Assembly (NCBI GenBank): GCA_964017195.1
Contig: OZ024891.1
Span: 6,411,994-6,475,993, forward strand
Length of the DNA stretch: 64,000 nucleotides
Direction of reading: 5' to 3'
Source: Siderastrea radians
Taxonomy: Eukaryota > Cnidaria > Anthozoa > Scleractinia > Rhizangiidae
How positions within the stretch are numbered: position 1 is the first letter of the stretch; every line of letters begins with the position of its first letter. Below the pieces are notes generated by a model. The model searched no databases. It had not been told where the DNA came from and saw only the letters and a program-made list of their open reading frames with translations. Of the stretch, positions 1 to 64,000 are shown piece after piece. Made by a program: the position numbers and the translations under genes.

Positions 1-755
1 GTGCAACTCGTGTCCAGCGCGGGAAAACGCGCTCGGAACCGCGCGTAAACCACTAAGAAACGGAATCGCACGTCTCCTATCTTTCGTGAATCAATTATTG
101 TCTCAAGCAGTCGACAATTAATGAGAAAAAATTCTTACTTTGTTGTGTCATATATCCACGACCAAACCTCCAACCGAATATTTCCTCAACGTTTTTCAAA
201 GCACAAAATTCGCTACAGTAGTAACCTTGACAAAATGACTTCCCTGAAAATCCCCTTTTTACCCTCCAAAGAAACCAAACAAGAATTAGTCTTCAGCCCG
301 GCAGGCTGGAAAGTTCATGAACTTAGACTGACTTTTTCGTTCAAATCCTCATTGATCCATGCTCCGGTCCTACACTTGATTTTCCTTTATGGTCAAAGAG
401 TTAGAAAACTGAACACTGTGTATTGTTAAGGGACTGGCTGAACAAACGCATCAAGTAAACACGCAAATAACTGATGTCTCTACTTGTTTAGCTCGTGGTC
501 AAATATTCATACCCGTCGACGTCACATTACATGTGAATAGGTAAGTAAGTGGCTTATTTCCTGACATGTTTATACCACTCCACATTCAACAACGTAAATT
601 TTAGCTGCTTTACTTTGATAAACTATCTTTGGTATCAGCGAAATTGAGAAAGACAAGGCCATTTTGTCAGCAATGAGTGAGCATCTCCTGACACTTGCCA
701 CAGTGAACAACACGTGGTCGACTTGTTAACTCCTGTGTCACTCTTGTGGCCAGCT
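1..755. other. no gene seen upstream of gene A
   Basis: No coding exon, RNA gene or clear repeat is supported here. The 102-codon open frame at 121-429 has no splice context or recognisable protein character and is treated as chance. Confidence 0.5.
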
Positions 756-2064
756 ATGTTGGTGATCTTAGTTCTGATGGGTGTATCCATAGCACCAGAA
801 ATTCAAGGTATCTAAGCATTTTACTTCCTTTTTTGATGTTTTGATAACATTTCTGATTCTGACTTTGTACTGTTGTTCCCATTTGTAATATTTTATCAAT
901 GGAATATTTTGCCATTCATTTGTCAAACAATCCCTCTCTGCTACCTGCGGCGACCTGCTGTTTTTGACATTCACCGGCACAGTAGCGCTGTAGCAGGTAG
1001 AGTGGCAGACAAGCCACAGACTTCCCAGGGTGAGCAGTCTGTGGCTTAATACCACCTGGACACCAGGGATGCCAGTCCGCCTCAGAGTAACGTTCCAAAA
1101 ATTGTTAGGCTTCCTTAGCAGTCCACAGTTACTCATTTATACACCTGGGTGGAGTCAGAGCACGTAGAGTATAGTCTCTCGACTAACAAAACAACACTTT
1201 GCCGCCGAGACGAAGACTCCAAACCTACCTTAAAGTCAGATGGTTTAAGCACTATACACTCTTTTTTAATAAGAATATATTTTTTAAGAATATCGAGGCT
1301 GAGATTTTGAAAGGATATAATTTGTGTGTGTTGAAAATCTGTAAATACAACAAAATTATATGTTTTTAACTTAAACGTATAAACTTATTCGTTTCTCTAA
1401 ACGGCAAAACTAGCCAACAAAACGAAAAAAACCTGCACTAGCTATAGCCAAATGTTCAACGTTAATGACAGTTCGATGAACGGCGCATGTAATACATATG
1501 TACAGTATACAGTACACAGCACAGTGTTCTAAAACGGAAATGCCATAAGCTATAATTTAAGAGTAATATAAGAATATCGCTCAGCCTAAAATCGGCAGAA
1601 AAATAAGTATATTCAGCCTGGGTCAGAAAAACAACATTCTTATAAAAAAAGAGTGTATGCTATTGCGACTTCCCGTTCATTCTAAGAAGTTAGAACTTTG
1701 CACGACCAAAGCTCTGCAGAGCAATTTTTAGTTACAAAAACTTGTTCCTTCCTTTATAGCATTAGCGCAACAAGGCAAGACACATGCAATCCTGGAGTTT
1801 TTCAAGAAGGCTGGGGAAAATGCGATAAAAGCAATTTCCGGTCTTATTCCTGGCGGGAAACCTACATCCCAGCTGACCACACAGCCCAGGGGACCTGGAA
1901 TACCGCTGAACACAATCAATGAAGACTCTATCAAGCCTGTTATACCGTATAAACGCAACTTGATAGGGAAATTGAAGAATACCTATGTAAAAAAGAGAAA
2001 TGTTTCTTTTGGTTCAAAAGCCACAGGAAAACACAAATGGGATCAAAAAGAATCGATGGAATAA
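756..2064 (+). CDS. gene A: small secreted basic protein, 2 exons (hypothetical)
   Basis: Exon 1 is 756-807 and exon 2 is 1760-2064; the donor GT lies at 808 and the acceptor AG at 1758-1759, and both sides are phase 1. The joined reading frame is 357 nt, 118 aa, ending in TAA. It begins with a hydrophobic signal-like segment (MLVILVLMGVSIA). Residues about 26-44 (HAILEFFKKAGENAIKAI) would form an amphipathic helix, followed by a Gly/Pro stretch and a Lys/Arg-rich tail; there is no cysteine. AATAAA lies at 2199-2204. No family is recognised. A secreted amphipathic peptide precursor (for example host defence) is possible but only inferred. The model rests on splice signals and phase agreement, without transcript support. 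Confidence 0.5.
955..1145 (-). repeat. SINE/LINE-tail-like fragment in gene A intron
   Basis: Read on the minus strand, this stretch contains 'cccaggtgtataaatg' followed by 'gactggcatccctggtgtcc'. This resembles the tail of the SINE copy at 27221-27525 (same 'acccaggtgtataaaatggg' and 'gactagcatcccatccaggg' order). No terminal repeats were found, so boundaries are approximate. Confidence 0.4.
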
Positions 2065-3849
2065 CGGCAACAGAAACAATTGAACGGATTCCAACATTAG
2101 ACTTGTCTAGCGCCATGAAAATAAATGCCATCAAGCATTCTAAAGCTGCCAGACCTCTGGGGAGACTGGCCCGAAAATTCCTTTTTTTAAATACAACAAT
2201 AAAAACGTTAAGTCTTGATTTCTTCTTCGTCTTTTTTTAATCATTTCGACTGAGGTGTTTTCAGTAGTAGGCGTGTTGTAAAGTACCAAGGGAGAGCAGG
2301 TCCTGGGGAGAGTCTTTACAAACGTTTTCTTCCAGCTTGTAGGACCACCACGACGATTGACACCAACACTTTCACGTCTAGAAGCGTTCAAATCGAAATT
2401 CAAACATCATTTCACTAGTAAAATACAAGTGAAATAAAATGAAAGCAGTACGTCACCGTCCGGGGTTGTTTTAAAGCGGCTATTCATTTGGTCTTGCAAA
2501 AGAGTTTTCACAAATGTTAATCAAATTTGTTCATCTGCCTTTTTCGGCTGGTTGCTGATCAAGACGGGCCTCGCTTGTTTGCCGCTCAAATTCCCCAATA
2601 TAGAAAAGAGCAGTCTTCGATTGACATGGTTGGTGAAAGCTGAGTAAAGTTAAAGAGAATCTCAGTTGAGTTCAAGAAAGTCCATGGATGATAAATCGAA
2701 TTGTGAACACTTTTCCCTATTCTAATCTATAGCCAAAACCAAACGCTGTGCGCGTCTCTTTACGCTAAATCAATCAAATTACTCCCTTTCCAGTTCGTTT
2801 GTTGTTTTGGTTGTCTTTACTCATAACCATTTCAAAGCCAGACGAAAATCTCTTCTTTGAGAAGCTTCCATTTCAATAATTACCCCAGAGTGTCCAGCAT
2901 AGGCTTGGGGGTGGGCCTTGAAATGAAAGTGGCATGTGAGATTTATGGGCGGGATTTGAAATGAAAACACCATGGCGGGAAGCAAGACGTATTCTTTTTA
3001 GTAACTGTGATGTAGGAGTGCGTTTAAATGGATGTAAGAAAACTCGCGAGATCATAACCAAGCAAACATATCACAACCTAAGTAACTCGTAACACGCCAA
3101 AGTGAGTGTGGGATGAAGATTCTGATTGGCGCGGAATCGCCGGACGGGACCACATTAACGGCAGGTTGCGGGATAAGTAGGAGACAGGATTGGAAGAGGC
3201 TATCCGGGACCCCACATTGTAAGACTTAATTCAGAGGCTAAACAGCTAGACTGAACCCACATTGCATAATTCAAGGTTTGACCGTTGTAATATGAAGGTT
3301 AATGTAGTGACCGTGTTAATTAGCTGCACTCCGCGTTCGTACCTAATTTAAGAGAAATTCCGAATGGAGCTAAACATTTTTAGAACCGAAGAGGAATCAA
3401 TTTTGATAAACAAGAACTTGTAGGATTGATAGCCGTAGCAAGACTTTCTTTTAAATTTATATTGTTTTTCTAATTCGGTTGTTCGAATAAGACATTTGTT
3501 ATGCGTCATCGCGGTGAACTTAACACAGTCTCTTAATCGGAAAGAGAAGTTGAAATCTCAAGAGAAAATCCTAACTTCAATGTAATGGTTGTTGTTTTAA
3601 GTGAGTCACTTGTTCTTAGCGCACTTCCTGTGATAAGGGCGTTAGGGCGTGACCGAACGACAACACCTCACTTACTTGACGCACTCTTGCTTAACAGCTT
3701 TTGCGTCTGCTCTAATTGCCATGACAATTCACGTGCAAAAAACACACTAGGACAGAGCCTTAATGCAAAGAAGTCTAACCCGTTTACCTGTGAAATGCGT
3801 CAATTTTCGTAATCATTTTTCTCACTGAGTCAAGCCAGCTGAATCTGTT

Positions 3850-4275
3850 GACAAGTGTGGCTCCACACGTAACCTTACTTTTAACTGTGCTGTACAAGGT
3901 ACCTCTAACTGTTTCAAGTCTGTATGTGGACAAAAGTGTGACAGTTCTAATGGTAGTTAGAGCAATACTTTACAGTTGAACTGTTTATTATGTTGTACAA
4001 GGGTGCGTCAATGTGGATGAAATCCTAAAGTGTGACTACGTAAGCTACTGGACAGTGCTTTGTAATTATGGCGCTGTTTGTTACGAGGGACAAGGTGCCT
4101 TCATGTACAAGGTGGTTCTAACTTTTGAGTCTGTGGATAAAATCCTGACATGTGACCATGCATGTAACCTATTGGACAGTAGTTTACTGTCGTGTTGTTT
4201 ATTATGCTGTACAAGGTGATTCTAATCTGTGGATGAAATTCCGTAACTGTGATAATCCAAATGAAAGCTCTCCAG
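3850..4275. repeat. degenerate ~130-150 bp tandem repeat, coral satellite-like
   Basis: At least three diverged units recur with the same word order: 'gtacaaggt', 'tctaa', 'ctgtggatgaaat', 'gtgac' and 'ttatgttgtacaagg'. The last unit runs into 'aaatgaaagctctccagcag'. The opposite-strand version of the same words ('gctttcatttgaa', 'agtactgctcagtag') recurs at 38890-39240 and 7250-7310, so this is a dispersed family. Confidence 0.55.
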
Positions 4276-4956
4276 CAGAACTATTTGGTGACGCTGAGAT
4301 TTGTTTTACAATGTTTCTTCGAAGGAAAGCTGAAAATTTTGTTTTGTTTAGATCTGTGAACGCCTTTTAGAGTAAAAAAGGTTGACTTTGATATACAATG
4401 CCAGTTTCTTTCTCCTTCATCCAACGCAAGAAAAATGAATCGAAACACCTGTTCCTTTGTTTACGTTAAACATTGGCTGCTTAGAAAAAAACTATCTTAG
4501 CCGAAGTTTGTGGTTTTGAACGGGTTTGCAGCCACTCAATCAAAAGAATAATGTAAACGCAATATCCAACGATTAACAGTTCTTCTGAGGTTTTGTCTAG
4601 CTACCAATTTTCTTAACATTTACCAGCAATGCTTATGTCGCTGCAAGCGTGTACAATTGGGCTCACATCGTGGTATCAGGTGTTCAAAACAACAGCTGTT
4701 GAACCTTATGTTTGCACTGGTTAGTGACAGTTAAAAAAGTTATAGTTTTTTAAAGACAACTTTCGGAAAATCGAGAATATTTCAGATACATCCTCTCTTG
4801 CAGATAGGAATATTCTACCGGCTTATTTTTCTCGAATTCTAAATCCCACAAAGACAAAAGGCGTCAGTTGTCGTCCATCACATTCAATAGACTTCGAGCA
4901 ACCCCCTTTTCTCTAATGTAAAAGTGTCAGTGAAAAAAAGAAGCACGTGAGGACAA

Positions 4957-5039
4957 GCAAAAATTGCCTTGTCGCGCAGAAATTCGACGCCCAAATGTAG
5001 ACTGGGCGTCGAATTTCTGCGCGACAGGCAAATTTTTGC
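4957..5039. repeat. near-perfect 37-bp hairpin
   Basis: The arms at 4957-4993 and 5003-5039 pair almost completely around a 9-nt loop; both contain the sequence for 'gtcgcgcagaaattcgacgccca' or its complement. It could be a foldback MITE core or a small-RNA precursor. A second, shorter inverted repeat (5068-5112, 'acacatctc...gagatgtgt') follows directly. Confidence 0.7.
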
Positions 5040-5067
5040 GTGCTCTTGAATGCTTCTCGTCTCACCA

Positions 5068-5112
5068 AAACACATCTCAGCTCCGAGGCCAAACCTGGGA
5101 GATGTGTTTTTG
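5068..5112. repeat. short inverted repeat next to the 4957 hairpin
   Basis: 'aaaacacatctcagctc' pairs with 'gggagatgtgttttt' across a short loop. It may be part of the same foldback element. Confidence 0.5.
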
Positions 5113-8026
5113 TGTTCCCTGAATTAATTAGCTTATATTTGCTCCTCTCCTTACTTGAGTACATTGGAACTCCGCCTCACTACACCCGGAATTTTTGGCC
5201 CAAAAAAAAATTATGCATTCATTTACTTAGCTAAGTACCCCATTAATCTAGCTACTCCATTTGTACGATCACATTTTCATGGCCTGTCGGTCTGGATCAT
5301 TCCAGCACTTTTCCGTCACCGAAAAGCGATTTAGCCAGGCAAAACTGGAAAGTCATGGCAGGCCTACTTCTTCAAGTTTTAATGATTTCCCTTTTAGTGT
5401 AGCCGTGAGTGAACATAAATAACAGTTTGCACAGAGTTAAAAGCTGTTGAAATTTGCGAACATTCACTCAGAATTCACATCGCATTTCTATGTCTGGCGA
5501 TCAAGAATACATATGTCCTTGACTTGTAATTGAACCGCTTGAAGCCTTTTCACTTTCTTAACAAAGTTATACGCTTAAATGCCTTGTCAAAACATCCATT
5601 TTGTTAATGATTTCTAGTGTAAACAACAGGTGAAAAGCTTTCTCTTGCTTGACTGGTCTTAATGTCCCAGAAGGATTAAACGCAAGAACGGTTGTCTAGA
5701 CCGCGCCTTGTGATTGGTCAATTCGAAAGATGATCTCAACCCATATACCAATCTGAGTTCATATTTTTACACCAAAGGTGGAGGGCAATGGCGATTCCGG
5801 TCCTTCGGCGAATTCTGTTGCGAGAAAATCCAGAAATGTTCTAGTCCTTTGCTGTTGCCTTTTTGCTTTTCCACGATTTCAAGTGTTTTGCTTTCCGTGG
5901 GTTTGATTTTCTTTCAAACGTAGATATTTTTACACTGTGTAGTGCCGTAACATGACAAACGTATGAACGTTTACAGGTAAGCCATTATTTCACTTCAATA
6001 ACTGTTAACAGGAAGGTGCTCTGAAATAACATGGCTACCCAAGCATAGACCGTTAGTTCCGATTCACATTGCTTAAAAACCAAGACTGAACAAAGACCAT
6101 AGGTTTAATCGCGCTTAAATGCTGTGAATATGTCACATCTGTCATTTTTCCTTGATTTGGATCAAGTGTCTGAAAGCTAAAACCAGCTAAATCATGACAA
6201 ATAACCTATTTTTTAGAAAGTTATCTCAGCCGGACGGCTTCGCTTCAACACCGTGTTAAGAAAATCGTTTGTTCATCCAAGCATCCGTTTCGCACTTTCA
6301 TAAACTACCGCAGTATTTTTATTTGTGTTTTCTGCTCTTGCCAATTCAATGGGAGGGTCGTTCATTGAAAGTCTAAAAAGAGGTCACTGGTGATAAAATA
6401 AATTGACAACATTCCGACGCCCTTTAAAGCTTAGCTCTAAAAATATTTGCAGTGTTTGATAATTACTTGAGGAAATTATTCTTTGGTAAAATCGCTCGCC
6501 AGGTTTTGGTCTAAGAGAACTGATGAGATTTTGCCTTCATGCGCCTCTGATGAAATCACGAGCTCCCGCCCATAACTTGGAACGTGACAACGTAATTAAA
6601 GACCGTCCTGATTCTAAATCTGCCAAAATTATCTAAGAACACATCATATCTTCCTTTTGAGAAAGCGAAGAAAACGCTGAATGTCTGAGCTTTGCAAGAT
6701 CGGTATCCTAAGGGTAGGTTTTAAAATAATTAGAAATCTGAGGCTTTTATTATAATCAACGGTGTTTTGATTTAAAGCTTTGATTTAGAGTTCATAAGTG
6801 GCTTATCTTTGCTTTGATGATTGTTTTAACATTAAAAACGAGTGCACTTAAGATGCGTTTGGCCGCCATGCTTATCTGTAATAAGGAAGGATAAAATAAT
6901 AAACGCCAGTCAATAATATTATTGAGTCATATATCGCAAATTTGTGGTTATTACAACAACTGGAATACTAAATATTGCCTGAACTTTGTATATCGGCTAG
7001 TCTTGGCAGATATTTCATGACCAGCGCAATTTGAAATGCCTGAACATGTGATATCTGCAGAACGACCATAAATTCCTTTTTTTTTGCCAGCACGAAACAC
7101 AATCAATCACACACGATCTTTGCTAAGTAACATAGAAAAGTGACTCAATTTAGAATAACGTAGTTATTTTTGGCATAAAGAGTTGAAAGTTTGTGCTTTC
7201 CGTGTAGAATTGGGCTAAAAATAAGTCTGGGATATCTGAGTACAAATAAAAAGTACTGTTGATGGGCTTTCATTTGAATGTTCACATTACAGGATTTCAT
7301 CAGCAGTGATTATAAATCTGAACTGTATTACTGTATTGTACAGCTGCATAGAGCTTTAGTCAAAAGAAAAAAGAGTTAATAAATATTGCCAGTTGAGTTG
7401 CCTCCAATTTAGTATTTTAAGGTATTTTTTGACGCTAGCCATCTGAAATGAGGTACACGCAAAATTATATGGTTGATCAAGCGAATCATCTAAATTGCTC
7501 GATTCAGTGAACTGCATACTTAACGGATAGCCAGGCGGAAATCCAAACGGTTTTAAAACCAACCATGGGTTAAATTTGTATTTATAAACAAGAATAGACA
7601 AAGGTGCAGTAGACGGGTGGTTAGAGCTACACAGGAACACCAGGTTGTATAAATGGGTACCGCCTCGAGAAAGTTTTCCTTGTAAAGGAGGGGTGCATGT
7701 GCAACGCACACCTCAATAACCCCACTATTCAACCAAAATAGTTGATTTTTCGCACCGTATATCAAACCTAAAACCTTTACCCGCCGACAAATATAGAAAA
7801 TACAACAAGATAACCATTCTGAGAAACACTTATACTTATATGACTATGTACGTTCATCTTGACCTTGGTTGTAAATAAACGAAAAAATAATTCTTGTCAC
7901 AAGGTCTGAAAAATTTGGTTAGCAAGATGTTTTGCCGAGCAGTTATCTTGTTGTTTTCCCTTTTCAGGACGAAACGGCAGAAACCCGTACTCTATAAAAT
8001 ATCACTGATTTTCTTTCAGATATCAT

Positions 8027-11000
8027 ATGGCCTCTGCTTCACTGAAGCTGCTTCTTTTAGTCTCCGCTTCACTTCTGCTTGGAGTCACTTCTGCTCAGGG
8101 TAGGTCTGTAATAAAGCTCATGAGAGAAAAATTCTACGGAATGAAAATTGTGTTTATAACGTGGTGCTGATGCTCTTATAACTCGTTAATTGTACGCTAT
8201 GGGTGCGTAAAATAATGGCGAACCGATAGAGAAACGTACAAATTGTTGGGAGGATAGACTACAAGCAGTCTCTCTTTCCGCTCAGGGATAGTCGAGGGAA
8301 ACGAACAAGCGGGCGAGAGCGAAAATCACCTGCGGCGTTGAAACTTGACGTGTGAGTCGAGCCGCTAGTCTAGCGGCTCGACACGAGCGTCACGTTTCAA
8401 CGCGGAAGACGATTCCACGCGGCAGGCGATTTCGTCCTTGCTCGCTTGTTCGTTTTTCTCGACGATCCCTGAGCGGAAAGAGAGACTGCTCGAAGTCTAT
8501 TGGGAGGAACCATGTGACGCATCAGCATCCTAATTGAAAGAAAGTGAAAACGGTTCAAGCTTCTGCATGCTACAGAAATCGCAGATGCGCGCCAGCCATG
8601 TTGGCCGCATGTGACCAGAGGCTTAAAGAAAACTTGAAAACATTTGTCGCTGTGTCATTTGGTGAAACACCTGTTAAAAAGTACGAGGAAAAGCTATTTG
8701 TTTTACAATACCGTGGCCGAGAATCACTGTTTAGTACCTGCATGAAACACTGCCCTCTTAAGAAGCTAACTAGAAAATGTCCTGCATAAATTGAAACGTG
8801 TGTTTCTGCAGCGAGTTTTTAACATACACTTTTTTCCCGTGAACCTTCACAGAACTTTACGAAGATGAACCAAATCTTGAGCAGTATAGTCCATTTCTGG
8901 GGGAGAATTTCATAGACTATCCCATATTAGAGGAATATGGTGTCCCCACTGTAGAAGAATTCCCTGACGAAGGTCCGGAGGAGGATGATGGGGATGATGA
9001 TCAAAACGAAGAAAATGATTCCACGGAAACAGAACAGAAAGACAAGAAAGAGGAGATAAAACACAAAGGTACGGTATGAGAGAAGTTGTTCAGGAGCAAA
9101 GGAAAGGTGTTCAGCAAAAATATTGTAAAGTATATCATTTTTTTGCGACCCCCTACAAGCTTATAAGCTTAAAGCTTAAAAAGTATCGTGTTTAAATAAG
9201 GTTTATTCAAATTTCAAATTCAATTCATCTTGAGGTGAAAGAAGTCTTGGGATAATCCACACAAAAACACTGCGCCAAACGTAAAGTGATCTTGAGTTTC
9301 TCCACGACCCTCTTTCATGCTGAAATGTCCCCTTCCCCAATTGCGATTGTGGTATAATTATAATAATAGCCTAAATAGATCAGACTGGTATAGGTAATCT
9401 CACAGTGGGTTAGACTAGAATAGGTTGGAGTAGAATGCCAGTCTAAAATAGGCTGGCATAAGTTAGACTTGAATAGGTTAGACTAGAACAGGTTAGGCTA
9501 AAATAGACTAGACTAGTCTAGGCTAGACTAGAATAGGGCAAATCACAATAGGAAAATAAATGTTAACGTGTTTTCGCCGGATGGTCTCTCACTCTATCAC
9601 CATCACGCCACGTGATCAATTTAAGCCAATCAGAGTCGGATAATTTTAGTTGTAAACTATAAACAAGGATATGTTAGGCTGGAATAGAATAGGATAGAAT
9701 AGAATAGAATAGAATAGAATAGGTCAAACTAAAGGTTAAAAATGTTCGGTGTGTAGCCAGGCATGTTAAAAACTGGTAAAAAAGAATTAAAAACGTTGAC
9801 ACTGGCTAAAAATATGGTTATTGACATTTCGGCCACTACTGTTGCCTTCCTCAGCAAAGATAAAAATGCAAATGTCTAACGGCGTCCTACTTAGAGTCAT
9901 TAAGAATACTCTATTGTTGCACTCAGAAAGTTCCTTCGAGGTGTGATTTTTTATCACACATCGGTTACATATTCTAAGTAGGACGCCGTTAGACATTTGC
10001 ATTTTTATCTTTGCTGAGGAAGGCAACAGTAGTGGCCGAGACGTCCATAACCATATTTTTAGCCAGTGTCAACTTTTTAAATTCTTTTTTACCAGTTGTT
10101 AAACTAAAGGTTATGACAAGATTAATTTAATAACACATCTTTTCTGATCAAAGGGCATATAAGTGTGAGGTGATTACTTGGAAGAGGGAGCTTCAGTTTT
10201 TGTTGTTGTGAATGTTACCATGACATCTCCCTAGAATTCTGCCTCCCCTATGGAAACGTGATGTTTCCGTTGACTTCGTCTAGGGAAACATTTAAAGATT
10301 CTCATTTTTTTTGTTCCTTCATTTTGCTGCCTAAAGATCAAATATTCTCACTTGTACTAAAGCAACCTTTTGCTATCTTTCTTTCAGACAATGAGCATGC
10401 GCAAAAGGCATCCTCTGCATTGAATACAAAAAGCGACGCACGCAAAAAGCGGCAGCTCCCTCTTCAAGGTATCACTCTGAGATCAGCATGTAAACTCTCC
10501 TTACTTCCTTCTATTGCCTAACTTCCTACCAGTAGGGAGAATCTAGCTCAAACTCTCCATAAGTCGCGGTTACACGAGCTACCATTGTTTTGTTCCGAGA
10601 GGAGCAATTTTGTGAACTACTTCGCTATTGTACAGTAAATTAACACTTCCTCGCGTCTCTTTTGCGAATTTTTCAGCTGCCAAGTTTCGCCATGTAGGAC
10701 TGGCTGAATGGGCGATTTTGACCGCTAACTGGTGAAAATATCTTCAAGTTTCCGAAATTTCTTCAGTTCTTCAAGACATCACGTCTGCGTCTCTAATTCG
10801 CCAAAAAAAAAAAAAACTCGTGTCAAATACATATTAGTGGAGACGACCTTTTTATCGTCTCCACTTAATCGTACATTTTTATGACACAGAGACGGTGACT
10901 TGATCTAGTCAAAAATGTTCATGTTGTACTTGCACTGAAAGTTTATTGTACCTTGTGAAAGACACGAGCGTGGGACAAAGAAAAAATCTGAGTCCCTGAC

Positions 11001-11230
11001 AGGAATCGAACCCATGACCTCCCAGCACCGGGCGGGCGCTCTATCCACTGAGCTACGAGAACTCATGGAGAGCGAGGCCATTTTTTTTTACTGAGTTCTT
11101 ATGTGACATGCGTCCTGCATACTGCTAGGATCAGCAATGTCGATGTCATCATGAATAGGCTTCTTTCGATATATTAAAATTCAGCTTGGTAGCGAGGCCT
11201 AGAGGACACAAATAAAAGAAATTTTACAAG

Positions 11231-11264
<34 letters not shown>

Positions 11265-14200
11265 GGCCTCGCTACCAAGCTGAATTTTAATATATCGAAA
11301 GAAGCCTATTGTGATAAATGAAAGTGATGGTGAATTTTCAGCTCGGTAAATTAAATGTGAAAGATGAAGTAATCAACAATGACACGAGCGTGGGACAAAG
11401 AAAAAATCTGAGTCCCCGACAGGAATCGAACCCATGACCTCCCGAACACCGGGCGGGCGCTCTATCCACTGAGCTACGAGAACTCATGGAGAGCGAGGCC
11501 ATTTTTTTACTGAGTTCTACTGAGTTCTACTGAGTTTTCCTGGTGTTCGGGAGATCATGGGTTCGATTCCTGTCGGGGACTCAGATTTTTTCTTTGTCCC
11601 ACGCTCGTGTCATTGTTGATTATTTCATCTTTCACATTTAATTTACCGAGCTGAAAATTCACCATCACTTTCATTTATCACAATTTATTGTACCTTTCTT
11701 CTGCTTTTTTGTTTGCAGAAGACCCTGTAGAAATTGCCCGAGAGAAGCTACAACGAGCGATCAAAGCTGCCCAAGCACTGAATGGCATAGAAAAAGAACT
11801 TGGATTGAATCCTTCAATAATTGAGAACAAAACGACAAAACTAGAATCTGAACTCAAAAACGAAGAGAAAAACTTCAAGAAACTGGCCGATGACGCACAG
11901 GACAAAACTAAGAAGGCGAAATTCGTTAAGCTTGAGAAAGATGCTGACGATGATGTTCATACGGCGGAAAATATTTTAAAGCTGATTGTAAAGCTCGAAG
12001 CAGCAAAGTATTTAGCAAAAGAGCGAGCTCAAGAAGATCTTGACAAAGCACAAAAGCGTAAGCTCGCTTCCATGCCTCCAGTAATGGTTGGGCAGCCTCT
12101 GTTGTTTCCCCCTCAAGACAATGGTTTTTTCGGGGGAGTCCAACAGCCAGCTTATCAACCTGTGATACCGTCATATACGGCAAGTTATCAACCGCAAATG
12201 TTTCAAGGGATGAGTCCTCCCAGTGCCGTGTTGTCTCCAGCTAGTTTAGCTGCTCCGACCAATGCAGCGCCTCAGTTTCAGACCGCTTATAAAGACAATA
12301 TGGAAATACAGAGAATCAATGCAAGTGAGTATCATGAAGTCAATTATAACCTTTCAGGTCATATTCGTATTATCACACTTAATGGAACTAACTGGCAATG
12401 GATGCTCCCCTCTTTTTGAAATGGAAACTTTTTTACACGGTAACTTTTGAATACCCAGAAAAGCTCCCAAAGAGGAGTTAATTTAACCCCTGTCGAGCTC
12501 AATGGGCCACCCTGCTAAAATAAAGCTACCTACTAAAGCTACCTTGAGTAACGCTAGTCAAGTTAACTCCATAAATGAAAATAATTGAGCTTCTCTGTGC
12601 TTTAACTCAATGCTTGTGTTCGCTCCTTTTTACTTGTCGAAACTATTTTTACTTGGGCTTCTTGTGCGATCCTTCTTTTTCATCTAAAACAGACTCTTGT
12701 ATTTGCACGTATATTTGCGTTTGATCTGTTTCATTTGACACAAACTCTACATACAAGAGTTTTTGTTCGTTCCCTTGTACTGTTTTGTTTTGCTTGCGTC
12801 TCGGCTCATTATAACTTGAAAAGTAAGTTGAGAATTTATTTTCCTTCAGGCAAAGCAGCGCACGCGAGTGCTTCAGTGCTTCCATCACAGAGCAACCCAC
12901 AACAAACCGTTGAATTAGTAGCACCGGAGTCAACTAAGGTGGCGAGTTTCTCCTCAGAGGGAGGAAATACGGATATTAACACAGATGATATACAGTTTAA
13001 CGATGCACCAAACCCGTCAGCACCAAAGAAGCCTGCAGTTGTACAGCCACCGATTACTGCTCAGAAAACACAACCCAACGCGCATGCTCCAGCTAGTAAT
13101 GACCTCAAAGCACCACAGGTGCATGCCAAACCACAGGAGACCAACAAAGACCTTCCAGTTTCAGCAATATCAACTCCGCCTGCGAGTCAACCGGCTCAGC
13201 CGTTCGCACCTGCTCAACCGGTTATCTATGCTCAACCACTGGCTCCTGCTCAACCGGTTGTCCCTGCTCACCCAGTCGCACCTTCGCAGCCGATCTCACC
13301 TCCTGCGCAGACGGTGGAATCAGCCATTGGGCAATCAAATGTTTTGATGTCACAGGCAGCACCGCTGACAGCATCCTTCAACCCGAGTAGCGCGGCTCAA
13401 AATTTATCTCCGATGTCAAGATACTTCGACTCTTCGTCCAACCCTCCCAGCCTGTTTGCACCGCAGTCATTTTATCAGCCGATGCCAAAACCTCAGACTT
13501 CTCCCCAGGCTGTCGCTCCTCCCACACAACCAAAGAAACCAAGCCTCAAGGGCCCTGAGCCTGCAAACCCAGCGGTTGCAGCTTTCACTTCTGCTTTCAA
13601 CGTGAGTTTTTGATTCCCAATAACTCAAATAACGGGCAAAACCAAAGCTGCGCGAGTTAACGTTCTAGTTATTTGAGGTTAGGTTCTTGGAGTAGATAAA
13701 CCAGAAATGTCTCGAAGATAAATTAATATTTCCTAAAGAGGAAATTATTTATGAAAATGGCAAAATTTTTTAACGAGTGGGTACATGACTAACCAGGGCT
13801 AGCTAACGCTACCTCACCAGCAGTCTGTGTAGAATAATCATCTATTTGAAGGTAGTCCTGAAACAGTTGTCTGTGACGTTGGTTGCCATTTTGACAATAT
13901 AATATAAGTCATAAAACAAACAAGGGGGTTAGTTTCTAAAGAGACTGTGGTGCTGCGTCGGTGGGGACGAAGGAATTTGAGTTGATAAGGTAAATTGGCC
14001 ACCGTATGGAGATTGAAAGCTGACGTTTCGAGGGTTAGCCTTTCGTCAGAACGAATTCGGACGAAGAGCGATTCGCTCTGACGAAAGGCTAACGCTCGAA
14101 ACGTCAGCTTTCAATCGCTTCACGGTGGCCAATATACCCTATCCACTCAGTTGATAAATCCAAAATTTAATATAAGTCAAAGTCATCTTGACATTCAGTC

Positions 14201-17200
14201 AAAATTGAATTAAATTATAAATTCAGGTCTGATCTAGTTAAAGATCTGATTGGTCAATAGCACTGTGATGTTTGTTTGTAGCATTTTTGATCCAGGGTTG
14301 TTTCCGCTACTACCTAACCAATACGGAATATCCACCTTCGTTAGACAACATTGTTTCCCTGGAGATCGTTGCGTTGCAATGAACGCCGATCGTTTTTGCA
14401 GACCTTCTTAAGAAACAGCTTTCACTTCTTTCTTCCAGGACCATCCCCAAAGTTCGCCACCTCCCAGTCCTGAAAGCGTGCAACCATCAAGTCCAGCGGC
14501 TTATTCCGGTGAGCAGGCGCTCTCAGGGGCTTATCCATCCAACTCATTTTACTCATGGAATACCCAGTCCCTCCCCTCTAGCAGCCCGCAGTACGCCTGG
14601 AATTCGCCCATGTATTACCCTGCGCCTGCGCAATATCAAGCTACAGGTAAACGTCAAATGTGGCAGCATTTTTTTAAAAAATAATACTTTTATTCATTAT
14701 TGATTATATTATAACCATACAATACACACAACAGCACAAGAAACTACATACCGTATTTTCTCAATTAAACGCCCCAGGCTTTTTTTTCAAACTTGGCATG
14801 GTGGACCCGGCGTTTGTTTGAATCAGCAGTTTATTTGGGCCCGCCATTTTTTAACAAAGGGTTGTTATTTGTTTTTCTTGGCAGCCGTGCATTTTGTCCT
14901 TAAATGTTAAGTTTATTATAAAACAAATAAACGTCTAAGGGGCTTATTTACAATTCCCTCTTTGATACCCTGCGTTTAATCGCGAAAATGCAGTACACTA
15001 TTCTACACAACAATACACTATACTAAACAAACATCACGTTGCGCTAAACTAAGAATAATCATCCAATTATTCCAGACAAATGCTCCAAAATTCATTATTT
15101 TGATAAATATTGACAGAATATTCCACTATTTTCCAACCAGATTTTTAAACGCAAACCACTTACTTTGTTAAGTCTGAAAAACGATTTTGCAAGAAAACTT
15201 TCCATTTTGCCTGAAACATCTACAAATTGTTATACTTGACAGCTAACAGTTTGTAAGACAAGTTTCTCAAATGTGGTAATTACAACATTGCTTAATGCAT
15301 TTTTCAGTCTTACAATTAAAACACTTGAAGTTCATGCAACTTATGACATTTGCGTTCTCACGTTTGTGTCTACTGCTCATATGCAGCCGTAGACATTTTG
15401 CCGACATCTGTGCAGTGTGAGTGAGAGACAATTAATAGTCCGCAATGTGTGCGTTTGTGCATTGTGCAGTTGATTTATGTAAACGTCCATTTAAATTCAA
15501 GACATTTGAGACAAAAAACAAAGAACAAAATTGGTCTGATGGCACATGATGCTCTAACGTAATAACATCTAGCCAATAAATTGATACATGTAGGCAATGT
15601 ATTACAATTATGGTCAAAACCCAATAAAACCCCATCTTAATTGCATCAAATTAGCAACAAGTACCCACAATAAAGTTAAACCTCCCCTTCTGGAAACCTC
15701 CCTGTCACAAGCCGAACACTCGATTTTGTTTCTTCGGTGCATGTATTAAGGCCGGTGCCTCCTTTTGTTACTGCGCATACGTTCTGCGCATCTCGGGTCG
15801 AGTCCCAGATACTCGGGTTTCTTAAGGAATTTGCCTACTAATACAACGGTATTTTTGCGCGGCCTATTTTTTTTTTTTTTAATAATCTTTATTTCGATAA
15901 CATGGTACATTACATTAATACATCACAATATTTCGCACAATATTAGATACATAAATTACACTGATTTACGCTCCATTAAACTATTGGTTTCAGATAAAAA
16001 AAAAAGAAAAGAAAAGAAAAACATACAAAAATTTATTACAACAAAAATTGGCGACGTCTAGTCAATAAGGATGATATATACTGTATGTATAGCGGACACC
16101 GTGCAAGTCATAACCTTCACCATGTATGTAACTTTATACGCCATAGCTTCCTTTAAGCTTATCTGGACTTATTAGAGGCTTAATTTATCATTGATTATAA
16201 TTTCTCAATGCGATATTTCAATTCTAATTTTTTTGTAAATTCCCTCAATCTCAGTTCTTTTGAATTTAACTTGTTAGTATAAAGATAGTATCTAGCAAAT
16301 AAAAGAGCATAGTTAAACTTTTTTAACATCATAGTTGATGGAGCGGTGATTACAGTTGGAAATTTCCCAAAGAGTAATTCGATTATGTTAGGGGAGTAGG
16401 AGGTGCCATTTTCTTCATTGAACCACTTAATAACTTCTGCAAAAAACTCTTTCGACCATCGACAGTGGATGAAAGAATGGCCAATTGAGTCAGGTTCCTG
16501 ACAATACACGCATGCACTGTCGCTTTCTATTCCATATAAACAAAGTTCCTTTCTTGTTACAATAATTCTGTGTAAAAATTTAAAGTAAAACTCTCTCAAA
16601 TTGTTTTCTTTACAGATATTTCTTAGATGTTTGAAATAGCCCGTCAATTCCATTTCGTTGGACTGCAGATCACGAGCCCATTTCCTAGGCGCCTTGAGTT
16701 CTGGATTGTCTTTGTTTATGAAAAGCCAATAGTAATCTCTGCTCTTCCATTTCAGAAGATTTATGTTTATTGAAGATGATAGCTGAAAGAAAGTATCATC
16801 TGGTAAATAAGTAAATTTAGGGTCCAAATTTAGTTTTGCTTTTTCAACTAGTCGCCTGGGTATTGCTGAGACCACCTGTAAATACTGTAAGAAGTTACAT
16901 TTTAAGTTATATTTTGTGGTGAATTCACTATGCGAGAGAAAAGCACCGTTGTTCGTAAGGAGGTCGTGAACTCGGAAAATCCCTTTCTGAAACCACGATT
17001 TATCGAAAAAAGTCTTACGATCTATAAGAATTTCTTTATTGTTAAATAAAACTAAGTCCTGTCCAAGGTCAGTTTCGTAGGAGGATTTTAATTCATGAAA
17101 GCACTGTAGCATTACTTGGTAAAATTGAGGCATACCGGTCTGCTTAAGAAACCTCGAATCGTAGTTACATCTTAACAAGAAATTTAGACCACCGTACATG

Positions 17201-20200
17201 TCGAAAAAGTGGTTTGGGATTGCTTTCCAAACCTGGCTCCATTCCTCATGATTAGATAAAAGCCTTGATATCCAGGCGAGCCTTAGGGATTTGGCCATTA
17301 CATCCGCATTTGGAACACGTATTCCTCCTTTATCATAATTTTGGTACATTACTTGACGCTTGATCTTGTCTTTCTTTTTTTTTCCAAATGAATTGGAAAA
17401 TAGTTGTATTGATAGTTGGAATACAAGTCAAAGGAACATCCAGAATTGACATAGAGTAAACTAATTGCGGGATACCAAGGGATTTTGTTATTAGGCATCT
17501 GCCTAATATAGAAAGCTTACGTGACTGCCAAACCTCTAGTTTAGAGGCTAATTTGTCAATTTTAACTAGAAAATTCTTTTTATTATTTTGCCTTTCGTCG
17601 TATGATATGAAAATGCCTAATGCTCGAACCGGGTCTTTAGGCCATTTAAACCCAAATGGTTTTTCTTCTTTTTCTCTTGTTCCATTGTTCAGGACCGCAC
17701 TTTCAGGACTAGTGTAAAAAGTGGAGACCCAGCGTTTAATACCTTCACCGAAGTTAAGGAGATTTAAAGTATTTTGAATGAAGGACCATTCAATGGTGTC
17801 AAATGCTTTCCGGAAGTCAAGTAAAAGTAATATCCCAGGAATATTTTGCAATTTTTTCTGTTCCATGATATCATTAATTAGCCTAATATTTTGACCAATG
17901 TATCGCCCTTTAACAAAGCCAGTTTGGTCAGGGTGAATTAACCTTGGTAAAAACCTTTCTATTCGGTTTGCTATTACTTTTGATGCGATCTTATAATCTA
18001 AATTTAAGAGAGTAATTGGTCGCCAATTTGAGAGATCTGACAAACAGGAGTCCTCTTTGGGCACAAGAGTTATGACACCTCTGCGTTGTGATATCGACAG
18101 CTCTCCTTCATTGTATGCGGTGTTGAAACTATTTACTAAGTCGCGGCTCACCAAATCAAAGAAGAAATTGTAAAATTCCACCGTGAAACCATCATCGCCC
18201 GGCGACTTACCAGCGGGGAAGGTTTTTAAGACTTTGGAACATTCCTCTATTGTTATGTAACCCTCTAGGTCTTCTCTTTCTTCGTCTGTTAATTTAACAG
18301 TTTGCAGATCACGTACAAAATCATTAAAGGCCCCATTGTTACCCTCGTCATGTGAAGCATATAGATTCTCATAGAAGGATTCGATTTCTTTCATTATCTC
18401 GTCTTCTTCAACAAGTATTTTGCCGTCTTCTCGTTTTATTTCCCTAATTACTTTACGGTTGAAATTTCTTTTCTCTAAATTAAAGAAATACTTTGTAGGT
18501 TTTTCACCTTGTTCAACCCACCTGACTTTAGATCGAAAAATTGCACCCTTCCCTTTTGCTTCGTAAATACGTTGAAGTTCGATTTTTAAGTTGTCATATT
18601 CTTCAATTTCAGCGCTTAACTGTTCGTCCGTATTACAGTTGTTGATTTTAATTTTTAAAGCTTCCAAACGCTTTTGAAGCTCCGTTTCTCGAATTCTCCG
18701 TTGTTTTTCTTTGTGTTTTGAGTATGAAATGGTGAGACGTCTTATTTCCATTTAATTAATTCCCATTTTAATCGATCGTCTTTCAAATCTGAATACTTCT
18801 CACGTATAGCCGCGTAGTTTTTTTCTATAAGCTCGACATATTTATTGTCTTCCACAAGGGAGTTATTGAATTTCCACAAGCCGGGGCCACGCTTTTCACT
18901 GAGAATTTTAAGATCAAGTACAATGGCTTTATGATCCGGGGCGTTTGAAACTTTCGTATTAGTTTTAACGACCCAGTTTTCCACTGATTTCGATACAAGG
19001 AAGAAATCAATTCTGGATCTGACTTCCAGCGATTTGGACTCATAAGTAAAGCTTCTTTCATTTGGATGAAGCTTCCTAAAAACGTCGATTAAGCCAATGT
19101 CATCCATTATCGCAATACGTTTATCACGATATAAAGTTGGTCTCCAAGGAATGCCGCCCTTTTTGTCACTAGCTTGCAGGGTAACGTTCCAATCGCCTCC
19201 CACAATAAGATTACTAATTTCCGTATGTGACATCAGGTATCTATTTAAAGTTAACAAGAATTTCTGTTGTTGTTGAGAGTCATTCGGAGCATAAATATTA
19301 CAGATTGAAATTTTGGCTGAATTGTAGATCAAATTAATTGACACAATTCTGCCGTCAAGATCCTTACCGGTCACTTCCACGTTCAGTTTGCTTGAAGGAT
19401 TTATCAAAATAGAAACTCCTTTGCTATGGGTTGACCCGTGGGAAAAGAAAATAGCACCTCCCCACTCACTCTTCCATATCGGTTCATCTTTTTGTTCCGA
19501 GAATGTTTCCTGGAGGAGGTAAATCTGACAGTTTTGATCTTTCAGGAACCTAAAAATACTCCTTCGCTTAACTTAGTTTCTTAAGCCTCTAACATTTAAA
19601 GATAGGATACTAATTTTCATTAGCGTCGACATGACCATAACATGCTAATGTTGACATACGATAATTTTATCTTGAGAAACAACAACTGATAAGCAGATTT
19701 GAAATTCACAGGTTCGCAATAATTACGACTTATGTTTAGACTGTCGCTATAAAATAAAAAGGAAGGAAACAACAAAATTACACTGACGAATACAATCGAA
19801 GCAAACACATACACAAAACACAAACATATACAAGCGTTTAACTGCATGCTATCTACGGGCGTAAAGGACTTTGTGCCTTATCCATCCTAATTCGAATTCA
19901 AAACGACAACAATAATTTATCAGTAGGACTTAGAAATAAAGATGTGCTAAAGCGCAGTCGGGCTAGCTTACAGTCATACGTTGTCGAGGTCTTCCCGGGA
20001 ACCGATTCGTTTGGGTGCGCCATCAGGCGAAGTCTTAACGTAAATCTTGCCGTCCATGGACCATACACTGACCAAAAGTCCATCTTTTTTCATTTGGTTG
20101 GCTTCTTTCATTAAATCTTTTCGGAAGGGCGTTAGGTTTTCGCTGATGTATAGACGTTCCGAGGCCAAAGCCGCGGCTGTTGTGGAATGTGGAAACAACT

Positions 20201-23200
20201 GTGTAATCTTCACATTTTTAAGTTCAATTCGCTTCTTATAAAGTGCAGTTTTCTTTACGTGGCTGATAAACGTTACGATTATATTTTTCGGTTTGTTCTT
20301 TCCACTGTATAATTTATGTGAGATGTCGATATCTTCACTCTGGATCGGAACATTTAACCCCTCACCCAACTTGATGACCACATCTTCCGTGGAAGTGTAC
20401 AAATTTTCGGGGACGCCGTGGATTTCCAACGAGTTCTTGCGTGTGTACTGTTCCAGATCATCATGGCTTTCGTACAGCTCATCCATCTCTGATTTCTGAT
20501 CATTCACTTTCTTTCTAAGTGCTTGTAGTTCTACTTTCATCGCATCGTTAGCTTTCATCGCTTTACTTAGGGACACCTTCAAGGAATTTAATTGATGTTC
20601 TTGAAAGCCGAAGGAAGATTTTAAATCGGCCACCTCGCTTGCCAACTTTCTGTTTTCAATCTGAATATCTTTAAGAGTTGTTTGGACGCTTGAAAGCATA
20701 TCTTTTATAACTTTAAGGCTCGGTTCTTGCTCAGGAACTGTTTCGTAGAACTCTGAATCTTCGTCACCTTCGCCGCCATCTTTATCGCTGGCACACTCAG
20801 TCGCATCCATGTTGAGTTTCTTGGCTGAGTTTGAGTCGTCTTCAGTGGAACCTCTCTCGCCTCGTTTGTGTTTACCTATTCTCTTTTTCATTTATGTTGC
20901 ATACTTAAATATTTACTTCTTATAGCAGATTTTACTCGAATTTAGGACGGAGCTGGGCTCCGCTCAAAAGTCACGTCCGAACTCTACGTTGGCACGCATG
21001 CCTATGACCATGTGGAAAAAACAGATCTTAGCAAGGGGTACCAGAATTCAAAAAGAAAATTGGGGGTAACGACGCATTTTTCAGAGATAATTGAGCGCTT
21101 AAATTTGGAAAGAAAATGCCGTCTGTTCTTTGTATTTTAAAGCTTTTTTTCTAGAATTATGGTTGTTTAATTATCTCTGAAAAATGCGTTGTTACCCCTT
21201 TTTTCTTTTTAGATTCCAGTAAGTCTTGTAAAGATCTGCTTTCCCCCCATAGTCTTAAGGCCGCGGGTGAGAAACAACGTCATCAGTATTCATCTATTTA
21301 GAGCGTGTGCTCGAAAAGCGACGAATGATAGCGACATTGCGCGAAATATTCATGAATAGGCTCTTCAGTAAAACATTCATTTTCTGAATCAATAATTGCA
21401 CGTGCGTTTAATCGTGTGCCACGGATATCTGGTGTCTTTCAAGCAATTTTAAATAAAAAATACTATCAAAGTCCGACTTTTTTCTACGTTGAAACGTTAG
21501 TAGAAACGTTTTATTTAGAAGTTTCCCAACAAAACAAAACTAAAATAATTCTCCTTAAACATTCGTGTTTATTCGGTAAGCCTTCGGAAGCCCTAATACC
21601 ACAAATTTTGGGTCCAAGAATACAGCGCGGATATAGAATTTCCTGAACTGACACCACAGGCAGATAAACTAGGCGTATTGTAGATTGTCACAACAGAAGG
21701 ATTTTTTTTAAACAGGCTTTTTAACAAAATATTGAAGGCTTCAAATTTAAACAAAGATGATTTTATTGATTTGAAAGCTTACAACTTTCAAAGGAACTCG
21801 AAATCCTATAATCGGCTTCTGTTGTGACACAATAGAGGTTTTAACTGATCAATGAGTGGTAAAAACAAGAAGTGTTGTCTTCTTCAAGAGGTGAAAACTT
21901 GGAAACGGAGTCGCGTTTTACAAATCTTAACTTTGAAAGCTCAAAGCATCGCATAGAAGTGCAATCTATCAAACTAAAAGCAATCTTGTTGCACTTCCAC
22001 CATTCCCCAAGCTCTCTGATAAGTTTCAACGGAATTGGCTCCCAAGCGTTCAAGATATAAAGCTTTCAAACGTCACACCTTCACCAAAACATTCTGCCTT
22101 ATAAATATATTTATGACAGCTTGTCATCCGCGGCCTTAACCTTTGCAAAAATACCTCTGTATTAGGACCCACCGTCCTTAAGGAGATTTCACTAAACCAT
22201 TTTAATTTTTATGAATTTTACAGTTAATCCACTCCTCGCAGAAGCTTATAGGAAGCTGCACGATTCAGAGAGAGCCAGTCTGGCCATGTCCAAGATCGAG
22301 GAAGCAATCGGTTTGTCGCCCAGTTCAGTGAGGCACATCATTGACGACATCGAAAAACGGGCTAAACAGGAAGAAAACCGGTACGAGGACGAGATGAGCA
22401 AAGAAAAGGCTGAGATAAACAAAGAGAAGCAACTTCTCCAAAATGACGAAGTCCCGGACGGTGAGGATGCCAAGAAGAAGGTCAAAGAGGAGGAAGCAAA
22501 ACTGCGAGATGACATTAAAAAAGAAAACGTTGCTAAACAGGAGGTCGACAAGGTAAAGAAAATCGAGAAGATTCTGACCATTATCGAGGCGGCGAAGTAC
22601 TCCGCTATGCAAAGAGCAAAGAAGAAAATAAATAAACTGAAAGGTGCTGACGAGAGTCTCGATGGAGATGACATCCGGAAGCGTGATCTAGAAGACCTTG
22701 AGAGGGACATCAGGCGCCGAAGAAGAAATGAGATTAATATTTGGCTCAAAGGTTCGAGGAATCGTATCGACACTAGCCACTTCTTACGAAATCATTTAGG
22801 TAGACTGGAAAAACATCGAGAAGAAAGCTCACGATGGGAATCGGAGGACAAAAAACTCTTAGACCATTCTGAAAATGAGAAACTCAGCAAATCTGCACTT
22901 GATGAAGTTCCCAAGGAAAGTAGCTTGCACAAACTGAAGTTTTTCAAAACGCTTGTCTCCAACAAGGAGCTTGACTCAGGAAAAAAAGTTTCAGTGGAAA
23001 AGAGGACTGACGTAACGGAAAAACCAGAACATCCTGCCAACGCAATCGTCATGGCTAAAATGCTCGAAAAGATGGACAGAATGTTTAAGATTCAAGAGGA
23101 TATATTGAAATATCTCAAAACGGAGCACGAAATTCACCGTTTGCAAAAGAAACCGTCAGATGGAAGACTGAGAAGAAGTTTGCACCACTCGAAACATCAT

Positions 23201-23248
23201 AAGAAAAGCCAGAAAGTTGTCGAAGGAAACAAACGAAAAGCTCATTGA
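8027..23248 (+). CDS. gene B: secreted acidic coiled-coil protein with Pro-rich linker, 7 exons, 986 aa
   Basis: Exons: 8027-8099, 8853-9068, 10388-10468, 11719-12324, 12850-13601, 14439-14646, 22224-23248. All junctions are GT/AG and phases agree (1,1,1,1,0,1), giving 2,961 nt including the TGA. A TATA-like box (tataaaat) is at about 7992 and AATAAA at about 23252. Exon 1 is a signal peptide (MASASLKLLLLVSASLLLGV). Exon 2 is very acidic, and exon 3 ends with a furin-like RKKR. Exon 4 is a charged helical module with 'EKELGLNPS' and 'LEAAKYLAKERA'. Exon 5 is Pro/Ala/Gln-rich with AQP repeats and exon 6 is Ser/Pro/Tyr-rich. Exon 7 repeats the helical module ('EEAIGLSPS', 'IEAAKYSAMQRA') and ends in a basic tail. 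The two modules are clearly related to each other. Family unknown; an extracellular or skeletal-matrix role is a guess. Intron 6 holds an antisense LINE. Confidence 0.7.
8255..8499. mobile_element. foldback (hairpin) MITE in gene B intron 1
   Basis: The outer arms pair: 'agactacaagcagtctctctttccgctcaggg' at the left against 'ccctgagcggaaagagagactgctcgaagtct' at the right. The centre is a palindrome, 'gagccgctagtctagcggctcg'. The whole 245 bp can fold into one imperfect hairpin. No coding capacity. Confidence 0.7.
9370..9725. repeat. minisatellite of gactagaatagg-like units and (aatag)n
   Basis: Repeated variants of 'ttagactagaataggt' run from about 9380 to 9540. After a short unique stretch, (gaata)n runs at about 9680-9720. 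It lies in gene B intron 2. Confidence 0.75.
9726..10113. mobile_element. inverted-repeat element with 13-bp flanking direct repeats and hammerhead-like cores
   Basis: The direct repeat 'aaactaaaggtta' flanks the element (9726-9738 and 10101-10113), a likely target duplication. Two arms of roughly 110-120 bp (about 9769-9900 and 9974-10095) are inverted copies. Each arm carries a CTGAGGA...GGCC-GAAA/GAGA...GTC arrangement like a hammerhead ribozyme core (minus strand 9820-9857; plus strand 10014-10046, where GAAA has become GAGA). The design suits a pair of Penelope-like terminal repeats in head-to-head orientation. Confidence 0.55.
9820..9857 (-). ncRNA. hammerhead-ribozyme-like core (left arm of the 9726 element)
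   Basis: On the minus strand: CTGAGGA (9848-9854), a stem of GGC with GCC, GAAA (9827-9830), then TGTC ending at 9823. The conserved core order CUGANGA / stem II / GAAA / UC is present. Stem I pairing is weak, so activity is uncertain. Confidence 0.4.
10836..10865. repeat. 11-bp hairpin
   Basis: 'agtggagacga' and 'tcgtctccact' pair perfectly around an 8-nt loop, in gene B intron 3, just after a poly-A run. Confidence 0.5.
10955..11085 (-). mobile_element. tRNA-derived SINE copy, minus strand
   Basis: Read on the minus strand it has a tRNA-like A box (cgtagctcagtggatagagc) and B box (gggttcgattcctgtc). A tail 'gactcagattttttctttgtccc' follows. The anticodon region (GC-rich gcccgcccggtgctggg) does not make a normal arm, so this is a SINE head and not a working tRNA gene. 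Two further copies lie at 11385-11500 and 11530-11625. Confidence 0.6.
11154..11310. repeat. perfect 55-bp inverted repeat
   Basis: 11154-11208 and 11256-11310 are exact reverse complements ('aataggcttctttcgata...' to '...tatcgaaagaagcctatt') with a 47-bp AT-rich spacer. It lies in gene B intron 3. Confidence 0.85.
11308..11684. repeat. ~145-bp inverted repeat containing SINE heads
   Basis: The left arm (11308-11452) and right arm (11539-11684) are near-perfect reverse complements, each including a tRNA-like SINE head and flanking sequence. It abuts the 11154 palindrome and ends 34 bp before exon 4 of gene B. In the pre-mRNA it would form a long duplex. Confidence 0.8.
14019..14052 (-). ncRNA. 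hammerhead ribozyme motif, minus strand
   Basis: The minus strand reads CTGACGA, a short stem II (agg/cct), GAAA, then CGTC and AGC. The palindromic ACGT after GAA would form stem III in a dimer, as known for Penelope-element hammerheads. The motif is inverted relative to the copy at 14075-14108. Confidence 0.5.
14075..14108 (+). ncRNA. hammerhead ribozyme motif, plus strand
   Basis: Core in order: stem I strand GCT, CTGACGA, stem-loop ggc-taac-gct, GAAA, CGTC, and stem I partner AGC. Stem II has one mismatch compared with the better copy at 63390. Confidence 0.5.
16195..19620 (-). pseudogene. LINE ORF2 (endonuclease + reverse transcriptase), broken
   Basis: The likely start is at 19620 (MKISILSLNVRGLRN), followed at once by a TAA (19573-19575). 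The endonuclease part (to 18742) keeps 'GGDWNV', 'SRIDFFLVS' and 'APDHKAI'. A frameshift near 18745 leads into the RT part (18751-17333) with 'NWRPITLLNLDYKI' and 'LLLLDFRKAFDTI'. The segment that should hold the YADD catalytic box is missing: the frame jumps from 'ESAVLNNG' to 'KPFGFKWPKDPVRALGIF' at about 17640-17690. A second frameshift near 17340-17380 leads to the C-terminal part with a CxxC zinc knuckle (CVYCQEPDSIGHSFIHC). Not functional. Confidence 0.8.
19974..20891 (-). CDS. LINE ORF1 protein (coiled coil + RRM-like), 305 aa
   Basis: This is the only intact frame of the LINE. It has a basic N-terminus, an acidic stretch (residues about 38-55), a long coiled coil (about 58-150), then an RRM-like core introduced by 'YTRKNSLEIHGVPENLY' and 'KPKNIIVTFISHVKKTALY', and a C-terminal domain ending about residue 300. 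This is the layout of L1/Tx1 ORF1 RNA-binding chaperones that coat the element RNA. It lies about 350 bp upstream of ORF2 in a different frame. Confidence 0.75.
   Translation of the reverse strand: MKKRIGKHKRGERGSTEDDSNSAKKLNMDATECASDKDGGEGDEDSEFYETVPEQEPSLKVIKDMLSSVQTTLKDIQIENRKLASEVADLKSSFGFQEHQLNSLKVSLSKAMKANDAMKVELQALRKKVNDQKSEMDELYESHDDLEQYTRKNSLEIHGVPENLYTSTEDVVIKLGEGLNVPIQSEDIDISHKLYSGKNKPKNIIVTFISHVKKTALYKKRIELKNVKITQLFPHSTTAAALASERLYISENLTPFRKDLMKEANQMKKDGLLVSVWSMDGKIYVKTSPDGAPKRIGSREDLDNV
21020..21245. repeat. inverted-repeat element in gene B intron 6
   Basis: 'gggggtaacgacgcatttttcagagataatt' near 21061 pairs with 'aattatctctgaaaaatgcgttgttacccc' near 21169. The outer parts ('acagatcttagcaag', 'cttgtaaagatctgc') also pair. 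Arms of about 60-70 bp with a 75-bp centre. Confidence 0.65.
21686..21829. repeat. short terminal-inverted-repeat element
   Basis: 'tgtcacaacagaag' (21686-21699) and 'cttctgttgtgaca' (21816-21829) are exact inverted copies around an AT-rich centre. MITE-like size; no clear target duplication. Confidence 0.45.
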
Positions 23249-25750
23249 GAAATAAAGCCGTAACGAAAGTACGCCTAATCTATAAGAAACTATTTTGTCA
23301 CTCGTAAAACGAGTATCCTGAAGAAACGGAACACATACCTTAGGAAATGGGTTCCTGTAGCGTAGACTTTATGAAACGACGAATATTTCATTTTCATTTC
23401 GACACGTGGAGCCAATGAAGGAAGAAATGCGTAAGGAAAGAAAATACTCAGAATCACTTGAAATAGTAGGAACGTCCTATATCGTGTGGGACATTGAAAT
23501 GTTTTCTTAGTCTATAGTTAACGCCAGTCATTTTTAGCATAGTTCAAATAGCTTAATCTTATATTTGGTAACCTCATGGTAAACACTGTAAATATGTGCC
23601 TATTTTTTTCAATTCCTCCCTGACAGAAAGAAAGTTCATTGCCAACAAGAGTTGTAGAATAGTGCACCAACCTTTGTATAACTACTGGTCAAGCAGTAGA
23701 GAACTTAAATTTATTGTGGGCAATGTTTAAACTTTATTATACTATAAAACGTCAAATTGTGACTGTTACGATTTTGGCGCTCTAGCTTTGAGGCAAAGAA
23801 TGACCCTTTGTCAACTAATGAAGCGTTCAGAAAGTCACAAGTTTAATATAAACAAGTTTACCAAGTTTACCACAAACTAGATACAGCGTAGGTATGAAAA
23901 AGGGGTATGTTAACTTAGGAGGAAAATTGGGAGAGATTAACACATACAACAAATCAGGGTGACAAATGTAAATACGGAGTATTTTGATACTTGCATTTAA
24001 TAAATATATCTGTCAGGCAAAAAGTTTAGTACTGTTCAAAAGACTCAAAAAGTAATTCTCTATATAATAATTAGTGTACATTTCTGCTATTGCTTGGTGT
24101 GAGAATGTTATTGGTCATCGAGATAATAGAGTCTTCGGAGAGAACCTACGAAATTGAATTCAAGTACAACAGTTCTAACGTAGAGCGCATGCTTAAGATT
24201 GTCACGTCTCGTGCCAATCGTGTCTACTGGTCAGTGACAGAGAGAAGCGAAGGCCCTGAGAACGTGGCAGGTTTGAATTGGAAACTCGTACTCGTACTCA
24301 AATTGACATTCGTATTCCGAGGTAAGATAGACTTCCTAAGCTCAGAGGCTAGTCACAGGGACTTGTTGCAGGAACTAGTCTCAGGAAGTCCCTGTAACAG
24401 ATTCCCATAACAAAATCCCTTTTCGTGAACTACCCATTTTCGTCAAGCGCAGTCGCGGGAACAAAGATTTGTCCCTACGACTTGTCCGACAAATTCAATG
24501 AAACTGATTTGAATTTGTGGGATAAGTCGCGAGGATTTGTATCCTTGTGTTTTCTGTGCGTGCGGCAAGTCCCTGTGACCAAATTAAAAATCAACCAAAT
24601 CGGACTGTCCCTGTGATCAGTCCCCTCTTGTAAAAACTACACGGGACAACTCTCTTTGCATAGTCCCTGCGACCACTCCCTTCATGCTTGCCGTGTGTGC
24701 CCTGTGTCCCTTGTGTCCCGTGTGTCCCTTCATGTCTGCCGTGTGCGCAACCAAGGTTTCTCTTTCTCTTGTTCAAGAGCGTTTCACTACCAATTTTAAG
24801 ATATCAATCGAAAGCTGCCAAAGACGTCAGTTTACTGAGAATGAGAGAAGACTGAAATGTAAAGGTAGCACGGGGATGAATTCGAAGATATCGCTGATCC
24901 TGTGTTAAAGCCTAGCAAGCCAGCTGTAAATTATATTCTATCTTATCTCAAGCAATTCATCTGTACCGTTTGATAATTCTCATTACATTGAGCATTAAAA
25001 AGTAGAGTCAAAGCCTCTCACTTTCGCGATGAACACAAGCACAAGCAACTCCTTGTGCAAGCCCAGGCGGGTATTCCGGATTTCGTGTCGGTGATGATCG
25101 AAGGATTTTTTGGGTTTGAAATGATCGATTCCGAGATTTTTTGGGGTAGGAAAATTTGGCAAGTATTTTTTTGGGTGACTTGATTTAAGTAAGGATTATT
25201 TTGGGTATTCAAAAGTATCTGAAGATTCGTGGTAGTGCCCGTGTATCCCGGCCGCGTAGTTCTGCGAATAAAGTACAAACAAACTTGTTTTGCGGTTGGT
25301 TTAAGAATATTTTCATATATATCATTTAATCCTTTCTGGAAATTTTTAAGGCTCGGAATTTTTGGCATGGGATTTTTTTGGGTGTTGTTGGAAGCCCTAG
25401 GGATTTTTTGGGGTTTTGATTTTTGCCCCCCATTCGATCATCCCCGACACTTGAAAAACGGAGTATCTCCCCCCCCCCCAGGGTGTGCAAGTAATTTGTA
25501 CAAGTGCTAACACCTGTAGGTGCCCTTGAAATTATCCTGTTCCAGGCTCTCATGGGGTAACAAGCGACAACGAAGGGAGTGCAAAAATTAAAACCCTCCC
25601 CTTTGACATTCAGACCCAGCACGTATTATTCTCGCCCTCTCCTACTGACTTCTTTATGCTTTTTCCCACTGTCTAAGAGCCCGGAAGAGGCTAACTAAAA
25701 TTTGTCTGGTCAAGATGATCTGTGTCTTCCGTTAAAAGTGAATAGAAACG

Positions 25751-26025
25751 TGGTGAAAATTAAAGCATTCCTGGGGGAAGAGTTTAGACTGGCAACTGGA
25801 ATTTTAATATGTTCCTTTTTGGTGCGGTTTGAAGTTAACACGTCCGTAATTGTTAAGCCATAGACGCCAAAACATTTTTTTCTCGCCTGTGAAAGTGGTG
25901 AAAATTAAACCGTTCCTGGTGGAAGAGTTTAGACTGGCAACTGGAATTCCAATATTTTCCTTTTTGGTGCGGTTTGAAGTTAACACGTCCGTAATTGTTA
26001 AGCCATAGACGCTAAAACATTTAGG
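25751..26025. repeat. two-copy tandem duplication, 145-bp period
   Basis: 'tggtgaaaattaaa' starts at 25751 and again at 25896. Each is followed by 'gaagagtttagactggcaac' and 'ttgaagttaacacgtccgta' with few differences. It may come from duplicated exon sequence (see 25804-26178). Confidence 0.8.
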
Positions 26026-26178
26026 CGATGTCGCAGCTCTTACAAGGTCTTCTCTGATTTGCTGAGAAAACAATACACCAAACAACAAAACAATGGACCC
26101 TAGCCCCGAAAACAATAGAGCTGCGTGATACCAAGGTCCAATGAAATTAGAGGTTGTTAACAGCTGCCGGCTACTCAA
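25804..26178 (-). other. doubtful 124-codon frame with one hydrophobic segment
   Basis: The minus-strand frame spans both duplicated units and has a hydrophobic stretch, 'ALLFSGLGSIVLLFGVLF' (residues about 19-36). No family is recognised and no splice partners were found. It may be a decayed exon of a membrane protein or chance. Confidence 0.2.
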
Positions 26179-26719
26179 ACATTATTTCTCGGCCGCGATG
26201 AAGGAAAAAGTCTAAAAAACTGCCTTCCGTGACTCACGAGAATGACTTTGCCTGTCGGTCTTTAAAGAGCACAATCTCAAGGGTGCGACCGACACGCCTA
26301 ATCAAGCATGTGACAGAGAAGCCAATTTATGAATTCTGTACCTGTCGCTTACTTTTAAGAGGGCAGGTTTTCTATTCCTAGACCCACATGGTTTTCTTTT
26401 CTTAAGAAAATATTTACCACACAATTAGTTGATCGACCGGCAACGCAAATTTTGTGCTTTGATGCAGAGGAAAAACAGAATTTTTTTGATTGTGTACTTC
26501 TGTTGAAAGGTAGGAGTATTTCGTATATTCAAGTACTCTGAGTTTAAACTGGAGAGGTTTATCAACAAGAATTAATTTAGCCTAACGACAAAGGTGTATC
26601 CCAGACATACTAACGGAATGCTGATATTTGCCTCAATCAAGTGAACACTGTTTCAGTTAGCTATTCCAGCCGTGGAGTTATTGACTGATTTTGAAGTCAA
26701 TAACATTGATATCAGGAAT

Positions 26720-29700
26720 ATGGCCCACGATGTCTGGTTGCTAAGGAGAACTCTTATCACCTGCCTTTTACTGAGTGTTTTTGCAGGTTAGTTTAGCTTG
26801 AGTCTCTCTTCGTATTTCAAAATCTTTAAGTTAGCGTGCTCTTCAAGGTATATGTTGTATGAAAAACATAGTCTAAAATATTGAAGTACAGTTCGTCTAA
26901 AATTGTTTGTAAACGTTTACGTGATCTTCCAGGCATTTCATTGATTTCAAGACAGTAGTAAATAGCTTGTCCCGCTGTGAAGAACAAAAGCCATACTTGT
27001 CCCTTGAAAACCATATCCCTGCAAGGGGTAAAGTACAAACAAGCCAGGGTAGTCATCGTACTAGATTTGAATTTCCAACATCATGGGCTTAATTCAGCTA
27101 GCCACTGACTCGCTGGCCAGTTTTTACAGTGGATAGTTTTCAAGGTCTTCACAGGCAGGTTAAAAGAACCGGTAACTTTAAGAGCACGCCATATAGTACT
27201 ATGATTTTGTTTTTGTTTTTGTGAGGGTGCGGTGGTGTAGTGGTTAGCGTATTGAACTTCAGATCTGAATGTCGGTGGTTCGACGCCCAGTCCCTGCCAT
27301 CGTGTTGTTTCCTTAGACAAGAAACTGTACCCCACATTGTCTCTCTCTACCCAGGTGTATAAAATGGGTACCGGCGACATACTGCTGGGGGTAACCCTGC
27401 GATGGACTAGCATCCCATCCAGGGGGGAGTAGCAATACTCTCAGTTGCTTCATGCTACAGAAACCGGGTTAAGCTCCTGCCGAGTGTGGGGCTCCTTGGC
27501 TCGTGTGCGACTTTACCTACGCTTTGTTTTATTGTTCAGGAATTGCTAAAGGAGCAAATGAAACCCTCTCAACATACCAGGCCTTACTGCCTGATACTAA
27601 GGATCATGTAAGCGATGGGTTTCCTTCAGGTGCCACAAACAATCTGATTAGAAACGGTTCATCTAAAGCTATGCATGATGCAAAACAGAGAATCAAAAAT
27701 TCTTCACCAAATAAATCAAAGGCGACTCGTGGGCACGTGCAACCAAAGAGCAAGCAGTTTACAGACACTCATGGAAAGCATGCAACTAAGAGAACTGAAG
27801 TAGAAAGAAGCGAGGAAACCAACAGAACCCGGATGCAGGAATTGGACAAATATTTTGTTAATCCTGAAACAGTGAAGAAAACGCCTGCTGAGGAAAACGG
27901 CTTCACCAAAGAACCGTTTCTATCTGCAATTTCGCTGGATGAATTATACTCTAGACAGCCAGAGGCCGAGATGGCCTTGCAAAACGAGGAGAGCGAATTA
28001 AGAACGACACAGAACTTGGATCAAGATGTGTCCGCACATTTTCTAGACTGGTCAAGAAAGGGTTTAGGAAATGAAGAACCGACCGAAGATGAGGTCAAAT
28101 TGGACGGGAACTTTAAAAAGTACGGTGAAAGTTCGCTGGAAGGGAGAAAGATTGTGAACGCTGCCTCACTTCTTGAAAGCTCTCTTGAATCTCAAGGCAC
28201 AGGTTTAACAGAATCTGTAAAATACCCTGGAGAGAAAGTAGGCAATAGAGCACGTGCTTTCCAATATTTTCTTCCAACTCAGAGCCCAATGAAGTTCAAA
28301 CAGCGTTCTCGCTACAGATACGTGAACTCACTCATTAAACCACAACTTGCTGGAATATCGGCGGATTTGATTGGTTTAGAATCTCAGCGCAATCCTGTTA
28401 AATCTGTAAACTTAAAAACGCTGAAGAATGACTACAAATCTCACGAATTAGTAAAGTCCGCCAAACAGTTAAATAAAGCGCAAGTTGGAGAAAATGTTAG
28501 CGAACGAAAATTTTCTACAGATCCGCAAGCAAAAGATGGAAATAAAGACAGCACAGAGCAGAATGATGAACCACAATATAATGCTAATGATATGTTTATG
28601 CTAGGCACTCCTGATCATTCAACCTTCCTAGAGGATGTGTTCCTTGCACACCCACATCCGACGCATCTTTTCTCTGGTTCAGGAGATGAAAAATATGTGC
28701 CGCCTGGTAAATATAAGGTACGTGCAACGGCACGACCTACTTTGCCAAGGCAAATGTCTGCAGCAGAGGAGGCAACTGCAAATCAAAGCAAAATTTCAAA
28801 GGTCGCATTTGGGAAACTCCAAGAATCCGGATTCCAGGAGGAGTTCATCCACTCTGGAGAGGAATTGGATTCAAACGAGAGTAATGTAGATCTGAATTTA
28901 AAACTCAACGGAGGACTACCTCTCATATCCCACACTGACAAAAAGTTGAGAGAAAAACCTCCAGGGTCGCTTCAGTTGTTAAAAGATAAAGCCGTGTCAC
29001 ATATTGAAGAAGAAAGTAATGATTCGTATAATCAACGCAACGAGGACTTCGTTGGGAGTGGCGGCTCAGCGCAAGCCCATAGAGTGAGACCTTCGCCGTA
29101 TTTTAGGTAGGGCAGTAGTAAGATGAAGTATCGAGTATCATGCTGGCCTGTGCACAGTAGTAATTACTAAAGTCTGGTTCATGCGTGCGACCAAGCGGAA
29201 TAATGTGCACGCATGCCCATTTGGAGTGGTGTTCCCAAGATGGCGGATAAGTCCCTCTTCACTTGCTTGCACTTGAGACAAATGCAGACGCAAGCGTAAA
29301 ACGTAATCCTAGGGCACGAAAATGAAGAAATTGTTCGTTTGTTTTTTCGCTTGCGTTGAAGTCATCTGTGTGAACCAGCCCAAACGGCTAAATTTTTCCG
29401 AAAGGCAAAACATTCTTTCGCCCCAGACCGTACCCACATTTTTGTTCTGAAAAGTCTTGACCACTTTTACGTCCCCAGTTTACACCTAAAACAAAAGAGT
29501 GAACCCCATTGAGGTTTCCCTTTGTTGTACAATACAGGTGTGCTGTTTTCTTTAGAATAACAAATTGTAACTTTAAAACCTCATAATAAGAATCTGTGAG
29601 CATAAGACCGGTAAGAAATTCGAGCTTAATTTTTGAATCCAAATTTTAGGCCCACCAAGACGCGAGGTTTTTTAAAGGTAACTACCCTACCCAGTTATAA

Positions 29701-32700
29701 AAGGACGACTATACCTGGTGGAAAACTCAGCTCCGAGTACAAACTGTGGGATTCAGGCAGTGGAGAGACTTCAGGTAGTGGTGACAGTATCCCCCCTCGT
29801 GAGCACTATCAGAAGCAAAAACCTACTCAGAGGCCAACAGCAGTGGAGACCTTGTCAAAAACAAGAAACGCTCATGCCGGTAAACATTCCTCTAATGGTC
29901 ATTTTTAATAGCCAAACTTATATCCGCTTGTAAAAGATAATTTTGTCTCCAGGCGTTTTCGACGAGCACGAGATCAATAAAGCTCCTTGGTGCAAGTGAC
30001 TTGCAACTTCCCTAAGTCCAGGTCCATTCTAATTCCTCCCTCGAGCAAGGGCCCTGAGAACGAGGTTTGCGAACGTGAATAAGCGTTATAACCGGACTCC
30101 TGTCAAAGATAGAGTGTGCAGAAACTGGAAACTTGGCTAGCTGGTGTAAAAGTAGAAAAGATTGGTTTACAGTTTTGTTCTCTTTGTTTCAATATTCGAT
30201 CAATTCTTTGTAGTAAAACTACTTTTATATCTCACATTAGGTATCTTTGGTGTCAATGACAGAGAAACTAAAAAGAAGTGCGAGAAAATGGGAAAATCAG
30301 GTAAAAGTAGATACGTTACCTTTTCATTTTGATTACTTACAGTACCGTCGAATATGGTGGCAATAAAATTTTAGAAAATATTGCAGTTTTACCCGAAATT
30401 CCCTTTTTATCCTCCTTAGTGCCCTACCCCTACTCCCCAAAACGACACAAAACAAAACAAAACAGAATCAAATTCCAATTGAATTTAGATATGTAAAACT
30501 TGCATTAGGGCCATTTGCGGGCGGTTTTCCTTTCTGATAACCCACATTTGCTGCATTAAGAGAAGAATGGAGACTCCAGGCAATTGGTAGTTTTTGACCG
30601 ATATTGCCTCTCATCCACTTTCGACTACATTGTTATGCAAATGAGAAAAATGATCTGTTGTCATCAGGGACTGATTTTTTATTTACCATCTTAAAGAAGC
30701 CTTAAAGATAATTTCCTTCTGACTATAATACCAGGTCAAAATTAAACCATCCTCTTTCGTGCAGATTTTAGGGAGAAGTGTCCTCATGGATGGCTTTCGT
30801 TCGAAGAATTTTGCTACCTGTTTGTCCCACACTCAAAAGGAAAATGGGAAGAATTCCCAGTTAAATGCAACAAAGAAACTGCTCTTCTGGCGATGCCCAA
30901 GACAGACAAAGAAATAAAATTTCTGCAAGACAAGATTTCTTCCTTGAAACACAGAACAAAGTATTTTTATATCGGTCTGAGAAAAAAGAGTGGCGTCTGG
31001 ACCTGGATCGATGACGTGCCTTTCACAAGTGACGTGCATGTGCAAGATACGTTGGGTGCCAAGAAATGCGGCGCGCTTTCCAAAGGTGGCGAGATTCAGA
31101 TGGTTACGTGCAACGAGCCCAAGGCTGGATATGTTTGTGAGCTCAAGACAGGTATTGTCTGAGTTATTTCTCTAAAGAATTATGGCCTTAATTCCTATAG
31201 TTATCTGGCAGCCAAATCCTGGAAAGCACTTCCAGATCACTACCGCACTACAACCGATTTCAACTCCTTTCACCAGCTAAATTTGTCCTACAATAATATT
31301 GTATAAATTTGTCTGTATTTTTTTAAATTTCTTTCTTTTATTCTTATTATATATATATGTATTTTACTTATTTTGTAACTTTAGCTAGCTCGATAGCAAA
31401 AATAGCAGGAATGCTACTCTGTGAATTCGAAAATAATTAAAGTTTATGTTATGTTAAGGTTTTATGTTATACCGACAAGTATCTTTATCGGTACGTTAGT
31501 GAACTAAAGGGGGATAACGTGGTTTATTATACCAGTGTACGGCCCGATGACGCCATTCTATACAAAACGCATCGGCGAGTTGACGTGTGTAGGGCCGGAC
31601 GGAAAAAGCCTTCCTTCTCCCACAATCCTCCCACACGCCATCTGTTGATTGAGCGCGTGCGCACTTTAACTTTCATTGAACATTTACAAGCATGTCTTCG
31701 ACATTTTCCGATAATATGAATATTGAAATGGTGGTATGAGTAAATACTTATTGACTGAGGCAGGTCGGGGCAGACAGGAAGATATTTAGCTAGATAGATA
31801 GATAAACAGATAAATACTTTCCTTGAGCCCCTAAGTTACAGACAAGTCTGACAAATGCCAGTCCGCGTTATTGTAATAGTCTTTTCTAGTCTGCTGACAC
31901 TGCCATTTCTCGCCGCGGCTGTATATCGCAGGCTACTGGTTTTAGGCTGTAGACCTTTTTGTATTTTGACAAAGGGCGTTGTTCAAAGCGAAGGGGTTAG
32001 GTTAAAGGATAGCTGTTTCTTTGTTTGGAAAAATGTTGTTTAGATGACCAGTTGTTAAATATCCCTAATCATTGGTCGCAGCAACCGTTTATTATTCCTT
32101 CCTAGGCGTGAAGGCACTGTCTATTCTTGCTCTTGGGGATAGTCTGACAAATGGCTTCCATAGCGACGACAAGAGTCACACGCCTTATGCCAACACCCTG
32201 GAGTATTTGTTAAACAAAGACGTCCACAGATGTTATACTCTGACGATGGTTGCCAAAGATGGCACCGAGGCTTCTGAAATGTCCTCGCAGCTTCAAAGTC
32301 ACCTGCAAAACGGTAAGTTGAGACCGGTTTTTAGTGGATCGTCGAAAGTAAATTACGTTTGCTTGGACTTTGCCTTACAACGCCACTTTCTCAACCAAAT
32401 CAACAAAATAAAAGTAAAATAAAACCAAAGCCTTTTGTGACTTGCTTTTAATACACCTTTTCCCGCGCTAGGCCCCTGTTCCATGAATTTGTCTTAAGTT
32501 CTGATTGGTTTTCTTTGTGTTGCTTGAATCTTTTTTATTTACCATTGTTATTAGTTTAGTTTTTGTTTTGCACTCTTGATTGAGATATGTGTTGTCTGTT
32601 ATTACTGATATAGACATTATCGTATAAAGTGATAGTCTTGAGCTTGTTAAAATAAGCTGTTAGTAGCATCCACAACGTCTTAAACGAAGTTTAATAAAGG

Positions 32701-33302
32701 AGTTAGTTTCTAAAGTGGGGAAGTCAAGCACGAAAATTTGTGTTTATCAACTAAGTTGAAGAAGTACATTGGCCACCGTAAGGAAATTGAAAGCTGACGT
32801 TTTGAGCGTTATCCCTTTGTCTAAGAGCTTCATATTTTTGTATAAAGCTTATTTTCTTTTTCTACTTTTAGCGAAAACCAAATATTCCTGGGTTGTAATA
32901 CTCGCTGGAACAAACGACATCGTACATAACAGCCACACGCGCAACAGAAAGGCCTGGGACACAGCAGTGGAGCACATTATAGATTTGCACATCACGTCAC
33001 ACCGTTTTGGCGCCAAAACGATGGCTGTCACCATCCCAGAAATGGACTGCGAAGAATCCGATAGACCACCTTGCCAGCACACGCGTCTGGAACGAAATTA
33101 CATCAACGAAAAGTTAAGACACTACGCCAGGACTAACGATTTTACAATTCTTTGTGACCTGGCGACAAAATTTCCCAGATATTCTCTAAGTAACGAAGAG
33201 CGGAAGAAAATGTGGGAAGAAGGTTTACACATGACGCATGCTGGTTATGAAAAGATGGCAGAGATCATTTATGAGGATCTTTTGGCACACGTTGATGAAT
33301 AA
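26720..33302 (+). CDS. gene C: secreted C-type lectin + SGNH/GDSL hydrolase protein, 7 exons, 982 aa
   Basis: Exons: 26720-26786, 27540-29106, 29650-29879, 30241-30300, 30765-31151, 32106-32312, 32872-33302. All are GT/AG with matching phases (1,2,1,1,1,1), 2,949 nt in total. Exon 1 is a signal peptide (LLRRTLITCLLLSVFAG). Exons 2-3 encode about 600 residues of charged, disordered sequence with Ser/Gly-rich 'SGSGETSGSGD'. Exon 5 is a C-type lectin-like domain: 'CPHGWLSFEEFCYLF', 'YFYIGLRKKSGVWTWID', and C-terminal 'VTCNEPKAGYVCEL'; the usual Ca2+ sugar motif (EPN/QPD) is not seen. Exons 6-7 are an SGNH hydrolase: block I 'ILALGDSLTNGF' (Ser), block III 'LAGTNDI' (Asn), block V 'EGLHMTHAGY' (His). 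The usual Asp before the His is Glu here. An extracellular carbohydrate-ester role is plausible. Splitting into two genes cannot be excluded without transcripts. Confidence 0.7.
27221..27525 (+). mobile_element. tRNA-derived SINE in gene C intron 1
   Basis: The tRNA-like head has an A box 'ggtgtagtggttagcg' and B box 'ggtggttcgacgccc'. Next come 'ttagacaagaaactgtaccc', 'acccaggtgtataaaatggg' and the LINE-like tail 'gcgatggactagcatcccat'. It continues as 'catgctacagaaaccgggtt' to 'cttggctcg', ending about 15 bp before the acceptor of exon 2. Confidence 0.65.
32690..32830. mobile_element. degraded Penelope-type terminal repeat in gene C intron 6
   Basis: The words 'ggagttagtttctaaag', 'ttggccaccgtaagg' and 'gaaagctgacgttttgagcg' match the better copies at 13920 and 63268. 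The hammerhead core is mutated ('gttttgag' in place of 'gtttcgag', 'tttgtcta' in place of 'ttcgtcag'). Confidence 0.5.
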
Positions 33303-34224
33303 GGACAATCTGGATTAAAGATATTTAATTTAGTCTCAAATATACGAGTTAAGAAACAGTAAATAACGCTGGTGTTCACATAACCTGATGCAAACGCATC
33401 CTCGAAGTCGGTAAAAAAAAACTCGGTTGAGCCTCGTTTTTTTAGCCCACGTCTCGATGCTTGCATATCCTGATGAAACACTTTTTCTCGTGTTTGATAT
33501 ATTAAGTAGTTTATGGGAAACCGAACTGCTGCAGGCGAGAGCTAACATAGCTACTTTCGAATTCTCACAGTCAACTTAAAGTGCTTGCATCCGATCAAGA
33601 GAGCACAAAGCGGCCATTTTCTTTCTTTTACAAAAGAAAGGCTATAAATTGAAGTTTAACCTCTGTGATGCAAATCAGAACTTGAGTCAGTTATTTGATA
33701 ACGGCTACCGTTGTGTATTATTACGAGCTGTGACGTAAACTCTTTTTGAAAACTTGATACAGCAACATTTTGCTTAAGACAACATTAAGCTCAGGTTTCC
33801 GTGAAAATGCTCAGTTATTGTTGATTAAAAATAAATCAATTTATTAGAAGTGATCGGTTGTGATTGAATGTGGTTTGCTCACTTCAATGCATTTGGGAAT
33901 TGTGCATATGACGGACACGTGACGTGTATGGTATGAAACCATGAAGCGTTCATATATCCATGGGTGGGGCGCGGAGGTGACTGCACCATGCATGAACTGT
34001 TAGCTATTGCCGCCGGCTTTCATTGGCTCTCAACCCTCAGTTATATGACGCTTACATTGTGTATAGTTACTTTATTGCCATATGGTCTCTATCAGGGCTA
34101 AAAATATCGTACCTCCATCAAAAGGGCTAGCCCAATCTACACGATCAGACCCCGACACGCCTAATCTCAATATCACTATGTGTCCAGAGTCCTTTGATTA
34201 TGCCCGGCAAATCAAATATACGTT

Positions 34225-34580
34225 CTGTGAGAAACGATGAAGTCCCTCGCAGTTAAAGATATCAACTTAAACAGTTGATAAATGAACCTGAAAAAATTTA
34301 GGCTTGAAAACATACCGGTGGAGCGCTCCAACCAATTGAGCGTATCACGCCGACTGGGAGCTTGGTCATTTGCGCATTCGTCATTTTACATGGTGAAACA
34401 AATGAAATCAGTGGCTCTACAGCTTAATTAGTTAGAGTGCTGCACCGGTATCGTAGAGGTCATGAGTCATGGGTTCGAATCCCGTTGAAGCCTGAATTTT
34501 TGAGATTGTTCTTTTATCAGCTGTTTAAGTTGATTTCTTTAACTGCAAGGGTCCTCATCATTTCTTATTTCATCCGAAGT
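34225..34580. mobile_element. tRNA-derived SINE with inverted flanking copies
   Basis: The tRNA-like part is 34412-34492 (A box near 'cagcttaattagttagagtg', B box 'gggttcgaatcccgttg'). Its downstream tail 'tcagctgtttaagttgattt' is repeated inverted at the left side ('atatcaacttaaacagttga'). The whole can fold back on itself. Confidence 0.5.
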
Positions 34581-34798
34581 TCACATTTATGATGACTTCA
34601 TATATTCATTATCATTTATACGTTTTGTGCTTTCCTTGAATTTGGGGAAAGAGACAGAATCTGCAGTGAATGAGCCAATTAGCTCGCGTAGTGTGATCGA
34701 CGGGCTAAGAGTACCTTTTAAACAGGATGCAAGTTGTTGGTGACTTGCTTTTTGACAACCTGAGCCGTAGTCATCTTCAGAGTAATTTTCGATGAACC

Positions 34799-34990
34799 CT
34801 AGTTGCCATAGCCTGCGTAACCGGGGAAGGGGAAGGGGAGGGAGAACACGGGAGAAAGATTGGGGTCTGGGGGCTGGGGACGAGGTCCAAGGCCCTAGTC
34901 CCTCATTTTTCTCCCGCGAATTCGCTCCCCTCCCCCTCCTCCGTTTACGCCTGCTACGCAGGCTACACTAGCTTACAGTTGCCATTAATG
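34799..34990. repeat. imperfect GC-rich inverted repeat
   Basis: 'agttgccatagcctgcgtaa...ggggaaggggaggg' at left pairs with 'cccctccccctcc...gcctgctacgcaggctac...agttgccat' at right. Purine-rich and pyrimidine-rich arms face each other. No coding sequence. Confidence 0.5.
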
Positions 34991-35675
34991 GTGTTTTAAA
35001 CCGCTCCTAAGATAGTCTGCTCCTTTCAACCAGTCTGAATTGGGTCGTATTGCTCATGATAATTCGGTCCCCCAGTTTTTTGGGGGCATATTAATGAATA
35101 CTAAACAGGTAAACAGAGATACGGTCTAAGAATTCAGAATTCCCATAAAAGCGGCCCTTTACTCAATCATTGATTACTTTCATTAGGCAAAAGATACGAC
35201 CCATTGTTGTCATTAGTTCTATTTGCCGTCGCATGCAAATGCATGATCACGAAATATTTACAGAAACAGTACTGAACGTTTGGAAGTAACACCCGTTGTT
35301 CAAAGAATTATTTTTTGTTTTCTTCCCGTATTTTTAACCAGACGAACATTTAGCACATGGAGATAACAGTTGTTGAATATGCAAATTTGTTACGATTCAC
35401 TCACATAAGCTATTATTTCCCTATTATTTACTCAGTTTTTTAAGCGCATTGCTCCGGAATAGCTGGGTCAAGTACCTTTGTTTGTTTCCTCAACATCACG
35501 TGCTCCCTGGTCTATCAGGTGTCTGAATATACTATGGTTACCTTGGAGTCGGTTTTTTTTAACCTAAAGTTTGTACTAGAAAGGACATCTTAAATTTAAC
35601 AGAACTTAAAATCTGAGTGATATATCTTAATCAGAAACGTAAGTATGGTTTAATGAATTTTTGTTTTTGTCACAG

Positions 35676-35923
35676 ATATTTGCATGACAGTACGCACGAC
35701 TTGCATCACCCGGATTCAAGAAATCGTTACGCCCATTAAAACGGCTGTTAAAATTTCAAAATTCATTTCGCATATAGGCGTGAACAGTTTTACACGTTTT
35801 GCTAATTCTAAGGTGCTCTTTGCAGTGGCATCGATGTATTTTTTTTCCGAGTTGATATGTAAAATTTGGAAAGCTGTGAGGTGCTCCATTGACCGCCATA
35901 CAGTTCGAACCAAAACTACCTGA
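35676..35923 (+). other. possible terminal coding exon, unknown protein
   Basis: An open frame follows a good acceptor (tttttgtcacag at about 35664-35675) in phase 1, the phase used by the other host genes here. It runs 82 codons to TGA and is basic with a hydrophobic stretch (VLFAVASMYFFSEL). No upstream exon was identified, so it may be chance. Confidence 0.25.
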
Positions 35924-37408
35924 CCGCACTGGCAGGTGGGATGGATGAAAAATCAAGACAGCATGACATCACAACCTAACACTCACCAATGTGTTTTAAA
36001 GGATAAATCGAGAAATACGGAGGCGAAACACAAAGCAATTAACATGGCTTAACCGCAAATTGAGAAGTATTGCTGGGGACTTGAAAGTGAAGCCCTTAAA
36101 CACAGGTTTGCTCATTCTCTGTAGGTATAACAAGAAATTTCCCGAATGTTTTTGTGATTTATTTTGTTGATTGCTACCTGTTGTCGATCGTAAAGACCCA
36201 AGATTATATTCAGGTGTTACATTTTGGGTTATTTTGCGATAGTGGTATTATTTAATATCGCAGTTTTAGCGTAAAAGAATTTTGTATGTGTAGATAGAAA
36301 TTCCTTATCGATTGCGAAGTTTCCAGTTGCCTTTACGTACCAGCAAACTTTCTCTTATTGGATATGCATGAATGATCAGAGTATTGAGGGACGTGAAACT
36401 TGGCGCGCAAGACCAATAAAGGCATCGTTAGTAGGCAAACTAGTGTTTGCAAATGAGCGCTGACACATACAAATTGTCCTCTGTGAACGTCGCAAAAAAG
36501 TTATGGCAAAATCTTGGCAACCTGTTTTTGCAACGTTCACACATGTTAACTTGTGTTTGCTTACACGAGTTTGCAAGTTTCTGGTGACCGTGTGTCGGCG
36601 CTTTAAAGAAGCAAACGATCGTAGTCTACATTTAGGTCTAGGGAAATCTGTTGAGAATTCTCGTTTTTAAATGTCAGGCATAAGAAGATAAATGCCTTCA
36701 ACACAATCGGTAGGTCCCAGACTTCCGTGATTTCTCGATTCTCAAATTGCAGATTTGTCAAGATCTCCGCCTTTTTATCCTTAGGATAAATTTAGAAAGA
36801 AATGCAGTCCGACAATTCGGAGTTATGTTAGATTTCTCCTGCATCGAGTTATTTTCCTTCTTGAAATCAAAGTGCCTTACTTAATTGTTTTTTACTTTGT
36901 GTGTGACATCCGACAGTTTAATCACTCGGTTACAGGCTAATCTGAACTAGAAATGGTAATTCCAAATACAACATGTACAACGAAAATGGATTTTCATTTT
37001 CTTCATGTTCATGTTTGGCAATTTTTGGAATTACCTAGAGGAAAACGTAGTATATAACATACAGAACACATCACAATATAAACGGCAGAGGGCGCCTCTG
37101 TAAAGGACATTTCCTTAAAACTTGAAAGACTAAAAACTAAACGTTACTATATATGCAATTAGAGTTAAAGAATACTAAAAATTTCCCCACTTTCATAACT
37201 GAACTTCCTCATTTACTTTAAAAATGTTAAAAGATTTATCTTTTGCTGTTTCTTTAGCAAACAGCAGCTATTAGCTGCCTTTCGCTTGAGGGAATACATC
37301 CTAGGATACCAAGGGAAAGATAGTAGCAAAATTGGTACGAGCGAACGTTTACACGCGCCTTTCGTTGTGCTGATCTTGCTCGTGAAATCTTCGTCCCATT
37401 ACGATTAA

Positions 37409-37856
37409 GGGGCTGTTTACATGGAGGGAGGAAGATCCTAGCGCTAGGAAAATCCTAGAAGGCGGATCATCCTAGCGCCATATGTTTTCTGTATTCAGTT
37501 TACATGCAAAATGTTGTACTGGGCCCTAGTGCTAGGATCTTTATAGCACTAGGATCTTCCTAGCTGAGAGATAGGAAGATCCTAGCACCATGTAAACTGC
37601 CTTCGCTCGGAAGATCCTAGTACTAGGGACAGAAACACAAATATGGCGGCAGCCGGGCGTTCACCTGCTAAAGACTGACAGTTTTATTTACAATACAATA
37701 CAATACAATACACTTTATTTAACGAGGGTGAACATATTATTTGATTTCCAGCAAACACCCCGACCGAAATTTTTGCATGTAAACCAAACGAAAATTTGTT
37801 TCGCCTTCTAGGATCTTTCTAGTGCTAGGATCTTCCTCCCTCCATGTAAACAGCCC
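37409..37856. mobile_element. PIF/Harbinger-type MITE, TAA target duplication
   Basis: Terminal inverted repeats 'ggggctgtttacatggaggg' and its complement at the right end, flanked by TAA at 37406-37408 and 37857-37859. The 448-bp interior has repeated 'gatcctagcgctagg'-type palindromes and a (caata)n run near 37692-37712, but no transposase. The 3-bp TWA duplication is typical of PIF/Harbinger elements. Confidence 0.75.
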
Positions 37857-38062
37857 CTAATTGTCTCTAGTCTCCGAGGATGGAGGGAATGGTACTTTCA
37901 ATAATCAGTACTTTTAAGTCTTACAACATTCTTTGCTTAGACTTGTGGGAACTAAGAGCGCCTTTGTGTTTAACGCATGCGCATGATACAACCCACAAGT
38001 AAATCATTTGAAAGTTTCTATGGTAACGCATTTGTCTTATGACGTTTTTGAACATAGCGAAG

Positions 38063-41000
38063 ATGTCAAACCTAACAGCCTTATTCTTCGTATGGAGCTG
38101 CAGCCTTTGTTATGCAGGTTCGTACGTTCTCGATTATTATATCAGAAGATCAAGAATGGTATTTTTGTGATCATGGCTGGAAAACGCTATTGAAATAGGA
38201 AAAAAACCTCGCTGAAAGTGATGAAAGCAAGGAAATATAAACTTAAGGCAAAATAACGGCCAAAGAAAATAAAAATAAATAAAAAAACAAAGTCCCATCC
38301 GGATATGGCAACTTTCATTTCTGGACCGCTTGTCGCAAATCAAGTTTAACGAGCTGCAATCCACTTCAATCAATGGAATTCTATACTTCACCTCCAACCT
38401 ACTTGTTCCGGCTCCATAGAAACTAACGTTTTATCCAGGTAAGGGTTATATTTGGTGACATTTTGTGACATAACTTGGACTTAGTAAACGAAACGAAATT
38501 TCAATATTTTGGTGGGACGCCGTCGCTTGAAGTTTTTGAGAATGCCAAAGTTACAGATTCTACTTATCTTATAAAGTAATGTCGGTTCGAGGTCATCTAA
38601 AATGCAGATATTTCTTTATTTTATTCCAAATCACAAGGGAGCGTTTTTGTCATAATATATGTATACAATGTGTATGTATGATTTGCTTTATAGTTCAAGT
38701 GTTTGCCAAAGATGCCCATGGAAAGGTCACGTGGAAAGACTCACCTGTTTGGAGAGATAGATCAGGCATGCTTACATAAAAATGTTTTTACTGTAATTTC
38801 CTCAGATGTTAGTGTAATTCAATTAATACATCACGATCGAAACAATATGAAGTACCAAAGTTTATAAGTATCACAAAGCAAACAAAAGCCAAAGAATAGT
38901 ACTGTTAAGTAGCTTTCATTTGAATGGTTACAATGTAGGTCAATGAATGGTCATCCAAGTGTCGAGCACTCGCTCTGTTAGAAGGCGAAAGTAAATATCC
39001 TACAATTAGCCTCACAACTCAAGGATGAAAAGCTGTAGAACCAATTTGCACAGCATAGTAATCAGTCCCACAGGGAAGTACTGCTCAGTAGCTTTCATTT
39101 GAACGGTCATACTTAATGATTTCGTGCAAAGACTGAAAAGATAGAACCACGTCGAACAGGATAGTAAACAGCATCACAGGAAAGTATTGCTCAATAGCGT
39201 TCATTTGAACGGTCATATTGAGCCCACGGACTCAGTAGCTGCAATCGTACTACATAAGCAAGGGTTTGAAAAGCGAAAAGGCTAAGTTGCTTCAATCTTT
39301 TGCAGTTGTACCCACCCCTCCCAAAGAGGACGTTGAAGCGTACAAGAAAAGAGCCGAAAGTATGTAGAGACATTAACAAATATTTTAATCACCTGTTTGC
39401 ACATTAAAACTGACCGTGAATTAAAGTTTTTCTTTTGGTATTTTTCTTACAGTTCCTCACCTGTATCCGAAAATAGTAAAGCATGTATATATAGGACCAG
39501 AAAACGGTAAGTCATACCCTTAAACAATCACAGTCACAATATATGTACAGAAACAATGACGTTATGTTATCTGGGTCGTGACGCAGCGCTGCTCTTGTTG
39601 CAAAGGAGACTGAGTTAAAGTGGAAGCTGGCAAAAAAGGCTGTATGCTTGCAAGGCAGGAAACAAGAATGAAACGCAGTCAATGGCGATTTAAACTGTTT
39701 AAACCCTGGTTAAAAGTTTTAAATTTAAAAGGAAAATTAACGATATGAACGTTACATGACGTGTCGTCGACTTCATGTCATCCTCGTTAATTTTCTTTCA
39801 AGCCCTGGTTGACAAGAAAAATTCAACAAAATTTCAAATTTCTATTTATGGCAAAACAATTTTCTTCTTCAGCATATCTTTAATCATTATTTTCATTTAC
39901 AGAAAGAAAAATGAATAAAAAGAAAAATATAATTCAAAAAAGTAAGTATTCAGTCGTTATTTATCCTTACAACCATTAGTTTGTACATTGTTAGCTTAAA
40001 ACTTTGCAATCGATTACCCTGTCAAGCGATGGGTGGGAGAGTAGCGGCTGTGAAGTGATGCTATCTCTTTACTACTAGTCTCCTACGCAGCCGTTCGTAG
40101 GTCGTCACGCAACGCGTTGCCTGACGACGCTAAGAACGGCTGCGTAGAAGACTACTTTACTACTACTCTGTTACATTGTTTACTTGATGCTTTTGCAGTG
40201 TTCTTTTCATTGCCCATCGGAGCAGAGTTACCACTTTACTATACTCACAAACAAGGTATGGACCAAAAAATTTCACGACAACTTAAATTAAAGCGGTGTT
40301 TTTTTAATTACTGTAGACGAAAGTCATCACGTGTTTGATTCTTTCTTTCCTATGCTGCAAAGTACAATCAGTGCGGCTGGAAAAATGCGGATTTTTATTG
40401 AAACCAATTTTGTGCGCAATTTTTCCCGGCAGTGTACTCAATAAACGGTTTTGTACGGGGAGGCACCGGCCTAAGGCCCAAATCCTTACCCTCTAATATT
40501 CTAATTTTTATCGAAATGGTATGTCTTTCATATACCTAAAACAAAAATTTCAGGTTTTTTTATCTCGAAGATATATCTTAATTTTCAGTGTCTATTTTGT
40601 TACTTCCCGCGTATCGTCTTGTCAAAATCCTATCTTAACGAAAGCAATTGCGCTGTGGTCGTTTCGTAAACCAAATACCACATTCTCTTCTTTGCAGCAA
40701 AATCACATAAAAAGAGCACAGTTGCTTCTTCTGAAGGTAAGGAAAAAAAAACTATTTTTAATTAAATGAATTAATACAGGGTAAACTCGTAACTTGGGGT
40801 ATTCAAAAGTTTTGAGTGTTAGCCCTTCGTCAGAACGAGTGTTTGTCTACGCCATCTTTGCAGTACCACAGTTTTTAGAGAAACTAATGCTCAAATAATA
40901 AACAAAGTTACCTGTGCCAGTAGTTTTGAAAGTAACGAAGTATACCGAAAACAAGTAACTGATTACCTTTTGAGGCTTTATTGTACCCGCCTGAGGACGA

Positions 41001-43512
41001 GGGCGTTCCCTGAGGAATTTAGAGAAGGGAGCATAGGTGAAGAGAATTCAGAAACCGTAGCCCATTAAAAAAACATACCCTTCTTCTGTCCTTGAAAACG
41101 TTTCCCTTTTCAGGCCAAAACAGAAAACTCTCTACCATATTTCAGACTAGTCGAAAAAATATTGTTCGCGCTGTTCTAGAACACATGGCCAATAGCGACA
41201 CCCAAAATTTGGGACCAAAAGGTTGGACAACATACCCTTTGGAATGTACACATTTAATTGCATTTAAGAATTGATGGGTGTAAAAAACGCAAGAAAAAAG
41301 CACAATTATGCCATAATGTTTTCACTGTGGATACGTACAAAAGAAGGCGAGCAGTGGAGTAAGAACCTGGCAAATCAAGCGCGAGTCAAACTAAAGTGCT
41401 AGGAAAAGCACTTATTAAAGTACACCAACAGATATGGTGAAGTGTTAATTTATTTGCTGCTTTTTCTTTTCAACAGTTTCTGATAGTGAAGGCAGTAGAT
41501 ATTTTGCTGAGGAAACAAATGGCCCTTTTAGGTCGAACACATGGGGCCTTCAACAACAACTCGGTAGGTTTTACTGCTAGGAATAAATGTTTTAAGGAAC
41601 AATGTTTTCGCTGACCAGGAGCTTGCATTGTTATATTTTTAGCCGCAAAAGCATTTTTTAGACATAAAAAGGATAGTCAGAAAATGCTTCTGCAGATAAC
41701 AATGTCAGTTCGTGTCTACATTAATATCAACAGTAGTAAATTGGGCCCGTTTGGGGCATTTGGAGGCTTCTGATTGGTCGAGAGCAAAGTGATGACGTCA
41801 TATCATTTCCGGTGTGGGAAACCGCTGACCAGTGGGTAAAAGGGGGATCGTGGGCTCATGGGAACCGGAAGTCACGTGATTTGAGATGGGAAACCGCTGA
41901 CCAGTTGGAAAAAAGGATCGCGGGCTCATGGAACCGGAAGTCACGTGATTTGAGATGAGAAACCGCTGACCAGTTGGAAAAAAGGATCGCGGGCTCATGG
42001 GAACCGGAAGTCACGTGATTTGAAATGAGAAACCGCTGACCAGTTGGGAAAAAAGGATCGTGGGCTCATGGGAACCGGAAGTCACGTGATTTGAGATGGG
42101 AAACCACTGACCAGTGGAAAAAATCGTTCGTGGGCTCAAGGGGAAGGAAAAAACCGCGGAGAAAACGCGGGCTCAAAAGTCCAAAGTCCAATTTTTGGAA
42201 CGGGGGTGACCCATATATGGCCCATATATGGGTTTGATATGGCACCAGTCCAAGTGGGGCAGCGGGGCAAATATAAAAGGGGGTAAACCCTAAGTGAGGG
42301 AGTAGTCACCATGAGTGTTTACATCACGCTCCTGAGTGATCAAGCGCAAGGCACGGGTCAAAAATTTACGGCACGATTGCCTCGTTCTTATTATTTGGTA
42401 GAAGATGATTGGGAAGTGGCGTTGGTACATATGTCCCACCCGGGGTTTAATCAATCCTTGGAAGATCAAACCAAACAGAATTGGACGCAAGAAGATAGTC
42501 AAAACCATTGGATGAAAACAGATGTGAGATACATGCCAAAACGGGCGGATAACACGGCGCCCCTGAAAGTCACCAAACAAATGTATTTACCGCCAGGGTA
42601 TTACCACAATTTGAAAGAAGCCTGGATTACCATTGCCTACGAAATGGAAAAACAACGCATGGAAGTCATGATGGATATACCCAAAATGGACGTGGATGAT
42701 TTAGCCAAACGACAACAACTAGCCGCTTTGAACCTGGCTCAACCCTATGTGAAAATCACCAATAAGGGCATCGCCTCTGAATTAGATTCGTTGTATGTCC
42801 TCATTCCAGCCAACATGGAATTTGAAATGGAATGGAAATTGGCGGGCTTGATGGGATTGGTGAAAGATGGAACGCCCACGGAACGCGTGGTCCAAGAAAA
42901 GAATTATCTGGTGAAACATATTGTGGATTACAACGATCGGCATAAATGGGAACCCACCACCGGCACTGTAGCCAAATATCCCCCGTTGGGGCACGTCTCC
43001 GTCAGCTTTACCCACCCCGACTTTGATTATGAGTTGTTCTTGGGTCCGAATTTGAGTCGGCAACCTTTTCCCACCACCCCTACGGTCAAACCGCAACAAG
43101 GACAACAACCCTTGATGATTTACACGGATCTGGTGGCCCCGAGCATTGTGGGAAATCAAGAAAAAGGCTTGTTACGTACCTTGGATGCGGGCAATACCGA
43201 GCATCAATTTGATACCAGGCAACGGATGTATTTTCCTCTGGGCAAGACCATCTTTGACAGCATTGAGATAGACATTCAAACAGCCGACGGACAGCCGGCT
43301 CCGTTTAAACAAGGCCGAACCATTGTCACCCTTCAACTCTCCAGAAAAAGTCAACGGACATGACGTGGTTGTTTTTTATAGAGAAAGCGAATCATTAATT
43401 AAATCCTGGAGCACGTGGGATCTAGCCCGGTTTGCTCCAGAACAGACTAACTACTTAGATTGAAAGAGAGGAGGAATAAAATGGCTTACCGGTATCCGTA
43501 GCTGTTGCTTGT

Positions 43513-43546
<34 letters not shown>

Positions 43547-46500
43547 GGCTTGGGAGTGAAAAAACGGGGAGCAGAGGCGAGTTTTTATAGAGAAAAAAAG
43601 GGTCACGTGGGAGGGAAGGGGCCAATGAGAAGGAGGTCCCATGATACTTTTGGGAGGGGGACGGGGACGAGGAGGGGGGACCCCCCTCCCCCCTCTCTAG
43701 TTTGGACCCATGAGGCTTTGCAGGGAAGGACCCAGAGACTATAAAAGAAATCGAACCGCCGGCGGAGTCATCTCAAGATGGCCTCTCGTCAAGACGCCTG
43801 CGGGCAAACCAAGTGCGACGTGTTTTATTTCTTTGAACATTTTGTTTTTTATTGTGAGTCAAGACAACTGTGAGTCAAGAGACATTATTTATGACCAAGT
43901 GCAAAACCAGTGATGTCAGTTTTTTAAAATTTTTTAATTAAAAAAGAAGAGTTGATGTTTTTTACAAAGGGTGGTCTGTGTTCTTTGCCACGCGGGCGTT
44001 CCTATGTACAATTAGAAAAAAAACTACAATTGGAAAAATAAAAACTAAAAAGGCCTATGTACAGATTGAAAAAGTAAAAATTAAAAATTACAAATGAAAG
44101 TCTTCCAGTTCCATACGTAATTGATCAATGTTCTCGGGGAGACAGAAGGTGCGGTTGAACAAGGCTTGAATTTCGGCTCGGGTTTTGTCGTCCACCTCCC
44201 GGGATCCTACCACGGCACTGCTTTGATGAAGGGTGGGCTTTTTGGGGCCCCAAGGGACAAATTGACTGCCAGTGACTAGGGTGGCGGCATTCTCGTTGAC
44301 TTGGTAGTAATGGTCCGAACGGTACCACGTTTGACTGGGAATGTCAAAGAGATAGACGGGTTTGCCTAAATCCATAGCCAATTGCACAGTCCAACCAGTG
44401 CCTCCTTTCACGCGTTTATGATCCGGTTCCAAGATGCCAAAGGCATAGATGGTATGAGCTTTCTTGGCCAATAAATAATTGCGCTGCAGCAATTGCAGGG
44501 TGTAAAAATGACTGGGCATTTTTTTGCCTAGTTTCTCTGCTGCCTGGTGAAGATGGGGATTGGCCAGCATCAGCACTTCCACCGTAGAAGGGGTGATGAA
44601 CGTGGCTCGAGGATGGTTCGGTGGGACCAGCACTTCGAGCTGCATCCCAAAGTGTTTGGCTTGTTCTTCGACGAGGGCATCCGTACCTTTGGCTCCCCCG
44701 GTGTAGACCACATGGCCATGACCCACTTGCAGTTCCAAGGCACCGAGATCTTGTTCTCCGATCATGATGTCTGGGGGCATGGCTTGGGAGAATGACGATG
44801 TAGGGAGCAAGGGACCCTCTTAAATAGGAACACCTGACCAATGGGAAGACAAGAGGTCCTTATAAGGTCATAACAAGCTGACCAATGGGACGCGGAGACG
44901 TCCTTATAAGGTTATAACAAGCTGACCAATGAGAGCGTAGGGGTATGGGTATAAAAAGGCAGGGGCGGGTGAAAAAAATCGTGAGCACGATGTCAGACGA
45001 TCGGAAGAGAAAGACAACCCATCCCCCAGAGGGGAAGAAGAAGAAGAAGACGATTCAAACGATGACACCCGTGGACTGTGATCCGGTGGTAGGGGAGGTG
45101 GTGGAAGATACCCGAGCGGCGGTGGAAGATATGATGAAAGAATTGAATGACATGGCGGAGCAATCTACCCCCCAATTCACTCTGATGACCGTGTATGACA
45201 ATGAGGTGGGCCATTATCCAATCAAAGACAACAAGGAAAAGGTGGACACTATGGTATGCCCTTGCCATGACGTGCGTTTGGAGGCCCGAGAATCTCAAAA
45301 GGGGTGGAAGTATGTGAAATGTCCCATGCAACCCTGTTTGCTGTTTTGTGGCCAAGATCAAGCTCTGGAGTATATGAAAGCCGTGTATAGTCAACCTCAT
45401 ACAGAAGTGTTGGACATGTGGACTTGTTTGCAGTGCTTTTGCCGTGAACCCGCCACGCTGCAACAGAGCCATTCGACCCAGAACCCCGATCGTTTGTTTC
45501 TGAATTGTTCCAAGAAAACGTGTGGCTTCTTCCGATGGGCCGATCAACCCTTGGGTCCCAAGTACTGGAGTTGGTTTCATGACAACCCGCCCAAGAAAGC
45601 CGATCAACAAGCGGAATCTCCTTTGTCTACCCGGGATGCGCAAGGATATCCCAAGCGGGGCTATGACATCCCAGGCCCACCTCCTCGTGCCCCCAGGAAA
45701 GAGGATCGCCCCCTGACAGATTATGAGAAACAATTGTTGCGAGAAATTCAAGAGCTCAAGAACCGTCAAGAAATGATGGTGGCCCCAGCGCCACCACCCC
45801 CCAAGTACAGTGACAGTGTAGAGAACTGGCAGAAAGATCTCGAGACCGTCGCCTGTGGTCGTCATCGTCTAGGTCTCTTTTAATGGTTTAAAAAAGGAGT
45901 AGGAATAAAATTTTTTTTATTTAGTCCATGGAGTCTGCTGTGTGGATGTCTTACGCGTGGGAGGGTCTGTTGTCCCTGGTGGATTGGCAATGCCATCAAA
46001 CCCTGTGCCAAGTGTTATATGATCACCAACCCGGCACCCAAATCCCGATTCCTCCCTGTCCCGAGGACACGCACCCTCTCCACATCTTTGAAGAAACCCA
46101 CGTGGATCGTAACCTGTATCGATGGGTGGTGTTTGTGTTATGGTTAAAAGCGCATCCGGACGCCTGGCGATGGTATCGAATCATTCAAAAGGCGCATCCC
46201 CACACCATCCCTTCCATACCGACCTTATGGGATGAATGCCAGAACGTATGGCCCCTCGAAAGAAAACTCAACGCTGGTCAACAACAACAAAGTTGAAGAG
46301 AACCAAACGCCCTATCTCGTCCACGAAGAAAAGCAAGGTCTCGCAACAATGGTTAAGCCGTTACCATGATCCTAGCGCTCCGGGGAGTTTAGGCGGGGTG
46401 CAACGGTTTGCCAAAGCCCAGGGTCTCCCGTTGAAAAAAGCCCAACGACTCTTGGAACAGGATGTGGGCTACACCTTGCATAAACCACGACGTCGTCGTT

Positions 46501-49500
46501 TTGCTACCTTACCCGTGATCGTAGGGGGGTTGGACGATCAATGGGCCGCGGATTTAGTGGAAGTGCAACGGTTGGCCAAACATAATCGGGGTATACGCTA
46601 CTTATTGACCGTCGTGGATGTCTTGTCCAAGTACGCGTGGGTCCAACCGTTGAAAACCAAAACCGGCGTGGCCCTCGTCAAAGCCTTTGAGAAGATTGTG
46701 AGACAAGGAGGACGTCACCCCAACCGATTGCAAACGGATCGAGGGAAAGAATTTTACAATCGGACCTTTCAACGATGGGTGGAGGAGCAAGACATTCACC
46801 ATTTTTCCACCGAAGGGGATGCCAAAGCCAGTGTGGTGGAACGATTTAATCGGACCTTGAAAGAACGATTGTACCGTTATTTGACCACGGCCAACACCTT
46901 ACGCTTTGACAATGTCTTACCCCAGTTGGTACAAGGGTATAATGCCACCCGTCATCGAAGTATTGGCATGCCCCCCGAAGACGTGACGTGGGACAACGAA
47001 GAAGCCGTGTGGAAACGATTGTACAGCAAGCGATTGAAAGGCTACAAAAAACCCCAATTCAAAGTGGGGGATCGGGTCCGTCTGAACACGATTCATCGGA
47101 CCTTTGAAAAAGGGTATCTCCCCGGTTGGACCGAAGAAGTGTTTGTGGTGCATCGGGTGATCCCGGGCCCCGTGCCCACCTATAAGATTCACGAATGGGA
47201 TGACACCCCCATCCAAGGCACGTTTTACGAAGAGGATTTACAAAAAGTCCAGGTGTCCGACGTGTTTCGCATCGAAAAGGTACTTAAGCGTCAAAAAGAT
47301 CGTTGGTTGGTCAAGTGGAAAGGGTGGCCCGACAAGTACAATAGTTGGATTGCTCGTGGTGACGTGACATCCCTTCAACCGCGCAAACGACGCCGACGCC
47401 GCTAAAAAACAATGACGTTCGTCCCCAATTCGTCGTTTTACGTGACGTTGATGAGTCATGCGAGTACCAAAGAGTTTCCGGGCAACAAAGCCCATCAGTT
47501 CCGAAACCGGTTGCCGAAACCCATTCGATTTATGGGACGCGGATGGATGGTGGGTATGGCGAGTTTATCCTTACCCACCATTCCGGTGGTGGCGGAAGAA
47601 GGAGGCGTGGGCGAATCCCATCCTCTGTTGTATGTACGATGGCACGAACGCGTGCATGACAAAGACGATTTGGGGAACGATATCTGGTGGCATCAACGTC
47701 GCGAACTCTTTACCTACGGCCGGGATATGAAAAAGGAATTGGCCTCGTCGACGGGATCGCACTTGTTTCATCAACTGGTGTACCGGTACGAGCAAAGCCG
47801 TGCCAAACAAACCCAACCCCTCAACAAATGGGCCGAGAACAATGGCGTCAAATTGTACCCGACCTTTGAATGGACCTCCGACGGGGATTTGGTGTTGAAT
47901 ACCGTCAATGTGGATTACACACGACAAGTGGCCCGCGTGGAATGGGGTAGAACCTTGGCCTTGAGAATGGGATGGATTGAACAAGTGTCGCCGGGAGTCT
48001 ATCGATTGGGACCCAATATCCTACAAGAATTTCATTCGGACACGATTCCTACCCCGTCGGATGTCGTGGATGGCAGCAATAAACCCGCCTTTTGGAAAGT
48101 GGATGGGGATTATATGAACTTGAGTATGACCTGTAATTGGCGGTTTGTGAATGTGAACGCGACCTTTCGGCCCTCGTTGGAATTTCCCTCGGTGCGTCCT
48201 TTGCACGTGTATTGTGATGTAGGGACCAGTAGTATGGTAGGGGGCCGCATCACGGATCTCTTACGAGAAATCAAGTACCAGCCCAAAGAAACCACGCACT
48301 TTGAACCGCGTCATATTCAATATGTCCCGGTACGCAACGAAGTGGTGGAAATCGTGGAAACCCAGATGGCCGAAATCAATGGGGATCTCGCCCAATTTGG
48401 CGAAGGGCATACCCTCCTGACCCTCCACTTTAAAAGGGAGGTGGTGGTGTGAAGTAGACAAAGATGTCGTTCTACGTGACGTTACCCAGTCATTCCAATC
48501 GACGGGAATTTCCCAACAACCAAGCCAATAACTTCAAGATTCGTCTACCGAAACCGTTACAACTCACAGGGGGTGGATGGCAAGTGGGGTTGAGTGCCAT
48601 TTCCTTACCGGATGCGCGCGTCAATTTGTACGAGTTGGTGATGAAAGGACAACACGTCTTAGGCATCAAATGGCACCTAAAAGCCCCCAGTCAAGACGGA
48701 GGGACCTATAACAAATATGGAGCGGCCGTGACCAAAATTGACGATATTAACGACTGGGATTGGGTGGTGGACGGGGTGAGTTTTATGAAAGCCGCCATTA
48801 CTCATGTGGAACAGAAACGACGGGAATCGGTGATCCAAGGGGGTACGTTTTTGGACGAGCAAGGCAAACACACGTACGTCAAGTTTCGTTGGGAAGGGGA
48901 GGATCTGCTCATTGACAACACGAATGTCTCTCATGATGGATCCGTTCGCACGCCCTCGTTTGCCGTTCATACCAAGTTAGCTGCCAAGATGGGATGGTTA
49001 CGTAAAATCACCAGCGGATGGATTTTGGGCCCGAACTTACAGCAAGACTTCCTGGGGGATCAAATCCCCGACATGACCAAGAACAGCGATTGGAAGGATA
49101 TCACCGATAAGGATGGGAACCCGGTGTTTTGGACCACCAGTCGAGTGCAAGACTACATGGAATTGAGTATGAGTTGTGGTTGGCGTTTCACCAACTTGAA
49201 TGTGGCGTTTCGGGCGGTGGTGGGGGAACCCACACGATCGTTGCACGTGTACTCGGACGTGGCAGGCAGCACGGTGGTGGGCAATCGCGTGACCGATTTA
49301 TTGCGTGAAATCCAGTACAAGCGACAAGCACGTGGCACCCTGTATTTTGAACCGTTGCACATTCAATACATGTCTCTTCGTAACGAGGTGGTGGAAATGA
49401 TTCACGTTCAAGTGGCCGAAACGATTGGTGCCGGAGGAGACTTGGTCAAGTTTGGTGACGGTCATACCATTGTCACCTTGCACTTCAAAAAGGCATAAAA

Positions 49501-52500
49501 AAGAGAGACGAGAAGGAACCCCCAGTCAAACATCATGCCTCCGAAACGACGACGACGACAACGACAACGACGCCGACGTCCCCAAGCGGGGGAAGGGATC
49601 AACGCCGTGATTGCGGGAATTCCTAAAACGGCCTGGTCCATCACCAAAGGGCTAGAAAAGTTGGCGAAAAAGAATGCCAGAAAATCGCATTTGAAACGCA
49701 TGGAGGAAATCCGACAAGGAAAACGAAAACGCTATGCGGGGGAATCGTTTACGTGCAGCCTCATGTGAGTATAAAAAGAGACGAGCCCGCTGTGAAAAAC
49801 AACCAAAGGCATCCCTGGTGAAGAAGAAGAAGACACCATGCGTGGGGGAAGTTTGACACGATTTCGAACCGACGAGTGGTATGATCAACAAGGCAAAGGG
49901 TTGGCGACGGACCTGATGCGTGGGGGGTTGCAAGGTCTTATAAGGACGCGAAATCCTTTAAAACTGCCTAGTAATATCAAGAGAGGCTTGACAACGGGTT
50001 TGACACGCGGGATCAAACGCAAAGCCGAAGACGCCCTTAAAAAGGAAATTACCAAACAAGCCAAGAAAGCGTTGAGTCATAAGAGCGTGAAAGACGCCGT
50101 GCGTGTGGCCAGTGCCTTATTTCCCAAACAAACCAAACGGGCGCGGGATATTTTGGGCGTGTGAACATGGATCCCGTGCATTCACGACCTCGACGCATTC
50201 GCAGTAATCGAGGGTTGACTCAATGGGGTGGACTGTATCCGTTTTGGAAACTGATGCGGCGACAACGTGGCGGTTGGTTAAGTCCCGAGGTGATGCGACT
50301 GCCCGGGTTTGATTTGAGACAACATTTAGCACGACGACGACGGTATAAAAACCCCTCACGGCGACGACGTACCACCACTCGACGACGTTAAACATGCCTG
50401 ACGTGAGTACACAAACCGCCCCGGCTCACGAGCGTTCCGAAGGGACCGTCAACCCGGCGTTACGGATTTTCAAGGTGCCCCCGACCGACATTAGCATCAA
50501 TGCCTATCGCATGGTCACCATCCAACCCACCACCACGGGTATCAATCCCATGGAATTCATCATTCCTGGATTAGACGATTTTGTGGATTTGGGACGCAGT
50601 TACTTTACCATGGAATTGAGTTTGAAAAAGGCGGCTGGCGGGAACTTGGTGGCCAATGAGACCTTGTGGCCCGTCAACAATTTAGCCCATTCCATCATCA
50701 AACAAATTGACTTGCAATTGAATGGCACGTTGATCAGTCCACAATCCGACACCTATCATTACAAAGCGTACCTGGAAACCTTGCTGAATTTTGACCGAGA
50801 AGATGGCAAGACCGTGTTAGGACCCCAAGGCTGGTTCAATCAAGTGGATTTCCCACCCCAATGGACTGCTGCCAACGTAGACTTTGGTACCCCTAATGCA
50901 GCCTGGACCAATCTCCCTGCCAATCACAAAGGAGCCTTGGCCGCCATGGTCGCCGAAACCGCCAAGTATGCAGGAGGTGCCACCCACAGTCTGGTGTTTA
51001 CCCCCCACTTGGAAGTCTTTCATACCGGCAAACTGTTAGTGCCAGGCATCGAAATCAAGATGAAATTTCATTTCAATAGCCCGGCCCTGTTTTTCAGTGG
51101 AGTGGCTCTGGCAGGTCGATTGATGGAAGGCGATGTGAAACTACGGTTTCATCTCTGCCAACTGCGTTTGAATGACGCCATCTACCACAGTTTGTCTGAA
51201 AAAAGACACAATGAAGGCCAAGTGGCATCTTACCCGACCGTCCGCAGTGAAATCCGGACCTTCACCATGCAAGACAACCTGGTCCGCTTTGATATCCCCA
51301 ACCTGTTTCAAAACAGAATACCGGACCGATTGATTGTGGGGTTACTGGACAGCCGCGCCTTCAATGGAGATGTGACCCGAGATCCATTCTGTTTCCAGAA
51401 ATTTGGACTGACGTCCATTAAACAGATTGTCAAAGGCGAAGAATACCCTTATGAAACCCTGCAGTTAGTGCACAACAATGGCAGCCGAGATAACTTGGGG
51501 TACTTCCGTTTTCTGCAAGCCAGTGGCGCTTGGTGTAAAAAGAAAGGCAATATGGTAGAACTAGGAGATTGGGGCCAAGCGAAAAATTGTACCTTGTACA
51601 TGTTTGACAATGTGGCCAATGGATGTGCCGACAGTCAAAACCTCAACCCCAAGCAAACGGGTGATTTACAATTGGTCTTGGAATTTGGAGCCGCCCCCGG
51701 TGTCAATATAACCGTGCTCGTGTATGGAGAATTTGAGAACTTGCTGGAGATTGACCGCAACGGAGCCGTGTTGTACAACATTTACCAGCACTGAAGAAAT
51801 GGAACACGTGGCCTTGAATAATGTGCAATTGGATTATTTAGCCCGAGACGACCCTCACTTGAAACCTGTCTTTTACGGGACGGTGGCCTGTGATCGTTTA
51901 CCCAAGAAACCTGTCAAGACCCTACCCCAAGGGTACATTGTGAACACCGACCCGCACGATCAACCCGGACAACATTGGTTAGGGGTGTGGACCGAGGGAA
52001 ACGTGTGTGAAATCCTCGACAGTTATGCTTTGCCCATGGACACGTACGTGCAAGCCGCCCCGTTCCAAGCTTGGCTGGGGAAACATTGGAAGTATGTGGT
52101 AACCAATGGCAAGTCCCTCCAAGCCATTTCAAGCAAGAGTTGTGGGGATTACGCCTTGTTGTACTTGAAAGCCAAAGCCCGTGGACGGACCTTGCAAGAC
52201 TTTTTAAATGAGTTTTCCGATCATGATTATGTAAGCAATGACCATCAAGCCGGTCAACGCGTTCAACAATTGATTGTAGGCCAAGAAGCCCGATGGTATC
52301 AACTTTGTTGTCATCCGTATCATCAACGGAATGATTAAATAAAATTTTGTTGGAAAAACAAGTGTGTCGGAGTCGTAGCTCAGTCGGTAGAGCCTTTGGA
52401 TCCCCTCGAATACATGAGGAGGGTCGTGCGTGGGTTCGAGTCCCACCGATTCCAATAAAAAGGTGCCTTTTTTTTCTCAATGGGTAGTATCATCATCATG

Positions 52501-55500
52501 CAAACGGGGAAACCGTTTCGTTTTCATACGCCCTCCTCTATCTTGGTGGTAGGACCGTCGGGATGTGGCAAAACGGTGTTTACGGAAAAACTCTTGGTAG
52601 ACAACCCCGAGTTGTTTGACACCCCACCGACCCAAGTGCATTATTGTTATGGCGCGTGGCAAGATCGATTTCAAGGCATGCAAGATCATGGGGTAGTGTT
52701 TCACGAAGGGATTCCCGATCATGACGCCTTGGTCCAATGGTTTCCTCAAGGACAGGGGGTGCTGGTCTTGGATGATTTAATGGATGAAGGGAGTCACGAT
52801 AAACGCGTGTTGGATTTATTCACCAAACATTCCCATCATCAAGGAGTGACGGTGCTCTACTTGTGCCAAGACATGTTTCCCGTGGGGCGCTATGCCAAAA
52901 GTATATCCCGCAATGCGCATTACATTGTAGCGTTCAAGAATCCCCGGGATCAATTAGGGGTACGCAATGTCATGCTGCAATCGTTTCCCACCACTTGGAA
53001 AGACACCTTGGAGACGTTTCATCAAGCCACCACACGCCCGTATGGCTATTTGATGTTAGATTTACACCCGGCCTCCTCCGATCAACAACGTGTGTTGAGT
53101 CACCTGTTAAAAGACGAAGGATGGACGCGCACCTATCAAAAGCGAGTATAAAGGCACGCCACCACTTTTTGGAACCGGAAAAAGAGCAACCATGGCGGAT
53201 GAGGAGGACCGTCAACCTCCGCAATCGTACGATACCGTGTCCCCGGCCGGGGTTGGGGCGTCCAGCAGCAATGTCATGTCCCCAGGGGCCTTCCAAGATC
53301 TGTTTTTCACAGGAGACGAAGGCCTTATCGACGCGGCCATGGAGGAAATGCCCCCTGATCCCCTCTATGAGTTTATGCAATCCATCCCCTCTGCCGACGT
53401 CATCGCGAGTTGGCCCGATGTGACTGATGTACCCCCTGCACAGGCCTCTTCCCCCGCGGGGGTAGGAAGTCGAGCATCCCATTCACCTCCATTCCAAAGT
53501 CCCCAGACCACCCCGGAGTCTTCTGGGGCTCGAACGCCTGCGACGCCTCCTGGCGTACCCCGGGCGGCGGGTGCTCGAACAGCCGCGGGGGCTGGGGGTA
53601 ATGGGGGTGGACGTGGTGGTGGCGATGGTAGGGGACGCCGAGGACCTAGGACTAGAGGTGGACGTGGCGGTGGACGTGGCGGTGGACGTGGTGGTGGTGG
53701 TGGTGCTGGTGGTGCTGGTGGCGGAGGTGCTGGTGGTGCTGGTGGTGCTGGTGGTGGTGGTGGTGGTGGTGGAGGAGGAGGAGGAGGTGGTGGAGGAGGT
53801 GGTGGAGGAGGTGGAGGAGGTGGTGGTGGTGGACGACGGGGGCGACGACGACGCCTTTTCCCCACTTCCCCTGCCTCCAGTACTCCTGGATCGTCTGGGG
53901 GGTCTGGTAGACAACCTCGTACCTTGCGTCAAGCCGATTTACAACGACGTTTACGGATGCTATTACAAGATCAAGAACAATTGGCCCAAGGACGGGAAAT
54001 TGCTAATGTGACCATGACCAATAGCATTGTGACCAGTTATAAACAAGGAGGCGCCCCGAGCGTACAAACCTCGTCGTCCCGGATCTCGCCGTGAGGATGA
54101 AAACCGTCGTGTCGTTATTGAATGGATCCCGACGTCCTGGCATCCCCTTCCCACCGGAATTGTTACAACGGATGGATTCCTTGTATGCCTTTTACCATCA
54201 ACAATGGTGGTGTTATCGCAAAATGTTGAATCATTACAAGTGTATCAATGCCTTGTTCAATGGCATGGCGTTACTCCTGATGGCCGCGGGCATGATTGCC
54301 GGCCCCCTTTTGGACAACAGTACGTTGGTAGCCTGTTTGGCAGCCGTGGGCACCGTGGTCAAAGGATGGAATGATTTTAAACAATATCGATTTAAAGTGA
54401 CCATGAGTCGGTTTGCGTTTACCACCTATGCCAAAGCCTTGACCGAATTGAAAACCTATGTGAGGGGTGTCCCCTTGGAGGACCTGGAAGGATTTTTAAT
54501 CAAGATGCAAACCTTGGATGACACCATTGTGGATTTCACCCCTCCGTTACCCAAACGATGCGTGCAAGAGTACCATCGTCATTTTGTGTACCATCCCGTG
54601 GAAGCCCTATGCTATGTAGACGGATGTCCTCGTCCCTTGAAACCCAAAGACTACTGGATCCATAAAAAGCCGCTCCCTCCCAGCCCGACACTCTTAGAAC
54701 CATGGCCCCCCGAAGAAGACGGACAAAAAGAAAAAGAAGAACCCAGCAAGGAGAAGGCATACCTTGGCTCGTCGACGTGAAAAAGGGGTATGACATCACA
54801 AGTGATTTGGTCAAAGCCTTGAAAAAACCGCAAATGAGTGCTACCCAAGGGAGAAAGATGGTATCGGGGTACAAACAACAATATCAAGCGTATAAAAGAC
54901 GAGGGGGTACCAAAGGGTACAACAGTTGGTTGATCGACAAAGGCTATGCCAAAAAACCTAACAAGTGCTGTATCCAATGAAACGTCTTCGACGTCAACGC
55001 AGAAAAAGGAAACAACGAGGAGGAGCTTTAATGCGTCGCAAACCCCGTTTGGTGGATAAAATTGCCCATGGCATGAGTATGTTTCTCTCAGGCCCTGCGC
55101 CGGGGTTTGGACTGGCTTTAGGCAAATTAGGCGGGCAAGCCTTAAAAGGCATTACCGATAATGTACAACATTACCGACGACGACAACGAGGTGGGGGTTG
55201 GTGGTCCGATTTGAAACGCAATACCCGTCAAGGCTATAAAGAGACGCAAGACCTCATCAAACAAAACAAAGCCCTTCAACGTGTCTTGTCGCACTCATGG
55301 TATCCTTAAAGAGAAGACGCCGACGACGACGACGACGTCAACGCGGTGGTTTTGTAAATCTATTGGTCCCTGCCCTGACGGGATTGGGGAAAGCCGTGGC
55401 CTTGGAAACGGATAAACGTATAAAACGCACGATCCAAAAAGCCAATCAACGCTATCGTCGCCGTCACCGATAAACGATGCAACGTCTTCGACGTCAATTG

Positions 55501-58500
55501 CCGTTTTTACGGTCCATGTTACAAGAAGCCAATGGTTCCAAACGTCAAGAGTTGTTACAACATGCCAATGCCGATCAAATTAATGCCGTGAGTGAACTGG
55601 TCTTGAACTTTTTAAAAAACAAGATTCCCGTCACACCCCCCATGCTGTCTAAACTTCAACCCTATAAAAGGGTGCTACGCAATTTGGGACGTCGTCGACA
55701 TTCCGTCAAAAAACGGCGTGCGTGGTTGGTTCAACAAAAAGGACGCGGCTTGTTTCAAGGACTTCACGAGGTGTTATGTCAATGTGCTCGACCGACCCGT
55801 TAACCCTGGCCACATGGATCACCCTGTTACAAGAGGCCAATCGGGCTACCGACCGGTGGAAAGACGAGTGTCATTATTGGAAGCATAAATATCACCTGTT
55901 GTATCGAGAGTACAGGCACATCTTAAAGACCCGTCTTTGTGAGAGCTGTCGTCAAATAGAAGACGGGGAACTTTGCTCCGAGTGTAGTCAACCCCCATGG
56001 ATGCAGTCTACATGATTCCCCACAAGGACTTGGAACAACTCGTTCAATATTACAAAGGAGAACTCACCGAAAATGCCTTGTTGAACAAAGCCGCCAAACT
56101 CGCCGCTCAAAAACATGTCTTGTTAGCCAATCCCCAATTACCCCCGGCCGTGGTCAATGCTCAAACCAAACCGTTGAGTCAAGAATTAATCAAGTTAACC
56201 AAACGCATTCGTCAATTTCCCGGAGGCGTGGGAGTGGGGGCTCCGGGTGCACCTCCTGGCGAAGACGAAGAAGAAGAGGCCGGGGATTTGGTCACGGGGC
56301 CCGTGGAACAATGGTTGAAGCGCATGATAAAAGGCAGCCCGTCGACTCCCAAACCACCCATTACCCCTGCAACCAAGAAAGGCAAAGGAGCAGCCACCAG
56401 TAGTAAGATTGTCAAGAAAGGGAGCCCATCCACTAGTCGAGGGGATCTACAATCGCGTTTAGAAACCATTCGAGAACGTCGCAAGACCTTGGAAAAAAAG
56501 ATAGCTGAGAGTGGTAAAGGCAAAGGCAAAGGCAAAGGCAAAGGCAAAGGCGTCTCCCGTGAAGTGCAAGCATTAAAACCCTTACCCGGTTGGGAAGATT
56601 GGCACCGAGGCAAAAAGTTACGACGTCGATTGGATTACGACAGTGAATAAACATGCCTCCCAAGAGGAGAAGGGGTATCAAACGGAAACGCACCCAACGA
56701 GGAGGGGCAGTGGATGTCCAAAAATGGATTGCTAAAACCGGCAAAGAATTTCATTGGCCTGGCTATCAGTACATGGGCCCTGGCACGCATTTGGCCAAAC
56801 GTCTAAAACGTGGGGATCCCGGGATCAATCGCTTGGACCAAATTGCTAAGCAACACGACATTGATTACAGCCGTGCCAAGAATTTGCAAGATAAATGGAA
56901 AGCCGATACCAAGATGATCCAAGCCATTGATAAATTACCCGGCAAGAAAACCAAGACGGAACGGGTGGTCAAGAAAATCATGCAAGCCAAGAAACGTTTA
57001 AAATTGTAACTTTTAATGGGAAACCGTACCATGTTTCTACAGTTGTGATGTAGACAAATGATCCACATGTGTTTTTTTTTCATAGAAAAAATAAATCAAT
57101 ACAAAATGTCAAAGCCGTCTCTTCTTTTTTTAAACATCCTCATTCATGAGGGTGTCGAGCAATTGTTCGTATTCCTCGGTAGACATGTCCTCCCACAAGT
57201 CTTGGAGATCCACACTCCTTTCTAAAGGGTCCTCCAGGGTGGCTATCAGCTCGTTCAACCAAGCCATCACCTCATCCGCCAACAACGCCTCCTGTTCCCA
57301 CACAGGGAGTTCCACGGACAGGATGTCCCCCGAATCCAAATTTAGGACGGTCCAACTTTCCTCCTCTTGGTCTGGGATGTCCGGCATGGTTCCGGGGAGG
57401 ATGGCGGTACAGGCGGCGGTGTTAAGGGTCTCTTAAATTCAAAGCGCCAATACGGGCAACAATAGTCCAATCCTTCAATGAACCACGCTGTATTGAGTTG
57501 CGGGTAACACCCGGGGGACCAGTGTTCTTTGACTTGGGCCTCGCGTGCCGCCTGGGCTGCCTCTTTCTGCCGTTCTCTTTCTTTCAACTGTTCCCCAAAG
57601 GCAGTCAACTCGTCGTCCAGGCCAAAGTCCGTCTTGGTGTTCTTTAAAATCGCTTCGACCTCGAGATCCGCCTCGACCTTTTCAAACTCGATGAGTAAGG
57701 CGTCTTGACGAGAGACCATTTTGAGATGACTCAGCCGGAGGTTCGATCTGTTTTATAGTCTCTGGGTCCTTCCCTGCAAAGCCTCATGGGTCCAAACTAG
57801 AGAGGGGGGAGGGGGGTCCCCCCACCCCAGTCCCCCTCCCAAGGCCTCATGGGTCCAAACTAGAGAGGGGGAGGGGGGTCCCCCCACCCTAGTCCCCCTC
57901 CCAAAGCATCATGGGGTCTCCTTCTCATTGGCTCCTTCCCCTCCCACGTGACATTTTGGTTCTCTATAAAAAACGAACCCCGATCGCCAGTCAGTTTATC
58001 TGATCATGTCCTCTCAAGATGACGAGGCGGCGGGGCCAAGTGGCCTCGCCCACCATGAAATCCGGTCCTTGCTCGGTTTGGAGTTAAGTGACTCCGAAGA
58101 CAACAGCCATTCCTGTGTGGGACGTTTGATTTCAACTGAAGAGATGCCCGACAGCGACGACGCTATTTGTGAAGAGGCATTGCACCACTTCGAACAAAGC
58201 GGGGGCGGATTGGATCCCGCTGAACACGTTACCTTCCAATTTGACTTAGAACCTTTTGTCAATCGGAAGAGTGATCGCATGGGGGTACAAGAACGTCATT
58301 TCAAGACCCAGTTACGTCAAAGGGGGAACTTGCTGCCAGGCCAAAATATAACCCAAGCTCTCCAAGATGGATTACGTCGAGCCGTCGATCAAGTGTTAAC
58401 CACCACGCCTGACCTCCACGATCAAGATCGTCTGTACTTTACCATCGCCTCCGATCGCCTCCACAATAATTTTCAGGGGTGGGGATTACGGGCAGGGGAA

Positions 58501-61500
58501 TGGCGTCGAGACACAGAACGGGTGGAGGCCCTCTTCCAACGTTTAGCCCAAGCCCTCAACAGCAACGAACAATTTGAAATGGACGATTCCTTTCAAGTCT
58601 CCATCACGCAAGTTCATCATGCGCCTCAAGGTACCGGCAAACCCCGTCGTGGCAAACCCGGCCATCCCACCATGGCCCTGTTAACGGCCAAGAAAAAATC
58701 GGTCATCCGCATCCAAAATGATGACGAACTCTGTTGTGCCAGAGCCCTCGTGGTTGCCAAAGCTCGCGTGGACCAGCACCCTAAATACGACAGCATCCGC
58801 AAAGGAAGGCCCCTGCAAAGAACCCTCGCTTGGGACCTCCAGAATGAAGCCCAGGTACCCCTCGGTCCTTGCAGCTACGACGCCTTGACCCAATTCAGTC
58901 AAGCTCCCTCCCTCAGAGGTTACCAGATCATCCTGGTCGATGCACAGCGATCGTTTCACATCACGACGTTTGGACCCCCACGAGACAAACAACTGATCCT
59001 GTTGCACAACCAAGACCATTATGATGTCATCACCAAATTGCCGGGATTTTTCGGGTCCAGTTATGTGTGTGCGGATTGTTGGAAACCCTACAACACCGAG
59101 GGACTGCATCAATGCACCAAAACCAAGGTGTGTGGAGCCTGTCGACAGAAAGATTGTCCCGACTTTCAATATGCGTACCCCCGGCACCTGAAAGCCACTC
59201 AACGTTGCGGGTCGTGTCATCGGGACTTTTTTGGACCCGCGTGTAAGGAAGCCCATGCCAGCAAGACCCATGCGGGCAAACCCGCCACGGGCCTCCAGAC
59301 CTCCGTGTGCTGTCAACGATACCGATGCAAGGACTGTTATCAACAAAATGTGGGCTTGTCCCGCATTCAACGTCACCGTTGTTTCCACATAGACTGCCCG
59401 TCTTGTCATCAGTACGTCGACGCCGACGAACACCAATGTTTTATACAAAGAGCCCCCAAACCTCAAGACCAAAAGAAGAGAAAGAGAACCCGTCAAAAAG
59501 GTCCTCGCGCCAAACGAGGTGCCGCCGCCGCCGCGGAACCCCCTGTCTCCTCCGAGGACGAGGACGACAACGACCTGCCACCCTTACACGTCTTCTTTGA
59601 TATCGAAGCCATGCAACCCCAGGAAAAACACCTTGCCAATCTCGTCGTGGCCGAAACCGAAGACAACGAGGAACCCAAGCCTTTCCCAGGTCCCACTTGT
59701 ATCCGTGACTTTCTGGAATGGCTGGATACCTTGACTCTCCACGATACCCGTCAAGTGAATGTGATTGCTCATAACTTCCAGGGGTACGACGGGTACTTCA
59801 TCATCCAAGAATACTATGGGGACAACCGCCTCGTCCAACAACTCCGCAACGGATGTAAACTCTTAGAGATCCAACATGACCGCATCCGGTTCATCGATTC
59901 CATGAGTTTCTTCCAGATGCCCCTCTCTGCCTTTCCCAAAACCTTTGGCTTGACCGAACTCTGCAAAGGGTATTTCCCCCACAAGTTCAACCGGCCCGAG
60001 GATGAGTATCAACAGTACGTGGGCATCCTCCCCTCACGCGATCACTACATGCCTGAGACCATGACACTCGAAGGAAGACAAGCCTTTGAAACCTGGCATC
60101 AACAACAACGCGACCAGGGTGTGGTGTTTCATTTTCAACAAGAGTTGTTGGCCTATTGCAGTTCCGATGTACGCCTCCTCAAACAAGGATGTCTGACTTT
60201 CAAACGCCTGTTTGAAAACTTGACCGGCTTCAATCCCTTCGATCACGTCACCATTGCCTCCGCTTGTAATCGAGATTTACGTATGAACCGGATGATCCCC
60301 AACAGTATTGCCAGTGAACCCGCCGGTCCTAAGGGGTGGAGAATCAATCACATCAACCAGTCCCTCCCAGCCCTTCAATGGTTAACCTGGTGCGATCACC
60401 AACTACGTCAACGCGCCCTCCAAGATCTTACCCCCGCTGATCTACTAGCCAATGCCCATCCAAACCCACAGTACATCCAACATGTCCGAAATGAAGGCGA
60501 GAAAAAGATCCCCGGGACCCACATGCATGTGGATGGTTATTGCTCCCACACCCACACCGTCTACGAATTTCAAGGCTGTTTCACCCACGGATGCCCGACG
60601 TGTTATCCCCATCGCTACGAAAAACATCCCCGCAACTATGATCGAACCATGCAGGACCTCTATGACGCCACCCAAGACAAAGTCCAAAAGCTTACCGACC
60701 GAGGGTACAACGTCATTCAAATCTGGGGATGTGAATGGGAGCACCTCCTAAAAACCCAACCAGAGATCAAGGCCTTCGTCCGGGAACTCAACTTTATCGA
60801 TCCTCTGGAACCTCGAGAGGCTTTCTGTGGAGGTCGTACCAATGCCATCAAACTCTACCATCATATCACCCCTGGCCAAAAAATTCACTACATCGATGTC
60901 ACCTCCTTGTACCCGTGGGTCAACAAGAAGTCTGTGTACCCCAAAGGACATCCGAACATCATCTTCACCCCGGGTCACACGGACATCCACCAGTACTTTG
61001 GCCTCATCCAATGCAAAATCCTGCCTCCCCGTGAATTGTACCATCCCGTGCTGCCTTACCGTCATGGCGACAAACTACTCTTTCCCCTCTGTGCCCGTTG
61101 TGTGGAAGAAGAAATGGCCAAACCTCTTTTGGACCGATCCTATCATTGCCCTCACCCCGACGAACAACGCGCCCTCACCAGTACCTGGTGCACCCCAGAG
61201 TTGTATAAAGCCGTCGAGCTCGGGTACCAAGTTCAATACATCTATGAAGCCTGGCATTTTGAAGAAACCTGTGAGGGGCTCTTCGAAGATTATGTGAATA
61301 CCTGGCTCAAAATCAAACAAGAAGCCAGTGGGTGGCCTAAGGATGACATGACAGAAGAAGAAAAGCAACGTTACATCCACAAGTACTTGGAGCATGAAGG
61401 CATCCAATTAGAGTACAACAACATTAAGTACAACCCGGGGCTGCGTACCCTAGCAAAACTCATGCTCAACTCCATGTGGGGCAAGTTTGGTCAACGTCTC

Positions 61501-63012: not shown

Positions 63013-63280
63013 GTAAGGTTGTGACAATGGTTTGAATAATACGTTATTCTCCCTAAAGCCGATTTCAGAGTGGCTGTAAAATGCTGTTAACACGGTAAAC
63101 ATTTTCAAGTGCATTCGACAGTGCATCCATTCTACATTGTTTTGCACTTGGTGAACAAACCTTGCGTGGCTTACAACTTCAGAAGAAGCAACAAGATTAC
63201 CGTTCATAGTTTAACTCGTACTTTCTCTAAAACTCAATTACCGCCATGGAGGTGCCATTTTATGGAATAAACGAGGGGGT

Positions 63281-63316
<36 letters not shown>

Positions 63317-63389
63317 GACGTGAAACACAAAATTTTGGATTTATCAACTGAGTTGATAAGGCAACTTGGCCACCGTAAAGAGATTGAGA

Positions 63390-63423
63390 GCTGACGTTTC
63401 GAGCGTTAGCCCTTCGTCAGAGC
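63390..63423 (-). ncRNA. hammerhead ribozyme of the Penelope-like element
   Basis: Best copy in the window. Minus strand: GCT, CTGACGA, stem II GGGC-taac-GCTC (4 bp, one G-T), GAAA, CGTC, AGC. Stem I (GCT/AGC) pairs. Stem III would be the palindrome ACGT, so cleavage probably needs a dimer, as described for Penelope hammerheads. Confidence 0.6.
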
Positions 63424-63583
63424 GAATCAGGGAATTGTGGGTTGCACTTCATTTACATGGAGAGTGGTGGAGCTACGCTATTGGTAGGAACATGGCAACG
63501 TGAAAACAAGAATAAATTAAATGGATAGAAGATCCTCGCAGTTGTTAACGCAACTTATGCAAATTCACAATTTCAAGAATAAA

Positions 63584-63888
63584 TTAGTTGAATAAAAAGC
63601 GTTCGTTGATACCGTGGGGATTAAGTGTGCCGATTTGGAAAATGAATTTTTGTTCTAGATTTTTACGGCTTTCCGTGTCACCTTGGTGTAGGGAAAGGCC
63701 ACAGATCGTCGTGTGTTGGCTAGAATGATTAGGGAGATTGAAATGTCGGGCGACTGGTTTGGATGGGTCCTTGTCATTTCTTTCAACGTTTCGTAGGTGT
63801 TCGCGGAAACGGTCGCCTAGTCTCCTCCCTGTTTCACCAATGTATATCTTTTTGCATAAACTGCAACATTTTATGGAATGCTGTGTTT
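63584..63888 (-). pseudogene. GIY-YIG endonuclease C-terminus of Penelope-like element (partial)
   Basis: The frame contains 'CSLCKKIYIGETGRRLGDRF', 'REHLRNVERNDKDPSKPVAR', 'HFNLPNHSSQHT' and 'ESRKNLEQKFIFQIGTL', ending NERFLFN before TAA (63584-63586). K-Y-I-G-E-T-G-R-R-L is the GIY-YIG signature of Penelope-like reverse transcriptases. The reading frame meets a stop just upstream (about 63897), so this copy is decayed. The RT domain would lie beyond the window. Confidence 0.7.
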
Positions 63889-64000
63889 ACATATCTTACG
63901 GGCCCCAAATTTATGGCTTTTACTGTAATGTGAAGAAGGACAAATACTTGAAGGAACTTGATTTTTAGTGCCCAGTCAGTTCAGTCGCTTCCCAGACAAT

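What the first reader, a model, noticed from the sequence alone, without database searches (positions are those of the whole stretch)
44088..44780. SLOG-superfamily protein on the viral element with apparently circularly permuted motif order
The glycine loop TGGAKGTD comes first and the 'VVGSRE' strand, normally N-terminal in SLOG/DprA folds, comes last. SLOG proteins sense or make nucleotide signals in bacterial immunity. A permuted eukaryotic-virus version could bind host cyclic nucleotides (for example block cGAS/STING-type signalling), which would be a new role.
Basis: partly seen in the sequence, partly recalled or inferred. Interest (0 to 1): 0.8.

Follow-up and report, generated by a model that had tools for sequence, protein, structure and literature searches.

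The report
Permuted SLOG protein on a Maverick
A virus-like Maverick element in an animal genome carries a nucleotide-binding-type (SLOG) protein whose pieces come in rotated order; the same rotated protein occurs in many bacterial viruses and as a separate gene of the animal itself, so the rotation is not new, but its presence on a Maverick hints at interference with nucleotide signals.

Summary
A 230-codon minus-strand gene (44088-44780) on a 21-kb Maverick/Polinton has the SLOG glycine loop TGGAKGTD first and VVGSRE last. It is a SLOG protein: PHROG 768 E 1.9e-10; its only three Pfam matches at E<=1 are SLOG models, all below cut-off; predicted fold closest to 3imk. The rotated order is not unique. 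Collinear relatives (up to 32% identity, E 6e-21) occur in phages, free-standing or as domains of long proteins, including two N4-type virion RNA polymerases. Bacteria and animals have it too; the host carries a separate copy. Five unrotated phage relatives carry the same motif at their N-termini. Across element lineages median dN/dS is 0.15, and 149 of 150 scored copies lack stops. The LOG catalytic glutamate is replaced, mostly by glutamine. Some phage relatives sit with DUF4326, NADAR, Macro or NAD synthetase, pointing to ADP-ribose/NAD ligands rather than cyclic dinucleotides. The element also encodes a two-transmembrane protein whose best Pfam match is SLATT_1 (below cut-off): a SLOG-SLATT pair is possible, unproven. 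Most likely it is a ligand-binding accessory protein that blunts host nucleotide signalling; no ligand has been tested.

The parts
44088..44780 (-). permuted SLOG gene, 230 aa plus stop
44679..44702 (-). glycine loop TGGAKGTD (residues 27-34), equivalent to SGGAxGAD of phage relatives
44391..44405 (-). second glycine motif GGTGW (residues 126-130); the LOG catalytic Glu position corresponds to Gln133
   Evidence: the LOG motif is recalled
44196..44213 (-). VVGSRE strand (residues 190-195), N-terminal in unpermuted SLOG/DprA proteins
54091..54780 (+). two-transmembrane protein of the same element; best Pfam match SLATT_1 (E 7.3e-4, below cut-off)
41709..41845 (.). left terminal inverted repeat arm (137 nt, 91% complementary)
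62547..62683 (.). right terminal inverted repeat arm
44945..45883 (+). GRF zinc-ribbon protein, divergent neighbour of the SLOG gene
   Evidence: PF06839 E 1.4e-5, 25.5 bits against a cut-off of 25.9
46236..47405 (+). retroviral-type integrase with chromodomain
   Evidence: rve 2.5e-12, Chromo 1.5e-5, both above cut-off
50394..51794 (+). probable major capsid protein
   Evidence: Capsid_N E 0.097 only; place in the element; inference
51724..52338 (+). probable adenovirus-type protease
   Evidence: Peptidase_C5 E 0.017, below cut-off
52480..53151 (+). probable A32-like packaging ATPase
   Evidence: Pox_A32 E 7.7e-4, below cut-off
58006..62184 (+). probable type B DNA polymerase, open frame of 1392 codons
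   Evidence: motif reading by eye (recalled); PDB search of its C-terminal 592 residues found nothing at E<=0.01

Best explanation
The gene encodes a soluble circularly permuted SLOG protein of the phage/bacterial/animal branch whose phage members are annotated 'DprA-like' (PHROG 768), carried as an accessory gene by an active or recently active Maverick. Shown: family, rotated order, purifying selection, wide distribution, a separate host copy. Inferred: its pocket, between the TGGAxGTD loop, the GGTGW loop and the GSR strand, binds an adenine-nucleotide-type ligand, most likely an NAD/ADP-ribose derivative, and, because the LOG catalytic glutamate is replaced, it acts mainly as a binder (sponge or sensor) that blunts host nucleotide signalling during infection.
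Against: No ligand, expression or phenotype data. The phage context is a minority and was not compared with a random set of phage loci. In phage Cr30 the gene sits beside recombination nucleases, which fits a DNA role. The canonical glycine loop is present in 21 of 30 A1 rows; 9 rows, including the clade of P0103, P0105, P0106 and P0107, lack it, so binding may differ or be lost there. Every Pfam SLOG score seen for this family is below its curated cut-off. Foldseek found no PDB match at E<=0.001; 3imk is E 0.037. Model mean pLDDT is 72.9, with residues 1-21, 54-63, 215-217 and 224-230 below 50.
Confidence: 0.45

Rival explanations
1. It is one half of a SLOG-SLATT pair: the SLOG protein senses a nucleotide and the element's two-transmembrane protein (54091-54780) is a SLATT-type pore. 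The provirus would use it to halt or kill a cell infected by a competing virus, or in its own exit.
For: SLATT_1 is the best Pfam match of the 2TM protein (E 7.3e-4) and was matched by 5 of 26 members of A6, best 7.5e-5, the 26 including five 2TM copies; the output does not name the five. The 2TM gene lies at the expected place in 5 of 9 divergent SLOG-bearing copies examined, one of the five being a partial match at the edge of the fetched piece with a stop inside. Two long helices predicted. [quoted passage not shown]
Against: The SLATT score of the window protein is below the cut-off (20.0 against 26.3 bits). Another membrane family, Exosortase_EpsH, scores nearly as well (E 1.4e-3; 3 of 26 members). 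tblastn of the 2TM protein found no match in phages and in plasmids only weak matches (E 0.7 and above) to helicases. No relative in IMG/VR. PADLOC gave nothing for it. Model confidence is low (pLDDT 58.9). The two genes lie 9.3 kb apart on opposite strands. A bacterial SLATT profile could not be obtained.
Confidence: 0.2
2. It is a DprA-like single-strand DNA-binding recombination or replication accessory protein of the virus.
For: Phage relatives are annotated so in several records; the DprA profile is matched by 20 of 30 members at E<=0.1; recombination nucleases lie upstream in phage Cr30.
Against: The annotation is by family name only. The domain also sits inside virion RNA polymerases and beside ADP-ribose-type domains. 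No DprA score seen reaches the cut-off; the best is 25.7 against 29.6 bits.
Confidence: 0.2
3. It is a captured copy of the host's own permuted SLOG gene that competes with that protein for its ligand or partner.
For: The host gene on C13 is open over 246 codons; tblastn with ten other Maverick proteins (the polymerase was not among them) found none in the 9.5 kb fetched around it. Holding Mavericks and animal proteins together gives a tree 17.8 log units better than the free quick search, p-AU 0.74.
Against: Identity between viral and host versions is about 31%; the Maverick stem is long; the relation is not resolved, and p over 0.05 does not show a clade.
Confidence: 0.15

Closest known systems
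PHROG 768 'DprA-like DNA recombination-mediator protein', permuted members (jumbo phages; domains of crAss-like and N4-like long proteins)
   Same: Same motif order and main motifs (SGGAxGAD, LLxRN, GGTGW, W, GxG[ST]R at the C-terminus), collinear over nearly the whole domain, about 25-33% identity, E to 6e-21; the six phage rows scanned match PHROG 768
   Different: The Maverick version has an N-terminal leader, a longer hairpin before the last strand, a C-terminal helix, and VVGSR for GIGTR; seven Maverick-type rows form one clade with SH-aLRT 100 on a long stem
cpYpsA, Pfam PF12694 (that the solved example 3imk belongs to this family is recalled)
   Different: Pfam score below cut-off (12.0 against 26.2 bits); 13-16% identity to 3imk
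Unpermuted phage DprA-like proteins (Milchi, ESCO5, Philippe, VPMCC14, SW_PA2862); not scanned against PHROGs here
   Same: Same motifs (SG[GK]Ax[GS][AS]D, LHxRN or AHTRN, GGT, [IV]G[ST]R)
   Different: The [IV]G[ST]R strand is at the N-terminus
Animal permuted SLOG (Dendronephthya LOC114515684, Limulus LOC106474456, host C13 gene)
   Same: Same order; about 31% identity between window and host protein
   Different: No other Maverick gene found in 9.5 kb around the host copy; motifs closer to the phage forms
LSDAT SLOG of TRPM channels
   Same: Animal SLOG region reported to bind ADP-ribose (PMC13143021, passages)
   Different: Different SLOG family, fused to a channel; not compared here by sequence

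Membership tests
SLOG superfamily | Detectable similarity to SLOG profiles | tested here: met
   PHROG 768 E 1.9e-10, 28 of 30 members; DprA, YAcAr, cpYpsA are the three most-matched Pfam families, sub-cut-off where scores were shown
SLOG superfamily | Rossmann-like alpha/beta fold with the glycine loop after a strand | tested here: met
PHROG 768 permuted branch | Collinear similarity over the domain with the GxGSR strand last | tested here: met
cpYpsA (PF12694) | Curated Pfam cut-off of 26.2 bits | tested here: not met
   12.0 bits for the window protein; best E among the 30 members 7.3e-4, P0105 with 19.7 bits
cpYpsA (PF12694) | Circularly permuted SLOG order | tested here: met
DprA (PF02481) | Curated cut-off and unpermuted order | tested here: not met
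   16.1 against 29.6 bits for the window protein, best seen 25.7 (P0086); order rotated
LOG phosphoribohydrolase | PGGxGTxxE catalytic motif (recalled) | tested here: not met
   No Glu at that position in 30 of 30 A1 rows or in 223 of 223 other domains with the motif (224 examined)
SLOG superfamily | Nucleotide ligand binding | not testable with these tools
   needs a binding assay
SLATT_1 (2TM neighbour) | Curated cut-off of 26.3 bits | tested here: not met
   20.0 bits for the window protein; best E among members 7.5e-5

The most novel reading that the evidence does not exclude
Mavericks of this animal carry a bacterial-style two-part signalling module, a permuted SLOG nucleotide sensor and a SLATT-like pore, that acts on or mimics a host pathway built on the animal's own permuted SLOG protein; the same sensor is carried inside virion RNA polymerases of phages. 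That would be a nucleotide-signal conflict system shared in kind between phages, a eukaryotic virus-like element and its animal host.
Probability: 0.13. Interest if true: 0.85.

Novelty: new member of a known kind. Interest (0 to 1): 0.5.

Why it matters
A published survey passage states that SLOG domains are currently only found in tailed phages and giant viruses (PMC9503650, passage read), and searches for papers holding both SLOG and Polinton found none in the open-licence library. A conserved SLOG on a eukaryotic Maverick, with a host counterpart, gives a concrete protein pair with which to ask whether animals use SLOG-sensed nucleotide signals against DNA viruses. It also shows that the phage label 'DprA-like' covers two topologies. 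The link of phage SLOG domains with Macro, NADAR and DUF4326 is already in print.

Tried and rejected
Permutation as a unique viral invention: rejected. LOG-type enzyme: rejected on the missing Glu. Relatives of the Maverick protein in IMG/VR: none with the window protein or with A1; found only with the mixed alignment A4. PDB by sequence: the window protein gave no match at E<=10; A1 gave eight, seven homeobox and one FOSW sequence, taken as chance. LOG and DprA structures were not among the rows printed; this does not exclude them. NCBIfam: six families in 1 to 3 of 30 members each, one of them dprA, not consistent. PADLOC matched ShosA in 17 of 30 members, best 4e-5, not followed. The small HMMs made from three Maverick rows did not by themselves prove the rotation: the C-terminal one scored at most 1.5 bits on the five unpermuted proteins against a best shuffle of 3.8, and the core one passed its best shuffle (2.3) in 1 of 5. 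The phage-row C-terminal HMM had its best match at the N-terminus in 5 of 5, above the best shuffle (5.6) in 3 of 5; the phage-row core HMM was above the best shuffle (5.5) in 5 of 5. A tree could not place the Maverick clade. Whether all 1470 relatives of Milchi are unpermuted was not tested; five proteins, Milchi included, were read. Of the relatives found by protein search, only copies in the window's own genome were seen at their loci; that the others lie on Mavericks is assumed. The host species was not identified.

Full report
Setting. The window lies in an 804.8-Mb, 439-contig genome. At 41.7-62.7 kb it holds an element with terminal inverted repeats (137-nt arms, 91% complementary), an integrase with chromodomain (rve E 2.5e-12), weak matches to A32-like ATPase, capsid and adenovirus-protease models, a PLA2-like protein and a 1392-codon frame that I read as a type B DNA polymerase (inference). 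I take this as a Maverick/Polinton. The SLOG gene is on the minus strand, divergent from a GRF zinc-ribbon gene.

Observation. 44088-44780 is an ATG-to-stop frame of 230 codons on the minus strand. The gene is real: relatives in the protein database (199 at E<=1 of 319 candidates; 352 of 3380 with a profile), 149 of 150 scored genomic copies without a stop (1303 candidates), 145 of 150 for a more distant query, P0129 (1273 candidates), and purifying selection: median dN/dS 0.15 in 171 pairs of 70-97% identity with dS under 2; 125 closer pairs, median 0.30; of 559 more distant pairs 388 are saturated or undefined. Among the 171, three young pairs (L137, L160, L165) have 0.69-1.04, as expected of copies drifting after insertion. 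The pairs are not independent; two of 44 loci were dropped for stops, and one, L003, is the window's own copy.

Family. No Pfam score seen reaches its cut-off, but the three most-matched families are all SLOG. PHROG 768 is matched at E 1.9e-10, 28 of 30 members; PHROG 289 'GTP-binding domain' was matched by 20 of 30, best 1.5e-5, and not followed. tblastn against phage records found 70 records at E<=10, 23 covering at least 80% of the query, the best 31.8% identical at E 6e-21 over residues 23-213. That best hit lies inside the virion RNA polymerase of Klebsiella phage Pylas; Pfam finds N4-type vRNAP domains in the same protein and in the Alteromonas phage PT15-A5 protein (two of its roughly three parts scanned). 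Others lie in giant crAss-like proteins or stand free in jumbo phages. Querying with the Pylas domain gave 61 phage records at E<=1e-3, 59 with at least 80% coverage. IMG/VR gave 202 relatives among 224 candidate stretches, 80 kept; in 79 of these the domain could be placed in one frame, which is over 400 codons in 41, 261-400 in 6 and at most 260 in 32. Bacterial genomes gave 25 loci of 28 stretches: 13 Flavobacteriaceae, 9 Desulfofustis and relatives, 3 others (by record title). Animal proteins include Dendronephthya LOC114515684 and Limulus LOC106474456.

Rotation. In P0076 the DprA profile matches in two stretches, the best being the C-terminal one on profile positions 35-68; in the Pylas domain residues 152-177 match positions 45-70 (weak, E 0.0055). 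Five unpermuted phage relatives read in full begin with the [IV]G[ST]R strand, and the phage-row C-terminal HMM has its best match at their N-termini in 5 of 5, beyond the best of 1000 shuffles in 3 of 5; HMMs from three Maverick rows alone do not reach significance for this. The relation between window and permuted phage forms is direct and collinear.

Function. The LOG catalytic glutamate position is Gln in 26 of 30 A1 rows and in 200 of 223 other domains, with no Glu. The canonical glycine loop is present in 21 of 30 A1 rows. Of 26 members of A6, 21 of them long phage-contig proteins with the domain, 4 match DUF4326 and 2 NADAR. A Macro-like frame lies in 5 of 120 loci (L009-L128, which include bacterial and repeated loci), counting the query's own locus and an apparent copy of it; Pfam supports Macro for L014. 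NAD synthetase is two genes upstream in Atu_ph07. None of these was set against random loci. Published passages already link viral SLOG domains with Macro, NADAR and DUF4326 and propose that they counter ADP-ribose-type host signals (PMC9503650, PMC7824862, passages), and report ADP-ribose binding by the TRPM2 SLOG region (PMC13143021, passages). I therefore favour a binder of an NAD/ADP-ribose-type signal. No such ligand has been tested.

SLATT lead. The element's 54091-54780 protein has SLATT_1 as best Pfam match (E 7.3e-4) and 5 of 26 members of A6 match it, best 7.5e-5; I take these to be the five 2TM copies, but the output does not name them. Exosortase_EpsH follows closely (E 1.4e-3; 3 of 26). 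The gene is present in 5 of 9 divergent SLOG-bearing copies examined, one of them partial with a stop. Pairwise searches did not support SLATT, and the model is poor (pLDDT 58.9).

Host copy. Searching the own genome with the Dendronephthya protein found one locus at 65% identity (C13; 246-codon open frame) far above all others; the next is 40% on C420, and the remaining 147 of 149 rows are 28-34%, many of them the Maverick copies. tblastn with ten other Maverick proteins, the polymerase not among them, found none in 9.5 kb around it. The seven Maverick-type rows form one clade (SH-aLRT 100); a clade with the animal rows is not rejected (p-AU 0.74) and scores 17.8 log units better than the free quick tree, which shows only that the short search was incomplete.

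Literature. Searches were the searches made. No paper holds both SLOG and Polinton, 152 papers held two of four terms and the 20 listed had no SLOG. SLOG with Maverick or adintovirus was not searched as a pair of its own. Only open-licence PMC papers are held. Of PMC8097293 (vertebrate Mavericks) I saw passages only, which mention accessory regions with diverse ORFs.

Noticed in passing
54091-54780: Two-transmembrane protein with SLATT_1 as best Pfam match (below cut-off), present in 5 of 9 other SLOG-bearing copies examined.
   Followed up: partly
43582-43799 and 57698-57972: A second, internal set of inverted repeats (up to 129 nt, 95% complementary) about 14 kb apart; the right arm overlaps the start of the minus-strand 125-aa gene at 57342-57719, so the left arm may be a duplicated promoter/start region.
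   Followed up: no
L178, L186 (G000:C13:10535119-10535775): The host carries an intact permuted SLOG gene apparently outside Mavericks, 65% identical to an octocoral protein.
   Followed up: partly
L179, L187 (G000:C420): A stretch of 51-52% GC with two permuted SLOG copies in tandem, the second a weaker match; perhaps a symbiont or contaminant contig.
   Followed up: no
L009, L022 (Schitoviridae), L010, L016 (crAss-like): Permuted SLOG domain inside virion RNA polymerases and giant crAss-like proteins; the two crAss-like proteins are annotated as DprA-like as a whole.
   Followed up: partly
56653-57009: Phospholipase A2-like domain protein (PF08398, E 2.2e-11) on the Maverick.
   Followed up: no
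53192-54094: ORF with a long glycine/arginine-rich low-complexity stretch.
   Followed up: no
A1 rows P0103, P0105, P0106, P0107 and others (9 of 30): Some relatives lack the canonical glycine loop; P0103, P0105, P0106 and P0107 keep GGTGW and the C-terminal strand.
   Followed up: no
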